Below, in pieces: positions 1 through 64,000 of a stretch of DNA of 64,000 nt; within the stretch, counting starts at the first letter, position 1; each line of letters starts with the position of its first letter. The stretch covers positions 496,001 to 560,000 of the forward strand of contig NZ_CP017706.1 of NCBI RefSeq assembly GCF_002706375.1, in the 5' to 3' direction. The position numbers were made by a program, and so were the translations under genes. This stretch comes from Lactobacillus amylovorus DSM 20531 (GTDB taxonomy: Bacteria; Bacillota; Bacilli; Lactobacillales; Lactobacillaceae). The notes beneath the pieces were generated by a model that was given only the letters and a program-made list of their open reading frames with translations, did not search any database and had not been told where the DNA came from.

Positions 1-2
1 AA

Positions 3-272
3 ACCTCCGCTTTAACAATTCACTCTAATTCATTTAGCACTAAAAAGACGGAAACAATGAATTCAACTATTCCTAACAGTTTTAATTGGCTCATTTTAGA
101 TAATGGTCATATAATTCACAAAAATAAAATACTATTTATGAATACTTTTTTGAATTTTAAATTAAATAAAGGTACACACAAGATTACTCTAATTTACGTT
201 CCTTGGGTATTCTTGATTGGCATAGCTATTAGTTTGCTTACATTATTTCTTTATTTAAGCATTAGAAAATAA
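3..272 (+). CDS. C-terminus of YfhO-like membrane protein (5' end outside window)
   Basis: The reading frame is open from the left edge of the window to the stop at 270-272, so the ATG at 57 is probably internal and this is the tail of a larger gene. The last 90 residues have the pattern seen at the end of YfhO-family multi-pass membrane proteins: a short beta-rich stretch with a Lys-Gly-Thr-His-Lys-Ile motif, then one hydrophobic helix (about 22 residues) and a short basic tail. YfhO proteins are glycosyltransferase-like proteins linked to cell-envelope polymer modification. The family assignment rests on this tail only. A truncated remnant is the alternative. Confidence 0.5.
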   Translation, partial: TSALTIHSNSFSTKKTETMNSTIPNSFNWLILDNGHIIHKNKILFMNTFLNFKLNKGTHKITLIYVPWVFLIGIAISLLTLFLYLSIRK

Positions 273-276
273 TTAG

Positions 277-290
277 TGTTAGCGCTAACA
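277..290. promoter_or_regulatory. cre / LacI-family operator palindrome
   Basis: The 14-bp perfect palindrome TGTTAGCGCTAACA matches the catabolite-responsive element consensus (TGWNANCGNTNWCA) at every fixed position. It lies about 50 bp upstream of a TATAAT at 342-347 and 92 bp before the sugar-kinase-like gene at 382. CcpA or a dedicated LacI-family repressor could bind it. Its place upstream of the -10 box is compatible with either activation or repression. Confidence 0.65.
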
Positions 291-341
291 ACAAAATTAA
301 TACTAGACCTGTCATATGAAAATGTAATAAAATGTATACGT

Positions 342-347
342 TATAAT
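342..347 (+). promoter_or_regulatory. -10 box for the BadF-family kinase gene
   Basis: TATAAT lies 35 bp before the start codon at 382, with no convincing -35 hexamer at 17 bp spacing. A weak -35 would suit control by an activator or repressor at the 277-290 palindrome. Confidence 0.45.
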
Positions 348-381
348 TCGGGTAAATTAATATAGAAGGAAGATTGAAAAT

Positions 382-1305
382 ATGGCTCTTAAATACCAAA
401 TTGGTGTTGACGCAGGTGGTACTCACTCAACTGCAATCGCATATGACGAAAATGGCAAAGAACTTGGTCGTGCCGAAGGCGGTCCAGGTCAAATTAATGC
501 TGACTACGAAGGCGGAATTAAAAATATTTCCGACACTATCAACGAATTATTAAACAAGATTGATGGCGACTGCATGCGTGTATTAGTTGGTATCGCTGGT
601 CTTTCTGTTGTTGGTAATGCTCCAGAAGTTGCTGCAACTATTTCATCAAGAATCAACAACCTGCCAACTCGTGCTATTACCGACTCACTTTTAGCTCTTT
701 ACGCAGGCCTTGAAGGCGATGATGGTGCTTTGGTTATCGCTGGTACTGGTTCTGTTTACAATGGCTTACAAAATGGTCACTTGATCGCTGTAGGTGGTTA
801 CGGCAACATCTTAGGTGACGAAGGTTCAGGTTACGCTATTGCTCGTTCAGCTATGCAATCAGCTCTTCTTAGCTGGGACAAACGTGAACACAACTCACTT
901 ATCGACATGTTCACTAAGTTGTTCAACGTTGAACACATGGATGAATGTAACGCTAAGTTCTACAAGATGTCTAACCCAGAAGTAGCTGGTATGGCAGTTC
1001 ACGTTGCTAAGCTTGCTGACAAGGGCGACGAAGATGCAACCAAGATCATTAAGGAACAAGCTCACTTGTTAGCTCGTGACATTATCATCGGTTTGGACCG
1101 TTACGAAGATCCAAAACCAATGAAGATTGCTTTAACTGGCTCAGTTTTAGCTAACAACGCCATGCTTAGAGGTCTTGTAGAAGATGAAGTTAAGAGCAAG
1201 TACCCTGACGTTATCTTCTCAATTTCAAACGGTGAAAACGCTCGTGCCGTATTGTTTGACAAGAGTAAGGACTACCGTTACTTCACTAACCACGAAGATC
1301 GTTAA
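382..1305 (+). CDS. BadF/BadG/BcrA-type ATPase, probable N-acetylglucosamine kinase
   Basis: A 307-residue protein of the ASKHA (actin-like) ATPase superfamily. The N-terminal phosphate loop is DAGGTHS at residues 10-16, an Asp at 101 sits in a Thr-Asp-Ser motif, and the second phosphate motif GTGS is at 121-124. The length fits the BadF-type GlcNAc kinases that phosphorylate free amino sugars after uptake. The ribosome-binding site is AGAAGGAAGA, 10 bp before ATG. It appears monocistronic, with a catabolite-type operator upstream and a bidirectional hairpin terminator downstream. The family is clear; the exact substrate (GlcNAc or another hexose) is inferred. Confidence 0.75.
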   Translation: MALKYQIGVDAGGTHSTAIAYDENGKELGRAEGGPGQINADYEGGIKNISDTINELLNKIDGDCMRVLVGIAGLSVVGNAPEVAATISSRINNLPTRAITDSLLALYAGLEGDDGALVIAGTGSVYNGLQNGHLIAVGGYGNILGDEGSGYAIARSAMQSALLSWDKREHNSLIDMFTKLFNVEHMDECNAKFYKMSNPEVAGMAVHVAKLADKGDEDATKIIKEQAHLLARDIIIGLDRYEDPKPMKIALTGSVLANNAMLRGLVEDEVKSKYPDVIFSISNGENARAVLFDKSKDYRYFTNHEDR

Positions 1306-1326
1306 TTTAAATTCTGATAGTTACAC

Positions 1327-1362
1327 AAAAAAGAGATCCGAAAATTTCGGATCTCTTTTTTT
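1327..1362. terminator. Bidirectional rho-independent terminator
   Basis: The perfect stem AAAAAGAGATCCGAAA with its complement is bounded by A and T runs on either side. It sits between the convergent kinase gene and the reverse-strand hypothetical gene ending at 1363, and can serve both. Confidence 0.9.
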
Positions 1363-2019
1363 CTACAATTTTTCATACAAAGGAGTTAATTCATTAATTC
1401 CACTTAAAATAAACTCCTCCATGTCATCTACTCTATCTTGCTTACGAAAGGCAAATTTTCCAAGTAGAAAACTCGTCTTCTTTGCCTCATCATTAAACTG
1501 CTTTTGAACCGATGAATCATTCAAGTATTTTTCTAGACTAAGATGATCGACAAACTCCATCTCGTCTTTATCCCATAGATACCAATACGATTTATCTATA
1601 TTTTTACACCAATCAGGAATATCAGTTAATAAGTGATTATATTCTTCTGGAGTTCCATCTCGACTTTCACTTTTATAATGTTGAAACATTAAATAGACCT
1701 GCAATTGCTTTTTATCAAGCATTACACCAATACATGAACTAGCATTTTCTAATCTTGCTAAACGATATGATGCCCAATAATGATCGCGCAGATTCCAACC
1801 ATTGGTCCAGCTTTCAACGTGAACCTTAGCAAACTTCTCATTTGGCAATTTCTTAGCTACAGTTTGATTAACAGCCTTCCAAGTTTGCCAAACCGCTTTA
1901 AATTCATCTTTTAATTGTGCTACTTCTTCTGGTGAATGATTTTCCTTGATCTTTTTAAAAGAAAACTCAGGCTGATCAAAAATCGCAAACATGTCCTCTG
2001 TTAGTTCTGTCATTTGCAT
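1363..2019 (-). CDS. Hypothetical protein, possible HI_0552 family
   Basis: A 218-residue soluble protein with no signal peptide or membrane segment. It is rich in Trp, Lys and Glu, with aromatic clusters such as NLRDHYWASYR and DKSYWYLWDKDE. It recalls the small HI_0552-type family, which some databases label glucose-6-phosphate 1-dehydrogenase; I see no Rossmann glycine motif to justify that enzyme name. It follows the broken ltrA gene by 7 bp on the same strand, so the two may have shared a transcript. Function unknown. Confidence 0.55.
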   Translation of the reverse strand: MQMTELTEDMFAIFDQPEFSFKKIKENHSPEEVAQLKDEFKAVWQTWKAVNQTVAKKLPNEKFAKVHVESWTNGWNLRDHYWASYRLARLENASSCIGVMLDKKQLQVYLMFQHYKSESRDGTPEEYNHLLTDIPDWCKNIDKSYWYLWDKDEMEFVDHLSLEKYLNDSSVQKQFNDEAKKTSFLLGKFAFRKQDRVDDMEEFILSGINELTPLYEKL

Positions 2020-2026
2020 CCCCTAC

Positions 2027-3041
2027 TCAAATACTACTACTCTTTATGCCGACAAATATAGCATAAGCTGCATTCCAAACAAACAAGATGATCATCATTG
2101 CCACTCTGCTCTGGTGCAAAGCAAGAGTAAATACAGCTCCTATGATAAAAATCAATATTAATAAAGCAAGCGAAGCAATTATAAACCACGCTACAAAGGT
2201 GAGTTTTATCGCTTTTGAATTTAAATAAAGCGTTGCAACTGTAGTCATTAGAATCGCTGCAACTAATGCAATATGACTATACATCAAGACAAAGCCTTTG
2301 CTTACCTGATGATGATTGATGATTTTCTCAGAAAAATTCACATAGCTGGCAAACATCGAGCAAAGCGAAACAAACAATAAAACTGCATAAGTAATCGGTG
2401 TCTCACTATTAAAGTAACTAGCCAAATTGACGATTGCTTCGCCAAAAGCAATGATCACGATTAAACTTACTCGTTCAACTAAATGCGGAAAGTTAACTTG
2501 TCCAGCTTGAAACTTATCATACATCAATAATGGCAATAAAAAGCCACAAATATAACCGACGATTACGATATAGATGCCAATTTGATAGCCAACAAGCAAA
2601 CCAACTATAGCCAGCAACAATTCAATCGCCAATATCAAGATAAATGGCTTTTTATCGTTTCTTCATCCTTCGACGTCCCTACCCAATATTGCATGATCAA
2701 ATCGACCAGCATCGCTACCATGGCTAAGTTAAAGTGTTGGAATGTAATCCGCCATTCGGTATTGATATTGTTGGCCAAATAAACCATGACAAACATGTTG
2801 AACAAAATCCGGTTATATCAAAATAATGATTTTGACTATACCTGTTAAAATACAGCGCTTGATATAGCCATATCTGCATGACCACAATTACGACAAACAG
2901 AAATTGCAATAAATTAGTCAACGGAATACCGCCATTTACTGGATGGTGAACCATGGCTTTGATTTTTGAAATTGCATAAACAAAAACTAAATCGTAAAAA
3001 AGTTCAAACATCCCTACCGGTTTAGCAATTATTTTCTTCAT
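2027..3041 (-). pseudogene. ltrA: ltrA-like membrane protein gene, two frameshifts
   Basis: Low-temperature-requirement A (LtrA) family, a multi-pass membrane protein of unknown biochemical role. The N-terminus (MFELFYDLVFVYAISK) reads from 3041 down to about 2805. It continues in a second frame (FNMFVMVYLANNINTEW...) to about 2652, then in a third frame to the stop at 2027. Both shifts fall on short homopolymers, AAAA at 2804-2807 and TTTTT at 2649-2653. Each is repaired by adding one base, giving one continuous protein of roughly 338 residues with about nine hydrophobic segments. The start has a good AAGGGGAT ribosome-binding site. It is either a real pseudogene or two sequencing errors. 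Confidence 0.85.
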
Positions 3042-3075
3042 ACTTATCCCCTTAAAAAATATCTATCGCTTAATT

Positions 3076-4359
3076 TTACCAATATTTCTTCAAAGGTGCC
3101 TCATCACGACCATTTCTAGTCTGGTATAAATGCTCTTTCACGATTTCGGTCAATACTTCGGCCAATTTATCAATTTGTTCAACTGTCGCATATTCGTAAC
3201 GACCATGGTAATTACCGCCACCGTTGAACAAGTTAGGCGTAGGGATACCCTTTTGCGTAATGAAGTTACCGTCAGTGCCGCCTCTAAAAGTTTGAATGTT
3301 TTGCTTAATACCAAGCTTTTTATATGCATCAAGCGCTAAGTTGACCACATATGGTTGATCCTTAATCACGTTGTAGATATTTTCATATTGACGCCGCATC
3401 TTCAGTGAAAAACGATCGCTATATTTTTCATTAAGTTCAGCAACAATATCTTTAATTAATTGTTCTTTTGCAGTAAATTTATTCCAATCAAAATCTCTAA
3501 TAATCAAACTAATGTCAGCATGATCAACTGAACCTGTCGCATTTAACACCAAGATAAAGCCATCGTGTCCCTTAGATTTTTCTGGTACTTCATCTTTTGG
3601 TAAACGATCCAAGAAATCATTCATCAACGTTGCGGCATTCACCATCAAGCCATAAGCTTCACCTGGGTGAACAACAGTGCCACGAATATGGATTTGCGCT
3701 TCTGTGGCATTAAAGGTTTCATATTCAAAATCACCGGGACGACCATTTTCCAAAGTATAGGCTAATTCAACATTAGGGAAATCTTTAGCATCAAAACGGC
3801 GACCACCATAACCGATTTCTTCATCTGGGCCAAAGCCGATATAAATATCACCGTGTTCAATGTCAGGATGTTCAGTCAAATACTTAAGCATGCTCAAGAT
3901 TCCGACAATCCCCGCTTTATCATCTGTCCCAAGTAGAGTATGTCCATCTGAAGTAATCAAAGTTTCTCCTTTGCAGCTGGCTAATGCCGGAAAATCTTTC
4001 GGATCAAGATAAATACCTTCTTTTTCATCCAGCACCACTCTCTTACCATCATAATTGCGGTGAACCTGTGGCCTAATATTTTCCGCATTAAAATCAGCCG
4101 TATCAATATGAGAAAAGAAGCCGATTGGTGTCACATCATCGGTTACATTTTTCTTCAAATGACCAATTGCAAAGCCAGTTTTTTCATTGTAATAGGCATC
4201 CAACCCAATCTCTTGAAGCTGCTTAGTCAACTCCTTGCCCATCTTAACTTGACCGATCGAAGTTGGTACTTGATCATGCTTTTCTTCATAAGATCTAGTA
4301 TTTTCTTTAGCGTAATGAATAAATGTTTTTTCAATAAAGTCTAAATCGTAAAAGGACAT
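3076..4359 (-). CDS. pepT: Peptidase T (tripeptide aminopeptidase)
   Basis: M20B zinc metallopeptidase that removes the N-terminal residue from tripeptides in the cytoplasm. It is part of the peptide-use machinery of amino-acid-auxotrophic lactobacilli. The metal-binding motif Ser-His-Ile-Asp-Thr-Ala-Asp lies near residues 84-90, followed by the bridging Asp in GTDDKAG and the catalytic Glu pair in GPDEEIGYGG. The length of 427 is normal. I chose the ATG at 4359 over the TTG one codon upstream because AGGAGG lies 6 bp before it. It is monocistronic or read with hicD upstream, although a terminator separates them. Confidence 0.95.
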   Translation of the reverse strand: MSFYDLDFIEKTFIHYAKENTRSYEEKHDQVPTSIGQVKMGKELTKQLQEIGLDAYYNEKTGFAIGHLKKNVTDDVTPIGFFSHIDTADFNAENIRPQVHRNYDGKRVVLDEKEGIYLDPKDFPALASCKGETLITSDGHTLLGTDDKAGIVGILSMLKYLTEHPDIEHGDIYIGFGPDEEIGYGGRRFDAKDFPNVELAYTLENGRPGDFEYETFNATEAQIHIRGTVVHPGEAYGLMVNAATLMNDFLDRLPKDEVPEKSKGHDGFILVLNATGSVDHADISLIIRDFDWNKFTAKEQLIKDIVAELNEKYSDRFSLKMRRQYENIYNVIKDQPYVVNLALDAYKKLGIKQNIQTFRGGTDGNFITQKGIPTPNLFNGGGNYHGRYEYATVEQIDKLAEVLTEIVKEHLYQTRNGRDEAPLKKYW

Positions 4360-4420
4360 CAAATTCCTCCTGTCTAAAAATTAATCTTTATTTAATTTTA
4401 CACTAATTTTTAAAGAAAAA

Positions 4421-4454
4421 AAGAACGAAATCTCTTTTAAGAAATTTCGTTCTT
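4421..4454 (-). terminator. Terminator after hicD
   Basis: The 11-bp perfect stem AAGAACGAAAT...ATTTCGTTCTT is followed on the reverse strand by a T-rich run. It lies 16 bp past the hicD stop and ends that transcript before pepT. Confidence 0.85.
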
Positions 4455-4469
4455 GGATTTTATTGTCTT

Positions 4470-5384
4470 TTACTTGTTCTTCAATTGATCAAGGTGTTCC
4501 TTAATCTTGTCAGCTGCGGCTTGAAGCTTTTCACGTTCACTTGAAGTAAGCTTCAATTCAACGACTTGTTCAATCCCATCACGGCCAATAATAGCTGGGT
4601 AGCCGATGTAAGTCTTGTATTCTGGGTTATAAACAGATACAGGAGCAAACAAACGCGCATCAGAAAAGACAGCTTGAATCAAACGTGTTGCACAAGTAGC
4701 AATTGCATAGCTAGTGTAACCCTTACCGTTAGCAACAACAAATGAGTTCTTGTTAGGTTGCTTGCTCAATTTCTTTTGTTCATTTTCACTAAACAATTGA
4801 ATAGCAATCTTGTTGTTTACACGCACAGTTGACCAAGCGATAAATTGTGATGAACCGTGTTCGCCTAATACCCAGCCTTCAATGTTTCTTGGGTCTTGAC
4901 CAAGCTTTTCGCCAACAATTCTTTGCATTCTAGCAGTATCAAGGAAAGTACCTGTACCAAAGACTTGGTTCTTAGATAAGCCAGTAGTTTCTTGCAAAAT
5001 TTGTGCAACTGCATCACATGGGTTAGAAATGTTGATCAATACGCCTTTGAAGCCAGAATTCTTGATCTTTTCTCCAACCTCTTTAGCATTCTTAGCGTTA
5101 AGTTCGAATTCGCCAAAACGATCGCCGGTCTTAACACTAGCAGCGATATCACCAAAAGCAGTTACAACTACATCAGCATCTTTTAATTCATGCCAATCTT
5201 GCATAGTTACACGAACGTAGTAATTGTTTCTTGCTAATGTATCGTGTAAGTCATTGTATTCAGCTGCTACTTTGTCTTCATTTTTATCAAGTAAAACTAA
5301 TTCATCAGCGATACCGTGAGTAAACAAAGTATACGCAACAGTTGCACCAACGTGGCCTAAGCCGATAATACCTACTTTTCTCAT
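4470..5384 (-). CDS. hicD: L-2-hydroxyisocaproate dehydrogenase (LDH-like)
   Basis: NAD-dependent L-2-hydroxyacid dehydrogenase of the lactate/malate dehydrogenase family. It reduces branched-chain 2-oxo acids made by transamination of Leu/Ile/Val. The Rossmann motif GLGHVG is at residues 8-13, the catalytic His176 lies in GEHGSSQ, and Asp149/Arg152 lie in LDTAR. The pattern (TGDRF, GTGTFLDTARMQR, LGEHGSSQFIAWSTVRV, YPAIIGRDG) matches the Weissella confusa HicDH better than true L-lactate dehydrogenases. The ribosome-binding site is GAAAGGATT. Only 61 bp separates it from greA, so it may be fed by read-through of the greA terminator. Lactate activity cannot be excluded. Confidence 0.8.
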   Translation of the reverse strand: MRKVGIIGLGHVGATVAYTLFTHGIADELVLLDKNEDKVAAEYNDLHDTLARNNYYVRVTMQDWHELKDADVVVTAFGDIAASVKTGDRFGEFELNAKNAKEVGEKIKNSGFKGVLINISNPCDAVAQILQETTGLSKNQVFGTGTFLDTARMQRIVGEKLGQDPRNIEGWVLGEHGSSQFIAWSTVRVNNKIAIQLFSENEQKKLSKQPNKNSFVVANGKGYTSYAIATCATRLIQAVFSDARLFAPVSVYNPEYKTYIGYPAIIGRDGIEQVVELKLTSSEREKLQAAADKIKEHLDQLKNK

Positions 5385-5410
5385 AAGGAATCCTTTCTTC
5401 TATAAAGAGC

Positions 5411-5440
5411 AAAAAGAGAGGTAGTTACCTACCCCTCTTT
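5411..5440 (-). terminator. Terminator after greA
   Basis: The stem AAAGAGAGGTAG/CTACCCCTCTTT has one mismatch and a short loop, followed on the reverse strand by TTTTTGCTCTTT. It lies between the greA stop and the hicD ribosome-binding site. Confidence 0.8.
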
Positions 5441-5445
5441 GATTA

Positions 5446-5922
5446 TTAGGCTTCAACCTTGTTAATTACAACGTCAAATTTGCCACCAGGAGTGGTTATT
5501 GATACGGTTTCACCCTTCTTCTTGCCAAGCAAAGCTTGTGCGATTGGTGAATCGTTTGAGATCTTGCCATTCAATGGATCAGATTCATCACTACCTACGA
5601 TAGTGTAGGTTTCTGGATCATCTGTACCAACTTCAGTGTAGGTAACAGTCTTACCAACTGAAACTTCGTTTGGATCAACACTGTCAGCATCTACAACTTG
5701 AGCATACTTAAGCATGTCTTCAACTTGTGCGATTCTGTCTTCTACGTGACTTTGTTCGTCCTTAGCTGCATCGTATTCAGAGTTTTCTGACAAGTCACCG
5801 AATGAACGAGCAACCTTAATACGTTGAATTACTTCTGGACGTTTAACTAACTTTAAATTCTTTAATTCTGCTTGAAGTTTTTCTTTACCTTCAGCAGTCA
5901 TTGGATAAGATTTTTCAGGCAT
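5446..5922 (-). CDS. greA: Transcription elongation factor GreA
   Basis: GreA enters the RNA polymerase secondary channel and stimulates cleavage of backtracked transcripts. The 158 residues have the normal layout: an N-terminal antiparallel coiled coil (residues 5-75) carrying the acidic tip motif [15 protein letters not shown], then the FKBP-like C-terminal domain with [14 protein letters not shown]. The ribosome-binding site is CTGAGGAG. It has its own promoter in the pheT-greA gap, so it is not solely dependent on pheST. Confidence 0.97.
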
Positions 5923-5965
5923 ATTTTTTAACTCCTCAGAAATTAAATTTTCTTTGCACTGATCA

Positions 5966-5994
5966 ATGATATTGGTTTACACCAGTAAAGTCAA
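5966..5994 (-). promoter_or_regulatory. greA promoter
   Basis: TTGACT (5989-5994) and TATCAT (5966-5971) on the reverse strand are separated by exactly 17 bp. They lie just past the pheT stop and about 44 bp before the greA start. Confidence 0.75.
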
Positions 5995-6001
5995 CCTTAA
6001 A

Positions 6002-8416
6002 CTAACGTACTTTAATGTCAAGATCGTTTTCCAAACCGGCAATAATCTTGTCCATTGCGTTATTAACAACTTTATCAGTTAAGGTATCCTTTCTGTTCAA
6101 GAAGGTCAAGTTGTAAGCAAAACTCTTCTTGCCTGCAGCAATGTGGCTACCCTCGTAAACATCGATTACCTTGAGGTCAACCAAGTATTTACCAGCGTTT
6201 GACTTAATTACGTTTTCAACTTCTTGGTTAGTTACTTCCTTATCAACCAAAAGTGAAAGGTCACGTTCAATTGCTGGGAACTTAGGTGCTGGAACAGCAG
6301 TCATGCCCTTAGTAAGCATTGGAATGATTACATCTAGGTTGATTTCGTAACCATAAAGTTCTGCGTTGCGAAGTGCTTTGTCTGACAAGGTTACTGCGTG
6401 AGCAATCATACCGATCATACCTACGTATTGTTTATCGATGTAGATACCAGCAGTTCTAGTTGGGTGCATCCCCTTAATACCTTCAGCCTTGTAAACTACC
6501 TTTTCTGGATCGATACCGATTGCAGTAAGCAAGTTGGTCAATTGACCCTTAACAAAGTAGAAGTCTACCTTTTGAGTTAAGTGCTGCCAGTTTTCAGCAA
6601 AAGTATTGCCTGAGTACAAGGTAGCAAGGTGTTCATGTTCGTTGTATGTACCACCATCGTGATCGTAAACACGACCTTGTTCAAACAATGCTAATTGGGT
6701 TTGCTTTCTAGCGAAGTTATAGCTAGCTGCATCTACCAAACCAGTCATCAAGTTTTGGCGCAAAACTGAACGGCTTGAGTTCAAAGGCATTTGGACCTTA
6801 ACAGATTCCTTAGGATCCTTAGTGTAGCGAGTAGCCTTTTCTGGTGAAGTCAATGAGTAAGAAATAGCTTCCATCATGCCTTGACCTTCGACAATAGCCT
6901 TCATGCGGCGCATCATTTCTTCTTTTTCTGAGTAGCCACCGTGGGTTTCTGCCAAAAGTGGTTGAGTTGATTTCAAGTTGTCGTAACCAAAGATACGGCC
7001 TACTTCTTCAACTAAGTCAGCAGGAATTGAAATATCCCATCTTCTATTAGGAATATGAACAGTGATGTCATCGCCATCACGATCAACTGGGAAGCCTAAA
7101 CGATCAAAGATCTTAAGCATGTCTTCAGGACTAATTTCTGAACCTAAAACCTTGTTAATGTGAGAAATGGTAGTCTTAACTGCAACTGGTTCACGCTTAG
7201 TGTCGGCAGCCTTGATAATACCTTCATCAACAGTGGCACTAGCATCATTTCTAAGCAGAAGTGCAGCCATGTTGATTGCCTTTTCAGTGGCATCCCAGTT
7301 AGTACCTTTTTCGTAACGACTTGAAGCTTCAGTACGGTTAGCGTGACGAAGAGCAGCTCTTCTAACCAAAGTTGGATCAAAGATTGCGGATTCAAGAATT
7401 ACGTCAGTAGTTTCAGAGGTAATTTCTGAGTTCAAACCACCCATTACGCCAGCCATCATCACTGGCTTTTCACCATCTGTAATGACGATATCCTTTGGAT
7501 CAAGTTCAACTTCTTTTTCGTTAAGCAAAGTAAACTTTTCGCCCTTGTTAGCCAATCTAACTTCTAACTTACCGCTTTCGAAAGTCTTGGCATCGTAAGC
7601 GTGCATTGGTTGACCAGTCAAAAGCATGACATAGTTAGTTACGTCAACGACGTTGTTAATTGGACGAATACCTGCATTCCACAAGCGTCTTTGCATCCAA
7701 AGTGGTGAGTCTTGAATCTTAACACCAGTCAATTTACGTAAGTAGAACTTAGAAGCAAGCTTTTCGTCTACCTTAACGTCAAGTGAATCAGTCCAGTCTG
7801 GACCATCTTCTTTTAAGACAACGTCTTCGACCTTAGGCTTTTGGTCAACGATAGCACCAACTTCGTAAGCTGCGCCTTCCATGCTCAAAGTATCAGCACG
7901 GTTTGGCGTAATATCGAAGTCTAAAATGTAGTCGTCCATGCCTAAAGCTTCGTAGACATCTTGACCTGGCTTTACGTCAGCATCTTCAGGGAAGACATAA
8001 ATACCATCAGCGAATTTTTCTGGTACTACAGAATCGTTAAAACCAATTTCTTGCAAACCACAGATCATACCGTAACTTTCCATGCCACGGATCTTGCCCT
8101 TCTTGATCTTTTCGTTGCCAGCAATTCTAGCACCGTGAAGAGCAACAATTACTAATTCGCCTGCATCAACGTTAGGAGCACCACAAACGATTTGAAGTGG
8201 TTCATCTTCGCCAACATCAACGTGAGTCAAGTGAAGGTGGGTACCTTCAACGCCCTTACAATCAAGGACCTTACCTACGACAAGCTTCTTAAGTCCTTCT
8301 TCTGGGTGCTTAACTTCAGCAATTTCAACACCAGTACGAGTAATCTTTTCAGCTAAAGCATGAGGTTCTTGATCTAAATTAAGAAAATCTTGTAACCAAT
8401 TATATGAAACTAACAT
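6002..8416 (-). CDS. pheT: Phenylalanyl-tRNA synthetase beta subunit
   Basis: Beta subunit of the (alpha-beta)2 PheRS that charges tRNA-Phe. The 804 residues carry the full bacterial layout: an EMAP/tRNA-binding OB domain (about residues 40-150), the B3/B4 editing domain (about 210-370), B5, a catalytic-like core, and the C-terminal anticodon-binding ferredoxin-like domain (about 710-804, with the AIERDLSLLV motif). It follows pheS by 3 bp and shares its T-box-controlled transcript. Confidence 0.97.
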   Translation of the reverse strand: MLVSYNWLQDFLNLDQEPHALAEKITRTGVEIAEVKHPEEGLKKLVVGKVLDCKGVEGTHLHLTHVDVGEDEPLQIVCGAPNVDAGELVIVALHGARIAGNEKIKKGKIRGMESYGMICGLQEIGFNDSVVPEKFADGIYVFPEDADVKPGQDVYEALGMDDYILDFDITPNRADTLSMEGAAYEVGAIVDQKPKVEDVVLKEDGPDWTDSLDVKVDEKLASKFYLRKLTGVKIQDSPLWMQRRLWNAGIRPINNVVDVTNYVMLLTGQPMHAYDAKTFESGKLEVRLANKGEKFTLLNEKEVELDPKDIVITDGEKPVMMAGVMGGLNSEITSETTDVILESAIFDPTLVRRAALRHANRTEASSRYEKGTNWDATEKAINMAALLLRNDASATVDEGIIKAADTKREPVAVKTTISHINKVLGSEISPEDMLKIFDRLGFPVDRDGDDITVHIPNRRWDISIPADLVEEVGRIFGYDNLKSTQPLLAETHGGYSEKEEMMRRMKAIVEGQGMMEAISYSLTSPEKATRYTKDPKESVKVQMPLNSSRSVLRQNLMTGLVDAASYNFARKQTQLALFEQGRVYDHDGGTYNEHEHLATLYSGNTFAENWQHLTQKVDFYFVKGQLTNLLTAIGIDPEKVVYKAEGIKGMHPTRTAGIYIDKQYVGMIGMIAHAVTLSDKALRNAELYGYEINLDVIIPMLTKGMTAVPAPKFPAIERDLSLLVDKEVTNQEVENVIKSNAGKYLVDLKVIDVYEGSHIAAGKKSFAYNLTFLNRKDTLTDKVVNNAMDKIIAGLENDLDIKVR

Positions 8417-8419
8417 CTA

Positions 8420-9469
8420 TTATTTTTCCTCCTTGCGGAATTGCTCTAAGAAACGAACATCGTTAGTGTAGAAGTCACGGATGTCGTCAATGCCGTATTT
8501 CAAAATTGCAAAACGATCAAGTCCTACACCGAAGGCGAAACCACCGTAAACATTTGAGTCAACGCCAGCATTTTCCAAAACATTAGGGTGAACCATACCG
8601 GCACCTAATACTTCGATCCAGCCAGTGTATTTACAAATAGGACACCCCTCGCCGTTACAGTTGAAGCAAGATACGTCCATTTCAACTGATGGTTCGGTGA
8701 ATGGGAAGTAACTTGGACGAAGACGAGTTGCTCTATCTTGACCGAAGACGTGCTTAGCGATCATTTCAAGAGTACCCTTCAAATCACTCATGGTTACGTT
8801 CTTATCGACAACCAAACCTTCCATTTGCATGAATTGGTGTGAGTGAGTTGCATCGTCATCATCACGACGGTAAACCTTACCAGGACCAACCATCTTAAGT
8901 GGGCCCTTTGAGAAGTCATGCTTTTCAAGGACACGAGCTTGGTCACCTGAAGTTTGACTTCTAAGCAAGTCTTCATCGTCAATGTAGAAAGTAGCTTGCA
9001 TATCACGAGCTGGGTGATCCTTAGGCAAGTTCATCATTTCGAAACAATAGTGGTCTGTTTCAATTTCTGGACCTTGGACAACCTTGTAGCCCATACCAAT
9101 GAAGTAGCTTTCAAGGTCATCTAAGATGATGTTGATTGGGTGCTTTGAACCTAAGTGGCCTTCACGACCTGGCAAAGTAACGTCAATTCTTTCATCTTCA
9201 AGACGCTTAGCCAAAACAGCTTTAACGATATCTTCCTTAGCTGCATCCAATTGAGTGTTAAACAAGTCACGCAATTGGTTTACCTTTTGACCGACTTCAC
9301 GTCTGTCTTCTGGTGCAACATCACGCATTGAGTGCAAAATTTTGGTTAATTCACCTTTACGACCAACAAGCTCAACTCTTACCTTATTTAAAGTTTGCTC
9401 GTCAGTAGCTTTATTGATTTGCTTGAGTCCTTCTTCATGAAGTTCTTTTAACTTATCAAATAAGTCCAT
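8420..9469 (-). CDS. pheS: Phenylalanyl-tRNA synthetase alpha subunit
   Basis: Catalytic alpha subunit of PheRS, a class II synthetase. I start it at the ATG at 9469 (349 residues), behind GAAAGGAAAG. The frame is open further upstream, but that stretch is T-box leader RNA, not protein. An N-terminal coiled coil (residues 1-85) binds tRNA. Class II motifs follow: motif 1 around [10 protein letters not shown], motif 2 with [15 protein letters not shown], and motif 3 with the glycine-rich [16 protein letters not shown] small Cys cluster ([16 protein letters not shown]) near residue 280 matches many Gram-positive PheS proteins. Confidence 0.97.
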
Positions 9470-9489
9470 TAATTCTTTCCTTTCAAAAA

Positions 9490-9713
9490 CAAAAAAGCTC
9501 CGTCCCAGTAGGGACGAAGCTTCGCGGTACCACCCTAGTTTGGACATAGTATGTCCACACTTAAGCTTTCGTTAACGGTGAAATACCGGAATGGGTTAGA
9601 TTCTACTCCCAAGATGAAATTCACAACTGCTTGTCTATCTTCTCTTTCAGCTTGTTAAAGAAGACTCTCTGTCTAGATAGCAACATTGTTACTAGTCTTG
9701 ATCTTAGTAATTA
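9490..9713 (-). promoter_or_regulatory. T-box riboswitch (tRNA-Phe) ahead of pheST
   Basis: The reverse strand carries the conserved T-box core AGGGTGGTACCGCG (9523-9536), whose UGG-type bulge pairs with the free CCA end of uncharged tRNA. It is followed by the terminator AGCTCCGTCCC/GGGACGAAGCT with a T run (9490-9521). A TTC (9616-9618) in the upstream stem I region, within GAATTTCATC, is the likely Phe specifier. Uncharged tRNA-Phe should favour the antiterminator and raise pheST expression. Stem borders are approximate. Confidence 0.92.
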
Positions 9714-9719
9714 ACTAAT

Positions 9720-9748
9720 ATAATATTTCTTTTTTGGAATTCTTGCAA
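9720..9748 (-). promoter_or_regulatory. pheST promoter
   Basis: TTGCAA (9743-9748) and TATTAT (9720-9725) on the reverse strand have 17-bp spacing. They place the start near 9713, just ahead of the T-box. The -35 box is within 10 bp of the end of the HxlR gene. Confidence 0.75.
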
Positions 9749-9752
9749 GCTC

Positions 9753-10103
9753 CTAGGCCCACTTATCTGCCCAATCATGAACTTGATCAAAGACTGGCTT
9801 AAGGTCAGCCCCCTTTTCGGTCAAGCTATAGGAAATAATGCCTGTGTCTTTGTTAACAGTGCGCTTTACAATACCGTCTTGCTCAAGTTCTTTAAGACGC
9901 TCAACCAAAACACGGTCAGAGCAAGCTTCAATGCAGCGAACTAGATCCTTAAAACGCATATCCTCTGTGTCGCATAATGAGCTAATGATTAAGCCGTTCC
10001 ACTTCTTGCCGATTATTCTAAAGGCATTGATAAAGTGACTACACAATTCATAATCTTCCGGTTTACAAGGAGTTGTCTCCTTTTTTTCTTTAACTTCTTG
10101 CAT
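9753..10103 (-). CDS. HxlR-family transcriptional regulator
   Basis: A 116-residue winged helix-turn-helix regulator of the HxlR/MarR-like type. Typical elements are a Cys near the N-terminus (CSHFINAFRIIGKKW), the recognition region RFKDLVRCIEACSDRVLVERLKEL, and a wing with YSLTEKG followed by LKPVFDQVHDWADKW. HxlR proteins bind as dimers and often sense electrophiles or redox state through Cys. Cys residues occur near positions 13, 21, 44, 62 and 66. No obvious target gene is adjacent and its ligand is unknown. Confidence 0.85.
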   Translation of the reverse strand: MQEVKEKKETTPCKPEDYELCSHFINAFRIIGKKWNGLIISSLCDTEDMRFKDLVRCIEACSDRVLVERLKELEQDGIVKRTVNKDTGIISYSLTEKGADLKPVFDQVHDWADKWA

Positions 10104-10195
10104 AAGTAACTCTCCTATTCATTGGTATAATTCCAGTAAAAATATTATTATATTTTCTTATCTATTATAGAAAAACTACTTACTAATTACAAGTG

Positions 10196-10963
10196 CTAAG
10201 CAAAATGGTAAATCATAATGCCGGCAGCTACTGCCGCATTCAAAGATTCAGCCTTGCCCTTAATTGGAATATACAGCTTTTCATCGCTTAAACTAGCAAT
10301 AGTTTCGCTTACGCCATGTGCTTCGTTACCGATAATTAAAGCAAGTTGAGGCACCCTCTCAAAGTCTTGCAATTGCTTAGCTGATTTATCAAGCATGCTG
10401 GCATAAACAGGAATCGCAGAATCTTGGAAATCAGTGATGACGTCTGCTAAGCCGCGCTTAATCAAATCAATGTGGAATTGACTTCCTTGCATAGCGCGTT
10501 GCGTCTTAGGATTGTATAAGTCAGCACTTTCTGGTGACAAAACCACGCCATCAAAACCAGCGGCATCGGCAGTTCTAATGATCGTACCAACATTGCCTGG
10601 ATCAGCTAAATTATCAAGCAAGACCCATTTACCATAATTAAATGGAAATTCCTTAGGTTGATCGATCTTAAGTACCATGAAGATTTCTTGTGAATTCTTA
10701 GTGCTGCTCAAATGACGGGCAATTGCTTTATTGATTAAAATGACGTTTTTGCCATCTAAATCAATATCGTAGTCTTCGTTTACTTGATCAAAAGCTTCTT
10801 CTGTTCCTAAGACATATTGATATTTCTTGCCTGCTTTAACAGCTTCTTCAAACAAGTGAAACCCTTCAATTAAGTAGCGGTTTTCTTCATCACGATATTT
10901 CTTTTGCTTTAATTTAGCTAATTTTTTAATTGTTGCATTATTAACTGAACTAATTTGTTGCAT
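10196..10963 (-). CDS. SpoU/TrmH-family RNA 2'-O-methyltransferase
   Basis: A 255-residue SPOUT (trefoil-knot) methyltransferase that transfers a methyl group from SAM to ribose 2'-OH in rRNA or tRNA. The N-terminal L30e-like substrate-binding domain covers about residues 1-95. Motif 1 is seen as DNLADPGNVGTIIRTADAAG, motif 2 as LIIGNEAHGV, and motif 3 as YIPIKGKAESLNAAVAAGI. It resembles the YsgA/23S rRNA methyltransferase branch rather than RlmB, but the target nucleotide cannot be read from sequence. It is divergent from acyP across an 87-bp gap. Confidence 0.9.
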   Translation of the reverse strand: MQQISSVNNATIKKLAKLKQKKYRDEENRYLIEGFHLFEEAVKAGKKYQYVLGTEEAFDQVNEDYDIDLDGKNVILINKAIARHLSSTKNSQEIFMVLKIDQPKEFPFNYGKWVLLDNLADPGNVGTIIRTADAAGFDGVVLSPESADLYNPKTQRAMQGSQFHIDLIKRGLADVITDFQDSAIPVYASMLDKSAKQLQDFERVPQLALIIGNEAHGVSETIASLSDEKLYIPIKGKAESLNAAVAAGIMIYHFA

Positions 10964-11050
10964 AATTCTCTCCTTTTTGCTTCTCTCCCCATTATAATGG
11001 ATAATTGTATATAGAAAAAAGATAAATTAATTGAAAACGAGGCATTCACT

Positions 11051-11323
11051 ATGGAAACTAGAAAATTAGTTGTTTCGGGTTTAGTTCAAGGCGTAGGTTT
11101 TCGCTGGAGCACACAAATGCTGGCCAATAAAATGGGCATCCCCGGCACAGTAAGAAATAATTCAGACGGCACCGTAACTATTTACATCCAAGGCGAACCT
11201 AGCGAGCTTGATCGCTTTATTGAAAAATTGCCATCTGCATCAGGTTTTGCTCATATTGAAAACATTGACCAAGAATTAGCCTCAAATGTGGAAAAAATGC
11301 ATAGCTTTAATGTATTATATTAG
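11051..11323 (+). CDS. acyP: Acylphosphatase
   Basis: A 90-residue alpha/beta-sandwich enzyme that hydrolyses acyl phosphates such as acetyl phosphate. The catalytic loop is GLVQGVGFRWS (residues 10-20, Arg of the phosphate cradle), with the catalytic Asn in GTVRNNSDGTV (near residue 37). Length is standard. It sits 40 bp upstream of yidC on the same strand, an arrangement common in lactobacilli, and may share its transcript. Confidence 0.95.
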   Translation: METRKLVVSGLVQGVGFRWSTQMLANKMGIPGTVRNNSDGTVTIYIQGEPSELDRFIEKLPSASGFAHIENIDQELASNVEKMHSFNVLY

Positions 11324-11363
11324 AGATACATTTTTTAATAGAAACTAAGTGGTGATTATTTTA

Positions 11364-12332
11364 ATGAAAAAAATTAAGAGATATACAGGAGTATTGGCAC
11401 TCTTAGTAGTTGCTGCTCTTGTATTGAGTGCATGTGGCGCTACCAATAACCCTAATGTGGCTCCTCACAGCGGAATCTATGGTTGGGTTTACCAATGGTT
11501 AGGTCGTCCCTTGCAAAACATTATGATCCAAACTGCCCACATGATCGGCGGCGAAAATGGCGCTGGTTGGGGTATCGTGATCATTACTTTTGTCGTTCGT
11601 CTTACTTTGATGCCTCTTATGCTTGTACAACAAAATAAGAGCGTACGCCAACAAGAAAAAATGGCCCGTCTGCAGCCACAAATGAAGCTCATTCAAACTG
11701 CAATGAAGCATAAGGGAATTACCCCTGACCAACAAATGACCTTGTCAGGTTGGCAAAGAGAGCTATATTCAAAGAACCAAGTTTCTTTGACTGGCGGTAT
11801 GGGATGCTTGCCTTTGATTATTCAGTTGCCTATTATGTGGGGAATTTACCAAGCGGTATTTTACTCACCACAATTAGCGCACTCAACATTCTTTGGCATC
11901 TCCCTTAGTCAAAAATCAGTAGTTTTGGCGATCGTTGCGACTGTCTTCACAGTTATTCAAGGTTACATCTCATTGATCGGCATCCCTGAAGAACAAAAGA
12001 AGACAATGCAATCGATGATGATCGTTAACCCAATTATGACTTTATTCTTCAGTTTGTCATTCTCAGGTGCGTTAGCTTTATACTGGGCCGCAGGTAACTT
12101 GGTAATGATTATCCAGCAATTAATCGTCACCTTCGTCCTCACCCCTAAGGTTAAGCAACACGTGGCTGAAGAATTAAAGGAAAAGCCTGTTGAAGTAGTT
12201 GTTACCCAAGAAAAGGTTGATGCTTTATTCAATCCTAGCGGCGAAAGCAATACTGCTAATACCGAAGCTAAGAAAGAATTGCACCAAGATTTACGTAACC
12301 GCAACAAGGGTAAGCAACAAAGAAGAAAATAA
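11364..12332 (+). CDS. yidC: YidC/OxaA membrane protein insertase (lipoprotein form)
   Basis: Inserts and folds membrane proteins, alone or with SecYEG. The start at 11364 gives 322 residues with a lipoprotein signal peptide ending in the lipobox Leu-Ser-Ala-Cys, as in Gram-positive SpoIIIJ/YidC. Five transmembrane segments follow. A conserved cytosolic loop (QNKSVRQQEKMARLQPQ) and a hydrophobic-groove region with the basic Arg near residue 75 are visible. The tail is strongly basic (RNRNKGKQQRRK), the feature that lets YidC2-type paralogues contact ribosomes. A second paralogue is expected elsewhere in the genome. Confidence 0.95.
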   Translation: MKKIKRYTGVLALLVVAALVLSACGATNNPNVAPHSGIYGWVYQWLGRPLQNIMIQTAHMIGGENGAGWGIVIITFVVRLTLMPLMLVQQNKSVRQQEKMARLQPQMKLIQTAMKHKGITPDQQMTLSGWQRELYSKNQVSLTGGMGCLPLIIQLPIMWGIYQAVFYSPQLAHSTFFGISLSQKSVVLAIVATVFTVIQGYISLIGIPEEQKKTMQSMMIVNPIMTLFFSLSFSGALALYWAAGNLVMIIQQLIVTFVLTPKVKQHVAEELKEKPVEVVVTQEKVDALFNPSGESNTANTEAKKELHQDLRNRNKGKQQRRK

Positions 12333-12341
12333 TTAAGATAC

Positions 12342-12379
12342 AAAAAAAGGATCTGGAAAATTCCAGGTCCTATTTTTTT
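12342..12379. terminator. Bidirectional terminator between yidC and the histidine kinase
   Basis: The stem AGGATCTGGAA/TTCCAGGTCCT has A and T runs on both sides and serves the two convergent genes. The T run on the forward strand overlaps the end of the kinase gene. Confidence 0.85.
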
Positions 12380-13964
12380 ACTTCAAAATGCCATCTGGCA
12401 CATCATTTTTATGTTTTTCTGCTTCAATCTTTCGTAATTCAGCGGCACGCTTTTTAGAAAGAACTGGGAAGACCATCTTAAATTGACTGCCTTGCCCTTC
12501 TACAGATTCAACACTGATTTCGCCCTTATAACTATCAACTAATTTTTGAGCGATTGATAAACCTAAACCATTACCGCCTTTTTCACGGGTTCTGGCCTTG
12601 TCCACTCTATAGAAGCGATTAAAGATCTTCTTTTGATCTTCTGGTGAAATACCTTCACCGAAGTCTTGCACCATGATGCTGACTTCTTTTTTGGTTACAC
12701 CGGCAGAAACATTGATCTGCTTACGATCCGTTGAGTATTTAATACCATTATCGATCAAAATGACCAATAGTTGTTCAAGGTGACCGTGATACATTTGAAT
12801 CTCAGTATCATCAGGCAAGTCATCCTCATCAAGCTGAATCTTAAAGTCAGGGTGAACCATTGCCAAATCAGAAACAACTCTCCGTACTACTTCATTGACG
12901 TTAGTTATTTCATATGGATATTGCACATCAATTTGTTCAGCTCTAGTCAAATCAAGCATTTCTTGGATCAGGTGCTTCATTCGATCAGCTTCTTGCAATG
13001 AGGCCTTGATTGATTCATCCAAAATTTGCGGATCATCCTTGCCCCAACGCTCCAGCATGTTTAAGTGTCCTTCAATTACGGCAACAGGGGTCCGCAATTC
13101 GTGAGAAACATCCCCAACAAACTGCTTTTGCTGTTCAATATAACTCTGCATTCGATCCAGCATCTGGTTGATAGAACTGGCCAGCTCTGCTAATTCATCG
13201 TCACGATTAAGCGGCTTAATTCTGGCCTCACTATTTGGATCAGCATTAACTTCCTTAGCCACTTTAGACATCGTCTTAATCGGTCTAACAACATTGACTA
13301 CCAAGACATATGAAATAGCCACAAAGAAGATAATTGCAATCAGCGAAATAATCAGCATCCAGTGCAGCAAGTTGCTCATCAAATGGTTGTAATACGTCAT
13401 TTTATTTGAGACAACCACATACCCAGTCAATTTATTATTAACGGACGAGTACACCTTTTGGTAGGTGACTAGAGTCGTTTTATTATTTCGTTTAACCTGT
13501 ACTACCCTGCGATTACCCTTAAAAGGACTAAACTTTGGCGTCGTATCACCATTGGCAAAGACAACCTCGTTATGCCGATTGTAGACAGCTACGTTAATAT
13601 CAGGATTGGATATTAAAGAAATCAGGTTGTCGCTAAAGGCATTGTTCCGCGTATCTTTGCTGCTAATGGCAGGACCGCCGTTCAAGATTCGCCTTGTAGA
13701 TGGCGATAGCGACGGAATGACATTCGAAATCTCCAACTCATCTGGAATCGAACTTAACGTCCGCTCAAGCGTAACCACTACATTGTCGGAAGTTTCTTCC
13801 TGCTGGTACATCGATTGCTTACTTACAATTTGATAAACCACAACTGAAAATAAGACAAAAGAGACCGTAATCGTCAACGCAACGATACTTACCCATCGCA
13901 CAATTAACGATGAATGTTTGGTCTCTTTAGCTCTATCTCTTTTATTCTTGATCATCATCTTCAT
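12378..13964 (-). CDS. Membrane sensor histidine kinase (ArlS-like)
   Basis: A 528-residue sensor kinase. TM1 is at about residues 20-46, an extracellular sensing domain at 47-198, TM2 at about 200-225, and a HAMP linker at 226-280. HisKA follows with phospho-acceptor His288 in DVSHELRTP, then a HATPase domain with N (VILIDNGIKYS), G1 (DFGEGI) and G2 (GGNGLGLSIA) boxes. It overlaps the response-regulator gene by 23 bp and is translated with it. Gene context matches the L. acidophilus LBA1524/1525 pair, reported to affect acid tolerance; that link is by synteny from memory, not tested here. Confidence 0.92.
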   Translation of the reverse strand: MKMMIKNKRDRAKETKHSSLIVRWVSIVALTITVSFVLFSVVVYQIVSKQSMYQQEETSDNVVVTLERTLSSIPDELEISNVIPSLSPSTRRILNGGPAISSKDTRNNAFSDNLISLISNPDINVAVYNRHNEVVFANGDTTPKFSPFKGNRRVVQVKRNNKTTLVTYQKVYSSVNNKLTGYVVVSNKMTYYNHLMSNLLHWMLIISLIAIIFFVAISYVLVVNVVRPIKTMSKVAKEVNADPNSEARIKPLNRDDELAELASSINQMLDRMQSYIEQQKQFVGDVSHELRTPVAVIEGHLNMLERWGKDDPQILDESIKASLQEADRMKHLIQEMLDLTRAEQIDVQYPYEITNVNEVVRRVVSDLAMVHPDFKIQLDEDDLPDDTEIQMYHGHLEQLLVILIDNGIKYSTDRKQINVSAGVTKKEVSIMVQDFGEGISPEDQKKIFNRFYRVDKARTREKGGNGLGLSIAQKLVDSYKGEISVESVEGQGSQFKMVFPVLSKKRAAELRKIEAEKHKNDVPDGILK

Positions 13965-14658
13965 CTCTTACCATGTATCCAGTACCACGTACTGTCTTGA
14001 TGTAAGATGGTTGACCTGGTACATCGATCTTGTTACGCAAGTAACGAACGTAAACTTCGACCACGTTAGTTTCGATGTTTGATTCAGGTCCCCAAATCTT
14101 GTTCAACAATTGATCACGACTAACAACGTTGTTCTTATTTTCGATCAATGTCATGAGTAAGTTGTATTCACGTTTAGTTAAATCAATTGCCTTACCGTCA
14201 CCGCGGTGAACAATTCTATTAGCAGTTTCAATAGTCAAGTCCTTGAACTTAACAATCTTTTGCTTAGCAACAGTTACCTTAGAAGCATCCTTTTCAATCT
14301 TTACACGACGCAAAACGGCACGTAAACGTGCAAGAAGTTCTTCAATTGCAAATGGTTTAACGATATAGTCATCAGCACCGTGATCTAGGCCTGATACACG
14401 GTCAATAACAGAGTCACGTGCAGTCATCATGATGATAGGAGTAGTCTTAACTTGACGTACACGACGAGCAATTTCCAAACCGTTTAAATCTGGAAGCATT
14501 AAGTCAAGTAAAATTGCATCAAAATCTTGGGAAAGGGCATCGTCCAAACCCTTACGGCCGTTGTTTTCTACTACGGTTTCATAATTTTCGTGTTGTAATT
14601 CGAGCTCTACAAAGCGAGCCAAGTTTTTTTCATCTTCAATAATCAGAATTTTTGCCAT
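13942..14658 (-). CDS. OmpR/PhoB-family response regulator (ArlR-like)
   Basis: A 238-residue regulator. The receiver domain (1-120) has the acidic pocket IIEDE, phospho-acceptor Asp52 in LLDLMLPD and Lys in the VKPF switch motif. A winged-helix DNA-binding domain (about 135-230) follows, with TKREYNLLMTLIENKNNVVSRDQLL and VRTVRGTGYMV. It is the first gene of the two-gene operon with the kinase. The start follows CTGAGATAAG, a weak ribosome-binding site. Confidence 0.95.
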   Translation of the reverse strand: MAKILIIEDEKNLARFVELELQHENYETVVENNGRKGLDDALSQDFDAILLDLMLPDLNGLEIARRVRQVKTTPIIMMTARDSVIDRVSGLDHGADDYIVKPFAIEELLARLRAVLRRVKIEKDASKVTVAKQKIVKFKDLTIETANRIVHRGDGKAIDLTKREYNLLMTLIENKNNVVSRDQLLNKIWGPESNIETNVVEVYVRYLRNKIDVPGQPSYIKTVRGTGYMVRDEDDDQE

Positions 14659-14769
14659 CTTATCTCAGTTCCTCATAGATCAATTTATTCTTTTAATACT
14701 AATAAATTAATTAAAAAATACTTTTATAATTAAAGGATACTTTAAAAACCGCTCTAAAACAAGATTAAA

Positions 14770-14801
14770 AAACAATCAAAGTTAAAATTCTTTGATTGTT
14801 T
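14770..14801 (-). terminator. Terminator after yceD
   Basis: A perfect 12-bp stem AAACAATCAAAG/CTTTGATTGTTT with a T-rich run on the reverse strand ends the long yqeG-yceD operon before the two-component genes. Confidence 0.9.
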
Positions 14802-14815
14802 CGATAATTTTGTTA

Positions 14816-15373
14816 CTATTTTTTATCGTTTTTGTCATCTTGATTATCAAGCAAGACTTTCAGCTTAGCAAAAGCTGGGTTAACTTGATTCTTCTTACCT
14901 TCATCAAAGGCAGATTCAGAGATAACTTCCCAGCCATTACCTTCTGGGAAAATATTCTTTTCCTTTTCTTCCGGTGTCAAAATAGTAGTTGGAATATTCA
15001 GCAACATATTATCTTCAACAGCAGTTTGCAAATCAATAACATCATTATCTACTTGTACGATTGTGTCATTATCCTCTAATTCTTCCTTTGTAGGCTTGCG
15101 ATCAATGTAGTTTTCTACAAAAGTGAAGTCTTCTTGATAATCAACCGGTTTTAAGCTTCTACTAGATGGAACTGTTAAGTCAGCTGTGATATGAAAATTG
15201 CCGGTTACAAATGGTTCTTGATAGAACAAGTCTCCTGATAGATGCACATTCTTGGCATCAATCAAAAGTTCCTTACTTCGCTTGAAAAATTCTGGGCGCA
15301 TCTCTACATCACGTTCGATATGAGTAAGTGGCTCAGAAGCATTTTTTATTTTAGAAAAACTAATTTCTAACAT
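14816..15373 (-). CDS. YceD/DUF177 family protein
   Basis: A 185-residue protein of the YceD (DUF177) family, usually linked to 23S rRNA and large-subunit maturation and commonly next to rpmF. It has the N-terminal LEISFSKIKNASEPLTHIE pattern and the central GDLFYQEPFVTGNFHITADLTVPSSRSLKPVDY segment. Many relatives have a Cys-x-x-Cys pair here, but this one lacks the cysteines. rpmF is absent downstream, where a terminator follows directly. Last gene of the operon, 1 bp after tmcAL. Confidence 0.8.
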   Translation of the reverse strand: MLEISFSKIKNASEPLTHIERDVEMRPEFFKRSKELLIDAKNVHLSGDLFYQEPFVTGNFHITADLTVPSSRSLKPVDYQEDFTFVENYIDRKPTKEELEDNDTIVQVDNDVIDLQTAVEDNMLLNIPTTILTPEEKEKNIFPEGNGWEVISESAFDEGKKNQVNPAFAKLKVLLDNQDDKNDKK

Positions 15374-15374
15374 A

Positions 15375-16526
15375 TTACACCTCTATTGGACGTCGGCCAA
15401 AGTTTTGGTCAACTCCCATTATTTGTTCAAATAAACGATCGGTTCTAACTTGAAGTGCAAGAGAACCATCTTTTGCGCTTCTCTTATCAACCTTAGAAAT
15501 AATTTCCGTTTGGAAATTTTTACGATTATCTTTTAAAAAATTACGTCCAATTTTACTAAAGCCCAAAAGCATTAGTGATTCATGATTAAAGCTAGCAATC
15601 ATGTCATCTTGCGTCACGTTTAACAGAGTGTATAAACTCAGACGGCGCAAACGAGAATAAGTATACCGCTTAGACTTGATTCTGCGCAAGAATTCAGTGA
15701 AATCACGCGACAAGTGAATTTCTTGCTTCATCTTGTATTCGAGTCCTTCACTCATTTGATAGATTTGACGCAAATCTTCCACTGAAGAAGATTCAATGCG
15801 GTATTTCAAAAATGGATACAATAAGTTCCAGTTAGGATATACTTTTTGCTTGCTTAAAACTGCGGCTTCGGCTTTAGGCATCCAATACTTCAAGTTGCTG
15901 GTATCTTCTCCGTGTAAAAGCAAGTTACGAATTGCGCTGGCACTTTGCACAACGCCACTGCGTTGCAATAAATCATCGTGGCCTGCACCGATTCGATTGA
16001 TGGGATGCAACTTTAAAGGTGAGCCAAGATTGTAGTTAGCCACGGAATAAGCTAAACCCAAAATGGCATTAGGTTGATTAATTTCATGGCCTACTTCTCG
16101 AGCTACCATTTGATTATATTGAGTTGAATAGGTCTGACTATAATCCTTAAAGTCCATATGATTTTTGGGAATTTCCGCAATCTTGCCACCAAGATAGGCA
16201 AAATTCAAGTTAGCATCTTCAACCCCAAATACTAAATCTGTGACGCCCAATTTAGATAATTGCTCGATATTACCTAATGAAAATAGGTCAGCTGGTTCAA
16301 CTGCCGTAGAAAAAGGCGTTTCAAATACTAAATCGGCACCAGATTGCAAAGCGGCTTTGGCGCGCTCCCACTTGCTCATAATGGCCATTTCGCCACGTTG
16401 AACGTAGTTGCCTGACATAATAACGACGATAGGATCATTTTGGGCAATTAAGCGTGCCTGATTTAATAAAAATTCGTGACCACTATGGAAAGGATTAAAT
16501 TCTGAAATAATCCCCACAACGCTCAT
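15375..16526 (-). CDS. tmcAL: tRNA(Met) cytidine acetate ligase
   Basis: A 383-residue nucleotidyltransferase-like enzyme (formerly YlbM) that makes N4-acetylcytidine at the wobble base of elongator tRNA-Met from acetate and ATP. The HxGH-type motif is [12 protein letters not shown] at residues 10-21. The conserved [22 protein letters not shown] segment and LVFETPF follow. It lies in the conserved run rsfS-tmcAL-yceD, a few bases from each neighbour. Confidence 0.9.
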
Positions 16527-16531
16527 TTTTA

Positions 16532-16879
16532 TTAGTCTTCCTTTAATTCAACTTGCTTACCATTAGCCCAAAGTTTTTCAAGGTTGTAAAACTCACGTGC
16601 TTCCTTGGTAAAGATGTTAACTACAACGTCGCCTAAGTCTACTAAAAGCCAGTTAGAGTCTCTAGTACCTTCGATGCGGTAATCAGTGTAGTTGTTTTGG
16701 TGAGCTTCATCAACAATTGAGTTAACAATAGCGTGAAGTTGACGGTTTGAACCTGCACTAGTAATTACGTAGTAATCCGCTAAAATACTGATTCCGCGCA
16801 TATCATAAGCTTCGGTATCTTCACCGTGACGATCGCTAATAGCTTTAGTAGTAAAATCTAAAATTTCTTGACTAGTCAA
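16532..16879 (-). CDS. rsfS: Ribosomal silencing factor RsfS
   Basis: A 115-residue RsfS/Iojap protein that binds L14 on the 50S subunit and blocks joining with 30S when nutrients are short. Recognisable blocks are [43 protein letters not shown] and [10 protein letters not shown]. It follows yqeK by 21 bp in the conserved nadD-yqeK-rsfS order. Confidence 0.96.
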
Positions 16880-16900
16880 ATTTTTTCTCCTTTGTTTTTA

Positions 16901-17494
16901 TTATTTAGTACTCCAAACATTATATGCTGCTATAGTGCGTGGATAAATTCTTTTTCTCTTTTCAACTAAAAACTCTAAGGTGTGTGCTAACTGATAGCCG
17001 ACACCTTCATCAATGTTGGCATAAGTGATTTTACGTGCTTCATCTACGCCAGGAAAATCACGCCCTGGTTCAATAAAGTCGGCCATAAAGACGATTTTGT
17101 CCAGCATGGTCATCTCAGTATCACCTGTGGTGTGACGACGCACTGCGGTCAAAATTTCATGATCTCTGATTTTTAGATCGTGTTCGATAAAGTAAGTCCC
17201 AACGATACCGTGCCAAATTGCACGATTCCAATTAAGCAAATCCTTGTCAAAATCTTGTTCCTTGATTACCTTACGGTATTCTTCAACGGAAACTTGTTTG
17301 GCATAATCATGTACAAAGCCAGCGAGTGCTGCCTTATCTTCATCATAGTGATTCAACTTTGCTAATTTACGGGCAGTTTCACTAACGCGAACGCAGTGCT
17401 TAAATCTCTTTTTGTCCATATTAGCTTTTTCTTTAGCAATAATTTCATCACTAGATAATGGTGAATAAGTCTTTTTAAATGTTAGTTTCGTCAA
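16901..17494 (-). CDS. yqeK: YqeK HD-domain Ap4A hydrolase
   Basis: HD-superfamily metallohydrolase; characterised YqeK proteins split Ap4A symmetrically into two ADP. The metal-binding residues are the H of KHCVRVSE, the HD of GFVHDYAK, the H of NRAIWHGIVGTYF and the D of VFMADFIEPGR. I prefer the TTG at 17494 (197 residues), because AAGGGG lies 7 bp upstream, over the more distal TTG at 17515. It overlaps nadD by 20 bp, implying translational coupling. Confidence 0.9.
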   Translation of the reverse strand: MTKLTFKKTYSPLSSDEIIAKEKANMDKKRFKHCVRVSETARKLAKLNHYDEDKAALAGFVHDYAKQVSVEEYRKVIKEQDFDKDLLNWNRAIWHGIVGTYFIEHDLKIRDHEILTAVRRHTTGDTEMTMLDKIVFMADFIEPGRDFPGVDEARKITYANIDEGVGYQLAHTLEFLVEKRKRIYPRTIAAYNVWSTK

Positions 17495-18128
17495 GGTAAA
17501 GCCCCTTTTCTTCAATATACTTTCTAACTGGTTCTGGTACCAAATATCTAATTGAAGTACCGGTAGCCACGGAGCGACGAATTGCAGTAGAACTCAAACG
17601 AATATCTGGCGCATCTACCCAAATCATTGGATATTGCGGATCTTGTGGATAGCCAGGGCGACGAATTCCGACCAGCGTAACCATTTTAGCCAGAGTAGGT
17701 GCTTCTTTCCAGGTATGGAAACTGTTAACTTGATCGCTTCCCATGATTAAATAGTAATTATTCTGTGGTGCTTTTTCCTTTAAGTAGCGCATTGTATCTA
17801 CAGTATAAGAAACGCCGCCACGGAACAATTCAAGCAATTTAACCCTAAACTTAGGATTATCACGAGTTGCCAAATCTAACATCGTCGCTCTATCTTTAGC
17901 TGATGTTAATGGTGCATTCTTGTGAGGTGGAATATTATCTGGCATAAACCAAACCTCATCCAAACGCAACTTAGTCATTGCTTGTTCGGCCGCAACCAAG
18001 TGAGCAATATGGACAGGATTAAAAGTACCGCCCATAATGCCGATTTGACGGCCTTTACCATTTTCACGTTCTAATTGAGCCTTAACTTCAGCAGCAGGTG
18101 CTTTTTCAATACATTTTGGATTTACCAT
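17475..18128 (-). CDS. nadD: Nicotinate-nucleotide adenylyltransferase
   Basis: Makes deamido-NAD from nicotinate mononucleotide and ATP. The nucleotidyltransferase motif GGTFNPVHIAHL begins near residue 33, WFMPDNIPPHK follows, and the C-terminal signature LSSTAIRRS is present. The N-terminal extension of about 28 residues before the first beta strand is longer than in the Bacillus enzyme but is common in lactobacilli. The ATG at 18128 has AGAGG 7 bp upstream. Confidence 0.95.
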   Translation of the reverse strand: MVNPKCIEKAPAAEVKAQLERENGKGRQIGIMGGTFNPVHIAHLVAAEQAMTKLRLDEVWFMPDNIPPHKNAPLTSAKDRATMLDLATRDNPKFRVKLLELFRGGVSYTVDTMRYLKEKAPQNNYYLIMGSDQVNSFHTWKEAPTLAKMVTLVGIRRPGYPQDPQYPMIWVDAPDIRLSSTAIRRSVATGTSIRYLVPEPVRKYIEEKGLYLDETNI

Positions 18129-18138
18129 ACGAAAACCT

Positions 18139-19248
18139 CTAAATCAATGCACGACGAATTCCTAAACCAATACCATCTGGCGTGTAAGTCTTAACAACGC
18201 ATCCCTCTGGAACGGTCACAAAACCGATCCCACCAAATAAAAGATCGCTCTTATATTCAGTTCGATATTCCTGCCCCTTAAGTGCTGGCAACTTATCGTC
18301 TTTAGCAGGTGGAGCAAGCAATTCACCAACATGCTTTTCATAAAAAGCATCAGCGTTGGCCGTCTTAGTGCGGTGAACGTACATATCGCGCGCTACATAA
18401 ACGGTAAAACTAGTTGACTCGCCTTTTAAATAATCGATTCGTCCAAGTCCGGCTAAGAATAAGGTGTTACCAGGCATAAGCTGATAAGTAGCTGGCTTGA
18501 GCGGCTTCTTTGGTGAAATCAATTCCAAGTCTTTAGCATTCAAGTGAGTAGCCAATTGATTATCGGTCATGATCCCTGGGGTGTCGATCAAAAAGTGACC
18601 ATTTTCAAGTGGAATTTCGATTCGATCCAAAGTTGTACCAGGAAAACGTGACGTGGTAATCAAGTTTTGGATATCACCCATCATGTCGATAATTGCGTTG
18701 ATCAAAGTAGACTTACCAACGTTGGTTGTACCTACAAAATAAACGTCTTTATCTTGTGATTGTTTATTAATATAAGCAATCAAGCTTTCCAGATTGACCT
18801 TTCTCTTAGCAGAAACCAAGAAGATTTCTTTAGGATAAAGGCCCATGCGGTTAGCTTCTTGTCTCATCCAGTCCTTAATCTTGCTTTGTCTAGAATTCTT
18901 AGGGAACAGATCGAACTTATTTCCGACTAAGATAAAATCATTGCCACCTACAAAACGCTTTAATGATGATAAAAGTGAATTTGAGAAGTCAAACAAGTCG
19001 ACCACGTTAACTACTAATGCCTTCTTTTCGGAAAGTGAATTAAGCAGCGCCAAGAAGTCGTCGTTGTTTAAATCGACTGGCATGATTTCGTTATAGTGGC
19101 GCAATCTGAAGCAACGTTGGCAGTATACTTCTGCGTTTTCTTCATTTCTTGCTTTGTCTAATGCGCTCTTAGGCAAGTAGCCTGCTTTTTTAGGATCATT
19201 GGATTGGAGCACTGCCCCACAACCAATACAAATAATCTCCTCATCCAT
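18139..19248 (-). CDS. yqeH: Ribosome biogenesis GTPase YqeH
   Basis: A circularly permuted GTPase needed for 30S assembly. The N-terminal zinc finger (CIGCGAVLQ and CQRCFRLRHY) precedes a permuted G domain in the order G4 (NKFDLFP), G5 (VSAKR), G1 (GTTNVGKST), G3 (DTPGI). A C-terminal RNA-binding region of about 130 residues follows. It overlaps yqeG by 8 bp. The aroE and yhbY genes found at this point in Bacillus are absent here. Confidence 0.96.
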   Translation of the reverse strand: MDEEIICIGCGAVLQSNDPKKAGYLPKSALDKARNEENAEVYCQRCFRLRHYNEIMPVDLNNDDFLALLNSLSEKKALVVNVVDLFDFSNSLLSSLKRFVGGNDFILVGNKFDLFPKNSRQSKIKDWMRQEANRMGLYPKEIFLVSAKRKVNLESLIAYINKQSQDKDVYFVGTTNVGKSTLINAIIDMMGDIQNLITTSRFPGTTLDRIEIPLENGHFLIDTPGIMTDNQLATHLNAKDLELISPKKPLKPATYQLMPGNTLFLAGLGRIDYLKGESTSFTVYVARDMYVHRTKTANADAFYEKHVGELLAPPAKDDKLPALKGQEYRTEYKSDLLFGGIGFVTVPEGCVVKTYTPDGIGLGIRRALI

Positions 19249-19765
19249 TTTGCAAAGTCTCCTTAAATGTTACTCGATGTGATAAACCAAGAAAGAAAAA
19301 GATGATCTTTTCAAAGAATCGATTAATTCTGGTATTCCACTTATCTGTTTCAACCAGTGGCTTAACCAATACCGTCTCAACTCCAGCCAAATTTCCAGCC
19401 TGCATATCGGTAATCAGCTGATCGCCTACCATCATTACTTGATCCTTTTGCAAATGCATTTCTTCGCGTTTACGTGTTATTGCAAACGGTAATGGCTTGC
19501 GTGCCTCAGAAACAAAGTCAATGTGGTAAGGGGTAAGCACCTTTCCTACACGTTGAGCATTATTATTCGAAATTACGACCAGCTTAATGTTCGCCTTGGC
19601 TAATCGCCTGTTTAATTTGTTCATCTCTTTAGCAGTTTCAAACTTATTCCAAGCAAGAAGCGTATTGTCTAGGTCTGAAAAAACTGCTTTTATTCCCATC
19701 TCATTCAATTTCTGGGGGTCCAGATTATAAATAGTATTTATTGTGTATTTTGGTCTAAATAACAT
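19241..19765 (-). CDS. yqeG: YqeG-family HAD phosphatase
   Basis: A 174-residue HAD-superfamily IIIA phosphatase. Motif I is the DLDNTLLAW loop near residue 31, motif II is VISNN, and motif III/IV is MVGDQLITDMQAGN. The substrate is unknown; relatives act on phosphatidylglycerophosphate or other small phosphate esters. First gene of the yqeG-yqeH-nadD-yqeK-rsfS-tmcAL-yceD operon, read divergently from add. The ribosome-binding site is ATGGAGAG. Confidence 0.92.
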   Translation of the reverse strand: MLFRPKYTINTIYNLDPQKLNEMGIKAVFSDLDNTLLAWNKFETAKEMNKLNRRLAKANIKLVVISNNNAQRVGKVLTPYHIDFVSEARKPLPFAITRKREEMHLQKDQVMMVGDQLITDMQAGNLAGVETVLVKPLVETDKWNTRINRFFEKIIFFFLGLSHRVTFKETLQNG

Positions 19766-19904
19766 ATAAACTCTCCATTTTTTATCACTCTCTATAATAT
19801 CAAAAATGCGTTTGTATTAGAAACTTTTGTTTCATTCTTAGCAAAAAGTGATACAATACTAAACAATTTAACCTATTTCATCAAAAATTTAGAAAGGGAG
19901 GAAA

Positions 19905-20906
19905 ATGAGAAAGTTTATCGATTTACACCTTCACCTAGATGGTTCAGTCCCCGTTGCTACAGTTAAGAAGTTAATGAAAGAACACAATATGCCTGCTCTT
20001 TCAGATGAAGAACTGCGCCAAGAGTTGTCTGTTGATTCTAGCTGTAAAAGTTTAGATCAATTTTTAGAAAAATTCGCTTTGCCTAACAAATTGATGCAGA
20101 CAAGACATGATCTTGAAACGATTGTTTATGATTTGCTTGTCGAATTAAAACAGCAAGGTCTGGTTTATGCAGAAATCCGTTTTGCACCGCAGCTGCACAC
20201 GAAAAAAGGTCTAACTCAAGAAGATGCGATTGAGGCAGCGATTAGTGGACTCAATAAGTTTTTAGCTGATCAAAAGAAACAAATAACTTTACCTGAACTA
20301 CATGCTGGTTTAATCCTTTGTTTGATGCGCTTTGCCGATAATCAAAAACAGAACATGGAAACTGTGAAGCTGGCTAAAAAGTTTTTGGGCAAAGGTGTAG
20401 TCGGCCTTGACTTAGCCGGTGCCGAAGGCCCGATTCCTAACATCAAATATAAGTTCTTCTTTGATCAAGCAAAAAAGCTTGGCGTTCCCTATACAATCCA
20501 TGCTGGTGAAGCAGACGGTCCCGATTCTATTCGCCAAGCCCTGGCCATGGGTGCCAAAAGAATTGGTCACGGCATTCGTTGCACTGAGGACCCAGAGTTA
20601 ACGCAGGAATTAATTAAAAAGCAAATCGTGCTGGAATGCTGCGCAACTTCCAACATGAACACCAAAGCATTCGATCAGATTGATTCTTATCCGATTAAAA
20701 AATTGCTGCATAAAGGGATGAAAGTTACCCTGAATTCCGACGATATGACGGTTTCAAATACTAATTTACCGCATGAATATAAGTTACTCGAGCAACAAAC
20801 CAATTTAACGCCAGCAGAAGAAACGACGCTTTACCTAAATGCAGTTGATGCGGCATTTACGACACCAGATGAAAAAATCAGGTTAAGAGCTTTAATTCAA
20901 AAATAG
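19905..20906 (+). CDS. add: Adenosine deaminase
   Basis: A zinc-dependent deaminase converting adenosine to inosine for purine salvage. The metal ligands are HLHLDGS near residue 7 and the His of TIHAGEADGP (near 199). The catalytic Glu lies in that same motif, and the Asp-Asp pair in TLNSDDMTVSN ends the active site. The length of 333 is normal. The ribosome-binding site is AAAGGGAGG. Monocistronic, with a shared terminator downstream. Salvage matters here because purF is disrupted. Confidence 0.95.
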   Translation: MRKFIDLHLHLDGSVPVATVKKLMKEHNMPALSDEELRQELSVDSSCKSLDQFLEKFALPNKLMQTRHDLETIVYDLLVELKQQGLVYAEIRFAPQLHTKKGLTQEDAIEAAISGLNKFLADQKKQITLPELHAGLILCLMRFADNQKQNMETVKLAKKFLGKGVVGLDLAGAEGPIPNIKYKFFFDQAKKLGVPYTIHAGEADGPDSIRQALAMGAKRIGHGIRCTEDPELTQELIKKQIVLECCATSNMNTKAFDQIDSYPIKKLLHKGMKVTLNSDDMTVSNTNLPHEYKLLEQQTNLTPAEETTLYLNAVDAAFTTPDEKIRLRALIQK

Positions 20907-20908
20907 TA

Positions 20909-20949
20909 AAAAATAGAGGTCAGGAATAATTTCCCTGGCCTCTATTTTT
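20909..20949. terminator. Bidirectional terminator between add and rplT
   Basis: The stem AAAAATAGAGG.CAGG/CCTG.CCTCTATTTTT can end both convergent transcripts, add (forward) and infC-rpmI-rplT (reverse). Confidence 0.88.
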
Positions 20950-20956
20950 GAACTAA

Positions 20957-21313
20957 TTAGTTCAATGCCTTCTTAGCAGTTTCTGCTAATTGTGCAAAAG
21001 TCTTTGAATCGTTGTAAGCAATATCAGCTAACATCTTACGGTTCATGTCAACACCAGCTAACTTCAAGCCGTGCATTAACTTAGAATATGAGATGTCGTT
21101 TTGTCTTGCAGCTGCGTTAATACGAGCAATCCATAACTTTCTGAATTCACTCTTACGTCTTCTACGGTCGCGGAATGCGTACTTGTATGAAACGAATAAT
21201 TGAGTGCTTGCAGCCTTAAATTGCATGTGCTTTGCGCCACGGTAACCCTTGGCAAGCTTCATGACCTTCTTACGACGTTTACGTGTTACAATTCCACCTT
21301 TAACTCTTGGCAT
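20957..21313 (-). CDS. rplT: 50S ribosomal protein L20
   Basis: A 118-residue L20, basic and helical, essential for early 50S assembly. It is also the autoregulator of this operon in Firmicutes through the leader RNA. The sequence is full length with [20 protein letters not shown] at the start and the conserved [15 protein letters not shown] block. Last gene of infC-rpmI-rplT. Confidence 0.98.
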
Positions 21314-21353
21314 TTAAATTTCCTCCTACTATAGTTTTTTCAAGAACAAATAA

Positions 21354-21554
21354 TTAGTGCATTTGAGCAACCATTTGCTTGATACGCTTCATATCACTGC
21401 TTGAAACCATAGCAGCTTTTCTCAAGTGGCGACGTTGCTTCTTAGTCTTACCGTGGAAACGGTGGCCAGTAAATGCGTGGTGACGCTTTAAGCCACCATT
21501 TGCAGTTCTCTTAAAACGCTTAGCAGAAGCGCGGTGTGTTTTCATCTTTGGCAT
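21354..21554 (-). CDS. rpmI: 50S ribosomal protein L35
   Basis: A 66-residue L35 starting [17 protein letters not shown], typical length, strongly basic. It sits between infC and rplT in the universal order, 21 bp after infC, with an AATTGGAGGAAATAG ribosome-binding site. Confidence 0.98.
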
Positions 21555-21575
21555 ATTTCTATTTCCTCCAATTAA

Positions 21576-22109
21576 CTACTTTTTATTTTTGTCCTTTTCA
21601 CTCTTAGGTGCGAGCATTAAGAACATTGAACGGCCTTCCATCTTAGGCTTGCTAATTACATTAGCAATATCGGAAGTTGATTCAGCCATCTTCTCAAGTA
21701 CTTGTTGGCCTAATTCCTTATGAGTGATGGCACGACCTCTAAAGCGGATTGATACACGAACCTTAGCTCCTTCTTTAGAAACAAACTTACGAACGTGCTT
21801 CAACTTCGTTTCGAAGTCGTTGCCTTCAATTGTTGGACTCAAACGAATTTCTTTGACACTAACTGTCTTGGAATTCTTACGGGATTCCTTAAGCTTCTTT
21901 TGTTGTTCGAAGCGGTACTTACCGTAGTCCATGATACGTGCTACAGGTGGCTTGGCATTTGGTGAAATCAAAACAAGGTCAAGACCAGCATCGCTTGCGC
22001 GACGTAAGGCTTCCATCTTGTTCATGACGCCAACTTGCTTACCATCTTCATCAATTAAACGGACTTCGCGTGCACGAATTTTATCGTTTAAGATTAAACT
22101 TCTTGGTAT
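21576..22109 (-). CDS. infC: Translation initiation factor IF-3, predicted AUA start
   Basis: IF-3 binds 30S and proofreads start codons. The in-frame ATG at 22025 would give only 149 residues and lose the beginning of the N-domain. The frame extends upstream through [17 protein letters not shown] and VGVM to an ATA at 22107-22109, which has GGAGGTG 7 bp upstream and an in-frame TGA just above. With that start the protein is 177 residues, the normal length. Rare AUU/AUC/AUA starts are a known infC feature that lets IF-3 repress its own translation. An alternative start would be the ATC five codons further in. Confidence 0.9.
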
Positions 22110-22251
22110 AACTGTTCACCTCCGTGTTAATTTCGAGGACAAGAAAAAGGCGGGATAAGTATCACCCGCCTTTAATCAACAGAAAATATCGATCAGCCCA
22201 GAGGTTAATTTAACTTAGGCGAGAAGCGGGAGCCTCTTCTTGTTCTCAACT
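22110..22251 (-). promoter_or_regulatory. L20-type leader RNA with attenuator before infC
   Basis: A structured leader of about 140 nt lies between the infC promoter and start. It ends in the terminator hairpin AAAGGCGGG/CCCGCCTTT (22146-22173) followed by a T-rich stretch, all before the GGAGG of infC. In Bacillaceae and lactobacilli this position holds the L20 leader, where L20 binding favours termination. The match here is by position and attenuator; I did not align the L20-binding fold. Confidence 0.75.
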
Positions 22252-22257
22252 AGAAGT

Positions 22258-22286
22258 AGTATACTCGTTTAACCCTTTTCCGTCAA
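22258..22286 (-). promoter_or_regulatory. infC-rpmI-rplT promoter
   Basis: TTGACG (22281-22286) and TATACT (22258-22263) on the reverse strand have exact 17-bp spacing, and the leader starts near 22251. Confidence 0.85.
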
Positions 22287-22317
22287 TAAAATTATTATCT
22301 TTTCTGAATTAAATTAT

Positions 22318-22680
22318 TTAGCTAATTTCTTTGTAAGCGTAGCTGATGAAGTAGTTGCCAGCACCACCGCCAGCAAGCCAGCCGTTTGCGTTGAAGCCGG
22401 TAATGCCGTGGAATTTAAAGGTGTAAGCTTCATATTGTGAATTAGAAACTTTGTCAGCTAATTTGTAGTTAGCCTTTTCATCGGCAGCATTTAACTTTTT
22501 ATCCCACTTATCTGCTTCTTTACCCTTTAATACCTTATAAACCTTGAGGCCGTTAATGGTATGTGCAGTAATTTTAGTTCTAATAACTTTACCAGCTTCT
22601 TTGTGTTACCAAACACCACGCGTATTCTTAGGTGTGGTGAAAAGTTTGGTAGCACCCTAACTAGCAGCATTTGTGCATTC
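22318..22680 (-). pseudogene. Remnant of a secreted protein gene (C-terminal part)
   Basis: One reading frame on the reverse strand codes about 115 residues interrupted by two stops. The readable parts are ATKLFTTPKNTRGVW, then (after a TAA) HKEAGKVIRTKITAHTING, LKVYKVLKGKEADKWD and GNYFISYAYKEIS at the end. The stops are a TAG near 22658 and a TAA near 22606. The style (Lys-rich, one domain with tandem Tyr/Phe strands after an Ala-rich junction) suggests a lactobacillar extracellular protein that has lost its signal peptide and start. It fills the gap between thrS and infC. The family is not recognised. Confidence 0.7.
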
Positions 22681-22858
22681 CTATACAGGTATGATAAATA
22701 ATGTATTTTTAATCATTATTAAATTTTTATAGGAATAAATATAGTATATAAATCACTAAAATACACTAAAGAATATACTTTAAATTAAACCTGTTATCCA
22801 AAAAACGGCTAAAAATTTTTTATTTTGTTAATCCTATCCATAGCTAGTTTTAGGCATA

Positions 22859-22899
22859 AAAAAGGTAGTAGACAGCTTATTGGCCATCTACTACCTTTT
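22859..22899 (-). terminator. thrS terminator
   Basis: The stem AAAAGGTAGTAGA/TCTACTACCTTTT with a T run on the reverse strand lies 22 bp after the thrS stop. The 180 bp between it and the secreted-protein remnant is AT-rich with nothing recognisable. Confidence 0.85.
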
Positions 22900-22920
22900 A
22901 GGTATTTAACTATTTAAATA

Positions 22921-24858
22921 TTAGTTGTTTTCTCTTGAGTATGACTTAACGTCAGCGTCAATTTCCTTGATGAAGTCGTCAAGACTCTTAGAAATTTCTT
23001 CGTCAGTACCGTAACGACGTACGTTTACGCTACCGTTCTTCATTTCTTCGTCACCTAATACCAAAGTGTAAGGTACCTTTTGGGTTTGTGATTCACGAAT
23101 CTTGTAACCCATCTTTTCGTTTCTGTTGTCAACTTCTGCTCTGAAGCCGCGCTTAGCAAGTTCTTGACGAACCTTTTCGGCGTATTCGCCGTGAGCGTCG
23201 TTGTTAACTGGGATGATTTCAGCTTGGATTGGAGCAAGCCAAGTTGGGAAGGCACCCTTGTAAATTTCAGTTAAGTAAGCAATGAATCTTTCCATAGTAC
23301 CAACAATACCACGGTGGATCATAACTGGACGGTGTTCTTCACCATCTTGACCAACGTAAGTTAAGCCAAATCTTTCTGGAAGCATGAAGTCAAGTTGAAT
23401 AGTTGACATAGTTTCGTCGTTACCCAAAGCAGTCTTAGTTTGGATATCAAGCTTAGGACCGTAGAATGCTGCTTCACCTTCAGCTTCAACGTAGTCAAGG
23501 CCAAGGTCATCCATAGCACCCTTAAGCATCTTTTGACTTCTTTCCCACATTTCATCGTTTGCAAAGTACTTTTCAGTGTTCTTTGGATCACGGTATGAAA
23601 GTCTGAAGTAGTAATCAGTAATGTCGAAGTCCTTGTATACGTCCATGATCAACTTCAAGATCTTAGCAAATTCGTCTTGAACTTGGTCAAGAGCTACGAA
23701 GGTGTGACCATCGTTCAAAGTCATTTCACGTACACGTTGAAGACCTGACAAAGCACCTGATTTTTCGTATCTGTGCATCATACCAAGTTCAGCAACACGA
23801 AGTGGCAAGTCACGGTATGAACGAATGTGGTGCTTGTAAATTTGGATGTGTGATGGACAGTTCATTGGACGAAGTTCAAGCATTTCGCCATCACCCATAT
23901 CCATTGGTGGGAACATGTCATCACGGTAGTGTGCCCAGTGACCTGAAGTCTTGTAAGCGTCAAGGTTCATAAGTACTGGAGTGTAAACGTGTTGGTAACC
24001 ATCAGCTACTTCACGGTCGATGATGTAACGTTCAACAACACGACGAATAGTAGCACCCTTTGGCATCCAGTAAGGAAGACCTGCACCAACCTTAGGATCT
24101 ACGAAGAAGAGGTCAAGGTCACGACCGATAGTACGGTGGTCGCGTTCCTTAATTTCTGCACGACGCTTTAAGTCATCCTTCAATGCTGCTTCTTTGAAGA
24201 ATGCAGTACCGAAGATTCTTTGAAGCATTGGGTTTGATGACTTACCTAACCAGTAAGCACCAGCTACTGACAAAAGCTTGAAGTGCTTGATCTTACCAGT
24301 GTTTGGAAGTAATGCGTCAAAACCAAAGTCTACGAAGTCGCCTAACTTGTAAGCGTCAACCTTGTCGCCTTCAACCTTCTTCAAAAGTTCACTCTTGTAT
24401 GGGTCGTCCTTGTAGATATCTTCAAGTTCTGACTTGTCCATTTCAACGTGTTCAATTGCTTGACCACTCTTAACAAGCTTTTCCATAGCCTTTTCAAGTT
24501 CTGGCAATTCAGTAACCTTGATTTGGTCCTTCTTGTCAGTGTCAATGTAGAAGCCACCTTCGTCAGCTACGTGTTCACCTAAACGAAGTTCTGGGTACTT
24601 CTTCTTAGCAACAGCTTCAAGTGCAAATGCTGCAGTTGCTCTTAAGATATCCAAACCTTCATCGTCTTTATCAGTAAGGATAGCAATTTCAACGTCGCTA
24701 TCGATTTCGTAATCAAGTGGCTTAACTTGGCCATTTACCTTAGCACCAACAGCAGCTTTTCCAAGTGAAGTTGCGATTGATGAAGCTACATCTTTAACTG
24801 AAACGGCTTTGTCAAATTCTTTCTTTGAGCCGTCTGGTAAAGTAACTGAAAAACTCAT
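22921..24858 (-). CDS. thrS: Threonyl-tRNA synthetase
   Basis: Class II synthetase that charges tRNA-Thr. The ATG at 24858 (645 residues) has GGAGG 7 bp upstream; further upstream codons lie in the T-box terminator. Domains in order: TGS (1-65), editing domain (about 66-225; its HVADE segment is at 99-103), catalytic core (about 240-535) with motif 2 ([14 protein letters not shown]) and zinc ligands such as the Cys of RPMNCPSH, and the anticodon-binding domain (about 540-645). In many lactobacilli the editing-site HxxxH is altered. Here I see HVADEGGFY, so editing residues deserve checking. Confidence 0.96.
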
Positions 24859-24872
24859 AAAATTACCTCCAA

Positions 24873-25090
24873 AAAAAATCCCAGTGCTCAATAGCACTGG
24901 GACGTTAATTGCGTGGTTCCACCCAAAATTCAGGTTAGCGTGTGTCTAACCTCTTATATTCGGATTGATAAAGGTATCCAACCTAAAATTTTAACTTTGG
25001 GAATAAACGATTGGGGTGAGCCTCTAATGAAGGACTTCCAGAACTAGGTCCCTCTCTCTGAAGCGAGGTTCATCATGTCTCGTTTAATTA
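24873..25090 (-). promoter_or_regulatory. T-box riboswitch (tRNA-Thr) ahead of thrS
   Basis: The T-box core GGGTGGAACCACGC lies on the reverse strand (24913-24926). It is followed by a terminator with 9-bp stem CCCAGTGCT/AGCACTGGG and T8 (24873-24903). Two ACC triplets in the upstream stems could be the Thr specifier. I cannot fold stem I with confidence, so amino-acid identity rests on thrS being the controlled gene. Confidence 0.9.
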
Positions 25091-25096
25091 GTTTCA

Positions 25097-25124
25097 ATTA
25101 TACGCATTCGAGCTGGGGATGCAA
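25097..25124 (-). promoter_or_regulatory. thrS promoter
   Basis: TTGCAT (25119-25124) and TATAAT (25097-25102) on the reverse strand have 16-bp spacing, directly upstream of the T-box and just past the dnaI stop. Confidence 0.75.
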
Positions 25125-25138
25125 GACCTTTTTAAAAA

Positions 25139-26056
25139 TTAATGCAAAGAATTTCTGCGGTCAGGTCCTGGCACCACAATTTCTTTAGCCAAAAAGCGGA
25201 CACGCTGCATCAGTCTTCTCGCCTTAACTGGGTCGGTCGCATTACGCGTTTCTTCAAAGTGTGACTGCAATGCTTCCATGTCCAAATTGGATGAGAAGAA
25301 GGTTGGCAAAACATTATCCATTCTTGCCTGCAAAATTACGCCTAAGACGTCATCACGTGACCATTGGCTGAGACTTTCGGCCCCAATATCATCCAGAATA
25401 AGCAAATCACATTCGGATAATCTACGGATTTCTTCTTGCAAGCTAATTCGGCTATTATCGTCAAAGTGACTAGCAAGGCCGGCAATAAATGTTGGCACGT
25501 GCAAGAAAATGACGTTTTTATTCATGTTGGTAACGACATAATTAGCAAGACCTGCCAAAATATAGGTCTTACCAACGCCGAAATCGCCTGAAAGATATAA
25601 ACCTTTTTGGTGCGGGTCTTTTTTATACTTCTTCAAGAAATCATAAATTAAAGCAAGAACATTGTTCCGATCGTCTGTAACGTCAATTTCACTTAAACTA
25701 ACGTCATGCAAACGAGCAGGCAAATCAATGAGCTGCAGCCGTCTTTGCGCTGCCTTTTTACGGTCTTGTGCGATCTTAGCTCTTGTCGGTGCATAGCGAA
25801 TGTCGATTACCTTGCCGTTTAAAAATAGCTGCGGTGCATAACCGACCATCACCTTGTTGGGATGCGTTTTTTGTGAATAAAATTCGTAAAGATTCGACAT
25901 GCTATTGCGAATCATCTTTTGATCGATTTTATCCGCATTTTGCTTAAGAAAAGCTTGCACATCAGGATCATGCAAGGCTTGATTCTCCAAAGTCTTTTCA
26001 TCGCCTAAATTGCGCTGTTTAACAATTTGCTTGATCACATTGCCTATTGGTTCCAT
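25139..26056 (-). CDS. dnaI: Primosomal protein / helicase loader DnaI
   Basis: An AAA+ ATPase that loads the replicative helicase DnaC at the origin and restart sites. The 305 residues show an N-terminal helicase-binding region (1-130), Walker A GDFGVGKT near residue 155, Walker B LLILDDIGAE, and an Arg-rich C-terminus with sensor II. It is 16 bp downstream of dnaB and functionally paired with it. The ribosome-binding site is AGCAGGTG. Confidence 0.95.
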   Translation of the reverse strand: MEPIGNVIKQIVKQRNLGDEKTLENQALHDPDVQAFLKQNADKIDQKMIRNSMSNLYEFYSQKTHPNKVMVGYAPQLFLNGKVIDIRYAPTRAKIAQDRKKAAQRRLQLIDLPARLHDVSLSEIDVTDDRNNVLALIYDFLKKYKKDPHQKGLYLSGDFGVGKTYILAGLANYVVTNMNKNVIFLHVPTFIAGLASHFDDNSRISLQEEIRRLSECDLLILDDIGAESLSQWSRDDVLGVILQARMDNVLPTFFSSNLDMEALQSHFEETRNATDPVKARRLMQRVRFLAKEIVVPGPDRRNSLH

Positions 26057-26072
26057 TTATTCACCTGCTTTC

Positions 26073-27422
26073 TTATTTATTGTTCAAATCTTTAAACAAG
26101 TCCTTCAATTGCGCAGTAGAAATACCGGAATTGGTATCCACCTTCTTCTTGCTCCAATCGGTGCCCTTTTCTACGCGCTTATTTTGATAGTTATAGTTTC
26201 TTCTGGATCTTCGATTATTGCCATTGCCAAAACTATCGCGACGTTTCTTCACGTACTGCAAAGCCTGAACCGCGGTTGCAACACCATGTTGGAGCCAGTC
26301 GTTAGCGATCTTGTAGGCCAAGTTTGAGTTCACTACAGTATCGTAAGTCAAACAAGTATAGGTCAGAATATTGATCAAATCTTCTGGCAAACCATACTGG
26401 GTGTGCAAATTATTGATAATCTGCCGCTCGCCTGCACTGGCAATGCCGCCCTTTTCTGTTTTTATCTTATACAAAAACTCAGCGGGTGAGCTTTCATTGG
26501 CTTCCTTGAGCAACTTCTTATCGTTGTCGTCCAAGCCCTTAATTGCAGCCAAAGCCTTTTTACGGCCTTCATTTACCTGCTTTTGCACGTGTTCTCTAGT
26601 GTTAATCCGTTTGTAGTTCTCAGCTAAAGTATTGCTAATGTCGCGCATGTTCAATTCATACGAACCATGAAGGCATGGCAAACTCTCATCCACGAATTCT
26701 TTTTCGGACAAGCCATACGTCTGCATCAAAGAGCGAATTTGATTCTTCTTATTATCAACTTCACTAGCTGGAATTTGATAAACCTCATATTGCTCTTTGA
26801 TAAAGTCCCAATCGATTGCATCCCTGTCGTTAACTTGGGCCACCTCTTCTTCATGAACTTTGTTTTCTTTGGCGGCCTCAATTACATCGCTGGATGGAGT
26901 GATTGCTTCATCCCCCGGCAAACGGAACATATCAAAGAAATTAGCCGAAACATCGCGCGCATTCTTAATAGGCTTTTCCCGCAACTTAGCTTCTTTAGCG
27001 AACTTGTGGCTTAATTCATGAAAGGTTTCTTCGCCAACTTTTTCCTTAAGCAAACTTGCAAGAAGCGGCGTAGCGAAAAACTTATCAGCACTAGGCACTT
27101 TAAGCAATTTAAACACGATGACGTTATTAAAAACATTATCGGATAAAAATGTTTGAACTAACCCCACGGCCTCTAATTTATGAAGCGATGTAAACATCGT
27201 CTTTAAGCTACAATCCAGTTGTTCTTGCAGCGAATAGATACCCTTAGAATCGGAAACGATGCCATATGGGTCGTAGTTGCTGATCAAAGTTTGGTACAAA
27301 GCAACCGCAATGGCACCAACCAATGGCTGATATAGTTTAATCAGTATTTGTTCATCTTCGGGAAAAAGCGTAACGCGATTGGCTACATAGTAGAGGTGCT
27401 TGGGATCAGATGTCTCAAACAT
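26073..27422 (-). CDS. dnaB: Replication initiation / membrane attachment protein DnaB
   Basis: A Firmicute DnaB-type primosome protein (449 residues), not the replicative helicase. It has an N-terminal winged-helix dimerisation region (1-110), a linker rich in Glu/Lys, and the C-terminal DnaB_2/DnaD domain with KKRRDSFGNGNNRRSRR before an Arg/Lys-rich tail. With DnaD and DnaI it remodels origin DNA and loads helicase. It is 2 bp after nrdR on the same strand. Confidence 0.93.
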   Translation of the reverse strand: MFETSDPKHLYYVANRVTLFPEDEQILIKLYQPLVGAIAVALYQTLISNYDPYGIVSDSKGIYSLQEQLDCSLKTMFTSLHKLEAVGLVQTFLSDNVFNNVIVFKLLKVPSADKFFATPLLASLLKEKVGEETFHELSHKFAKEAKLREKPIKNARDVSANFFDMFRLPGDEAITPSSDVIEAAKENKVHEEEVAQVNDRDAIDWDFIKEQYEVYQIPASEVDNKKNQIRSLMQTYGLSEKEFVDESLPCLHGSYELNMRDISNTLAENYKRINTREHVQKQVNEGRKKALAAIKGLDDNDKKLLKEANESSPAEFLYKIKTEKGGIASAGERQIINNLHTQYGLPEDLINILTYTCLTYDTVVNSNLAYKIANDWLQHGVATAVQALQYVKKRRDSFGNGNNRRSRRNYNYQNKRVEKGTDWSKKKVDTNSGISTAQLKDLFKDLNNK

Positions 27423-27424
27423 TT

Positions 27425-27892
27425 TTAATTACCCTTTCCCTTTTTGGCCATCATGTCTTCCATAGTCTTCATAAAGCTAGACATGTCTTTAAATTCACGA
27501 TAAATGGAAGCAAATCTGATGTAAGCAACATCGTCTAGATCAGCCAACTCGTCCATGACATATTGACCAATCTTCTTAGACGAGATTTCGCTGACGCCTT
27601 GCTTTCTTACCTTGTTTTCAACGTGATCAACTAATTGTTCGAATTGTTCACTGCTGATTGGACGCTTTTGACCTGCAGCCATTACACCGTGCAAAATCTT
27701 CTTGCGGCTAAATGGTTCACGCGTTCCATCATTCTTAATTACTAATAAAGGCGCCGTTTCAATACGCTCAAAGGTCGTAAAACGGAAACCACAGTTTTCA
27801 CATTCTCGACGTCTTCTAATTGCCCGGTTTTCATCACTAGGACGTGAATCAATAACGCGGGAGGCATTTTGATGACAATTTGGACATTCCAT
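27425..27892 (-). CDS. nrdR: Transcriptional repressor NrdR
   Basis: A 155-residue repressor of ribonucleotide reductase genes. An N-terminal zinc ribbon (CPNC and CENCGF, residues 3-34) is followed by an ATP-cone domain (about 49-140) that senses ATP/dATP. The target NrdR boxes would be ahead of nrd genes elsewhere. It sits between coaE and dnaB, as in related lactobacilli. Confidence 0.97.
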   Translation of the reverse strand: MECPNCHQNASRVIDSRPSDENRAIRRRRECENCGFRFTTFERIETAPLLVIKNDGTREPFSRKKILHGVMAAGQKRPISSEQFEQLVDHVENKVRKQGVSEISSKKIGQYVMDELADLDDVAYIRFASIYREFKDMSSFMKTMEDMMAKKGKGN

Positions 27893-27894
27893 AG

Positions 27895-28497
27895 CTACCC
27901 CTCTTTTTTGATTTTATTTAATAATTGTTCTAGTTTACTTTCTAGTTCTTTTATTGTACCAGTATTTTCAATTACAAAATCAGCCAATTGTGTTTTTTTA
28001 GACAACGGCATTTGGCTATTAATCCGCATTCTGGCTTCTTTATCAGTTAAATTATTTCTTTGTTTTAATCGCTCTATTTGAATAGATTCTGGCAAAGTAA
28101 TTACCAACACACTATTGGCAATATGCTTCTTATCTAAGCCAGATTCAAAATAAACTGGTGCATCAAGGATAACCATATCTTCATTTTGATATGATGTTAT
28201 CTTTTGTACTGTTTTATCGAAAATTAGAGGATGAGTCAACTGATTTAGTTTATTTAGCGCACTTTTATTACTAAAAACTAATTGACCGAGCTTTTTACGG
28301 TTAATCGTCTGGTCAGAATTCAGATATTCTTCGCCAAAATTATCCTTAATTGCTTGCCAAGAAGCATTTTTTGGCTTCATTAAATCATGCGCTATTTCGT
28401 CACAGTCGACAATAGGAATATTTTGCTTTTTAAAAAATTGATCCGCGGTGCTTTTGCCTGTTGCAATTCCGCCAGTTAAAGCTAAAACGTATGTCAT
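27895..28497 (-). CDS. coaE: Dephospho-CoA kinase
   Basis: The last step of CoA synthesis, phosphorylation of the ribose 3'-OH. The P-loop is GGIATGKST (residues 9-17), DCDEIAHDL follows, and a lid with LKQRNNLTDKEARMRINSQ. The 200 residues are normal. It overlaps mutM by 4 bp and is 2 bp from nrdR, so it is part of the polA-mutM-coaE-nrdR-dnaB-dnaI run. Confidence 0.96.
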   Translation of the reverse strand: MTYVLALTGGIATGKSTADQFFKKQNIPIVDCDEIAHDLMKPKNASWQAIKDNFGEEYLNSDQTINRKKLGQLVFSNKSALNKLNQLTHPLIFDKTVQKITSYQNEDMVILDAPVYFESGLDKKHIANSVLVITLPESIQIERLKQRNNLTDKEARMRINSQMPLSKKTQLADFVIENTGTIKELESKLEQLLNKIKKEG

Positions 28498-29324
28498 TTA
28501 TAAATCACCTGACAATGAGGGCAAAAAGTGGTGCCCCTTCCTGAAACCTTAATCTTTTCCAAAGTCGTGCCACATCTAGGACATGCTTCACCGGCGTGGC
28601 CGTAAACTTGTAGCATTTCTTGGTAACCACCAACTTCGCCGTTTGCATCCAAATAGCTATGAACAGTTGTACCGCGCTTTTCTGTGGCAATTTTGATGGT
28701 TTCATTAATATTTTTACGCAGATCTTCTACTTTATTGGCAGGAATTTTGTTAGCCAAACTCAAGGGATGGATCTTGCTTTGCCACAAGGTTTCATCGACA
28801 TAAATGTTGCCTAAACCTGCAACAACAGTTTGATCGAGCAAGACATTTTTGATGTTCTTCTTTTTTCTCTTTAAGCTAGACAAAAAATACTGCTCACTAA
28901 ATTCCGGCGTATTGGGTTCAACGCCCAGTTTACCGATGCCAGTTGTTTGTCGCTCGGTTCCGGTCAAAACTAGCTGCATACGGCCAAATTTGCGCACATC
29001 GTTATAGCGCAAGGCAGTGCCGTCGGTAAAAATAAATTCTACGTGATCATGCTTGTCTTTAGGCGCTTCCGGCGTAGTTAAATGATACTTTCCTTCCATG
29101 CGTAAGTGCGACACAATTGTTAAATTATCATTCAAGCGAATCAATAAATACTTGGCATAGCGGTCGATGCGAATAATCTTTTTGCCTGGCAGTTCATTGA
29201 CAAACTTGTCATGGTCCGTCGCAACGATTTTTGGATACCACAGAATTACTTTTTCAATTGTCTTTCCTTTAATTAAAGGAGTTAAAGTTCTCCGAACAGT
29301 TTCAACTTCGGGCATTTCAGGCAT
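28494..29324 (-). CDS. mutM: Formamidopyrimidine-DNA glycosylase
   Basis: Removes 8-oxoguanine and ring-opened purines and nicks the strand. The catalytic N-terminal Pro2-Glu3 is present (MPEMPEVETVRR). The H2TH region around LDQTVVAGLGNIYVDE and a C-terminal zinc finger with CPRC and CPHC complete the 276-residue enzyme. It follows polA by 8 bp, a DNA-repair pairing kept in this group. Confidence 0.97.
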   Translation of the reverse strand: MPEMPEVETVRRTLTPLIKGKTIEKVILWYPKIVATDHDKFVNELPGKKIIRIDRYAKYLLIRLNDNLTIVSHLRMEGKYHLTTPEAPKDKHDHVEFIFTDGTALRYNDVRKFGRMQLVLTGTERQTTGIGKLGVEPNTPEFSEQYFLSSLKRKKKNIKNVLLDQTVVAGLGNIYVDETLWQSKIHPLSLANKIPANKVEDLRKNINETIKIATEKRGTTVHSYLDANGEVGGYQEMLQVYGHAGEACPRCGTTLEKIKVSGRGTTFCPHCQVIYK

Positions 29325-29332
29325 CTAATCAC

Positions 29333-31996
29333 CTACTTTGCATCGTACCAATTGTGGCCCCAACCAGAATCAGCAATTAGTGGCACATCAAGCTTAACTG
29401 CTGATTGCATTACTTCTGGCACAATCTTCTTGATTGTTTCAAGTTCATCTTTTGGCACATCAAAAATTAATTCGTCGTGCACCTGAACTACCATCTTGGT
29501 CTTGAGGTGCAATTCATCAAGCTTCTTTTGCATGTTAATCATGGCAATCTTGATGATATCAGCAGCTGAACCTTGGATTGGTGAGTTGATGGCGGTTCTT
29601 TCAGCAAAGGCACGCACGGTGTACTTCTTAGCGTGAATATCTGGCAAGTATCTGCGACGGTGCATAATTGTTTCGGCATAGCCTTTGTCACGCGCTTTTT
29701 GCACAGCCTTATCCATGTAATCCTTGATTTGAGGATATTGTTCGAAGTAGTTGTCGATAAATTCTTGGGCACGTTTTCTAGAAATGCCTAAGTTCTTGGA
29801 CAAACCGTAATCGGAAATACCATAAACGATACCGAAGTTAACAGCCTTAGCGTGACGACGCATCAGTGGCGTTACTTGATCTGGTGAATCCAAGTGGAAA
29901 ATCTTCATCGCGGTGTGTGAGTGAATATCGTATCCGGTCTTGAAGGCCTCTTGCATGTTTTGATCGCCAGAAACATGGGCCAAGACACGAAGCTCAACTT
30001 GTGAATAGTCGCAAGAGAAAATGTAGCCGTCTGGTTCACTTGGCACGAAGGCCTTTCTGATTTGCTTTCCTTCTTCAGTGCGGGTAGGGATATTTTGCAA
30101 GTTAGGATCCACACTAGAAAGTCGACCAGTTGCAGTAAAAGTCTGCAAGTAACGTGTGTGCACGCGGCCATCTGGTTGAATGACGTCAAGCAGACCCTTT
30201 ACATAGGTAGATTGAATCTTGGCAATTTGACGGTAATCCAAAATTTCACTAACGATTGGACTTTGCGTCTTTAATTGATCCAAGACTTCAACTGAAGTTG
30301 AGTAACCAGTTTTGGTCTTTTTGATGACTGGCAAACCAAGCTTTTCGAACAAAATGTGACCTAGTTGCTTAGGTGAATTCAAGTTGAACTTTTCACCGGC
30401 TTGGCTATAAATCTTGTCTTCGAGTTCCTTCAATTGAACGGCAAATTCATTTTGCAGTTGAATCAAGGTGCTGGCTTCAACCTTCATCCCGTTCATTTCC
30501 ATTCTGGCTAAAACGCACGCGGTTGGGATTTCGATCGTATCAAACAAGGCATCTTGTTCGTGGTCTTTGAGCTTTTCAAGCAGAGTCTTCTTGAGTGATT
30601 CAATGGCGTTGACCTTGGAAGCTAAGTGGTTGAATAATTCATCATCGTCATCAGGGATGTGTTCACTCTTACCTTTGCCGTAGACTTCAAGGTCGGTCTT
30701 AACGGAATAATCCCCATAAAGATGGGCAATTTCACCAAGATCGTTGGAGTTATTTTCATTATTGATCAAGTAGGATGCCAAAAGCATGTCGTAATCAAGG
30801 CCGTGAGTGTGAATGCCCAAACGATGTGCAGCAACCATTGTTCTCTTCAGGTCAAAGACGTTCTTCTGAATCTTTTCGTCTTCTAAGATGTGCTTGATAT
30901 TATCTTCTTCAAGCAATTCAACGTCTCTTGAAACGTAGATCTTGTCATTGATCTTCAAACTGAAGCCAACAAAAGGAGCTAGGTGATAGTTGGCACCAAG
31001 CATTTCTAAGTAAAATTCAATGGTATCAGCTTCAGTAGCTTTAACATCTTTAACGTTGTCGTCGTTTAAAACAGTGTATTCTACTTTTTCAACTTCGGTG
31101 CTATCTTGACCAGCACCTGAAGCATTTAGGTCAGTTAAGAACTTGCGGAAGTTCATCTTTTCGTAGAATTGACGCAGCTTTTCATAATCAACTGGCTGAC
31201 GTTTTATATCATCAATATCAATGGTGACTGGTGAATCACGGTCAATAGTTGCTAACTTTTTAGCTAAAAATGCTTTGTCCTTATCGTTGATCAAGTTTTC
31301 TTTCAGCTTGGACTTCTTCATTTCGTCGATATGATCGTAAATCCCTTCAACGGAACCGTATTTTTGAATCAAACGTGATGCAGTCTTAGGACCAACTTTA
31401 GTTACACCAGGGTAATTATCGGAATTATCCCCCATCAAAGCCTTCATATCAATGAATTCAGTTGGAGTGACGCCGTTAACTTCCTTCATATGTTCAGGTG
31501 TGTAGGCTTCAAGTTGAGAAACTCCAGATTTGGTCACTTCAACGGTAGTTTTGTCTGAAGCAAGTTGAGTTAAGTCACGGTCACCAGTCACAACTGTGGT
31601 AGTAAAGCCGTTCTTCTCACCTTTATCAACAAAAGTACCAATAATATCGTCGGCTTCATAATTCTTCAATTCATAAGTTTTAATACCCAAGTCATGCAGC
31701 ATTTCTTGAATATAAGGCATTTGTTCGAGCAACTCTTCTGGAGTTTTCGCACGTCCACCTTTATATTCTCCATACATGTTTGTTCTAAAAGTGACTTTTC
31801 CTGCATCAAAAGCTACCAAAATATGGGTTGGCTCAACGTCCTTCAAAAGGACATCAAGCATATTCTTAAAAGCATAAATGGCATTAGTGTGCAGGCCATC
31901 CGGACTCTTGAAAGATTCTAGTTGACGATAAAGAGCGTAAAAGGCTCTGAAAGCTACAGAGTTACCATCGATTAGAAGTAATTTTTTATCTGCCAT
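29333..31996 (-). CDS. polA: DNA polymerase I
   Basis: An 887-residue family A polymerase for Okazaki fragment processing and repair. The N-terminal 5'-nuclease (1-290) has the acidic clusters EADDI, DRDLTQL and GDNSDNYPGV. The middle 3'-5' exonuclease-like domain (about 310-475) lacks the first Asp-x-Glu metal motif (it reads EFYLEM), so proofreading is probably lost, as in Bacillus. The polymerase domain shows DYSQVELRVLAHVSGD (motif A), RRHAKAVNFGIVYG (motif B) and VHDELIFD (motif C). It borders the accessory polA-purD interval. Confidence 0.97.
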   Translation of the reverse strand: MADKKLLLIDGNSVAFRAFYALYRQLESFKSPDGLHTNAIYAFKNMLDVLLKDVEPTHILVAFDAGKVTFRTNMYGEYKGGRAKTPEELLEQMPYIQEMLHDLGIKTYELKNYEADDIIGTFVDKGEKNGFTTTVVTGDRDLTQLASDKTTVEVTKSGVSQLEAYTPEHMKEVNGVTPTEFIDMKALMGDNSDNYPGVTKVGPKTASRLIQKYGSVEGIYDHIDEMKKSKLKENLINDKDKAFLAKKLATIDRDSPVTIDIDDIKRQPVDYEKLRQFYEKMNFRKFLTDLNASGAGQDSTEVEKVEYTVLNDDNVKDVKATEADTIEFYLEMLGANYHLAPFVGFSLKINDKIYVSRDVELLEEDNIKHILEDEKIQKNVFDLKRTMVAAHRLGIHTHGLDYDMLLASYLINNENNSNDLGEIAHLYGDYSVKTDLEVYGKGKSEHIPDDDDELFNHLASKVNAIESLKKTLLEKLKDHEQDALFDTIEIPTACVLARMEMNGMKVEASTLIQLQNEFAVQLKELEDKIYSQAGEKFNLNSPKQLGHILFEKLGLPVIKKTKTGYSTSVEVLDQLKTQSPIVSEILDYRQIAKIQSTYVKGLLDVIQPDGRVHTRYLQTFTATGRLSSVDPNLQNIPTRTEEGKQIRKAFVPSEPDGYIFSCDYSQVELRVLAHVSGDQNMQEAFKTGYDIHSHTAMKIFHLDSPDQVTPLMRRHAKAVNFGIVYGISDYGLSKNLGISRKRAQEFIDNYFEQYPQIKDYMDKAVQKARDKGYAETIMHRRRYLPDIHAKKYTVRAFAERTAINSPIQGSAADIIKIAMINMQKKLDELHLKTKMVVQVHDELIFDVPKDELETIKKIVPEVMQSAVKLDVPLIADSGWGHNWYDAK

Positions 31997-32090
31997 TTTA
32001 TTCCCCTTTTATAAAAATTGTTCTCTATACTTACTTATCTATTTTACCAGTTTCAATAGCAATCTTTTAATAGGAAGTTTAATGGAAAAG

Positions 32091-32170
32091 AAAAAAGGCT
32101 TCACTTTTGTGGAGTCTTGATCATAAATCATTTTTATTACACTAAAACAGTCCCTTTATGTAGAGAACGT
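32091..32170. CRISPR. Two decayed type I-E-like CRISPR repeats next to polA
   Basis: The segment at 32091-32119 contains TTCACTTTTGTGGAG, and that at 32142-32170 contains TCCCTTTATGTAGAGAAC. Against the repeat core found near purD (TCCACTTACGTGGAGAAC) the first matches 12 of 15 positions and the second about 13 of 18. The spacing is 51 nt instead of the 61 nt of the purD-side pair, which would need a 10-nt deletion. They fall in the 327-bp gene-free stretch between polA and the small zinc-ribbon gene. The rest of that stretch holds small imperfect hairpins (near 32174-32200 and 32220-32236). Moderate evidence only. Confidence 0.45.
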
Positions 32171-32323
32171 CAAAAAAGCCGCCCTAAAATAGGACGACTT
32201 CAAAGCATTTAATTAATTAGACCTGAAAGAGGTCTATAACTATTAAAGCACAAAACTTTTTCCAGTCCATCAAATTTATAAAATAAAATTATGATCAGCA
32301 TCGGTAATATTGCACTCTTGAAC

Positions 32324-32554
32324 CTATAAATTGTTTACATCAATATCTTCAATTTTATAATTTATATATTTAAAATTTGGACCACACATGCTATTAAGTC
32401 CATTGCAATAAGGACAAATATCTTCTGCTATTGTTTCAAATTCTGGTACTCTCAGAAATTCTTTTCGAAAATATTTTTTATGACAGAATCCACATCTTTT
32501 AAATTCACTGTCTCCTTCAAATTTTTTGTAAAGATCGTCTTCACCTACAAGCAT
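32324..32554 (-). CDS. Small zinc-ribbon-like hypothetical protein
   Basis: A 76-residue protein if started at the ATG at 32554 (GAGAGGAA about 10 bp upstream). Two Cys pairs, CGFC near residue 21 and CPYC near residue 48, are spaced as in a zinc ribbon, with a Lys/Arg-rich knuckle between and a hydrophilic tail. No homologue recognised. It is isolated on the reverse strand, divergent from the SLAP-protein gene. Such proteins can bind nucleic acid or be subunits of larger complexes, but no role can be assigned. Confidence 0.6.
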   Translation of the reverse strand: MLVGEDDLYKKFEGDSEFKRCGFCHKKYFRKEFLRVPEFETIAEDICPYCNGLNSMCGPNFKYINYKIEDIDVNNL

Positions 32555-32801
32555 TTTTAGCAATTCCTCTCTCGATAGTTCTATATCTATGCAACTATTC
32601 TATCAATTTAAAATATATTCTTCGAAAAGTGTGCTCAATCTAAAGAAAAGACCCTATATACATTATGATTAAATAAAAATTTTAGGCATTAAAGTAATAA
32701 ATAGCTCCTTACTGCCTAAAATATAGTTATCTCATGATTCTCTATAAGTTATATAATTAGAATTATTAAAGCTATTAATAAGGAAAGAAGATAACAAGAG
32801 A

Positions 32802-34025
32802 ATGAATAAACTAGTAAAGTACTCTACAGCAGCACTACTCACTGCAGGTCTATTTGGCATGAACACTCAAACTACTAATGCTGCAACTAGCTACCGGAGA
32901 TTAACACACAATGCATATGCTTATAACTACAATGGCCAACGTGCAAACAAAAAGCTTTACCGTAAAGGTAGCAGAGTCAAAGTGATTGGAACTATCGAAC
33001 TAAATGGTAAAAAATACAACATCATTAGTGGTAATATCTACATCAAGACTTCAAATTTTGCTAAACACAGAAATAGTTCAGCACTAACTAACGGCTATGA
33101 AACGAGTTTGGTTCGTAATTCTTACGTGTACAATGCCCAAGGCCAACGTATTAAAGGCATGAAACTCCGTAAAGGTCGCAGTGTAACTTATTACGGCAAG
33201 CCGGTACGTATCAATGGCAAAAAGTATGTACAAATTGACGACAACCAATACATACGCTCAAACAATGTTTTATTAGCTTATGATGGTCCAATCAACTCAA
33301 ACACCAATAAGCGCATCAATTCAAATAATACAAGTACTTCCAACAGCAGTACTTCAACTAATTCACAGCAAAATACTACAAATAGCAGTTCATCAAGTAA
33401 CACTTCAAACACTGCTAATAGCAGCAGCTCTGCTACAAATGGCTCAAATAGCCAGTCGTCAAATACAAACAGTAATCAAATAGCATCTAGTTCTGAGCTT
33501 CCTACTGAAGATGACTATAAAGCCTTAAATGCTCTTCTTGATAAAGCTGCTTCTGCAGATGATGCAGATGAAGGAGCATCTTCATATGCTACACGCAAGC
33601 CTTTTGAAGACGCCACAAGCAAGGGCTGGGATTGTATGAATAATTACATGCTTTCTAAGAGTATACCTACTACATACACTAAGGCTGATTTGCAAAAGAT
33701 GATGTCTGATATTGAAAACACAATGAAAAACTTAGATGGCTACGGTAAAGAAGAAAACATGCCTGTAATTGTAGTTGAGGAGTCAATGCAAGGCCGAAAA
33801 ATAGATTTGACCCCTGAAGTAAGACAACAAGTACTGAGCTTTGTTAATAAATGGAGAGGCTCAACCGATGCCAAATTTGTAGACAACGATGAAAACATCC
33901 AATATACAGATCCCAATGGTAAAGTGCAAAAATCAGGGTTATGGGGCTTTGCCAGAGAAAAGGATGTACAAAATTTTCCTTGGTCACACAAAGACTCAAA
34001 TAAAACCACAAATTCAAGTAAATAA
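32802..34025 (+). CDS. Secreted surface protein with two SLAP-type repeats
   Basis: A 407-residue exported protein. The signal peptide (about 1-28) ends at Asn-Ala-Ala. Two bacterial SLAP domains follow (about 30-85 and 95-160; each with the pattern AYAYNYNGQRANKKLYRKG or VYNAQGQRIKG, then YYGKPVRINGKKYVQI), which bind cell-wall teichoic or secondary polymers. A low-complexity Ser/Asn/Thr linker (about 165-230) leads to a C-terminal domain of about 175 residues of unknown fold (EEDM/EESMQGRKIDLTPEVRQQV region). The SLAP repeats are at the N-terminus, unlike S-layer proteins where they are C-terminal. The C-terminal domain is likely the functional module, displayed on the wall. Confidence 0.85.
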   Translation: MNKLVKYSTAALLTAGLFGMNTQTTNAATSYRRLTHNAYAYNYNGQRANKKLYRKGSRVKVIGTIELNGKKYNIISGNIYIKTSNFAKHRNSSALTNGYETSLVRNSYVYNAQGQRIKGMKLRKGRSVTYYGKPVRINGKKYVQIDDNQYIRSNNVLLAYDGPINSNTNKRINSNNTSTSNSSTSTNSQQNTTNSSSSSNTSNTANSSSSATNGSNSQSSNTNSNQIASSSELPTEDDYKALNALLDKAASADDADEGASSYATRKPFEDATSKGWDCMNNYMLSKSIPTTYTKADLQKMMSDIENTMKNLDGYGKEENMPVIVVEESMQGRKIDLTPEVRQQVLSFVNKWRGSTDAKFVDNDENIQYTDPNGKVQKSGLWGFAREKDVQNFPWSHKDSNKTTNSSK

Positions 34026-34032
34026 TACAAAG

Positions 34033-34067
34033 AAAAGTCGCATGGATACTATATCCTACGGCTTTTT
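34033..34067 (+). terminator. Terminator after the SLAP-protein gene
   Basis: The interrupted stem AAAGTCG...GGATA cta TATCC...CGGCTTT is followed by TTTT, 8 bp after the stop. Confidence 0.65.
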
Positions 34068-34092
34068 AAAAAGGGAGGTTTGATAAACGTGA

Positions 34093-34521
34093 AGGTTCGA
34101 GCAGTGGCTAAGGGTCTGCCACTGCTCAGTTATCCCCATTTATCGCTGCTTCCAGTCCCGAGACGAACTTTGTAAAGCAGTTCTTAATCATTCTTTTTCT
34201 GTTTTCGAAAAAGACTTGCTAAAAGAGATTGAATCTCATAATACTGATTCACATGACCCATATTGGTGTCTATACTCTGCACTTTCTCACCAGCGTGGTC
34301 TTGTAAAAGAAGCAAACATTGGGAATATGAAAATCATTGATAAATTAGCACAAATTACTCATAAACATTTTTCAAATAAATCAACTTACGCACTCAGAGC
34401 ATATATTCAATTGATATGTATGATACTTAATATAAAAAGTACTAATGAACTCAGTGATTTAAATTCATCTCTCTTAGCATTCTCCAAGATAACTCAAAAT
34501 TTTCTAAAAACCCTAACATGA
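34093..34521 (+). pseudogene. Orphan reading frame, probable gene fragment
   Basis: The frame is open from 34093, after three stops, to the stop at 34519-34521. It gives about 142 residues, but there is no ATG, GTG or TTG before the TTG at 34216 and no ribosome-binding site there. The C-terminal 100 residues (KEIESHNTDSHDPYWCLYSAL, then a helix-rich part) look like real protein and lack low complexity. The GTG at 34090, behind GGGAGG, is in another frame and stops after 24 codons. This is best read as the 3' remnant of a gene that lost its 5' end. The perfect 9-bp inverted repeat GAGCAGTGG/CCACTGCTC at 34099-34127 lies at the break. Not recognised. Confidence 0.4.
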
Positions 34522-34557
34522 CCTTAACATTACTAATTCATATCATTCTGTATATGC

Positions 34558-34597
34558 AAAAAAGGACGATTTCCACTAAGGAATCGCCTTTTTTATT
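34558..34597 (+). terminator. Terminator
   Basis: The stem AAAAAGGaCGATTTCC/GGAATCGCCTTTTTT (one bulge) has a T run on the forward strand and lies 37 bp after the orphan frame. Confidence 0.75.
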
Positions 34598-34609
34598 GTA
34601 AATATATTT

Positions 34610-34771
34610 ATTTGTAATTCTCTTGAGTTAGATAAAAAATTGACGTCGTGAAGACTTTAAGCCATTGTTTGCTGTATTTACATTCCTCTTAGATTAGATA
34701 AAAAAGCAGCTTTTGCAAACGGCCTGTTTTTATCAGGATTTATTTACATTTCTCACGAGTTAAATGAAGAT
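34610..34771. CRISPR. Remnant CRISPR array, three 30-bp repeats, 66-bp period
   Basis: Three copies of a degenerate 30-mer start at 34610, 34676 and 34742, exactly 66 bp apart, leaving two unrelated 36-bp spacers (34640-34675 and 34706-34741). Copies share ATTTACATTTCTC..GAGTTAGATAAAAAA as approximate consensus; copies 1 and 2 differ mainly around positions 5-10 and 15-17, and copy 3 has decayed 3' bases. The AT-rich non-palindromic repeat starting ATTTAC and the 36-nt spacers are typical of type I-B (or III) arrays, not of type I-E or II-A. No cas genes are in the window. No further repeats occur at the expected -66 or +66 positions. Confidence 0.7.
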
Positions 34772-34925
34772 TTTAAACAAAACATTTGTTTTCTACTCAT
34801 AAAATTATATCAAAAGATATCAACTAAGAATAGTAGTTACAAGTAGAAATTTATCAATCTTATTTTTGATGTTTTTTATTAAAGTCTCTAATAAATTGTT
34901 TCAACTCATCATCAGGTTTAAACTC

Positions 34926-35288
34926 TCAACGCTTTATCTCACTACTAAACAAAAATTCATTAAATGGTGGAAGGCCCCAACGTGGATTACTGTATAAGAT
35001 TACTTCAATCTTAGCAACAGTGTCTATCGGTATAAATATGGTAACCATATTACCACTTCTCAGATGTCCTGTTTTATAATCCGTGTCATACCACTTTAAA
35101 GTTAGGCTATTACCTTTTCCAGTCAGATAAGGTTCATCTGCAAAGCCTTCATAAACTTTACCATCATTTGTAGTAATTCTAGCTTTTTGACCTAGAATAC
35201 TATACTTGTGTTTTGTAATTTCATCTGAATCTATAAATCGAGATTCGACTACTTCACCACTTAATCTATATCTAGTGAATATTGGCAT
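34926..35288 (-). CDS. Hypothetical protein, possible Sm-like fold, premature stop
   Basis: A 120-residue soluble protein. The segment GQKARITTNDGKVYEGFADE has the strand-turn-strand pattern with Gly-x-x-Tyr-x-Gly seen in Sm-like small barrels. That is inference from pattern only. After the TGA at 34926-34928 the same frame runs on for 21 sense codons (EFKPDDELKQFIRDF...) to a TAA at 34860-34862. The natural protein is therefore probably about 142 residues with a nonsense change (TGG or CGA to TGA). It lies 79 bp upstream-side of hsdS's end on the same strand, but is not clearly part of the R-M system. Confidence 0.55.
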   Translation of the reverse strand: MPIFTRYRLSGEVVESRFIDSDEITKHKYSILGQKARITTNDGKVYEGFADEPYLTGKGNSLTLKWYDTDYKTGHLRSGNMVTIFIPIDTVAKIEVILYSNPRWGLPPFNEFLFSSEIKR

Positions 35289-35367
35289 GGTACTGTTCCT
35301 ACTCTTTAGTTAGCTTTATCATATCAAAACAATACTACCTTTTTTAGACAATACTTTTCGATCCAAT

Positions 35368-36861
35368 CTATTTAGATAACTTGTCTATTGAATTTACAAT
35401 TTTTTCAATTTCAAAAACAATACGTTTTTGTTCATTTAACGGTGGAATTGGTATTAATATCCCCTTTAAATTTGTTTTATTAAACTTTTTCATTGTTGTC
35501 CCTGAAGCTATTTGCAATAACTCAAAATTACCTATTGGAGATTTAATAAAGTAATACAAAAACTTATTAAGTTTAGGATCAATCAGTTTAGTCATTATAG
35601 AATTAGGAGCTAATGTCATCGGCCTATTTAATTTAGGAACAATAAAACATTTCCCAATTGATCCAATATTGCTTAAGATCAATTCCCCTCCAAATAAATT
35701 TGAATTGTTCAAGAAATTATATCCATGTTCATCAGTATATGTCAGATTTTTACTAAAATGATTAGCAAAATCTGCTGTTTTTACCATAATAGCGTAATTT
35801 TCTGTTTTATATTTTCGTACGTTATCTCTAATAGCTGCAAAACTACCACTGGCAACTTCATCTGTAATCTTTTCCGCATAGTCTCCCAGTCTTATCCATT
35901 CCCAACTATCAGGAATATCAAACGGCTTTTCATCATCAGTAATTACAGGTAACTTTTGGCTCTTCTTAATCTTGCCTTCTTTGATTAATTCAGCTTTTTC
36001 ATTTTTAATCTTCTTGATTAATTCACTGGCTGGTTCATCATTAGGATCTTGCTTAATCAGCTTGCCTTCCATAGCATACTGCAAGACAGATTGTTTTAAT
36101 TTATCTTCAAATTCATTATCAATCTTTTGAAGACGATTATATGATTCAGCATATTCATCCACCAAAGGCATTAATTTTTCAATTTTGGCTACAATACGTT
36201 TTTGTTCTTCTAATGGTGGGAGTGGTATTACCATTTTTGCTAAAAAAGTTGTACCTACACGCGGCATTTTCATACCGTACATAGAATCATTAACAAGATC
36301 AACGAAATATGGTGAAAGCATAACATATCTTAAATACTGTGGAATCAAAGTATTAATATCAACTACATTAATTGGAAACATTTCAGTAGTTGTAAATCCA
36401 TCCGCTTTAGCAACTTCAACTTTTCGAAGATAAGGTCGCAATTTTCCATACAAGACTGCATTTTTAGAAAAATAGTATTTATTGCTTTTATAAATATCAG
36501 TAGACTTTTTTCTAACAATTGCTAAAAATCCTCCACCATCTTTACGAACATCCTTCATATCTACAACCCACGAATTATCAGGAATAGATGTCCCTTTTAC
36601 AGAATCAAAATTTCCAAATGTGGTAATTTGCTTTAGTCTTCCGTACGTCCAATTTTTTGGAATATCAAATGGCTTTTCCTCATCAGTAATTGCAGACAAT
36701 TTTCTACTTCTCTTAATTTTACCTTCTTCAATTAATTGATCTTTCTCATTTTCGATCTTCTTAAGCAATTCACTGGCAGGTTCATCATTAGGATCTTGCT
36801 TAACTAGCTTACCTTCCACTGCATATTGAAGAATTGAAGCTTTTAATTGTTCAGGAGTCAT
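35368..36861 (-). CDS. hsdS: Type I restriction-modification specificity subunit
   Basis: A 497-residue HsdS that determines the bipartite DNA target. Two target-recognition domains (about 75-225 and 325-480) are separated by helical spacers. The segment DPNDEPASELLKKIENEK near residues 22-39, with its following EEKPFDIP..W, is repeated at about 275-325 as DPNDEPASELIKKIKNEK. This gives the typical pseudo-two-fold layout. Each TRD ends with a PLPPLEEQKRIV / PIPPLNEQKRIV motif. It overlaps the hsdM stop by 1 bp (TAATG), so the two are translationally coupled. Target sequence unknown. Confidence 0.95.
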   Translation of the reverse strand: MTPEQLKASILQYAVEGKLVKQDPNDEPASELLKKIENEKDQLIEEGKIKRSRKLSAITDEEKPFDIPKNWTYGRLKQITTFGNFDSVKGTSIPDNSWVVDMKDVRKDGGGFLAIVRKKSTDIYKSNKYYFSKNAVLYGKLRPYLRKVEVAKADGFTTTEMFPINVVDINTLIPQYLRYVMLSPYFVDLVNDSMYGMKMPRVGTTFLAKMVIPLPPLEEQKRIVAKIEKLMPLVDEYAESYNRLQKIDNEFEDKLKQSVLQYAMEGKLIKQDPNDEPASELIKKIKNEKAELIKEGKIKKSQKLPVITDDEKPFDIPDSWEWIRLGDYAEKITDEVASGSFAAIRDNVRKYKTENYAIMVKTADFANHFSKNLTYTDEHGYNFLNNSNLFGGELILSNIGSIGKCFIVPKLNRPMTLAPNSIMTKLIDPKLNKFLYYFIKSPIGNFELLQIASGTTMKKFNKTNLKGILIPIPPLNEQKRIVFEIEKIVNSIDKLSK

Positions 36862-38339
36862 TAGTCATCCTCCTCAAGCAATTGTTTAATAATGGATAAT
36901 TGTTTATCAATCTTCGCATTTAATTCTTTACGCTCTTTTTGATATTTATCCATCAATTCAAATGGTGGTAGAACTTCTTCAGTTTCTGTTGGAAAGCCAC
37001 ACAAATCAAAGTTGTAATTATTCTTAGCTAATTCTTCAGGAGTATAAGCCTTAGACTTGTAATTACCATCATCATCTTGAATTTCATGACGATCATTCCA
37101 CCATTCACGTACAGGATCAAAATGTTCCAGTTTCATTGGACGAGTCTTAGAGAAGTGCTTGTATCCCTTAGGCATATCTAAACGATAGAACCAAGTTTCT
37201 TTAGTAGGACCAGTCTTATCAAAGAACAAAATATTAGTTGCAATTGAAGTATATGGACTGAAGATACTACCTGGTAAACGAATAATTGTATGAAGATTGA
37301 AGTCCTTAAGCATGCGCTTCTTAATATTAAGTTTTGCACCATCATTACCGAACAAGAAACCATCTGGTAAAATCACACCAACTTTACCATTGTCCTTAAT
37401 ACGATACATGATCAATGCCAAGAACAAGTCAGCAGTTTCACTACTTTGTAAATCTGTAGGGAAATTTTGCTTGATAATAGGTAACTCTGATCCACCGAAT
37501 GGAGGATTCATCATAATTAAGTCAAACTTATCCTTATCAGTATATTCAGTAACACGCTTTTCGAGTGAGTTTCCATGAACAATGTCTGGATTATCAACAT
37601 CGTGAAGAAGCAAGTTAGTTACAGCTAAAATATAAGGTTGACCCTTCTTTTCAATACCGAAAACTGCTTTATTGTACAGTTCTCTGTCTTCAACACTATG
37701 AACTTGCTTATTCAAAATATTCAGAGCACTAACAAGGAAGCCACCAGTACCACAAGCCAAGTCTGCTATTCTTTGACCCAACTTTGGCTTTAAAGTTTCT
37801 GCAATAAAGTCAGTCAAAGCACGTGGAGTGTAGAACTCACCAGAACTACCAGCACTTTGAAGTTCTTTCAGGATACTTTCGTAAATATCACCAAACAAGT
37901 GGCGATCTTTAGGATCAGTGAAGTCAACTTCATTAACTACATTTACTACCTGACGCAATAAAACACCATTCTTCATGTAGTTGTTTGCATCAATAAAGGC
38001 ATCTTTTACAATGGCCTTGCTAATAGGAGTTTCATTAGTTACAGTGATGTTCTTCAACGTAGGCAATAATTTATTGTTAACAAAGTCTAGTAATTCATCA
38101 CTAGTTAAAGCTTTACCATCTTTATTGTCTTCAGCCCATTCACGCCAGTGCATCCCTTCAGGAATAATTGATTCATAATCATCTTGATCAATGTCCCAAA
38201 CTTGTTCTCTGTCGTCATAAACTTTCAAGAATAAGATCCAAGATAGTTGCTCAATTCGCTGCGCATCACCATTGATACCTGGATCATTACGCATAATATC
38301 TCTTATTCTCTTAACAAACTGAGTTGTTGTACCTGCCAT
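36861..38339 (-). CDS. hsdM: Type I restriction-modification DNA methyltransferase
   Basis: A 492-residue N6-adenine methyltransferase subunit. An N-terminal HsdM_N helical domain (1-150) is followed by the Rossmann core with GEFYTPRALTDFI, the SAM-binding DLACGTGGF (near residue 200) and catalytic NPPF in DLIMMNPPFGGSE (near residue 285). All motifs are intact. Middle gene of hsdR-hsdM-hsdS, 13 bp after hsdR, so all three are probably one operon. Confidence 0.97.
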   Translation of the reverse strand: MAGTTTQFVKRIRDIMRNDPGINGDAQRIEQLSWILFLKVYDDREQVWDIDQDDYESIIPEGMHWREWAEDNKDGKALTSDELLDFVNNKLLPTLKNITVTNETPISKAIVKDAFIDANNYMKNGVLLRQVVNVVNEVDFTDPKDRHLFGDIYESILKELQSAGSSGEFYTPRALTDFIAETLKPKLGQRIADLACGTGGFLVSALNILNKQVHSVEDRELYNKAVFGIEKKGQPYILAVTNLLLHDVDNPDIVHGNSLEKRVTEYTDKDKFDLIMMNPPFGGSELPIIKQNFPTDLQSSETADLFLALIMYRIKDNGKVGVILPDGFLFGNDGAKLNIKKRMLKDFNLHTIIRLPGSIFSPYTSIATNILFFDKTGPTKETWFYRLDMPKGYKHFSKTRPMKLEHFDPVREWWNDRHEIQDDDGNYKSKAYTPEELAKNNYNFDLCGFPTETEEVLPPFELMDKYQKERKELNAKIDKQLSIIKQLLEEDD

Positions 38340-38352
38340 TTAATAAAACTCC

Positions 38353-40665
38353 CTAACTGTAGATTTTCTCTTTAATTTCTTTAATAGTATTCTCGTAATT
38401 CTTTTTACCACCAAAGCTCAAAATGATTTTAACTGCGCCACCATATTTTTCAAATTCAGGTAAGCTTAATACCTTATTACTTTCCAAATCAGTAATACCA
38501 TCATCCTTATACTTTTCTAGTAAAGTATCCAGAACTTCTCTAGCAGCACCTTGATATTTATCAAGAATACCTGACTTCTTAACATTCTTGATTCTCTCTG
38601 ATTTGGTCAGTGGTTTTTGATTGTAAGCAAGATGGACCATCAAATCAAATGGATCCATATCTTTAATGCCCTTTTGCTTGATAATTTCTTTATAAAGAAT
38701 GCCATGCTTTTCCATTTCATCAAGCAACACTTGCTTCTTATCAGCTTTATTCCAAGCCTTAAGAAAATTATCCAATGTAGCATATTCCCCAAGAATATTT
38801 TTCTTGGTGTAATCCACTAAAGAAGTAGTGATCAAATTACCATGTTCATCTAAGAATTGCGTTTCTGCATTTGAAACTTTTACATTATGACTTACTTCAT
38901 ATTTTTCTTTAGGTGGCTCAGAAACACCAGGATGATGAGATTTGTGAGATCCTGTACCTTTGTTACCATCAATTATTTCAATTGGCTCACCATCAAATGC
39001 TGGATCAGCAAATAATCTTGATACTCCACGGAAATCAATAATAATGAAGTAACTCTTCCCATGATCTGTATCTAATCGAGTACCACGACCGATGATCTGC
39101 TTAAATTCCGTCATGGAATTAATGTTTGAATCTAGCACAATTGTCTTACAAGTCTTTACGTTAACACCCGTAGTTAATAGCTTAGAAGTCGTAACTATTG
39201 TAGGAACTTTACTTGCAACATCCTCAAAATTATCTAACTGTGCTTTACCAGTATTATCATCACCGGTAATTCTCATGACATAACGTGAATCTTCGGCAAC
39301 TAAGTCAGTATTTTCATTCACGAAAGCCTGACGCATTCTTTCAGCATGCTCAATGTCTTCACAAAAGACAATAGTTTTATCCCAACGTCGATCGTTGTCC
39401 TTCATATATTTACTTACATATTTAGCAACCATTTCGGTACGTTCATCAATGACTAGATTTTTATCAAAGTCGCGTGTTGTATATAATTTCTTATCAAACT
39501 CACGACCGTGCTTGTCCCTTTCACCCTTAAATGGACGGAAGCCATTAATATCTACATTGAAATTAACTCTGATAACTTTATATGGGGCCAAGAAACCATC
39601 TTCAATACCTTGCTTAAGCGAGTATGTATAAACTGGATCGCCAAAGTATTGAATATTCGAAGCTTCTTTATCATTCTTAGGTGTAGCAGTCATACCTAAA
39701 TGAGTTACATTAGGGCCATCAAAGTAATCCAAAATTTTACGCCATTGGCTATCAGCTTTAGCCGAACCACGGTGAGCTTCGTCGATTACAACTAAATCAA
39801 AGAAGTCAGGCTTAAGTTGTCTAAATGGTTCATGTCCAACATCTTCATCTTTTCCTGCTAGTTGTTGATACAAAGCAAATTGAATTGGATATGAGCTATC
39901 CATATGTCCATCTTGAACTTTAGTTATCTTGTCACTTAATGGATTAAAATCACCTATTCTAGCCTGATCAACAAGAATATTACGGTCAGCTAAATAAAGA
40001 ACTCTATGTTTAATCCCAGCTTTTAATAGACGATAAACAATTTGAAAGGCAGTGTAAGTCTTACCCGTACCAGTAGCCATGACTAATAAGGCACGACGAT
40101 CACCATTAGCTATCTTTTCTACTACACGGTTAATAGCATTTTGCTGGTAATATCGAGGTGAATATGTATCTCTGGATGAATAATATGGCTCATTAATTGC
40201 TTTGATTTCTTTGTCAGATAGTTTCTTTTCTTTAATATATCTCTTCCAAAGTTCTTCTTTAGTTGGAAATTCATCAAGAGTTAAGGTTCTTTCTTTGCCT
40301 GTCAGCATGTCATGCTCAACGAATGCATCCCCATTTGAAGAATAAGCAAATGGAACTTGTAAATCTCTGGCATACCCCATACCTTGCTGCAACCCTGCAC
40401 TGGGTTGTGGGTGCTTTTTTCTGTCCTTAGCTTCAATTACAGCAATCGGATAATTAGGCTTATATAAAAGTAAATAATCCACCTTTTTACCATTACTACG
40501 TTTAGCCACATCGTCTACAACATTGATCTGGCCATCCGTATAGTAATATTCCATCAAAGAGTCTTTTTTCTTCCAACCTGCTGTTTCAAAAATAGCAGGT
40601 GAAATATATCTGTTCTTGATATCCTCCTCCGTTAAATTCATTTTTTCAGGATCCATATCATTCAC
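38353..40665 (-). CDS. hsdR: Type I restriction-modification endonuclease/translocase
   Basis: A 770-residue HsdR. The N-terminal PD-(D/E)xK nuclease shows Asp63 and Glu78-x-Lys80 (KKVDYLLLY...VIEAKDRK). The SF2 translocase motor follows with Walker A MATGTGKT (near residue 195), DEAH in VVIDEAHRGSAK, and motif VI QIIGRGTRLD. The C-terminal region (about 600-770) resembles the EcoEI-type HsdR C-domain, and the overall length fits that shorter group rather than EcoKI or EcoR124. No disruption is visible, so the R-M system should be active. Confidence 0.96.
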   Translation of the reverse strand: MNDMDPEKMNLTEEDIKNRYISPAIFETAGWKKKDSLMEYYYTDGQINVVDDVAKRSNGKKVDYLLLYKPNYPIAVIEAKDRKKHPQPSAGLQQGMGYARDLQVPFAYSSNGDAFVEHDMLTGKERTLTLDEFPTKEELWKRYIKEKKLSDKEIKAINEPYYSSRDTYSPRYYQQNAINRVVEKIANGDRRALLVMATGTGKTYTAFQIVYRLLKAGIKHRVLYLADRNILVDQARIGDFNPLSDKITKVQDGHMDSSYPIQFALYQQLAGKDEDVGHEPFRQLKPDFFDLVVIDEAHRGSAKADSQWRKILDYFDGPNVTHLGMTATPKNDKEASNIQYFGDPVYTYSLKQGIEDGFLAPYKVIRVNFNVDINGFRPFKGERDKHGREFDKKLYTTRDFDKNLVIDERTEMVAKYVSKYMKDNDRRWDKTIVFCEDIEHAERMRQAFVNENTDLVAEDSRYVMRITGDDNTGKAQLDNFEDVASKVPTIVTTSKLLTTGVNVKTCKTIVLDSNINSMTEFKQIIGRGTRLDTDHGKSYFIIIDFRGVSRLFADPAFDGEPIEIIDGNKGTGSHKSHHPGVSEPPKEKYEVSHNVKVSNAETQFLDEHGNLITTSLVDYTKKNILGEYATLDNFLKAWNKADKKQVLLDEMEKHGILYKEIIKQKGIKDMDPFDLMVHLAYNQKPLTKSERIKNVKKSGILDKYQGAAREVLDTLLEKYKDDGITDLESNKVLSLPEFEKYGGAVKIILSFGGKKNYENTIKEIKEKIYS

Positions 40666-40753
40666 CTCATTTAGTTAGGATTTGATTCATCAAAAATCAC
40701 TTTTAGTTCTATTATCGTAGAAAAAGCGCTACAACTCAATATTCATGCTATTG

Positions 40754-40788
40754 AAAAAGCCCTTAGTTTTCACAACTAAGAGCTTTTT
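40754..40788 (-). terminator. Hairpin terminator beside the purD-side CRISPR relic
   Basis: The imperfect stem AAAAAGC.CTTAGTT/AACTAAGAGCTTTTT has a T run on the reverse strand. It lies 8 bp beyond the CRISPR repeat in the direction the array would be transcribed, and just upstream of hsdR. It would end an array transcript. Confidence 0.7.
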
Positions 40789-40795
40789 AATTATC

Positions 40796-40885
40796 TTCAA
40801 AGCCTCCACTTACGTGGAGAACACTAATTACTCGTTCTTCTATTAAAAGTCGCTTCAGGATCACCTCCACTTACGTGGAGAAAAT
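40796..40885 (-). CRISPR. Remnant type I-E CRISPR array, two repeats, 61-bp period
   Basis: Two 29-bp repeats at 40796-40824 and 40857-40885 share CCTCCACTTACGTGGAGAA and are separated by a 32-bp spacer, a 61-bp period. The second copy begins AGGATCACC, giving AGGATCACCTCCACTTACG and so on, nearly identical to the L. acidophilus/helveticus type I-E repeat as I recall it. The palindromic CTCCAC/GTGGAG is typical. By analogy with other I-E repeats the array reads on the reverse strand, ending in the terminator at 40754-40788. No cas genes are present. In L. acidophilus NCFM the CRISPR locus lies between polA and purD, the same position as here. Confidence 0.85.
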
Positions 40886-40950
40886 TTTATCATCAATCCT
40901 ATCAGTGCAACCAAATGTTCGTATTAATTATACCAATTTAAGCCAAAACA

Positions 40951-40974
40951 AAAAAGCCCTAACTGGGACTTTCT
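40951..40974 (-). terminator. Terminator of the purine operon
   Basis: The stem AAAGTCCC agtt AGGGCTTT, T-rich on the reverse strand, lies about 10 bp past the purD stop. Confidence 0.85.
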
Positions 40975-40982
40975 TTAAACAT

Positions 40983-42254
40983 CTAATCTCTCAAAGCACG
41001 ATTGCCAATATCATGGCGGTAGAAGCAATCTGGCAGCTCAAGCTTACTCAAATAAGAATACACATTATCCTGCGCCTGGACTAGATTGTCGGCTTCCGAA
41101 ATTACCATGAACAGACGGCCACCATCACCTATCAGATTATCCAAATTACCTTTCACGTTGGCATAATCGATATAAGTATTAGTGCCGTGAGGCAACTTGC
41201 CGATCTTCACATTAGGTGCCGGATGCGTTGGATAGCCTTTGCTGCAAACAACCACGCCTAAGATAGAGCAATCATTTTCTTCAATTTCAGGCAGCTTTTC
41301 ATGATTTACCGCTGCGTCGATTACTTGCGCAAAGTCATTTTTAACACGAGGCAAGACAACTTGCGTTTCAGGATCGCCCAAGCGGACATTATATTCAATG
41401 ACTTTGGGACCATCCTCAGTTAACATTAAGCCAATGTACAAAACGCCGCAGTAATGATAATTGCCTTGAACTAAACCATTCATCGTGGGCTTCACGATCT
41501 CGTCGATCATTCTTTGACGATCCTCTTTTCTCAGCTGTGGCAAAGGAGAATATGATCCCATGCCACCGGTGTTGGGACCTTTGTCGCCATCGCCAACTCG
41601 CTTATGATCTTGCGCCATTGGCAAAATGGTAAATTGATCTTCAGAAACAACCACAAACATGGAATATTCAGGACCAACCAAGCATTCTTCAAGCACAACA
41701 GCAGTTTGACCACCAGCAAACATTTCTCTGATCGTTTCTTCAGCGACGTCTTGATTCTTAGCAATGGTTACGCCCTTGCCACCAGCCAAGCCATCTTCCT
41801 TGATAACTACTGGAAAATCAAAGTCCTTTAACCCGGCAATACAGGTTTCGGCACTAGTATAAGTTTCATAGCGAGCCGTTGGGATGTTGTATTTACTCAT
41901 GAAGCGCAAAGCGTAATCTTTTGAGCCTTCTAGTTGGGCTGCTCTTTGGTTAGGACCAAAAATCTTTTGTCCTGCCTTTTCAAATTTATCAGTAATGCCA
42001 GCACAAAGGACATTTTCTGGACCAACAAATGTCCAATCGATATTGTGGCTTTTGGCAAAATCCAGCAGACCATCAAGATCAGTTTCTTCAATTGGTACAG
42101 TTTCAACGCCAATTGTTTGCATCCCCACATTGCCCGGTGCACAATACACAGTCTTCACATGCGGGCTCTCTTTTAACTTCTTCGCTACCGCAAATTCGCG
42201 TCCACCTGAACCAACAACCAATAAAACTAAATCATCTTTCATCGTTTTCACCAA
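40983..42254 (-). CDS. purD: Phosphoribosylamine-glycine ligase
   Basis: Second step of de novo purine synthesis, GAR from PRA, glycine and ATP. An ATP-grasp enzyme with N-domain glycines VVGSGGREFAVAKKL, the central GLAGGKGV loop, DHKRVGDGDKGPNTGGMG and the metal-binding YNVRLGDPETQ. 423 residues, complete. Last gene of the purCSQLFMNHD operon, abutting purH with no gap. Confidence 0.97.
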   Translation of the reverse strand: MVKTMKDDLVLLVVGSGGREFAVAKKLKESPHVKTVYCAPGNVGMQTIGVETVPIEETDLDGLLDFAKSHNIDWTFVGPENVLCAGITDKFEKAGQKIFGPNQRAAQLEGSKDYALRFMSKYNIPTARYETYTSAETCIAGLKDFDFPVVIKEDGLAGGKGVTIAKNQDVAEETIREMFAGGQTAVVLEECLVGPEYSMFVVVSEDQFTILPMAQDHKRVGDGDKGPNTGGMGSYSPLPQLRKEDRQRMIDEIVKPTMNGLVQGNYHYCGVLYIGLMLTEDGPKVIEYNVRLGDPETQVVLPRVKNDFAQVIDAAVNHEKLPEIEENDCSILGVVVCSKGYPTHPAPNVKIGKLPHGTNTYIDYANVKGNLDNLIGDGGRLFMVISEADNLVQAQDNVYSYLSKLELPDCFYRHDIGNRALRD

Positions 42255-43796
42255 TTAGTGTCTAAAGTGACGGTAACCTGTAAATACCATTGCCACGCCG
42301 TACTTGTCTGCCATCTCGATTGAGTCTTTATCGCGGATGGAACCACCAGGTTGAACGATCGCCTTAATGCCATGTTTAGCCGCATATTCCACACAATCAT
42401 TGAATGGGAAGAAGGCGTCTGACGCAAGGACTGCGCGGTCATCAATGGCATCCCCAGCATGTTTAATCGCAATCTTAGCGGAATCGATTCTGTTAGGTTG
42501 ACCAGCACCTACGCCAAGAGTTCTTTCATCGTTTGCAACCACAATCGCATTAGACTTGGTATGTTTTACCGCCTTCAAGGCAAACATCATAGTCTTGAGT
42601 TGTGCTTCAGTAGGTTGAGCCTTAGTTACAACTTTCCAGTCATCAGTGTTTTCAACTAAAGCATCTTGTTCTTGCTGCAAAATACCACCCATAACTGAGA
42701 CAACTTCTGGACGAGTTGGTTCATTTTCCTTATCAAAGTCTAATTCAAGCAATCTGACATTCTTTTTCTTTTCCAAAATTTCAAGTGCATCGTCGGCAAA
42801 GCCCGGTGCAATGATGATTTCTAAGAAAATCTTGTGCATCTTTTCGGCAGTAGCTAAATCAACTTTTCTGTTTAAAGCAATCACACCACCAAAGATTGAA
42901 ACTGAATCGGCTTCATATGCACGGTCCCAAGCTTCTTCAAGCGTGTCGCCGCGGCCAATACCACATGGATTCATGTGCTTCATTGCAACAACAGTTGGTT
43001 CATCTTGGAATTCACGAATGCAGCGCAGTGCTTCGTCGGCATCCTTGATATTGTTGTAAGAAAGCTTCTTGCCGTGCAATTGGTGTGCTTGCAAAACTGA
43101 GAAGCTCTTTGGAATTGCATCTTCGTAAAGCCATGCTTTTTGGTGGGAGTTTTCACCGTAGCGCATCTTTTCCTTCAGATCATAAGTCAAAGTCAGTTTT
43201 TCGGGATCTTCAAGACCAACTTGCTTAGTTAAGTAATTGGCAATAATTGCATCATAAGCGGCAGTTGCTCTAAACACCTTAGCTGCTAGTTTTGCTCTTG
43301 TTTCAAGCGTGGTGTTACCATTTTCCGCAATTTCTTTTAAAACTAAATCATAGTCAGCTTTATCGGTTACGACAGTGACATCTTGATAGTTCTTCGAAGC
43401 GGCACGTAAAAGGCTTGGACCACCAATATCAATGTTTTCGATTGCTTCTTCTCTAGTAACATCCGGCTTTTCAATCGTTTGTTTAAATGGATAAAGGTTA
43501 ACGCAAACTAAATCGATTGGCTTGATGTTCAATTTCTCTAAAGTTGCCATATGTTCCGGATCGTTTCTTTTAGCAAGAAGTCCGCCATGAATATATGGGT
43601 TCAAAGTCTTCACACGGCCGTCCAAAATCTCAGGGAAATTAGTAACTTCTTCAACGCTGATTGTCTTGATACCAGCTTCATCTAAAGTCTTCTTGGTACC
43701 ACCGGTAGAAACAATTTCATAGCCATTTTCGGTTAAGCCTTTGGCAAAATCTACCAAGTTGGTCTTATCACTAACGCTGATTAATGCACGTTTCAT
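42255..43796 (-). CDS. purH: Bifunctional AICAR transformylase / IMP cyclohydrolase
   Basis: Last two steps to IMP. The N-terminal MGS-like IMP cyclohydrolase domain (1-195) begins [14 protein letters not shown], and the C-terminal formyltransferase (200-513) contains [12 protein letters not shown]-type and [10 protein letters not shown] motifs. 513 residues, normal. It uses 10-formyl-THF, which the Fhs enzyme encoded upstream supplies. Confidence 0.97.
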
Positions 43797-43798
43797 TT

Positions 43799-44395
43799 TT
43801 AGTTTTCTTCCTTTTCCATTCTTTGACTTAATACTTTTCTTAACGTAGCTGGGAATAGTTGATGTTCTGTTTCATGAACTCTTGCTTCAAGCGTCTCAAC
43901 CGTATCATCTGGATAAATTGGGACAGCCTGTTGAGCAATGATAGGCCCATGATCCAAATGGGCATCGATAAAATGCACCGTCACGCCGGTTTCTTTTATC
44001 TTGCCTTTTTTATAATCATCAAAAGCTCTTTCGATTGAATTGAGGCCGGGATAACTTGGCAATAAGGCGGGATGCAAGTTGATAATTGCATTTGGATATT
44101 CGTTTAAAATCGTGGGGCCAACCACCCTGAGATATCCGGATAAAACAATGAAATCAATTTGATAATCCTGCAAAACTTTTAGCAGGCGCTTTTCATAGGC
44201 ATCTTTGCCACCGCATTCTTTAACGGAAAATGCTTCATGCGGGATGCCTAATCTCTCGGCTCTTTTCACTACCGGGGCATTTGGATGATTGCAAAACATT
44301 AAAGCCTCGGTTCCGGGAATTTCGCCGGCTTGAAACTTTTTAGTTAAAGCTTCAAAGTTGGTTCCATTCCCAGAAGCTAAAATAGCAACTCTCAT
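43799..44395 (-). CDS. purN: Phosphoribosylglycinamide formyltransferase
   Basis: Third step, transfer of a formyl group from 10-formyl-THF to GAR. 198 residues with [12 protein letters not shown] at the N-terminus, catalytic Asn/His in [17 protein letters not shown] and Asp in [10 protein letters not shown]. It is 2 bp after purH in gene order and 9 bp before purM. Confidence 0.97.
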
Positions 44396-44404
44396 TTTTC
44401 TCCT

Positions 44405-45442
44405 CTATTTGATTACGATCTTTTCTTCCCCTTCGGGGCGTGCAACTAATTGACCAATTTCGTAGAATTTTTCATTCTCGCGATTTAGTTGTTCTTTGAC
44501 TGCAGCAACGTTTTCTACTGGAACGGCTAAAACTAAACCAACGCCCATATTGAAAGTGTTGTAGCAATCTCGTTCATCTAAATCGCCTAGTTTTTTCAGA
44601 TAATCAAAAATTGGTAAAACAGGCCACGAACCTTTATTAACCACTGCTTGCAAGTCATTGCCATAAATTCGAGGTAGGTTTTCGATAAAGCCGCCACCAG
44701 TAATATGGGCAATGCCGTGAACTAAATGCTTTTTTACTAGTGGCAAAACTGCTTTGACATAGATTCTGGTTGGCGTAAGGAGTGTTTCGCCTACGGTTTT
44801 GCCCGCTAATTCTGCTGGTTTGTCGCTTAATGAAACGTCGTGATCTTTGAACAAAATTTTTCTAATTAAACTGAAACCATTAGAATGGACGCCACTCGAT
44901 GGCAAAGCAATTAAATGATCGCCTGCTTTGGCTAAAGAACTAGATAATAAGTCCTCTTTTTCCGCAATCCCAGTTGAAAAACCAGCCAAATCATATTCGT
45001 GGGGTTCATACATATCGGGCATTTCCGCGGTTTCACCACCAATTAAGGCAGAGCCGCTTTGCTTGCATCCCTCAGCCACGCCCTTAACTACGTCAGCCAA
45101 TTTCTTTGGATCGTTATGACCACAGGCAATGTAATCTAAGAAAAACAGAGGTTCCGCACCTTGGGCTAGCACATCGTTAACGCACATGGCCACGCAATCG
45201 ATGCCGACCGTGTCGTTTTGGTGCATCTTTTGCGCAATCATCAACTTAGTACCAACGCCATCGGTGCCTGAAACGAGGACCGGATGCTTATAGCCTAGTT
45301 CTTCTAAGTCGAACATCCCGCCAAAACTACCAATGCCGCCCATCACGCCTTTACGCTTGGTTGCGGCTACCATCGGATTAATTCGATTGACTAAATCGTA
45401 ACCAGCAGTAACATCAACACCTGCTTCTTTATAACGATTCAT
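44405..45442 (-). CDS. purM: Phosphoribosylformylglycinamidine cyclo-ligase
   Basis: Fifth step, AIR synthase. I start at the ATG at 45442, one base after the purF stop, behind AAAGGA, giving 345 residues. PurM and PurL share this fold. The glycine-rich [20 protein letters not shown] and [12 protein letters not shown] motifs of the active site are present. Confidence 0.97.
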
Positions 45443-45443
45443 T

Positions 45444-46885
45444 TTATAAATCCTTTCTTTGTCGCCGTTCTTGGGCATTGAGAGAAGCTAAATAGCCAGC
45501 TTCGTAATCATCCAATTTAGTTGGATACTTTCCATTAAAGTAAGCAACTGTCAGACCCGATGAGTCTCCTCGATCAGGCACATCGATTGCTTGGATCAAG
45601 CTGTCAACGCTTAAAAAGCCAAGGCTATCAGCACCGATAATTTTCCGCATCTCTTCTACTGAATAATGAGCTGCCATTAATTCGGCTTTAGTTGAAATAT
45701 CAATGCCGTAAAAACATGGAAATCTAAATGGAGGACTAGCGATTCTAAGGTGTACTTCTTTAGCACCAGCATCTTTAAGCATTTTGACAATTTGCTTAGA
45801 AGTGGTTCCCCTTACGATCGAATCGTCGATGACCGCGATCTTTTTACCAGCAACGACACCACGAACAGCTGACAGTTTTAACTTAACACTCTTTTCACGC
45901 AAGGCTTGAGTTGGCTGAATGAAGGTTCTGGCAACGTATTGGTTTTTAACCAGACCCATTTCATAAGGCAACCCCAATTCTTCGGCGTAACCAGAAGCAG
46001 CTGACAAAGATGAGTTTGGTACGCCAATTACCATGTCAACATCGGCTGGAGCCTCACGAGCTAGCAGCCGCCCCATTCTTTTTCTAGCATTATGAACAGT
46101 CACACCATGTATGATTGAATCAGGACGAGCAAAATAGACGTATTCCATTGAGCAGATTGCTAAATGCGTATTTTTAGTAAAATGATCAATTTTCATCCCA
46201 TCTCGATCAATGATGATTAATTCACCAGGCTGCACATCACAAACAAACTTGGCACCGATGATGTCAAGTGAACAAGTTTCGCTAGAAACAACGTAGGCGC
46301 CATTGTCCAATTTACCAATACATAAGGGACGAATCCCATTAGGATCAAGTGCCGCAATCATGCGATCTTTTTGCAAAAGCAGGAAGGCAAAACCACCGTG
46401 AACTTCATTCAGGCTTTGCTTTAAAGCTGAAATAAAGCCATCTTTGATATGATTACGAATCAAGTGAATCAAGATTTCGGTATCAGATGAGGATTGAAAA
46501 ATCGCACCTTGTTTTTCGAGCTTGTTTCGTAAAGACACGGCATTAACTAAATTGCCGTTGTGGGCTAAAGCAACATCACCGTCTAGAAAATGAAAGAGAA
46601 ATGGTTGTACGTTTTGAATCGAATTACGACCCGTTGTACTGTAGCGAACGTGACCAATGGCACTGTCGCCGACCAATTTTTTAAATCATTCGGATCAGCA
46701 AAAGCATCGGATAAAAGGCCACGATCGCGGTGTTGATACAAATGCTCACCATCGCTTGAGACGATGCCGGCCCCTTCTTGTCCGCGGTGTTGCAAGTTAT
46801 GCAAACCTAGGTAAGTTAATTGACTGGCATCAGGTGCACCAAAGACGCCACATTCCTCATTTAGGCTTTTGATTTCATTAAACAA
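45444..46885 (-). pseudogene. purF: Amidophosphoribosyltransferase gene with one-base frameshift
   Basis: First committed step of purine synthesis. I start at a TTG at 46885, with AAGGAG 8 bp upstream, inside the end of purL. The propeptide [11 protein letters not shown] is followed by the catalytic Cys of ECGVFG, as needed for the Ntn glutaminase. The frame breaks at the T6 run at 46677-46682 (A6 on the coding strand). Adding one A restores [20 protein letters not shown] and the full PRPP-binding region ([13 protein letters not shown]). Without it the protein stops after about 100 residues and cannot work. Confidence 0.9.
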
Positions 46886-49089
46886 GGGATGCACTCCTTC
46901 CAAATCTTTTGCAATTCAGCTACATCTTCATTTACTTGATCGTTGGCCAGCGAAATGTTCAATTGCTGATCAGCAGTAACTTGACCAATTTCACTAACGG
47001 AATCGCCCATTTCTTGTTCAAATTTTGCCGCATTTGCAGGATCAACTGAAACGATCAAGCGACCTGGAGGCTCACTGAAAAGCAGATTTTTATCAAAATC
47101 AAGCTTTACCTTTGCACCAAAGTCTGTATCAAAAAGTGTTTCAGCTAAGGAAACGCCTAAGCCACCTTCGCTTAGATCGTGTGCACTTTTGACTAAACCG
47201 TTAGCCATTAATGCTTGCAATTTGTAAAGGTATTGCTTTATCTCTGGCAAGTTTGGCGCATGTGGCAATCCGCTAATTTCACCAGTGATCATCTTTTGCA
47301 ATTCTGAGCTAGCAAAATCATCATCTGTCTTACCCACTAGATAAATCTTGTCACCTGCTTTTTGCATGTGCATTGGAATGACGTGATCATAATCCTTGAT
47401 TAAACCAACCATCCCAATCATTGGTGATGGATAAATCGCCTTGCCATTATTTTCGTTATAAAGAGAGACATTTCCTGAAACAACCGGTGTTTCTAAAATT
47501 TCACATGCATCGGCAATCCCTTGACAAGATTGATGCAATTCCCAGAAAATTTCTGGATCATTAGGGTCACCATAGTTAAGACAGTCAGTAATTGCTAAAG
47601 GTTGGGCACCACTAGCCACGATATTTGTTGCACTTTCAAGGACAGTTCTTTGACCACCAACTTTTGGATCAAGATAGACAAAGCGTCCATTAGTATCAGT
47701 AGTCATCGCAATTGCCTTCTTAGTATGGCGCACGCGCAAGACGCCGCTATCTGAACCAGGACCTACAATCGTGTCCGTTCGAACCTGTGAATCATATTGT
47801 TGCGTTACAAATTGATCGTTAGCAATGGTTGGCTGGTTCAAAAGATCTTTTAAAGTTTGACCGGCACTTTCAATATTTGGTTGCCAATTTTCACTTTGCT
47901 CAGCATCAATGATTCTTTGTGGTTTCTTTTCTGCGCTTTTTTCTTCAAGGACTTTTTCAGTTAAAGTTACCACTGGAATATCACATACCACTTGATCATC
48001 GTGATGAAGCACGTATCTACCATCATCAGTAATGCGACCAATAGTTACAGCGTCAAGATTAAATTCATCGAAGATCTTTTTAACGTCCTCTTCATGGCCC
48101 TTCTTTACACAAAGGAGCATTCTTTCTTGCGATTCGCTAAGCATAATCTCGTAAGCTGACATGTTAGGTTCACGCTGAGGTACCAAGTTAAGATTGAGAT
48201 CCATCCCGGATTTACCTTCAGTGGCCATTTCAGCACTTGAAGAAACGATGCTGGCTGCTCCCATGTCTTGAATACCAACAAGCCATTCACGATGATTCAA
48301 GATCAGTTCCAAGCAAGCTTCCATCAATAATTTTTCCATAAATGGATCACCAACTTGAACCGCTGAACGTTGGGTCGCATGTTCTTCAGAAAAGTCGGCT
48401 GAAGCAAAGGTAGCACCGTGAATACCATCACGCCCGGTTTTAGCACCAACGTACATTACCGCATTGCCAACACCTGTAGCATCCCCATGCTCCATATCTT
48501 TAATATCCATGATTCCCACATTCATGGCGTTTAATAAAATGTTGCCATTATAGCAAGGATCAAAAGTTGTTTCTCCGCCTAAATTAGGAATTCCCATGCA
48601 GTTGCCATAGTCGCCGACGCCCTTGATGGTCTCTTCCATCTTGTAGCGCATTGTTGGATTATCTTTCAATTCACCAAAGTGCAAAGAATCAAGGATTGCA
48701 ACGGGGCGAGCGCCCATACTGAAAACGTCTCTTAAAATACCGCCAACACCGGTTGCGGCACCCTGGTAAGGTTCTACTGTAGTTGGGTGATTGTGACTTT
48801 CAGCCTTAAAAACAACGGCTTGACCATCATCGATATCAACTACACCAGCACCTTCACCTGGACCTTGTACTACGCGTTTACCCGTGGTTGGAAACAGCTT
48901 CAACACTGGCTTAGATTTTTTGTAAGAACAGTGCTCGCTCCACATTGCGGAGAACAAGCCGATTTCTGTGTAGTTGGGCAAGCGATGAAGCAAATGATCG
49001 CAAATATAGTCATATTCACGTTCTGATAAACTCCAATCAAGGTAAGGTTTCTTTTCTTTGATTTCTTCTGGTGTCATCGCTTGTTTCAT
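46861..49089 (-). CDS. purL: Phosphoribosylformylglycinamidine synthase subunit PurL
   Basis: Fourth step, synthetase subunit of the small Gram-positive type (742 residues), with ammonia from PurQ through a PurS-bridged complex. The two half-domains show [49 protein letters not shown] and [12 protein letters not shown]. It overlaps purQ by 4 bp (ATGA) and purF by 25 bp, so translation is coupled. Confidence 0.97.
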
Positions 49090-49757
49090 GCTTGAACTCC
49101 TGCTTTTAAAAGTGACTTAAATAAAGGCAACCCATCTGTTCCACCGAGAATTTGTTCTACCACTCTTTCAGGGTGTGGCATCATGCCTAGAACATTTCCT
49201 TCTTTGTTACAAATACCAGCTATATCATGCAGACTGCCGTTAGGATTTTCACCATGATATCTAAAGACAACTTGGTGATTTACTTCTAAATCTTCAAGTA
49301 CATCTTCATCTGCGTAATAGCTGCCGTCGCCATGAGCAATAGGAATACGGATAAGTTCTTTATCTTCATACTCAGTAGTAAATGGCGTATGCGTATTCTC
49401 AACTTCTAAAGTGACAGTCTTGCAAACAAATTGAAGGCTATCGTTTTTCTTAAGTGCTCCTGGAAGCAGTCCCATTTCTGTTAAAATCTGAAAACCATTG
49501 CAGACACCTAAAACTAACTTTCCTTCTTCTGCCATCTTCTTAACGGCTGGAATAATGTTTGAAAAGCGAGCAATTGCGCCGGTTCTTAAATAATCCCCAT
49601 AAGAAAAGCCACCTGGTAAAACAGCTACATCAAAGCCAGCTAAACTTTTTTCCTTGTAAGAAACATATTCGACATCTGCCTGGCAAACAGTGTGAAAGGC
49701 TTCGTACATGTCGATATCGCAGTTAGAACCTGGAAAAACGATTACTGCAATTTTCAT
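49086..49757 (-). CDS. purQ: Phosphoribosylformylglycinamidine synthase subunit PurQ
   Basis: Glutaminase subunit of FGAM synthase. 223-residue class I amidotransferase with nucleophile Cys in [10 protein letters not shown] and the His/Glu of [10 protein letters not shown]. It overlaps purL and purS by 4 bp on each side, which fixes both starts. Confidence 0.97.
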
Positions 49758-50008
49758 GCGTTTTCCTCCAAAACTTTGATCTTGTAAGTTTCCATGTTGA
49801 AGTTAACCAATAAAGCTTCAGCGATATCCTTCACATCAGCCTTAACTTTATCTAAGTCATCTTCATCAACTGTTACATCGAAGAACTTACCAACGACGAT
49901 TTTTTTGACTTCGTCATGACCAAGGGAATTAACTGAATCGGTGATTGCAGCTCCTTGTGGATCAAAAACTGAAGGTTTGTAGGTTACGTAAATACGGACA
50001 GTAGTCAT
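49754..50008 (-). CDS. purS: Phosphoribosylformylglycinamidine synthase subunit PurS
   Basis: An 84-residue small bridging subunit of the PurSQL complex. It carries the conserved [23 protein letters not shown] stretch. It overlaps purQ by 4 bp and starts immediately after the purC stop. Confidence 0.96.
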
Positions 50009-50725
50009 TTAGATCTCCTTAAGTGCTTCTTGAATGCGGGCTAAGTCTTGTTCATAAACAGTAGTTAAATCGCCGATGTCTCTACGGTAGACATCTTTAT
50101 CCATATGCTTCTTGGTCTTTTTATCCCAAAGACGGCAGTTATCTGGTGAAAATTCATCTGCAAGGATGATATTTCCATCTGCATCTTTACCAAATTCAAG
50201 TTTGAAATCGACTAATTCCATTCCAGCCTTATCAAAAAGCGGAATCAAAAGCTTGTTAACTTGACGAGACAATTCCCAGATCTTCTTTTGCTCTTCAGCG
50301 GTCGCAATATGTAATGCAATCGCATCAGATTCGTTCATGATTGGGTCGTCGAGTTCATCACTCTTATAAAAAAGTTCTTCGACTGGCGTATCGAATTTTT
50401 CACCTTCGCCCAAGCCATAACGACTTGAGAAATGGCCAGCTGCAATATTTCTAGTAACAACTTCAAGTGGGAACATATCGCACTTTTTAACTAATTCTTC
50501 AGTGTCTGAGATTTTCTTGATGAAATGAGTTGGAACTCCGTTTTTGGACAAGTATTCAAAAATCAAAGTTGAAATTTCGTTGTTTAAATAGGCTTTGTTC
50601 TTAAAGTCATCCTTCTTCTCGCCATTACCGGCAGTTGCCTGGTCTGTATAAACCACACGTAAAACTTCTGGGTCATCTGTAGACCACATTTCCTTAACTT
50701 TACCGGTATACAACAACTTTGCCAT
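50009..50725 (-). CDS. purC: SAICAR synthetase
   Basis: Condenses CAIR with aspartate. 238 residues of the short bacterial type, with GKVKEMW at the start, AGNGEKKDDFKNKAYLNN, SRYGLGEGEKFDTPV and LADEFSPDNCRLWD. First gene of the purCSQLFMNHD operon, 203 bp from purK, with promoter and PurR-box candidates in the gap. Confidence 0.97.
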   Translation of the reverse strand: MAKLLYTGKVKEMWSTDDPEVLRVVYTDQATAGNGEKKDDFKNKAYLNNEISTLIFEYLSKNGVPTHFIKKISDTEELVKKCDMFPLEVVTRNIAAGHFSSRYGLGEGEKFDTPVEELFYKSDELDDPIMNESDAIALHIATAEEQKKIWELSRQVNKLLIPLFDKAGMELVDFKLEFGKDADGNIILADEFSPDNCRLWDKKTKKHMDKDVYRRDIGDLTTVYEQDLARIQEALKEI

Positions 50726-50745
50726 TTTATTTTTCTTCTTGGTAA

Positions 50746-50758
50746 AAATACGAATATT
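50746..50758 (+). promoter_or_regulatory. Candidate PurR box near purC
   Basis: AAATACGAATATT matches 11 of 13 positions of the Gram-positive PurBox AWWWCCGAACWWT, on the forward strand, about 20 bp before the purC start. PurR works with PRPP and responds to purine supply. Confidence 0.4.
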
Positions 50759-50830
50759 ATTAAAGAGTGAATACTAATTTGTTCACTTTATGCTGACAAT
50801 ATTATCAGCTATTGCTTATAATGCCAATAT

Positions 50831-50836
50831 ATTATA
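50831..50836 (-). promoter_or_regulatory. Candidate -10 box of the purC operon
   Basis: TATAAT on the reverse strand, about 105 bp upstream of purC. No clean -35; the expected region overlaps the PurR box at 50863-50875, which fits activator control. Confidence 0.4.
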
Positions 50837-50862
50837 GAGCATTAAAAATACTATCACGAAGT

Positions 50863-50875
50863 ATTGTTCGTGTTT
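50863..50875 (-). promoter_or_regulatory. Candidate PurR box (purC operon)
   Basis: AAACACGAACAAT on the reverse strand matches 11 of 13 positions of the PurBox AWWWCCGAACWWT. It forms an inverted CACGAA/TTCGTG pair at 50855-50872. It sits in the -35 region of the operon promoter candidate. Confidence 0.55.
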
Positions 50876-50893
50876 TAGTGAAAATGATAAATA

Positions 50894-50922
50894 AAAAACA
50901 GAGCTTTAATAGCTCTGCTTAA
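50894..50922 (-). terminator. Terminator after purK
   Basis: The stem CAGAGCT ttaat AGCTCTG is followed on the reverse strand by TTTTTTATTT, just past the purK stop. It separates fhs-purE-purK from the purC operon. Confidence 0.85.
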
Positions 50923-50928
50923 ACAAGA

Positions 50929-52107
50929 TTAATTTACTTTTGTTTTCCAAATATGGGTGTCATTAATTTCTTGCAACGTTTTTTCAATATCGTCAGTAAG
51001 AATTGTAACGTGGCCCATTTTACGATTATGACGGATTTCGGCCTTGCCATAGTAGTGAAAATGCCAGTTGCTCTTTTCAGGAATGACTTTTCTTACGCCG
51101 GCTACATGTTGACCCAAAACATTCACCATTACCACTTTGGACAACAGCTTAATCTTAGGCAACGGCAAATTGCAAATAGCACGATCATGGATATCAAACT
51201 GGTCAAAATTGCAGGCTTCAATCGAATAGTGACCTGAATTATGCGGACGTGGTGCTAGTTCATTGACATAAATATCACCGTTATCCAGAATAAATAGCTC
51301 CACACCCAAAATACCGCGCAAATGAATTGCTTCTGCAATTTGCTTAGCAATAGCCTGTGCTTTAGCATAAATTTCTTTTGAAACACGTGCTGGCACAATA
51401 CTAATATGCAAAATTTCATCGGCATTGTAGTTTTCACTAACTGGGAAAACTGTCACTTCGCCTTTTGCATTTCTTGCGACCATGACAGAAGCTTCAACTT
51501 TGAATGGCACCCAGCCTTCAAGAATGCAGTCTCCTGTAGCTAGAATCTCTTTGATGTGCTCATTATTTTCAAGATCGGCATCGCTCTTTAAAACTTCTTG
51601 GCCGTGGCCATCGTAGCCACCTTCACAGGTTTTAAGGACACAGTTATAGCCAATCTTTTTAATCGCTTCTTTTAAATCAGTCATGTTTTTAACAGGAAGA
51701 TAAGGTGCGGTCATACAACCAGCACTACGCAAGAAGTTCTTTTCACGCAGTCTATGCTTAGTAATATAGAGCAGATTGGTGCCTTGAGGAATTTTTACTT
51801 TGTCAGCAACATCCTTCAGTGCATTAAGATCCACATTCTCAAATTCATATGTCAAAACGTCACTTTCTTTTGCCAGTTCTTCGATCGCTTTAACATCTGA
51901 ATATTCGGCCACAATTTGCTTATCGGCTACCTGACCACAAGGACAATCTGGTGTCGGATCCAGCGTAATAACCTTCATGCCGCCATATTTAGCTGACAAG
52001 GCCATCATTTGTCCTAATTGACCACCTCCGATAATGCCAATTGTTTTACCTTGCTCAATAAAATCTGGATCAGTCAAGTTCTGCACTGCTTTCTTTTGCT
52101 TCATCAT
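50929..52107 (-). CDS. purK: N5-carboxyaminoimidazole ribonucleotide synthase
   Basis: ATP-grasp enzyme carboxylating AIR. 392 residues with the N-domain GIIGGGQLGQMM, the central VLKTCEGGYDGHGQ loop and ELAPRPHNSGHYSIEACNFDQF at the active site. The ATG at 52107 overlaps purE by 38 bp; a TTG at 52077 (MTDPDFIEQGKTIG) is an alternative with a smaller overlap. Neither has a strong ribosome-binding site. Confidence 0.93.
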   Translation of the reverse strand: MMKQKKAVQNLTDPDFIEQGKTIGIIGGGQLGQMMALSAKYGGMKVITLDPTPDCPCGQVADKQIVAEYSDVKAIEELAKESDVLTYEFENVDLNALKDVADKVKIPQGTNLLYITKHRLREKNFLRSAGCMTAPYLPVKNMTDLKEAIKKIGYNCVLKTCEGGYDGHGQEVLKSDADLENNEHIKEILATGDCILEGWVPFKVEASVMVARNAKGEVTVFPVSENYNADEILHISIVPARVSKEIYAKAQAIAKQIAEAIHLRGILGVELFILDNGDIYVNELAPRPHNSGHYSIEACNFDQFDIHDRAICNLPLPKIKLLSKVVMVNVLGQHVAGVRKVIPEKSNWHFHYYGKAEIRHNRKMGHVTILTDDIEKTLQEINDTHIWKTKVN

Positions 52108-52555
52108 GCATCTTTTGTCGATAGTCTTTTAGCTGCTGTCTTATTTTTTCATCACTAATTCCAAGAATTTCCAGTGCAAGAAGTGCTGCATTACTTGCAC
52201 CTGCATTACCAATGGCAGTCGTAGCCACAGGAATTCCTGTTGGCATTTGCACAATAGATAAAAGAGAATCCATGCCACCTAATGCCTTAGTTTGACCGGG
52301 AACACCAATCACTGGAATCACGGTATTTGCGGCAGTCATGCCAGGCAAATGAGCTGCCATACCGGCACCCGCAATAATTACTTTAGTGCCATTTTTCTCA
52401 GCATTTTGGGCAAAATCATACATTTCCTTTGGCATTCTATGGGCCGAGATAACATGTTTATCATAGCTAACATTGAACTGATCCAAGATTTCACACGCAT
52501 GCTTCATCGTTGGCCAATCTGACTTACTACCCATAATTACGCTTATTTCAGACAT
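52070..52555 (-). CDS. purE: N5-CAIR mutase
   Basis: Converts N5-CAIR to CAIR and acts with PurK. 161 residues with MGSKSDWPTM, SAHRMPKEM, AGAGMAAHLPGM and GNAGASNAALLALEIL of class I PurE. The ribosome-binding site is AAGGAAG. It lies 12 bp after fhs. Confidence 0.97.
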   Translation of the reverse strand: MSEISVIMGSKSDWPTMKHACEILDQFNVSYDKHVISAHRMPKEMYDFAQNAEKNGTKVIIAGAGMAAHLPGMTAANTVIPVIGVPGQTKALGGMDSLLSIVQMPTGIPVATTAIGNAGASNAALLALEILGISDEKIRQQLKDYRQKMHDEAKESSAELD

Positions 52556-52567
52556 GATTCTTCCTTG

Positions 52568-54229
52568 TTAAAATAGTCCTGTAATTTGACCTTGATCATC
52601 AATATCCATATTTTCTGCGGCTGGATGCTTTGCTAGACCAGGCATAGTCATCATGGTACCTGATAAAGCGACAATGAAGCCGGCACCTAATTTAGGTACA
52701 AAGGAACGAATATGGAAATCAAAATCAGTTGGAGCGCCTAGCTTAGTTTGATCATCTGTAAATGAATATTGGGTCTTAGCAATACATACAGGCAGCTTGT
52801 TCCAGCCTTGTTTATCAAAAGTCTTAATTTGCTTTTTGGCTTTGTTAGACAAAACTACACGTTTTGCGCCATAAATCTTGGTAGCAATGGCGTTTAATTT
52901 GTCTTCAATTGAATCAGAATTCTTATATAATTCGTGGAAATCAAATTTTTGGTCGGCAAGTTGAACTACTTCTTTAGCCAAATCTTGCGTGCCTTCTCCA
53001 CCTTTGGCCCAAGCGTCAACTTCAATAGCTTTTACGCCCATTTCAGCACAAGCATCTTGGATTGCTTTGATTTCAGCCTCAGTATCACTAGTAAAGTGAT
53101 TAATCGCAACCACAATTGGCAAATTATAGCCTTGCATGTTTTTAACGTGTCTGCGCAAGTTTGCCATACCTTTTTGCAAGGCTTGAAGATTTTCTTCAGT
53201 CAAATTATTCTTATCGGCACCACCGTTGAGCTTAAGTGCACGACAAGTTGCGACAATTACCACGGCATTTGGCGTCTTGCCTAAGACTGGTCGCTTGATA
53301 TCCAAGAATTTTTCGGCACCAAGATCTGCACCGAAGCCACATTCAGTAACGGTATAATCAGAAGTCTTTAGCGCAATTTGCGTAGCCAAGACTGAGTTAC
53401 AGCCATGAGCAATGTTGGCAAATGGTCCACCGTGAACAATAGCAGGAGTGTGATCCAAAGTTTGAACTAAGTTAGGCTTAATAGCATCTTTCAATAAAAG
53501 TGTAATTGCACCAGTGAAGCCCAATTGATCAACGGTAACAGGCTTCTTGTCATAGGTATAACCAACAACGATGCGACCAATTCTCTTCTTTAAATCGTGC
53601 AAGCTCTCAGATAAGCAAAGAATGGCCATCATTTCTGAAGCAGCGGTAATATCAAAGCCGGTTTCTCGAGGAACACCTTGCATGATGCCACCGAGTCCAG
53701 TAACCACGTTTCTTAAAGCACGATCGTTAACGTCTTCGACTCTCTTCCAAATGATTCTGCGTGGATCAAGTCCTAAAGCATTGTCGCGCATAATGTAGTT
53801 ATCGATTAGAGCCGCCAAGGTGTTGTTAGCAGAAGTTAAGGCATGCATGTCACCAGTGAAGTTTAAATTAATGTCTTCCATTGGGACAACTTGGCTATAG
53901 CCACCACCTGTTGCACCGCCTTTGATCCCAAAGACTGGTCCCATTGATGGTTCACGCATGGCAATGGTAGTTTGATGGCCTAATTGGTTAAGCGCATCCC
54001 CCAAGCCAACTAAAACAGTGGATTTCCCTTCACCAGCAGAAGTTGGGTTAATACCTGTCACCAAAATCAATTTGTGTTTCTTCCCTTCAATTTCCTTAAC
54101 AGGCAAGTTGATCTTAGCTTTATAGTGACCATATTGTTCAATATCATCACTGGACAAGCCTAACTTTTGGGCAATTTCAGTGATCGGTTGCATTTTGGCT
54201 GCATCAGCAATTTCAATGTCAGTTGGCAT
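52568..54229 (-). CDS. fhs: Formate-tetrahydrofolate ligase
   Basis: Makes 10-formyl-THF from formate, THF and ATP, the one-carbon donor for PurN and PurH. 553 residues from the ATG at 54229, with AAAGGAAC 5 bp upstream; the ATG at 54244 lies before that site. The P-loop [14 protein letters not shown] is at about residues 60-73. [22 protein letters not shown] and [15 protein letters not shown] are typical. Its place ahead of purE-purK shows that one-carbon supply is controlled with purine synthesis. Confidence 0.96.
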
Positions 54230-54338
54230 GATTGTTCCTTTCATATACCGTACAATATTACTTAATACTTATAGTATCGTTCTTATTTATTGTTATATTA
54301 ATACAATACATCACTATGTAAGGATTTGCAAAGTTATA

Positions 54339-54351
54339 TTTTGCGAACTAT
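54339..54351 (+). promoter_or_regulatory. Candidate PurR box upstream of fhs
   Basis: TTTTGCGAACTAT matches 11 of 13 positions of the PurBox AWWWCCGAACWWT, about 110 bp upstream of the fhs start. With the boxes ahead of purC it suggests both transcription units respond to PurR. Confidence 0.45.
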
Positions 54352-54370
54352 ATTTTATTTATTCAAAAAT

Positions 54371-54440
54371 AAAAGTCAAATACCCTATGGTACTTGACTT
54401 TACTTAGAAAAAAGCTCAATCCTCATTTGAGAATTGAGCT
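54371..54440 (-). terminator. Two tandem terminator hairpins between the SPFH gene and fhs
   Basis: The stem AGCTCAAT..ATTGAGCT (54413-54440) is followed on the reverse strand by TTTTTT. A second stem AAAGTCAA.TACC/GGTA.TTGACTTT (54371-54401) with its own T run follows. The first ends the SPFH transcript; the second insulates fhs. Confidence 0.75.
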
Positions 54441-54449
54441 AATTTTTAT

Positions 54450-55331
54450 TTATTCATCTTTCTTATCGTCGCTGGCATCCCACACCTTTTTCAAAGCAGG
54501 AACCTTACCCAAGTCGGTCATTTCATCCTTGCCAACCACGATCAAGTTGTTAGGGCCTTGAGCCAATTGGTTAAAGCTGTCCAAACTTTGGTTTCTGAAG
54601 TAACCTTCGCCAGCCTTTGACAAGGCTTCTTGCATCTTTTGTACACGGTAAGCGTCGGCATCAGCTTGCGTCTTAACTGCCTCAGCGTTGGCCTTAGCAG
54701 TAGCAACCAAAGCATCGTTCTTAGCCTTAGTGGTCATTTCAATGGTACGAGCTTCACCTTCGGCCTTAGCAATTGCGGCAGTCTTTTCACGGTCGGCAGT
54801 AAGTTGTTTGTCCATGGCACGTTGAATTTCAGCACTTGGTAAAAGTTCATCAACGTTGACACGAACGACCTTGATACCGTAGATATCAGTCAGGTCACCA
54901 GTTGCAGTGAAAAGTTGATCGTTAATTTCCTTAGTTGAGCCAAGGGCTGCGTTCAAATCCATACGACCAATAATGTCACGCAAGTGACCACGGATTAATT
55001 GCACCATTGATTCAACTGAGTCGGTGTTGTTGTAGAAGTAACGGTATGAATCAGTGACCAAGTAGTTCAAAGTTAAACTAGTAGAAATTTCAGCATTATC
55101 TTTGGTAATAATTGAGTACTTAGAAATTTCAAGTGGTTGAAGTGCTAATGGAACTTTGCGAATTCTTTGGAAAAGTGGCCAGACAAAGATAAATCCAGCT
55201 TTTACTGTCTTAGAATACTTACCCAAGGTTTCAACCAAACCTTCATTATTTTGTGGAACGATTCTAAAACCACAACAAACATACACAATAACTAAAACAA
55301 CAATAATGCCAATAATAATTCTTGCTATCAT
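54450..55331 (-). CDS. SPFH/Band 7 (stomatin-like) membrane protein
   Basis: A 293-residue stomatin/prohibitin-like protein. An N-terminal hydrophobic anchor (about 1-22) with a tandem VVLVIVYVCCGFRIV core is followed by the SPFH domain (about 25-190; VPQNNEGLVETLGKYSKTV start, SYRYFYNNTDSVESMVQLI) and an Ala/Glu/Lys coiled coil (about 190-250) that drives ring assembly. Such proteins form microdomains that scaffold membrane proteases and secretion. It lies 17 bp after the DinJ-like gene on the same strand and may share its transcript. Confidence 0.88.
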   Translation of the reverse strand: MIARIIIGIIVVLVIVYVCCGFRIVPQNNEGLVETLGKYSKTVKAGFIFVWPLFQRIRKVPLALQPLEISKYSIITKDNAEISTSLTLNYLVTDSYRYFYNNTDSVESMVQLIRGHLRDIIGRMDLNAALGSTKEINDQLFTATGDLTDIYGIKVVRVNVDELLPSAEIQRAMDKQLTADREKTAAIAKAEGEARTIEMTTKAKNDALVATAKANAEAVKTQADADAYRVQKMQEALSKAGEGYFRNQSLDSFNQLAQGPNNLIVVGKDEMTDLGKVPALKKVWDASDDKKDE

Positions 55332-55348
55332 AATTTTTACCTCAAAAC

Positions 55349-55663
55349 TTAGTTGTCTTTCTTTTCATTCTTTTCCGCATCAAGCCTCTTGGCGATATCT
55401 CCAAGTAAATCTTCCCTTCCGGTCAATGTGTTCAGGCGCTCGTCAAGCAGTTTGGCATATTCATACTTATTCATTTGATCCAAATTATCCCATGCATTTG
55501 GAATCTCTACTCTGAAAGGAATACCATTATGAAGAATAATCTGATCATAGAACATGTTAATTGCCGTAGCTGAATTTAACCCCAGCTTTTTCAGAATAGC
55601 TTCTGCCTTTTCCTTCTTTTCTGGATTCATTCTGACATAAAGTCCTGTTGTTTTTTCTGCCAT
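55349..55663 (-). CDS. RelB/DinJ-family antitoxin-like protein
   Basis: A 104-residue protein with the ribbon-helix-helix pattern GLYVRMNPEKKEKAEAILKKLGLNSATAINMFYDQII, typical of DinJ/RelB antitoxins that neutralise YafQ/RelE mRNA interferases. A C-terminal charged toxin-binding tail follows. No RelE/YafQ toxin gene is next to it; the downstream gene is the SPFH protein. Ribosome-binding site AAAGGAGTAAAAATT. It may be a solitary antitoxin or a regulator. Confidence 0.8.
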   Translation of the reverse strand: MAEKTTGLYVRMNPEKKEKAEAILKKLGLNSATAINMFYDQIILHNGIPFRVEIPNAWDNLDQMNKYEYAKLLDERLNTLTGREDLLGDIAKRLDAEKNEKKDN

Positions 55664-55823
55664 AATTTTTACTCCTTTCTGAATTTGATACTATTATATA
55701 TCGTTTGCATATAAATTACATATATTTTTATCATTTTGAATTAATCGATCTTAATAGCTAAAAATAGGTTTTGTTTTCAGAGTATACTTATATTTATAGA
55801 AAGTGAAAATGAAGGAAACAACA

Positions 55824-55982
55824 ATGAAAACTAACAGAAATTCAAAGATTAAGAAAAACAAGTCTAACTTTTGGGATACTCTTCCTCAAATCAATAACAA
55901 AGAAAAAAAACAAGAAATTGAAGAGTTAGGTTATAATCCTTCCGAACAACGTGCTGTTGGTAAAGAAAGAATTACTGATTAA
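55824..55982 (+). CDS. Small hypothetical protein (52 aa)
   Basis: Not a long ORF but a convincing small gene: ATG at 55824, AAGGAAAC 6 bp upstream, 52 codons, TAA at 55980-55982. The N-terminus is very basic (KTNRNSKIKKNKSNF). The C-terminal half (EIEELGYNPSEQRAVGKERITD) is acidic then mixed. An in-frame ATG at 55809 is possible but has a poorer ribosome-binding site. No homology recognised. It lies between the divergent DinJ-like gene and the right end of the IS200/IS605 element, whose hairpin may act as its terminator. Confidence 0.6.
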   Translation: MKTNRNSKIKKNKSNFWDTLPQINNKEKKQEIEELGYNPSEQRAVGKERITD

Positions 55983-55995
55983 TATGAAATGAACT

Positions 55996-56179
55996 ACCCC
56001 CCATCAGATAGATGGGTGGTCTCTTTTTAGAGATCTTGCGAACACCTAGACTTGCCACGTTCACTCGAAAATGTGGGCTACTTTCATAGCCGACTGTAGT
56101 TTTTTAATACCTACAACGTGATAGCGGTCGGGCTTTTTAACAGGGTCTAGTTCCATACCCACTAATTATTTACAGCAGT
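55996..56179 (-). ncRNA. Predicted omega RNA / right end of the IS605 element
   Basis: In IS200/IS605 elements the RNA that guides TnpB is transcribed from the 3' end of tnpB through the right end, and its guide is copied from the flanking DNA. Here the 180 nt after the tnpB stop are GC-richer than neighbours and full of short inverted segments, ending in the right-end hairpin at 55996-56020. The guide would come from bases just left of about 55995. Predicted from element architecture; not folded. Confidence 0.5.
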
Positions 56180-57457
56180 CTAGCAAACTGCTCTGGCTAG
56201 GATATTCTTAGCTGCGTTAACATCGCGATCATGCTCGGCACGACAAAACGGACAAGTCCATTCTCTTACGCTTAGCCAGTCGCGTGTTTTCATATGCGCA
56301 AAAGCAGGATTTTTTTGTCCGCAGTCTGAACAAATCCGGCTAGTATATTGCGGTGGGACAACAATCAGCTTCTTGCCGTACCACTTGCACTTATATGCCA
56401 GCATTCGTTTAAACATGCTCCAACCTGCATTGGCAATATTATGCGCTAATTTGTGATTGCCTAGAAGATTCTTGGTTTTCAAATCTTCAATGGCAATTAC
56501 ATCATAGTGCTTAACAAGCCAAGTAGTTGCTTGCTGGATGTAGTCTAGGCGAATATTGTTAATCTTTACTTGATACTTGCTTTTAGTCTTTCTAAGCTTT
56601 TGCCAGTTGGCAAAGTCGTACTTATCAATCTTAGTCTCTTTGTGTTTTTGATTGAAACGTGCCACTCGCTTCTCAACTGCAGTCCGGTTACGATCACAAT
56701 GGCTTTGGCGCAAATTTTTAGCTTTTTCTGCTTCAAAAGTTTGCGGTACGCTCCAACGGTGATTATCACTGGTTACTAGCCATTCATTGCCTAAGCCGAC
56801 ATCAATGCCGATCATCTTGCCGGTCTTTTGCGTCTTGGCTTGGTATTGTGGTAATTCTTCCTTCTGATCAGCTACGACAAAGCTTAAATAGAAACGGTCA
56901 AGATCAGCGCGATAGACGACCATCATCCGCTTAATCACCTTATGCTTTAGTCGATTAAGTGAACTGGTTTCTACAAATATTGGCTTTCTCGTTCCAATTC
57001 TGAGGCAGTATTTATTCACTGTCTGAATCGGGTAGAGCAGACTGCCATCTTTGCGCTTAGAAGGGACATTCTTTAAAGTGGCACTTTGGCGGTAGAAATG
57101 CCGTCCTTTAAATTTAGGTGGCTTTCTGCCAACCGGTGTCTGCTTGAAGAAGGCTTCTTGGGCATTGCAGTAATATTCAACTGTTGCCTGCAGAGATGTG
57201 GAGTTTGCTTTTTTTAGCCAAGGATATTCCTGCTTTAGTCTTGGCAAGAGCTTTTTTAGGGAAGCAGTTGATGGGAATAATAATTTCTTATTATTTTGAT
57301 ACCGCTTGTCGGTCATGTCTTTAATTTGATTCCATAACCAACGGTTAGCACCAAACAAGCGCCAAAAGTAAGTCTTTTGTGCAGTAGTCGGATACATTCT
57401 GATTTGTGCTACACCGTACTTGACTTCATCAAGGGCTCGGTTTGACTTTTGACGCAT
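56180..57457 (-). CDS. tnpB: TnpB RNA-guided nuclease of the IS605 element
   Basis: A 425-residue TnpB (ancestor group of Cas12). The RuvC catalytic triad is complete: Asp219 (GIDVGLGN), Glu324 (IAIEDLK) and Asp412 (HDRDVNAAKN). The zinc finger has Cys376/Cys379 and Cys402/Cys405. The N-terminal helix-turn-helix is rich in Arg and Lys. TnpB cleaves the DNA matching its omega RNA guide next to a TAM, helping element retention. The start has AAAGGAGAAG 8 bp upstream. Confidence 0.93.
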   Translation of the reverse strand: MRQKSNRALDEVKYGVAQIRMYPTTAQKTYFWRLFGANRWLWNQIKDMTDKRYQNNKKLLFPSTASLKKLLPRLKQEYPWLKKANSTSLQATVEYYCNAQEAFFKQTPVGRKPPKFKGRHFYRQSATLKNVPSKRKDGSLLYPIQTVNKYCLRIGTRKPIFVETSSLNRLKHKVIKRMMVVYRADLDRFYLSFVVADQKEELPQYQAKTQKTGKMIGIDVGLGNEWLVTSDNHRWSVPQTFEAEKAKNLRQSHCDRNRTAVEKRVARFNQKHKETKIDKYDFANWQKLRKTKSKYQVKINNIRLDYIQQATTWLVKHYDVIAIEDLKTKNLLGNHKLAHNIANAGWSMFKRMLAYKCKWYGKKLIVVPPQYTSRICSDCGQKNPAFAHMKTRDWLSVREWTCPFCRAEHDRDVNAAKNILARAVC

Positions 57458-57479
57458 GGATTATCTTCTCCTTTCTAAT

Positions 57480-57890
57480 CTACTTAAATGGGCGCTCCCA
57501 TTGAGTTTCTACATAATGCTTGATGGTTTCTTCTGAACAGTTGCCAACAGTTCTTGCAAAATATGATGGCGACCATAAATGATGATGGTACAGGCTTTCT
57601 CTGAGTTCCGGCTTTTCTTTAAAGAGCCATCTAGCGGTCGTGCCTTTTAGCTTCTTAATCAAAACTGTAACCGACATCCACGGGGGCATGACTACTTCCA
57701 AATGAACGTGGTTAGGCATCACCGTTAGCGCTTCAACTTGACAGGAATTATCAGCGAGGATTTCTCTTATTTTCTGATCTAGCAGTTCACGGCATTCTTG
57801 ATCTAACACTTTTTTGCGGTATTTGGTTACCCAAACAAGATGATAAATCAAGATCGAGACACTAGAAGAAGTATGATATTCTTTTACCAT
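57480..57890 (-). CDS. tnpA: IS200-type Y1 transposase TnpA
   Basis: A 136-residue HUH single-strand transposase. The HUH motif is His61-Val-His63 in MPNHVHLEV and the catalytic Tyr126 lies in TIKHYVETQ. I start at 57890, where AGGAGAG stands 7 bp upstream. Full length for the IS608-like group, so it is likely functional. Confidence 0.93.
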   Translation of the reverse strand: MVKEYHTSSSVSILIYHLVWVTKYRKKVLDQECRELLDQKIREILADNSCQVEALTVMPNHVHLEVVMPPWMSVTVLIKKLKGTTARWLFKEKPELRESLYHHHLWSPSYFARTVGNCSEETIKHYVETQWERPFK

Positions 57891-57958
57891 TAAATCTCTC
57901 CTAAACACATATAGCATAAGCTTTTTAGCTTATTTATATTATATCATTAAAAGCAAAA

Positions 57959-58021
57959 AGGAGGAGAAACAAATTCATCCCCTCATCAATAGATGAGGCG
58001 GTATTGTTTGTTTCTCCTCCT
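57959..58021. repeat. Nested palindrome at the IS605 left end
   Basis: A perfect 15-bp inverted repeat, AGGAGGAGAAACAAA (57959-57973) and TTTGTTTCTCCTCCT (58007-58021), encloses the smaller left-end hairpin CCTCATC/GATGAGG. On the reverse strand it is followed by TTTTTGCTTTT, so it can act as a terminator shielding tnpA from read-through. A TATAAT for tnpA lies about 15 bp beyond on the same strand. Confidence 0.7.
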
Positions 58022-58044
58022 AGTTTTCTTTTCTTATTGCATAA

Positions 58045-58091
58045 AAAGTGCTGATAGTCTTCATAAGCAAAGACACATCAGCGCTTTTTTA
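58045..58091 (-). terminator. Terminator after the helveticin-like gene
   Basis: The stem AAAAGTGCTGAT/ATCAGCGCTTTTTT with one wobble pair has T-rich flanks on both strands. It lies 22 bp after the stop of the bacteriocin-like gene. Confidence 0.85.
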
Positions 58092-58112
58092 CTTGGTTAA
58101 ATTTTTATTATT

Positions 58113-59090
58113 CTACAAATCAGTAATATGGAAAATTTGGTTTTCCAAAGTTCTTAACTTATATTCTCCACCCTTAATGTACTTTTGGTGGTAAGCCACA
58201 GTTAAGTAAATATCATTTGCGGCATTAACATGGATACTTTCCATTTCACTGTAACGATCTGGTAAATCAATACCATCAACCATAGCTACTTGCCAGTTAT
58301 CACTGTTTGTTTCACCCCATGGGAACTTAACAATCTTACGTGACCAAGTAGTTACTTCACCAGTTTCATGGTTAATCTTTGGTGACAATTGGTTAGAAAT
58401 ATAGATATTCTTGTCATCATCAATAGCATAGCCTTGAACTGAATCAATCATTTGTGGCATTTCTTCATCTGGAGCAACACTTGGATTATCGAAGTTGTCG
58501 ATGTGGAAAGCACTCAAACAATGTAAATCAGTGATTGGCGTGTTCTTAGTGCCATTTTCATTCAACTTTTGGTTTACTTCATTTAAGTCAAACAAACCAA
58601 AGTGACCTGAACCATCATCCCAAATTGAAGCAATCATGAAGTACTTGCCATTTGGTGAAACTGAAGCTTCTACTCTGTGCAAGTGATCATGACCATCATA
58701 AGGAACGTCGGTTACGTGATTCAAGTGTGACAAACGTGGAAGTTGTGTATTTGAAGTATATCTTTCTGGTAAAAGTCTTGGGTACTTTACTCGTGCAATT
58801 TGAGTAGTCCAGTTGCCTGAATTTGGTTTAGCACCTACGAAATATTCATCCTTGTCATTAGCTGGTACCCAGGTTTGCGTGTGGCCAAAGCCCATCATTA
58901 CTAAGTGTGGATCAGTATAATCGATGTTCTTGGTTAAACCTTCATGTTTTCTATAAACCAACACATCATGTGCACTGTGAAGAAGTTGCAAGGCAAAAAC
59001 ATGATCACCATTTACTACACCAACTTGCGCTACAACATGGTGCATCCCATTCAAGCGATAAACCAAATGAGGTGTAATACTTTTAACCAT
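58113..59090 (-). CDS. Helveticin J-like class III bacteriocin
   Basis: A 325-residue protein related to helveticin J of L. helveticus. Shared blocks include GHTQTW (near residue 70), IARVKYPR...RLSHLN, VEASVSPNGKYFMIASI, SVQGYAIDDDKNIYIS, RKIVKFPW and MESIHV...YLTVAYH. No signal peptide or leader is visible, as in other members, so export is unexplained. Family members are heat-labile muramidase-like or beta-propeller-like bacteriolysins; the mode of action is not established. No immunity or transport genes are adjacent. The IS256-family element sits 53 bp upstream of the start. Confidence 0.85.
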   Translation of the reverse strand: MVKSITPHLVYRLNGMHHVVAQVGVVNGDHVFALQLLHSAHDVLVYRKHEGLTKNIDYTDPHLVMMGFGHTQTWVPANDKDEYFVGAKPNSGNWTTQIARVKYPRLLPERYTSNTQLPRLSHLNHVTDVPYDGHDHLHRVEASVSPNGKYFMIASIWDDGSGHFGLFDLNEVNQKLNENGTKNTPITDLHCLSAFHIDNFDNPSVAPDEEMPQMIDSVQGYAIDDDKNIYISNQLSPKINHETGEVTTWSRKIVKFPWGETNSDNWQVAMVDGIDLPDRYSEMESIHVNAANDIYLTVAYHQKYIKGGEYKLRTLENQIFHITDL

Positions 59091-59143
59091 TCTTATTTAT
59101 CTTCTTTCTTTATATCTATTCATTTTCACTTATACATAAATTA

Positions 59144-60512
59144 GAGACCGTAAAATATTTTGTGTAAGGATGAATATTTCCTTAATTTTATTTCCCTGAA
59201 TATTAGAAAAAGGAATCCTTTTCCCGTATGATTGATTTGAACGAAAAACATACTAGAAAAGAGATTCCTTCATGAATGATTTTACCAAAGATATGGCTAA
59301 TGCTCTATTCAATCAGGATAAAATTAATGATTTATTTAGACAAAAGCTCCAACAGGCTGTCAATGACCTGCTTGAATCCGAATTGACTGCCTTTTTAGGC
59401 TACAATCCTTATGAGCGCGATGGCTGGAATACCGGAAATTCTAGAAATGGTGCTTATTACCGCAAGGTTGATACGCAATTCGGACAAATAGAAATCAAAG
59501 TTCCTAGAGACAGAAACGGTGAGTTTCATCAACACACTATGCCAGATTATAAAAGGCATACTGATGTTTTAGAGCAAACTGTTATCAAGCTCTATTCCAA
59601 GAGCGTCACAACCCGAGAAATCGCTGATTTAATTGAGAAAATGTATGGCGGCTATTATTCTCCAGCTATGGTTTCCAATATTTCTAAAGAAATGATTCCC
59701 AAAGTTGAGGCATATCATCAGCGACATCTGTCAGATAAGTTCTTCTGCGTTTATCTCGATGCCACCTATATTCCTCTTAAGCGGGTCACTTATGAGCGCG
59801 AAGCAGTTTATATCGCCATCGGTATCAAACCTAATGGTCATAAAGAAGTGATCGACTACTGTATTGCGCCTACTGAAAATATTGAGATTTGGAGCGAAAT
59901 GCTCAAAGGCTTCAAGAGTCGCGGCCTTGAACAGGTAGAGCTCTTCTTGTCTGACGGAGTAGTTGGCATGAAAGAGGCTATCTGCCAGTCCTATCCTAAA
60001 ACGCATTTTCAACGCTGCTTGGTACACGTCATGCGTAATATCAGTGCCAAAATGCGGGTTGACGATCGACAAAAAGCACTGGATGAATTCAAGCAGATTC
60101 ATACTCAGTTAAACAAAGAAATGGCTGTACAGGTGCTGCATGAATTCTATCAAAACTGGGAAAAAGCCTACAAAAACGTAGTTAGAGATCTTAGACAGGT
60201 TGAGCCTGATCTGTTAACCTTTTACAACTATCCGCCAGCTATTAGAGCTTCAATTTACTCAACTAACATGATTGAATCCTTTAACAACAGGCTTAAGCGG
60301 AAAAACAAGCCTAAAACAGAATTTCCAACTGAGCAGTCGCTTGACACCTTTATTGGAGTTCAGGCAATGGATTACAATGACCGTTACTTTAACAGGATTC
60401 ATAAAGGATTTGGGCAAGTTCGAGACACCCTAGAATCCTATTTTGATTAAAAGATAAATAAAAAAGTCAATCAACGAGAGAGATTATTTACACAAACTTC
60501 TTGACAGTCTCC
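59144..60512 (+). mobile_element. IS256-family insertion sequence, intact
   Basis: A 1369-bp element. The imperfect terminal inverted repeats are GAGACCGTAAAATATTTTG (left) and GGAGACTGTCAAGAAGTTTG (right, reverse complement), and both continue to TGTGTAA. It is flanked by the 8-bp direct repeat ATAAATTA at 59136-59143 and 60513-60520, a perfect target duplication. The single transposase gene fills the element. It sits between the divergent bacteriocin-like and M1-peptidase genes. Confidence 0.92.
59272..60450 (+). CDS. IS256-family (mutator-type) transposase
   Basis: A 392-residue DDE transposase. The acidic triad is Asp163 (YLDATYIPLK), Asp227 (FLSDGVVGM) and Glu334 (TNMIESFN). Typical motifs THFQRCLVHVMRN and FGQIEIKVPRDRNGEF are present. 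No frame disruption. It is transcribed away from the bacteriocin-like gene and toward the M1 peptidase. Confidence 0.95.
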   Translation: MNDFTKDMANALFNQDKINDLFRQKLQQAVNDLLESELTAFLGYNPYERDGWNTGNSRNGAYYRKVDTQFGQIEIKVPRDRNGEFHQHTMPDYKRHTDVLEQTVIKLYSKSVTTREIADLIEKMYGGYYSPAMVSNISKEMIPKVEAYHQRHLSDKFFCVYLDATYIPLKRVTYEREAVYIAIGIKPNGHKEVIDYCIAPTENIEIWSEMLKGFKSRGLEQVELFLSDGVVGMKEAICQSYPKTHFQRCLVHVMRNISAKMRVDDRQKALDEFKQIHTQLNKEMAVQVLHEFYQNWEKAYKNVVRDLRQVEPDLLTFYNYPPAIRASIYSTNMIESFNNRLKRKNKPKTEFPTEQSLDTFIGVQAMDYNDRYFNRIHKGFGQVRDTLESYFD

Positions 60513-60542
60513 ATAAATTATATCCTATCATCAAAAAATAGA

Positions 60543-60571
60543 TTGACTTTATGCCGATAATTTCCAATAAT
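60543..60571 (+). promoter_or_regulatory. Promoter of the M1 peptidase gene
   Basis: TTGACT (60543-60548) and AATAAT (60566-60571) have 17-bp spacing. The pair lies 30 bp outside the IS256-family right end, so this promoter survived the insertion. TTGGAGGGAA precedes the start at 60601. Confidence 0.7.
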
Positions 60572-60600
60572 TAGAGTAAATTTTTCTTGGAGGGAAAATT

Positions 60601-62115
60601 ATGAAAAGAAGAACAACACTTTTATTGTCGAGTGCAGTAACCATTGCGGCATTATTTAGCTTCAACTCAAAAGTTCAAGCTGCGGCTGATCCTACGATCA
60701 AGGCAACAAATTACAACATGACCGTGAAGTTGAACACTCGCAAGAATCAATTAACAGAAAAAGTTACCATGCACGTTGTTAATAACGGCAATGAACCTGT
60801 TAAAAATTTATTGGTTAGAAATATTGCTAGCGGCGTGTTGAAATGCGACCACAAGCATTTTAAGGCTACAAGAAATGCGACAACTTCAGTTAAAAGCATT
60901 TCATCAGATGGTCAAAAGCTTTCCTACACTACTGGCAAAGACAAGAGCAATTTATTCGTTAACAAAAGTCTAAATACAGGTGAATCTACTGATTTAACTG
61001 TTAACGTAGTTACCGGCGTACCTAAGAGACAAGATCGTTTTGGCTACCAAAATATCAACGGCGGTAAGGGTTATAACCTGTCATTCTGTTTCCCATACTT
61101 AAGCGATTATCGCAACGGTAAGTGGAATTATCACCCATACTACGATGCTGGTGAAAACCGCAACAGTGCTGTAAGCAATTTCCACGTTAGCTTTTTCGCA
61201 CCAAAGAGCTACAAAGTTGCCGCTTCTGGTCAAAGCACAACCAAGAATGGCAAAACTACAATTACCGCCAACAACATGCGTGAGGTCGCAATCGCTGCTT
61301 CCAACAAGTTCAAGGTTGACCACGCTTATGCAAACGGCGTAAGAATCAACGACTACTACCTTGCAAGCAAAAACAGCAAGCAATACAACAAGCTTGCTTT
61401 GATGACTGCCCAAGACAGTTTCCACATTTTTACCAAAAAGATCGGCAAATATCCTTACAAAGAAATCGATATTACTGAAGGCTTGCTTGGCAAAGATACC
61501 GGTGGGATGGAATATCCTGGCTTGATCATGATCGATGCCAGCGACTTTTTACAAAAGAAGCACCCACTTGATAGATATAATGAATTAACTGAAGATGTTT
61601 CTCACGAAGTTGGTCACCAATGGTTCTACGGCACTGTCGGCAGCGACGAATACATGGAACCTTGGCTTGACGAAGGTCTTACCAACCTCCTTGAAAATGG
61701 CGTTTACGATTTGACCTACACTAAGAGTAAGGCCTACTGTGCTAAACTGATGCACAGCAAGTTCTACACTCGTAAGAACGTCAAGCGTGCTAACAAGATC
61801 TTAAAAGAAAATGCTAACCAATTCATTAATAAGAATAAAAAGGCCAACTACATCAACTACCCTGTTAATAATCCACCAAAGGGCGTTGACACTGAAGACA
61901 TGGCTTACGAACTTGGGATGGACTTCCCTGCTGTTTTAAAGGTTGCCATGGGCGAAAACAAGTTCTTCGATGCTTTACACGATTACTATCAAACTTACTA
62001 CTTGAAGCAAGCAACTACACAAGACTTCTTGAACATTATCCGCAAGTACGATAATTCAAAGAAGGTTAACAACGTGATCAATAAATTTATTGATCCTAAG
62101 TACTTAAGTGAATAA
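60601..62115 (+). CDS. Secreted M1-family zinc metallopeptidase
   Basis: A 504-residue exported aminopeptidase-like enzyme. The signal peptide (about 1-28, ending Val-Gln-Ala-Ala) is followed by the N-terminal beta-rich domain, GGMEYPGL (301-308, the exopeptidase-type GxMEN motif with Tyr in place of Asn), the zinc site His335-Glu336-x-x-His339 and Glu358. M1 enzymes in lactobacilli are normally cytosolic PepN; a short secreted form is unusual and could trim peptides at the cell surface. The final 70 residues replace the ARM domain of PepN, so substrate range may differ. Confidence 0.85.
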   Translation: MKRRTTLLLSSAVTIAALFSFNSKVQAAADPTIKATNYNMTVKLNTRKNQLTEKVTMHVVNNGNEPVKNLLVRNIASGVLKCDHKHFKATRNATTSVKSISSDGQKLSYTTGKDKSNLFVNKSLNTGESTDLTVNVVTGVPKRQDRFGYQNINGGKGYNLSFCFPYLSDYRNGKWNYHPYYDAGENRNSAVSNFHVSFFAPKSYKVAASGQSTTKNGKTTITANNMREVAIAASNKFKVDHAYANGVRINDYYLASKNSKQYNKLALMTAQDSFHIFTKKIGKYPYKEIDITEGLLGKDTGGMEYPGLIMIDASDFLQKKHPLDRYNELTEDVSHEVGHQWFYGTVGSDEYMEPWLDEGLTNLLENGVYDLTYTKSKAYCAKLMHSKFYTRKNVKRANKILKENANQFINKNKKANYINYPVNNPPKGVDTEDMAYELGMDFPAVLKVAMGENKFFDALHDYYQTYYLKQATTQDFLNIIRKYDNSKKVNNVINKFIDPKYLSE

Positions 62116-62122
62116 AATCAAA

Positions 62123-62158
62123 TAACCCCGAAAACGTTTGAGTTTCGAGGTTATTTTT
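62123..62158 (+). terminator. Terminator after the M1 peptidase gene
   Basis: The stem AATAACC.CGAAA...TTTCG.GGTTATT is followed by TTTT and lies 8 bp after the stop. Confidence 0.8.
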
Positions 62159-62213
62159 ACAGTCTCATAAGTGCTAAAATCAACTTATGGGATTATTACA
62201 AAGGAGATTAAAT

Positions 62214-63191
62214 ATGAACACTAAAAAATTAGCAACTATCGCAGCAGCTTTATTAATCAGTGTTGCACCAGCAGCTGCCATTATCAATCAACCTGTTCAC
62301 ACAGTTCAAGCAGCTACGCAATCACAAAAAGGTAAAGTTACTCTCAAGAAATCCTTTAACGGCACAGTTCAAGTTTTCAACAGTAAGGGCAATGCCGCTA
62401 CAACTACCCAAAAAGTTAACGGCAAAAAATGGACCGTTGCTTCTACTGTCAAAGCTGGCTTTAGCTTTAAATATTATGGCAAGCCTGTCCTGATCCAAGG
62501 TAAAAAAGTAGATGCAAAAACTTCTAAGAACTACCACTACACCACCGCTTCATACGTTAACATTGGTAAAAAGCGCTACATCAAATCTTTGAATGTTAGC
62601 TCAATGGATGGTCAAAATGTTTTGATCTTAAGTGCTAACTCTCGCATTTATGATAAAAATGGTCATCGCACTACCTACAATGGTTTGTCCCTCATTCCTA
62701 AATATATGTTAGTTAAAACACCAGCTAAAACCCACGCCACAACTAAGAATGACGTATTTTTCTACTTTGCAAATCTTAGCGGATCTAAGAAGAGAAGTTT
62801 GAATACAACCACTATCAATGGCAAACCATTTTATGCTTTAGGCAACGGTGCTTATATTTATGCTTCAAATGTTGGTTTTGTTAACGGCAGCACTCTTTAC
62901 CAAGCTTCTGGCACCACTACAGCCACTATTTTAAACAAGATCCACGTTTTAAATAATAAGCTCAAGTCAACTAGCAAGTTGCTCAAGATTGGTCAAAAAG
63001 TTAAGGTAGATGCCACCAAGACCACTGGTAAAGGCGACAGCGCTGCACTTTACTTCAGAATTGCCGGTACCAAGGGCAAAAATGCACAATACATTTACTG
63101 GGGCGACGATGCTGAATATGGTATGGATCAAGAAAGTACCACGGATGAATTCCAAGGCAACTTTAATTTAGATAATCACCTGGCAAATTAA
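62214..63191 (+). CDS. Secreted protein with SLAP-like repeats
   Basis: A 325-residue exported protein from the ATG at 62214 (AAAGGAGATTAA upstream; the upstream in-frame ATG at 62187 lies before that site). The signal peptide is about 1-33 (ends VQAAT). SLAP-like segments are visible near residues 120-170 (ANSRIYDKNGHRTTYNG) and near 195-225 (INGKPFYALGNGAYIYASNVG). Other parts form Lys/Thr-rich beta repeats. The C-terminal acidic tail (GDDAEYGMDQ) differs from S-layer proteins. It is a wall-associated protein of unknown partner, next to the secreted peptidase and on the same strand, 98 bp after it. Confidence 0.8.
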   Translation: MNTKKLATIAAALLISVAPAAAIINQPVHTVQAATQSQKGKVTLKKSFNGTVQVFNSKGNAATTTQKVNGKKWTVASTVKAGFSFKYYGKPVLIQGKKVDAKTSKNYHYTTASYVNIGKKRYIKSLNVSSMDGQNVLILSANSRIYDKNGHRTTYNGLSLIPKYMLVKTPAKTHATTKNDVFFYFANLSGSKKRSLNTTTINGKPFYALGNGAYIYASNVGFVNGSTLYQASGTTTATILNKIHVLNNKLKSTSKLLKIGQKVKVDATKTTGKGDSAALYFRIAGTKGKNAQYIYWGDDAEYGMDQESTTDEFQGNFNLDNHLAN

Positions 63192-63209
63192 CACAATATG
63201 CTAAAAGTC

Positions 63210-64000
63210 AACTACCCTAGACTGAAGTCTAGGGCTTAGTGGCTCGTTAGCTTGCGCTAACCAGAACACCAACTTGCTTAGATACGGACTTGACTTACCA
63301 GCAATAGTCTTTTGACTATTGCCGATAGAGGTCGTCTAATTACCAAAGCCTTTTAAGTCCGCGAGTTGCTAACGGACTGCAGCCTTTCTAGGCTGCTTTT
63401 TTTATTTTAGGATTTTGCCACTTGCTTAATCCTTTTTCTAAGATGTTCACTGCCGCATTCCAATCACGAATATGGGGCATTCGACAAATTGGACAAGTCC
63501 ACTCCCGATCCTTAAGGGTTAATTTCTTATAACCATTTTGGCCCATAATACTGCCACAAGCATGACAGCATTGAGTAGTATATTTAGGATCAATTGTTAG
63601 AAATTCTTTACCATATAGATCTGCCTTATAAGCCAGCATATTCAGGAAACTACGCCAGCCGACATCAGAAATTGATTGCGACAAGGCATGATTCTTTAAC
63701 AGGTTTTTGCTCCTTAATTCCTCGGCAACTACCAAATCGTGGTTTTTGATTAGTGCAGTTGAGAGTACTTGTAAAAAGTCATTACGCTGTCTGCGAATCT
63801 TGTCGTGCAGTCTGGCAACTGATAAGCGTTGCTTTTGATAATTCTTAGCTGTCCGCAAATTACGCCCTTCTTTTTTTGCCCGGCGCTGCCTGCGAGACAA
63901 GACACGCTGGGCATGGGCCAGCTTCTTTTTGGTTTTGCGATAAAATCGTGGATTAGCGACCATTGCTCCGTTAGATGCTGTTAGGAAGTTATCTAAATTG
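63210..64000 (-). mobile_element. Partial IS605-type element cut by the window edge
   Basis: The right-end hairpin CCCTAGAC tgaa GTCTAGGG (63215-63234) and the C-terminal part of a tnpB gene lie on the reverse strand. The sequence between (about 63240-63387) has short inverted segments of the omega-RNA type. The other end and any tnpA lie beyond 64000. It inserted about 15-20 bp after the SLAP-protein stop, without disrupting that gene. Confidence 0.75.
63388..64000 (-). CDS. tnpB: TnpB nuclease, C-terminal part (start outside window)
   Basis: The frame is open to the right edge, so the ATG at 63963 is internal and the gene runs out of the window. Present are the RuvC glutamate region (VVAEELRSKNLL), the zinc finger (CCHACGS ... 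CPIC) and the last Asp (IRDWNAAVNIL). It is only distantly similar to the TnpB at 56180, with different spacing and a shorter C-terminus, so it is a second lineage. Integrity of the N-terminal half cannot be judged. Confidence 0.85.
   Translation of the reverse strand, partial: NLDNFLTASNGAMVANPRFYRKTKKKLAHAQRVLSRRQRRAKKEGRNLRTAKNYQKQRLSVARLHDKIRRQRNDFLQVLSTALIKNHDLVVAEELRSKNLLKNHALSQSISDVGWRSFLNMLAYKADLYGKEFLTIDPKYTTQCCHACGSIMGQNGYKKLTLKDREWTCPICRMPHIRDWNAAVNILEKGLSKWQNPKIKKAA

What the first reader, a model, noticed from the sequence alone, without database searches (positions are those of the whole stretch)
34610..34771. Second, different CRISPR relic beside the R-M genes
Three degenerate 30-bp repeats at exactly 66-bp spacing with unrelated 36-bp spacers, a geometry and AT-rich repeat style typical of type I-B, not of I-E. 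Two CRISPR types appear to have sat within 6 kb of each other and both decayed.
Basis: partly seen in the sequence, partly recalled or inferred. Interest (0 to 1): 0.7.

Follow-up and report, generated by a model that had tools for sequence, protein, structure and literature searches.

The report
Cas-less CRISPR arrays aimed at CRISPR
Two tiny leftover CRISPR arrays in this Lactobacillus genome, in which no CRISPR genes were found, carry guides that match the genes of CRISPR systems themselves, so they may act as a trap that turns an incoming CRISPR system against its own genes.

Summary
The three 30-bp repeats at 66-bp spacing (34610-34771) are real and type I-B: the same repeat forms full arrays in two other Lactobacillus genomes that have I-B cas genes. 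The "decayed relic" reading misses the main point. Both spacers match type I-B cas genes: 34640-34675 matches cas7, 34706-34741 (weaker) the cas3 HD motif; the L. gallinarum copy matches cas7 and cas5. All three targets sit on a conserved 5'-CCN PAM. None of 1000 shuffles per spacer, and none of 127 ordinary I-B spacers, scores as well. The neighbouring I-E relic (40797-40885) has one spacer, which matches I-E cas5e with a 5'-TAA PAM. Across the genus, 7 of 14 distinct spacers in short cas3-less I-E arrays match I-E cas genes at 27 or more of 33 bases, against 0 of 411 spacers from cas-bearing loci. No Cas1, no Cas3 above cut-off and no I-B Cas7 were found in this genome. This is the "anti-cas" orphan array known from E. 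coli type I-F, here in two other subtypes flanking one restriction operon in a Gram-positive. A sequenced L. intestinalis megaplasmid carries both targeted subtypes. That the arrays still exclude CRISPR-Cas is inferred; a fossil of self-destruction is the main rival.

The parts
34742..34771 (-). I-B repeat R3, leader-proximal
   Evidence: last 8 nt in the crRNA sense (presumed handle) match the family repeat
34706..34741 (-). spacer S_A, matches the HD motif region of type I-B cas3
   Evidence: mean 22.3 of 36 over 7 operons, 0 of 1000 shuffles and 0 of 1000 window 36-mers as good; NGG behind the match in 7 of 7 rows. Weakest of the matches
34676..34705 (-). I-B repeat R2
34640..34675 (-). spacer S_B, matches type I-B cas7 (codons for GRREDLKPLF)
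   Evidence: best hit at the same cas7 site in 10 of 10 operons; mean 25.4 of 36 over 9 rows; NGG behind the match in 9 of 9 rows
34610..34639 (-). I-B repeat R1, terminal, most degenerate at its 3' end in the crRNA sense
34772..34830 (-). leader with an extended -10-like element (TG 34811-34812, TATAAT 34804-34809)
   Evidence: 30-nt leader pattern without mismatch in G000, G028, G012 and in no other of 75 genomes; 49 of 59 identical to L. gallinarum. The simple promoter scan did not call it
34563..34590 (.). terminator-like hairpin at the leader-distal end
   Evidence: scan calls it on the plus strand only (34567-34586); the minus-strand fold shows a hairpin there followed by U
40797..40824 (-). 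degenerate I-E repeat
40825..40857 (-). I-E spacer, matches I-E cas5e
   Evidence: mean 20.7 of 33 over 18 operons, best 27 of 33; 0 of 1000 shuffles, 1 of 1000 window 33-mers as good; TTN behind the match in 17 of 18 rows
40858..40885 (-). I-E repeat
   Evidence: only match of the I-E repeat pattern in the genome
35368..40665 (-). type I restriction-modification operon (hsdS, hsdM, hsdR by reading the frames) lying between the two arrays; context only
   Evidence: open frames; names by eye, no family search

Best explanation
The window holds two orphan mini-arrays, one type I-B and one type I-E, whose spacers are pieces of cas genes of their own subtype (I-B: cas7 and cas3; I-E: cas5e). Shown: repeat subtype, spacer-to-cas matches, PAMs, no cas genes found, sharing between species. 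Inferred: the arrays are transcribed but idle until a CRISPR-Cas system of the same subtype enters, for example on a megaplasmid; the newcomer's Cas6 and Cascade then process and load the resident crRNAs, and its own Cas3 cuts its own cas genes, or primes spacer uptake from the carrier, so that the system is not established. The spacers were probably taken up from cas-bearing DNA while a cognate system was briefly present.
For: S_B has its best hit at the same cas7 site in 10 of 10 I-B operons. On codon alignments S_B averages 25.4/36 (cas7, 9 rows), S_A 22.3/36 (cas3 HD motif, 7 rows), the L. gallinarum S_A 25.4/36 (cas5, 10 rows); 0 of 1000 shuffles and 0 of 1000 window 36-mers do as well in each case. 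Best of 127 ordinary I-B spacers 20.3/34, against 24.7, 21.0 and 24.9. NGG behind the match, that is a 5'-CCN PAM, in 26 of 26 ungapped rows at the three sites; such conserved flanks occur at 102 of 11578 alignment positions. CCN is the PAM of newly acquired spacers in C. difficile type I-B (PMC8406132, abstract). The I-E spacer matches cas5e (20.7/33 over 18 operons; 0 of 1000 shuffles, 1 of 1000 window 33-mers as good; NAA PAM in 17 of 18 rows). 41 of 69 mismatches to best targets are at codon position 3, p 8e-6. 7 of 14 distinct short-orphan I-E spacers in the genus reach 27/33 or more against 0 of 411 ordinary ones. The L. intestinalis 319-kb plasmid carries a complete I-B set and a complete I-E set of cas genes.
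Against: No expression or interference data. The window's S_B differs from its L. kitasatonis copy and from the known cas7 targets near the PAM end, and its best match has 7 mismatches (29/36), so this copy may be blunted. S_A is weak: a first summed test did not single it out (223 against a null mean of 213, SD 7), the L. kitasatonis version is equalled by 6 of 1000 window 36-mers, and by single best hit it scores 25 against I-B and 24 against I-E genes. The first summed test of the I-E spacer was also within its null (426, null maximum 440). Repeats carry several changes each. Conservation above synonymous sites could partly be recombination: fourfold identity to L. gallinarum is 0.55 over six genes but 0.74 in polA beside the array. 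No exact present-day target was found. Cas-less genomes G003 and G020 have longer I-E arrays without anti-cas spacers.
Confidence: 0.68

Rival explanations
1. Suicide fossil: a resident I-B (and I-E) system took up spacers from its own cas operon, self-targeting selected for loss of the cas genes, and the arrays are inert remains.
For: Same spacer content and absence of cas; partly degenerate repeats; the window's S_B has lost matches near the PAM end. This origin is mentioned for the E. coli I-F arrays in PMC8616872 (passage).
Against: Leader, R2 and R3 are 83-87% identical to L. gallinarum against 0.55 at fourfold sites, with flanks that do not align; the presumed handles of R2 and R3 are kept while that of the terminal R1 is not. 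Seven distinct anti-cas I-E spacers at 27/33 or more in the genus argue for repeated retention. PMC2886076 (passages) argues on other grounds against this origin in E. coli.
Confidence: 0.26
2. Regulatory crRNA-like element (CreR or CreA style) that represses a cas operon or a toxin gene.
For: Short array, degenerate repeats, own promoter-like leader, guides matching cas genes.
Against: Targets lie inside coding sequences with matches along the spacer and a PAM, and no cas operon to regulate was found in the three species. A search for partial matches to promoters in the genome was not made.
Confidence: 0.03
3. Plain decayed antiviral arrays, with spacers from phages or plasmids that resemble cas genes by chance.
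For: Degenerate repeats, no cas genes found.
Against: Matches exceed the shuffles, sit on PAMs and recur in both subtypes. Blast of S_B and S_A against phages and of S_B and the I-E spacer against plasmids gives no match covering 80% of a spacer (best E 0.4); exact pattern scans of viral contigs for the cores of S_B and S_A find nothing.
Confidence: 0.02
4. RNA anti-CRISPR (Racr-like) decoy repeats that trap Cas proteins of an incoming system without cutting it.
For: Cas-less repeats of the right subtype with a promoter-like leader.
Against: Racrs are described as solitary repeats in viral genomes (PMC10651486, start of abstract in a search listing); here there are regular spacers with cas-specific sequence and PAMs, which a decoy does not need.
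Confidence: 0.01

Closest known systems
E. coli type I-F (Ypest) orphan arrays: 'anti-CRISPR' CRISPR3 of Touchon and Rocha 2010; [quoted passage not shown] 2016
   Same: Short array without cas genes, spacers matching cas genes of the cognate subtype, conserved among cas-less strains; proposed, and reported as shown in E. coli, to act against DNA carrying the cas genes (PMC2886076 passages; PMC8616872 and PMC5972030 passages; Almendros et al. itself not read).
   Different: Here subtypes I-B and I-E, in a Gram-positive; two subtypes about 6 kb apart around a restriction operon; species of the genus carry different anti-cas spacers. Exclusion is untested here.
Type I-B CRISPR-Cas on Lactobacillus intestinalis plasmid NZ_CP072985.1
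   Same: Same repeat family and 66-bp period.
   Different: Has cas6, cas8, cas7, cas5, cas3, cas4, cas1 and cas2, and its spacers do not stand out against cas alignments.
CreR / CreA mini-CRISPRs that regulate cas genes or a toxin
   Same: Mini-array with degenerate repeats whose guide matches the cas locus or its neighbour.
   Different: As recalled (only listings seen), those work with a resident system on promoters; here no cas genes were found and the targets are in coding sequence.

Membership tests
Orphan anti-cas array (E. coli I-F kind) | CRISPR repeats of one subtype with no cas genes of that subtype in the genome | tested here: met
   No I-B Cas7 and no Cas3 above cut-off in G000, G028, G012; Cas1 in 0 of these 3. 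G028 and G012 are drafts (97% and 99% complete).
Orphan anti-cas array (E. coli I-F kind) | Spacers match cas genes of the same subtype | tested here: met
   Window: cas7, cas3 (weaker), cas5e; L. gallinarum: cas7, cas5, cas7e. By single best hit the own subtype always wins for these, but for S_A only 25 to 24 (the L. gallinarum S_B was not in that call).
Orphan anti-cas array (E. coli I-F kind) | Protospacer carries the subtype's PAM | tested here: met
   CCN in 26 of 26 ungapped rows for I-B, compare PMC8406132 abstract; NAA in 17 of 18 rows for the window's I-E spacer, compare AAA listed for L. crispatus, whose listed types include I-E (PMC13119405 Table 4). The PAM of these Lactobacillus systems was not determined here.
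Orphan anti-cas array (E. coli I-F kind) | Conserved among cas-less relatives | tested here: met
   I-B array beside polA in this genome, L. kitasatonis and L. gallinarum; I-E array beside purD in the same three, with the same spacer in the first two and another anti-cas spacer in L. gallinarum.
Orphan anti-cas array (E. coli I-F kind) | Array is transcribed | not testable with these tools
   Only sequence signs.
Orphan anti-cas array (E. coli I-F kind) | Array acts against incoming DNA with the cas operon | not testable with these tools
   Needs a transformation assay.
Type I-B CRISPR array | Repeat found beside type I-B cas genes, regular spacing | tested here: met
   G019: arrays beside genes that score as Cas5b, Cas7/Cst2 and Cas1b; G042 has a I-B Cas7 and arrays of the repeat, one of them beside its cas genes.
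CreR / CreA mini-CRISPR | Guide matches a promoter and works with a resident cas system (recalled definition) | tested here: not met
   Best targets in coding sequence; no resident cas found.
Racr | Solitary repeat without a guide spacer | tested here: not met
   Regular 36-nt and 33-nt spacers with cas-specific sequence.

The most novel reading that the evidence does not exclude
In Lactobacillus, short cas-less type I CRISPR arrays are not debris but a maintained barrier: several lineages independently kept one or two spacers against cas genes and so stay free of CRISPR-Cas, and this lineage carries a two-subtype barrier (I-B plus I-E) against megaplasmids such as the L. intestinalis 319-kb plasmid, which carries complete I-B and I-E systems. 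The rule would be that a short cas-less type I array predicts anti-cas spacers.
Probability: 0.4. Interest if true: 0.85.

Novelty: new variant of a known kind. Interest (0 to 1): 0.72.

Why it matters
Orphan CRISPR arrays are often taken for relics. In E. coli type I-F they are anti-cas devices. The same content in types I-B and I-E, in a Gram-positive, with different anti-cas spacers in different species and a plasmid that carries both targeted subtypes, suggests that keeping CRISPR out is a recurrent strategy rather than an oddity of one species. It makes the question why many strains lack CRISPR testable: delete the mini-array and ask whether a CRISPR-bearing plasmid can now establish. It also gives a simple rule for reading orphan arrays: compare their spacers with cas genes first.

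Tried and rejected
Dispersed repeat family: rejected, though isolated copies exist in G025 and on the G019 chromosome. Phage or plasmid origin: exact pattern scans of viral contigs for the S_B and S_A cores empty; blast of S_B and S_A against phages and of S_B and the I-E spacer against plasmids gave partial chance matches or nothing; the I-E spacer against phages and S_A against plasmids were not run. Cas3-profile hits in G000 below the cut-off were taken as other helicases. The I-B region against plasmids found nothing.

Weak or contrary results. The first summed test did not single out S_A (223, null mean 213, SD 7) nor the I-E spacer (426, null mean 402, maximum 440); both became significant in codon-aligned tests, which for S_A also meant leaving out a gapped row. 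In the first aligned run S_A scored 19.5 with that row counted as zero, below the best of 200 shuffles (20.6). By single best hit S_A scores 25 against I-B and 24 against I-E genes. In one search the S_B comparison with L. gallinarum was out of register (10 of 36) and not used; searches give the aligned view. In one search the L. kitasatonis row was on the wrong strand and was ignored. The L. gallinarum S_A is 32 nt between repeats; it was scored as 36 nt with four adjoining repeat bases. One ordinary I-E spacer scored 33/33 (L107); its sequence occurs once in that locus, in the array itself, inside an open frame running on from cas3, so it was removed (411 of 412 left).

Rows set aside in the short-orphan I-E count: G028 (same spacer as G000), G059, G069 and the first array of G070 (same spacers as G058), G022 (irregular), and repeats without a partner at the right distance (G013, second site of G014, G044, G046, G054, G073). 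Spacers of longer orphan arrays (G003, G020, and the one locus examined each of G026 and G068; 46 spacers, best 26/33) were counted apart; the other array sites of G026 and G068 were not examined. The 14 distinct spacers come from 8 of the 48 genomes without Cas3 above cut-off; G060 and G070 are 57% and 71% complete, so absence of cas is uncertain there; in genomes at least 90% complete it is 4 of 8 spacers. The 27/33 threshold was set after seeing the scores, and one search used looser repeat limits on loci chosen. The G060 hit lacks an NAA PAM. Only 7 of the 8 I-E gene families were checked against NCBIfam: Cse1 fell below its cut-off and Cas2e is fused to an exonuclease-like domain; all eight are named in the plasmid's annotation.

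Full report
Observation. The three repeats are real, at 34609-34639, 34675-34705 and 34741-34771, spaced 66 and 66, and the whole-genome pattern search finds no others. A DNA search of 75 genomes of the genus with the region gave matches in 12, most of them short; a repeat pattern gave 6 of 75. G019 and G042 have long arrays of the repeat at 64-67 bp. G019 is Lactobacillus intestinalis: its 319,380-bp contig has the length and the match coordinates of plasmid NZ_CP072985.1, where cas6, cas8b1, cas7/cst2, cas5b, cas3, cas4, cas1b and cas2 are annotated beside the array (families). So the repeat is type I-B; by comparison with the cas-side leader of that array, the relic reads on the minus strand with its leader at the high-coordinate end.

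Distribution. The same small array is in L. kitasatonis (G028, 95% identical) and L. gallinarum (G012, 75%); the names come from contigs of the same lengths found. In all three it lies upstream of polA. None of the three has a I-B Cas7, a Cas3 above the cut-off or a Cas1. L. gallinarum shares the leader-distal spacer S_B but has a different leader-proximal spacer, as expected of a CRISPR array that lost or gained spacers near the leader.

What the spacers match. A pattern from S_B, searched in 301 genomes of the family, hit 4: this genome, L. gallinarum, and two genomes of other genera (G088 with 2 mismatches, G347 with 3), where the place is the cas7 gene of a I-B operon. In 397 genomes of the family 9 have this Cas7. 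Ten I-B operons (those nine and G019, fetched) were compared with the spacers: S_B has its best hit at the same cas7 codons in 10 of 10. On codon alignments of eight cas genes S_B averages 25.4 of 36 (9 rows without gaps), the L. gallinarum S_A 25.4 at cas5 (10 rows) and the window's S_A 22.3 at the cas3 HD motif (7 rows); the best of 1000 shuffles were 21.6, 22.0 and 21.5, and the best of 1000 window 36-mers was 21.9. Among 127 ordinary spacers of I-B arrays the best was 20.3 of 34, against 24.7, 24.9 and 21.0. S_A is the weakest: its L. kitasatonis version is equalled by 6 of 1000 window 36-mers, an earlier summed test missed it, and by single best hit it scores 25 against I-B and 24 against I-E genes. 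What carries it is that its best site is one of the few with a PAM: all ungapped rows at the three sites (9, 10 and 7) show NGG behind the match, that is 5'-CCN before the protospacer in crRNA sense, a flank conserved at only 102 of 11578 alignment positions. C. difficile type I-B needs YCN for interference and takes new spacers next to CCN, mostly from the plasmid that expresses the Cas proteins or from places where free DNA ends are expected (PMC8406132, abstract only).

The neighbouring I-E relic. At 40797-40885 there are two repeats and one 33-nt spacer, the only match to the I-E repeat pattern in the genome. The spacer's best aligned site is in cas5e: mean 20.7 of 33 over 18 operons, best 27; 0 of 1000 shuffles and 1 of 1000 window 33-mers do as well, although a first summed test was within its null. 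Seventeen of 18 rows have TTN behind the match, a 5'-NAA PAM; a review table lists AAA among the PAMs for L. crispatus, whose listed types include I-E (PMC13119405, Table 4 passage). The array lies about 100 bp from purD in this genome, in L. kitasatonis (same spacer) and in L. gallinarum, where the spacer is another one and matches cas7e (28/33) (purD by eye).

Genus-wide. In 48 genomes without a Cas3 above cut-off, 21 have I-E repeats. Their short arrays gave 14 distinct 33-nt spacers from 8 genomes. Seven match an I-E cas gene at 27 or more of 33: cas5e (this genome), cas7e (L. gallinarum), cas3 (G052), cas5e (G058, 30/33), cas7e (G060), and cas3 (32/33) and cas2e (29/33) in G070; an eighth, in G017, reaches 25/33 at cse1 with an AAA PAM. 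Of 411 ordinary spacers from cas-bearing loci none exceeds 25, and of 46 in longer orphan arrays the best is 26. Fisher's exact test for 7 of 14 against 0 of 411 gives 7e-12, with the threshold chosen after seeing the scores. In genomes at least 90% complete it is 4 of 8. Five of the seven have TAA or AAA before the best target; L. gallinarum has TGA there, although 13 of 18 rows give TAA; G060 has AAT. Over twelve spacer-target pairs 41 of 69 mismatches are at codon position 3 (p 8e-6; two of the twelve are versions of S_B). Not every cas-less array is of this kind: the long arrays of G003 and G020 show no anti-cas spacer.

Maintained or inert? For maintenance: leader, R3 and R2 are 49/59, 25/30 and 26/30 identical between this genome and L. 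gallinarum, against 0.55 at fourfold sites of six neighbouring genes, and blastn aligns nothing of the flanks; the extended -10 stretch is unchanged in the three species; a terminator-like hairpin follows the array in L. gallinarum, and in this genome the minus-strand fold shows one too, though the scan called it on the plus strand only; the presumed 8-nt handles of R2 and R3 (length recalled) are intact here and in L. kitasatonis and differ by one base in L. gallinarum, whereas that of the terminal R1, which no crRNA would use, has drifted. Against: polA beside the array has 0.74 fourfold identity, so local recombination could explain part of this; this genome's S_B differs from L. kitasatonis and from known targets near its PAM end; there are no expression data; the simple promoter scan did not call the -10.

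Precedent. Touchon and Rocha (2010, PMC2886076, passages) described a short CRISPR in E. coli lacking the Ypest cas genes, with only spacers matching those genes, and called it an anti-CRISPR. Almendros et al. (2016; not read, described in passages of PMC8616872 and PMC5972030) showed that such arrays act against plasmids carrying the I-F cas genes. My searches of the open-access library listed no report of anti-cas arrays for type I-B, I-E or Lactobacillus; most papers listed were seen only in the listing, passages of a few were read, and the library lacks most subscription papers.

Reading. The most likely account is that these are anti-cas orphan arrays of two subtypes. A plausible target is a megaplasmid: the L. 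intestinalis plasmid carries complete I-B (20-30 kb) and I-E (81-90 kb) cas sets, and the two I-E spacers of G070 and one of G017 find their best target in that very I-E system, whereas this genome's I-E spacer fits the operon of G004 best. That the spacers derive from cas genes I hold for about 95% certain for S_B and the L. gallinarum S_A, and somewhat less for S_A and the I-E spacer; that the barrier is still active in this genome is inferred, at perhaps even odds.

Noticed in passing
G025:C43:69858-69886 (locus L075, 1501-1529): A solitary I-B-like repeat followed closely by a terminator-like hairpin, in a genome with no other match to the repeat; its shape recalls solitary repeat units (RNA anti-CRISPRs).
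   Followed up: partly
G019:C1:862291-863725 (locus L026): On the L. intestinalis chromosome two single I-B repeats lie 1.4 kb apart, one behind a leader-like stretch resembling that of the plasmid array: perhaps an orphan array split by inserted DNA.
   Followed up: no
locus L024, about 16787-17383 (plasmid NZ_CP072985.1): A small second I-B array and an isolated degenerate repeat lie between cas5b and cas3 of L. intestinalis.
   Followed up: no
locus L024, 10218-11474: A TnpB-family gene lies next to the leader-distal end of the L. intestinalis I-B array.
   Followed up: no
locus L171, about 3336-3485 (G070:C38): A short I-E array whose two spacers match cas3 (32/33) and cas2e (29/33) with AAA and TAA PAMs, best against the I-E system of the L. 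intestinalis megaplasmid.
   Followed up: partly
locus L118, 1380-2255: Cas2e of the I-E system in G004 is fused to a DEDD exonuclease-like domain.
   Followed up: no
locus L027, 14093-16773: polA of the L. kitasatonis draft is split into two open frames, possibly a sequencing error.
   Followed up: no
window 34216-34521: A 101-aa open frame before the array with no function assigned here; not among the frames listed at the L. gallinarum locus.
   Followed up: no
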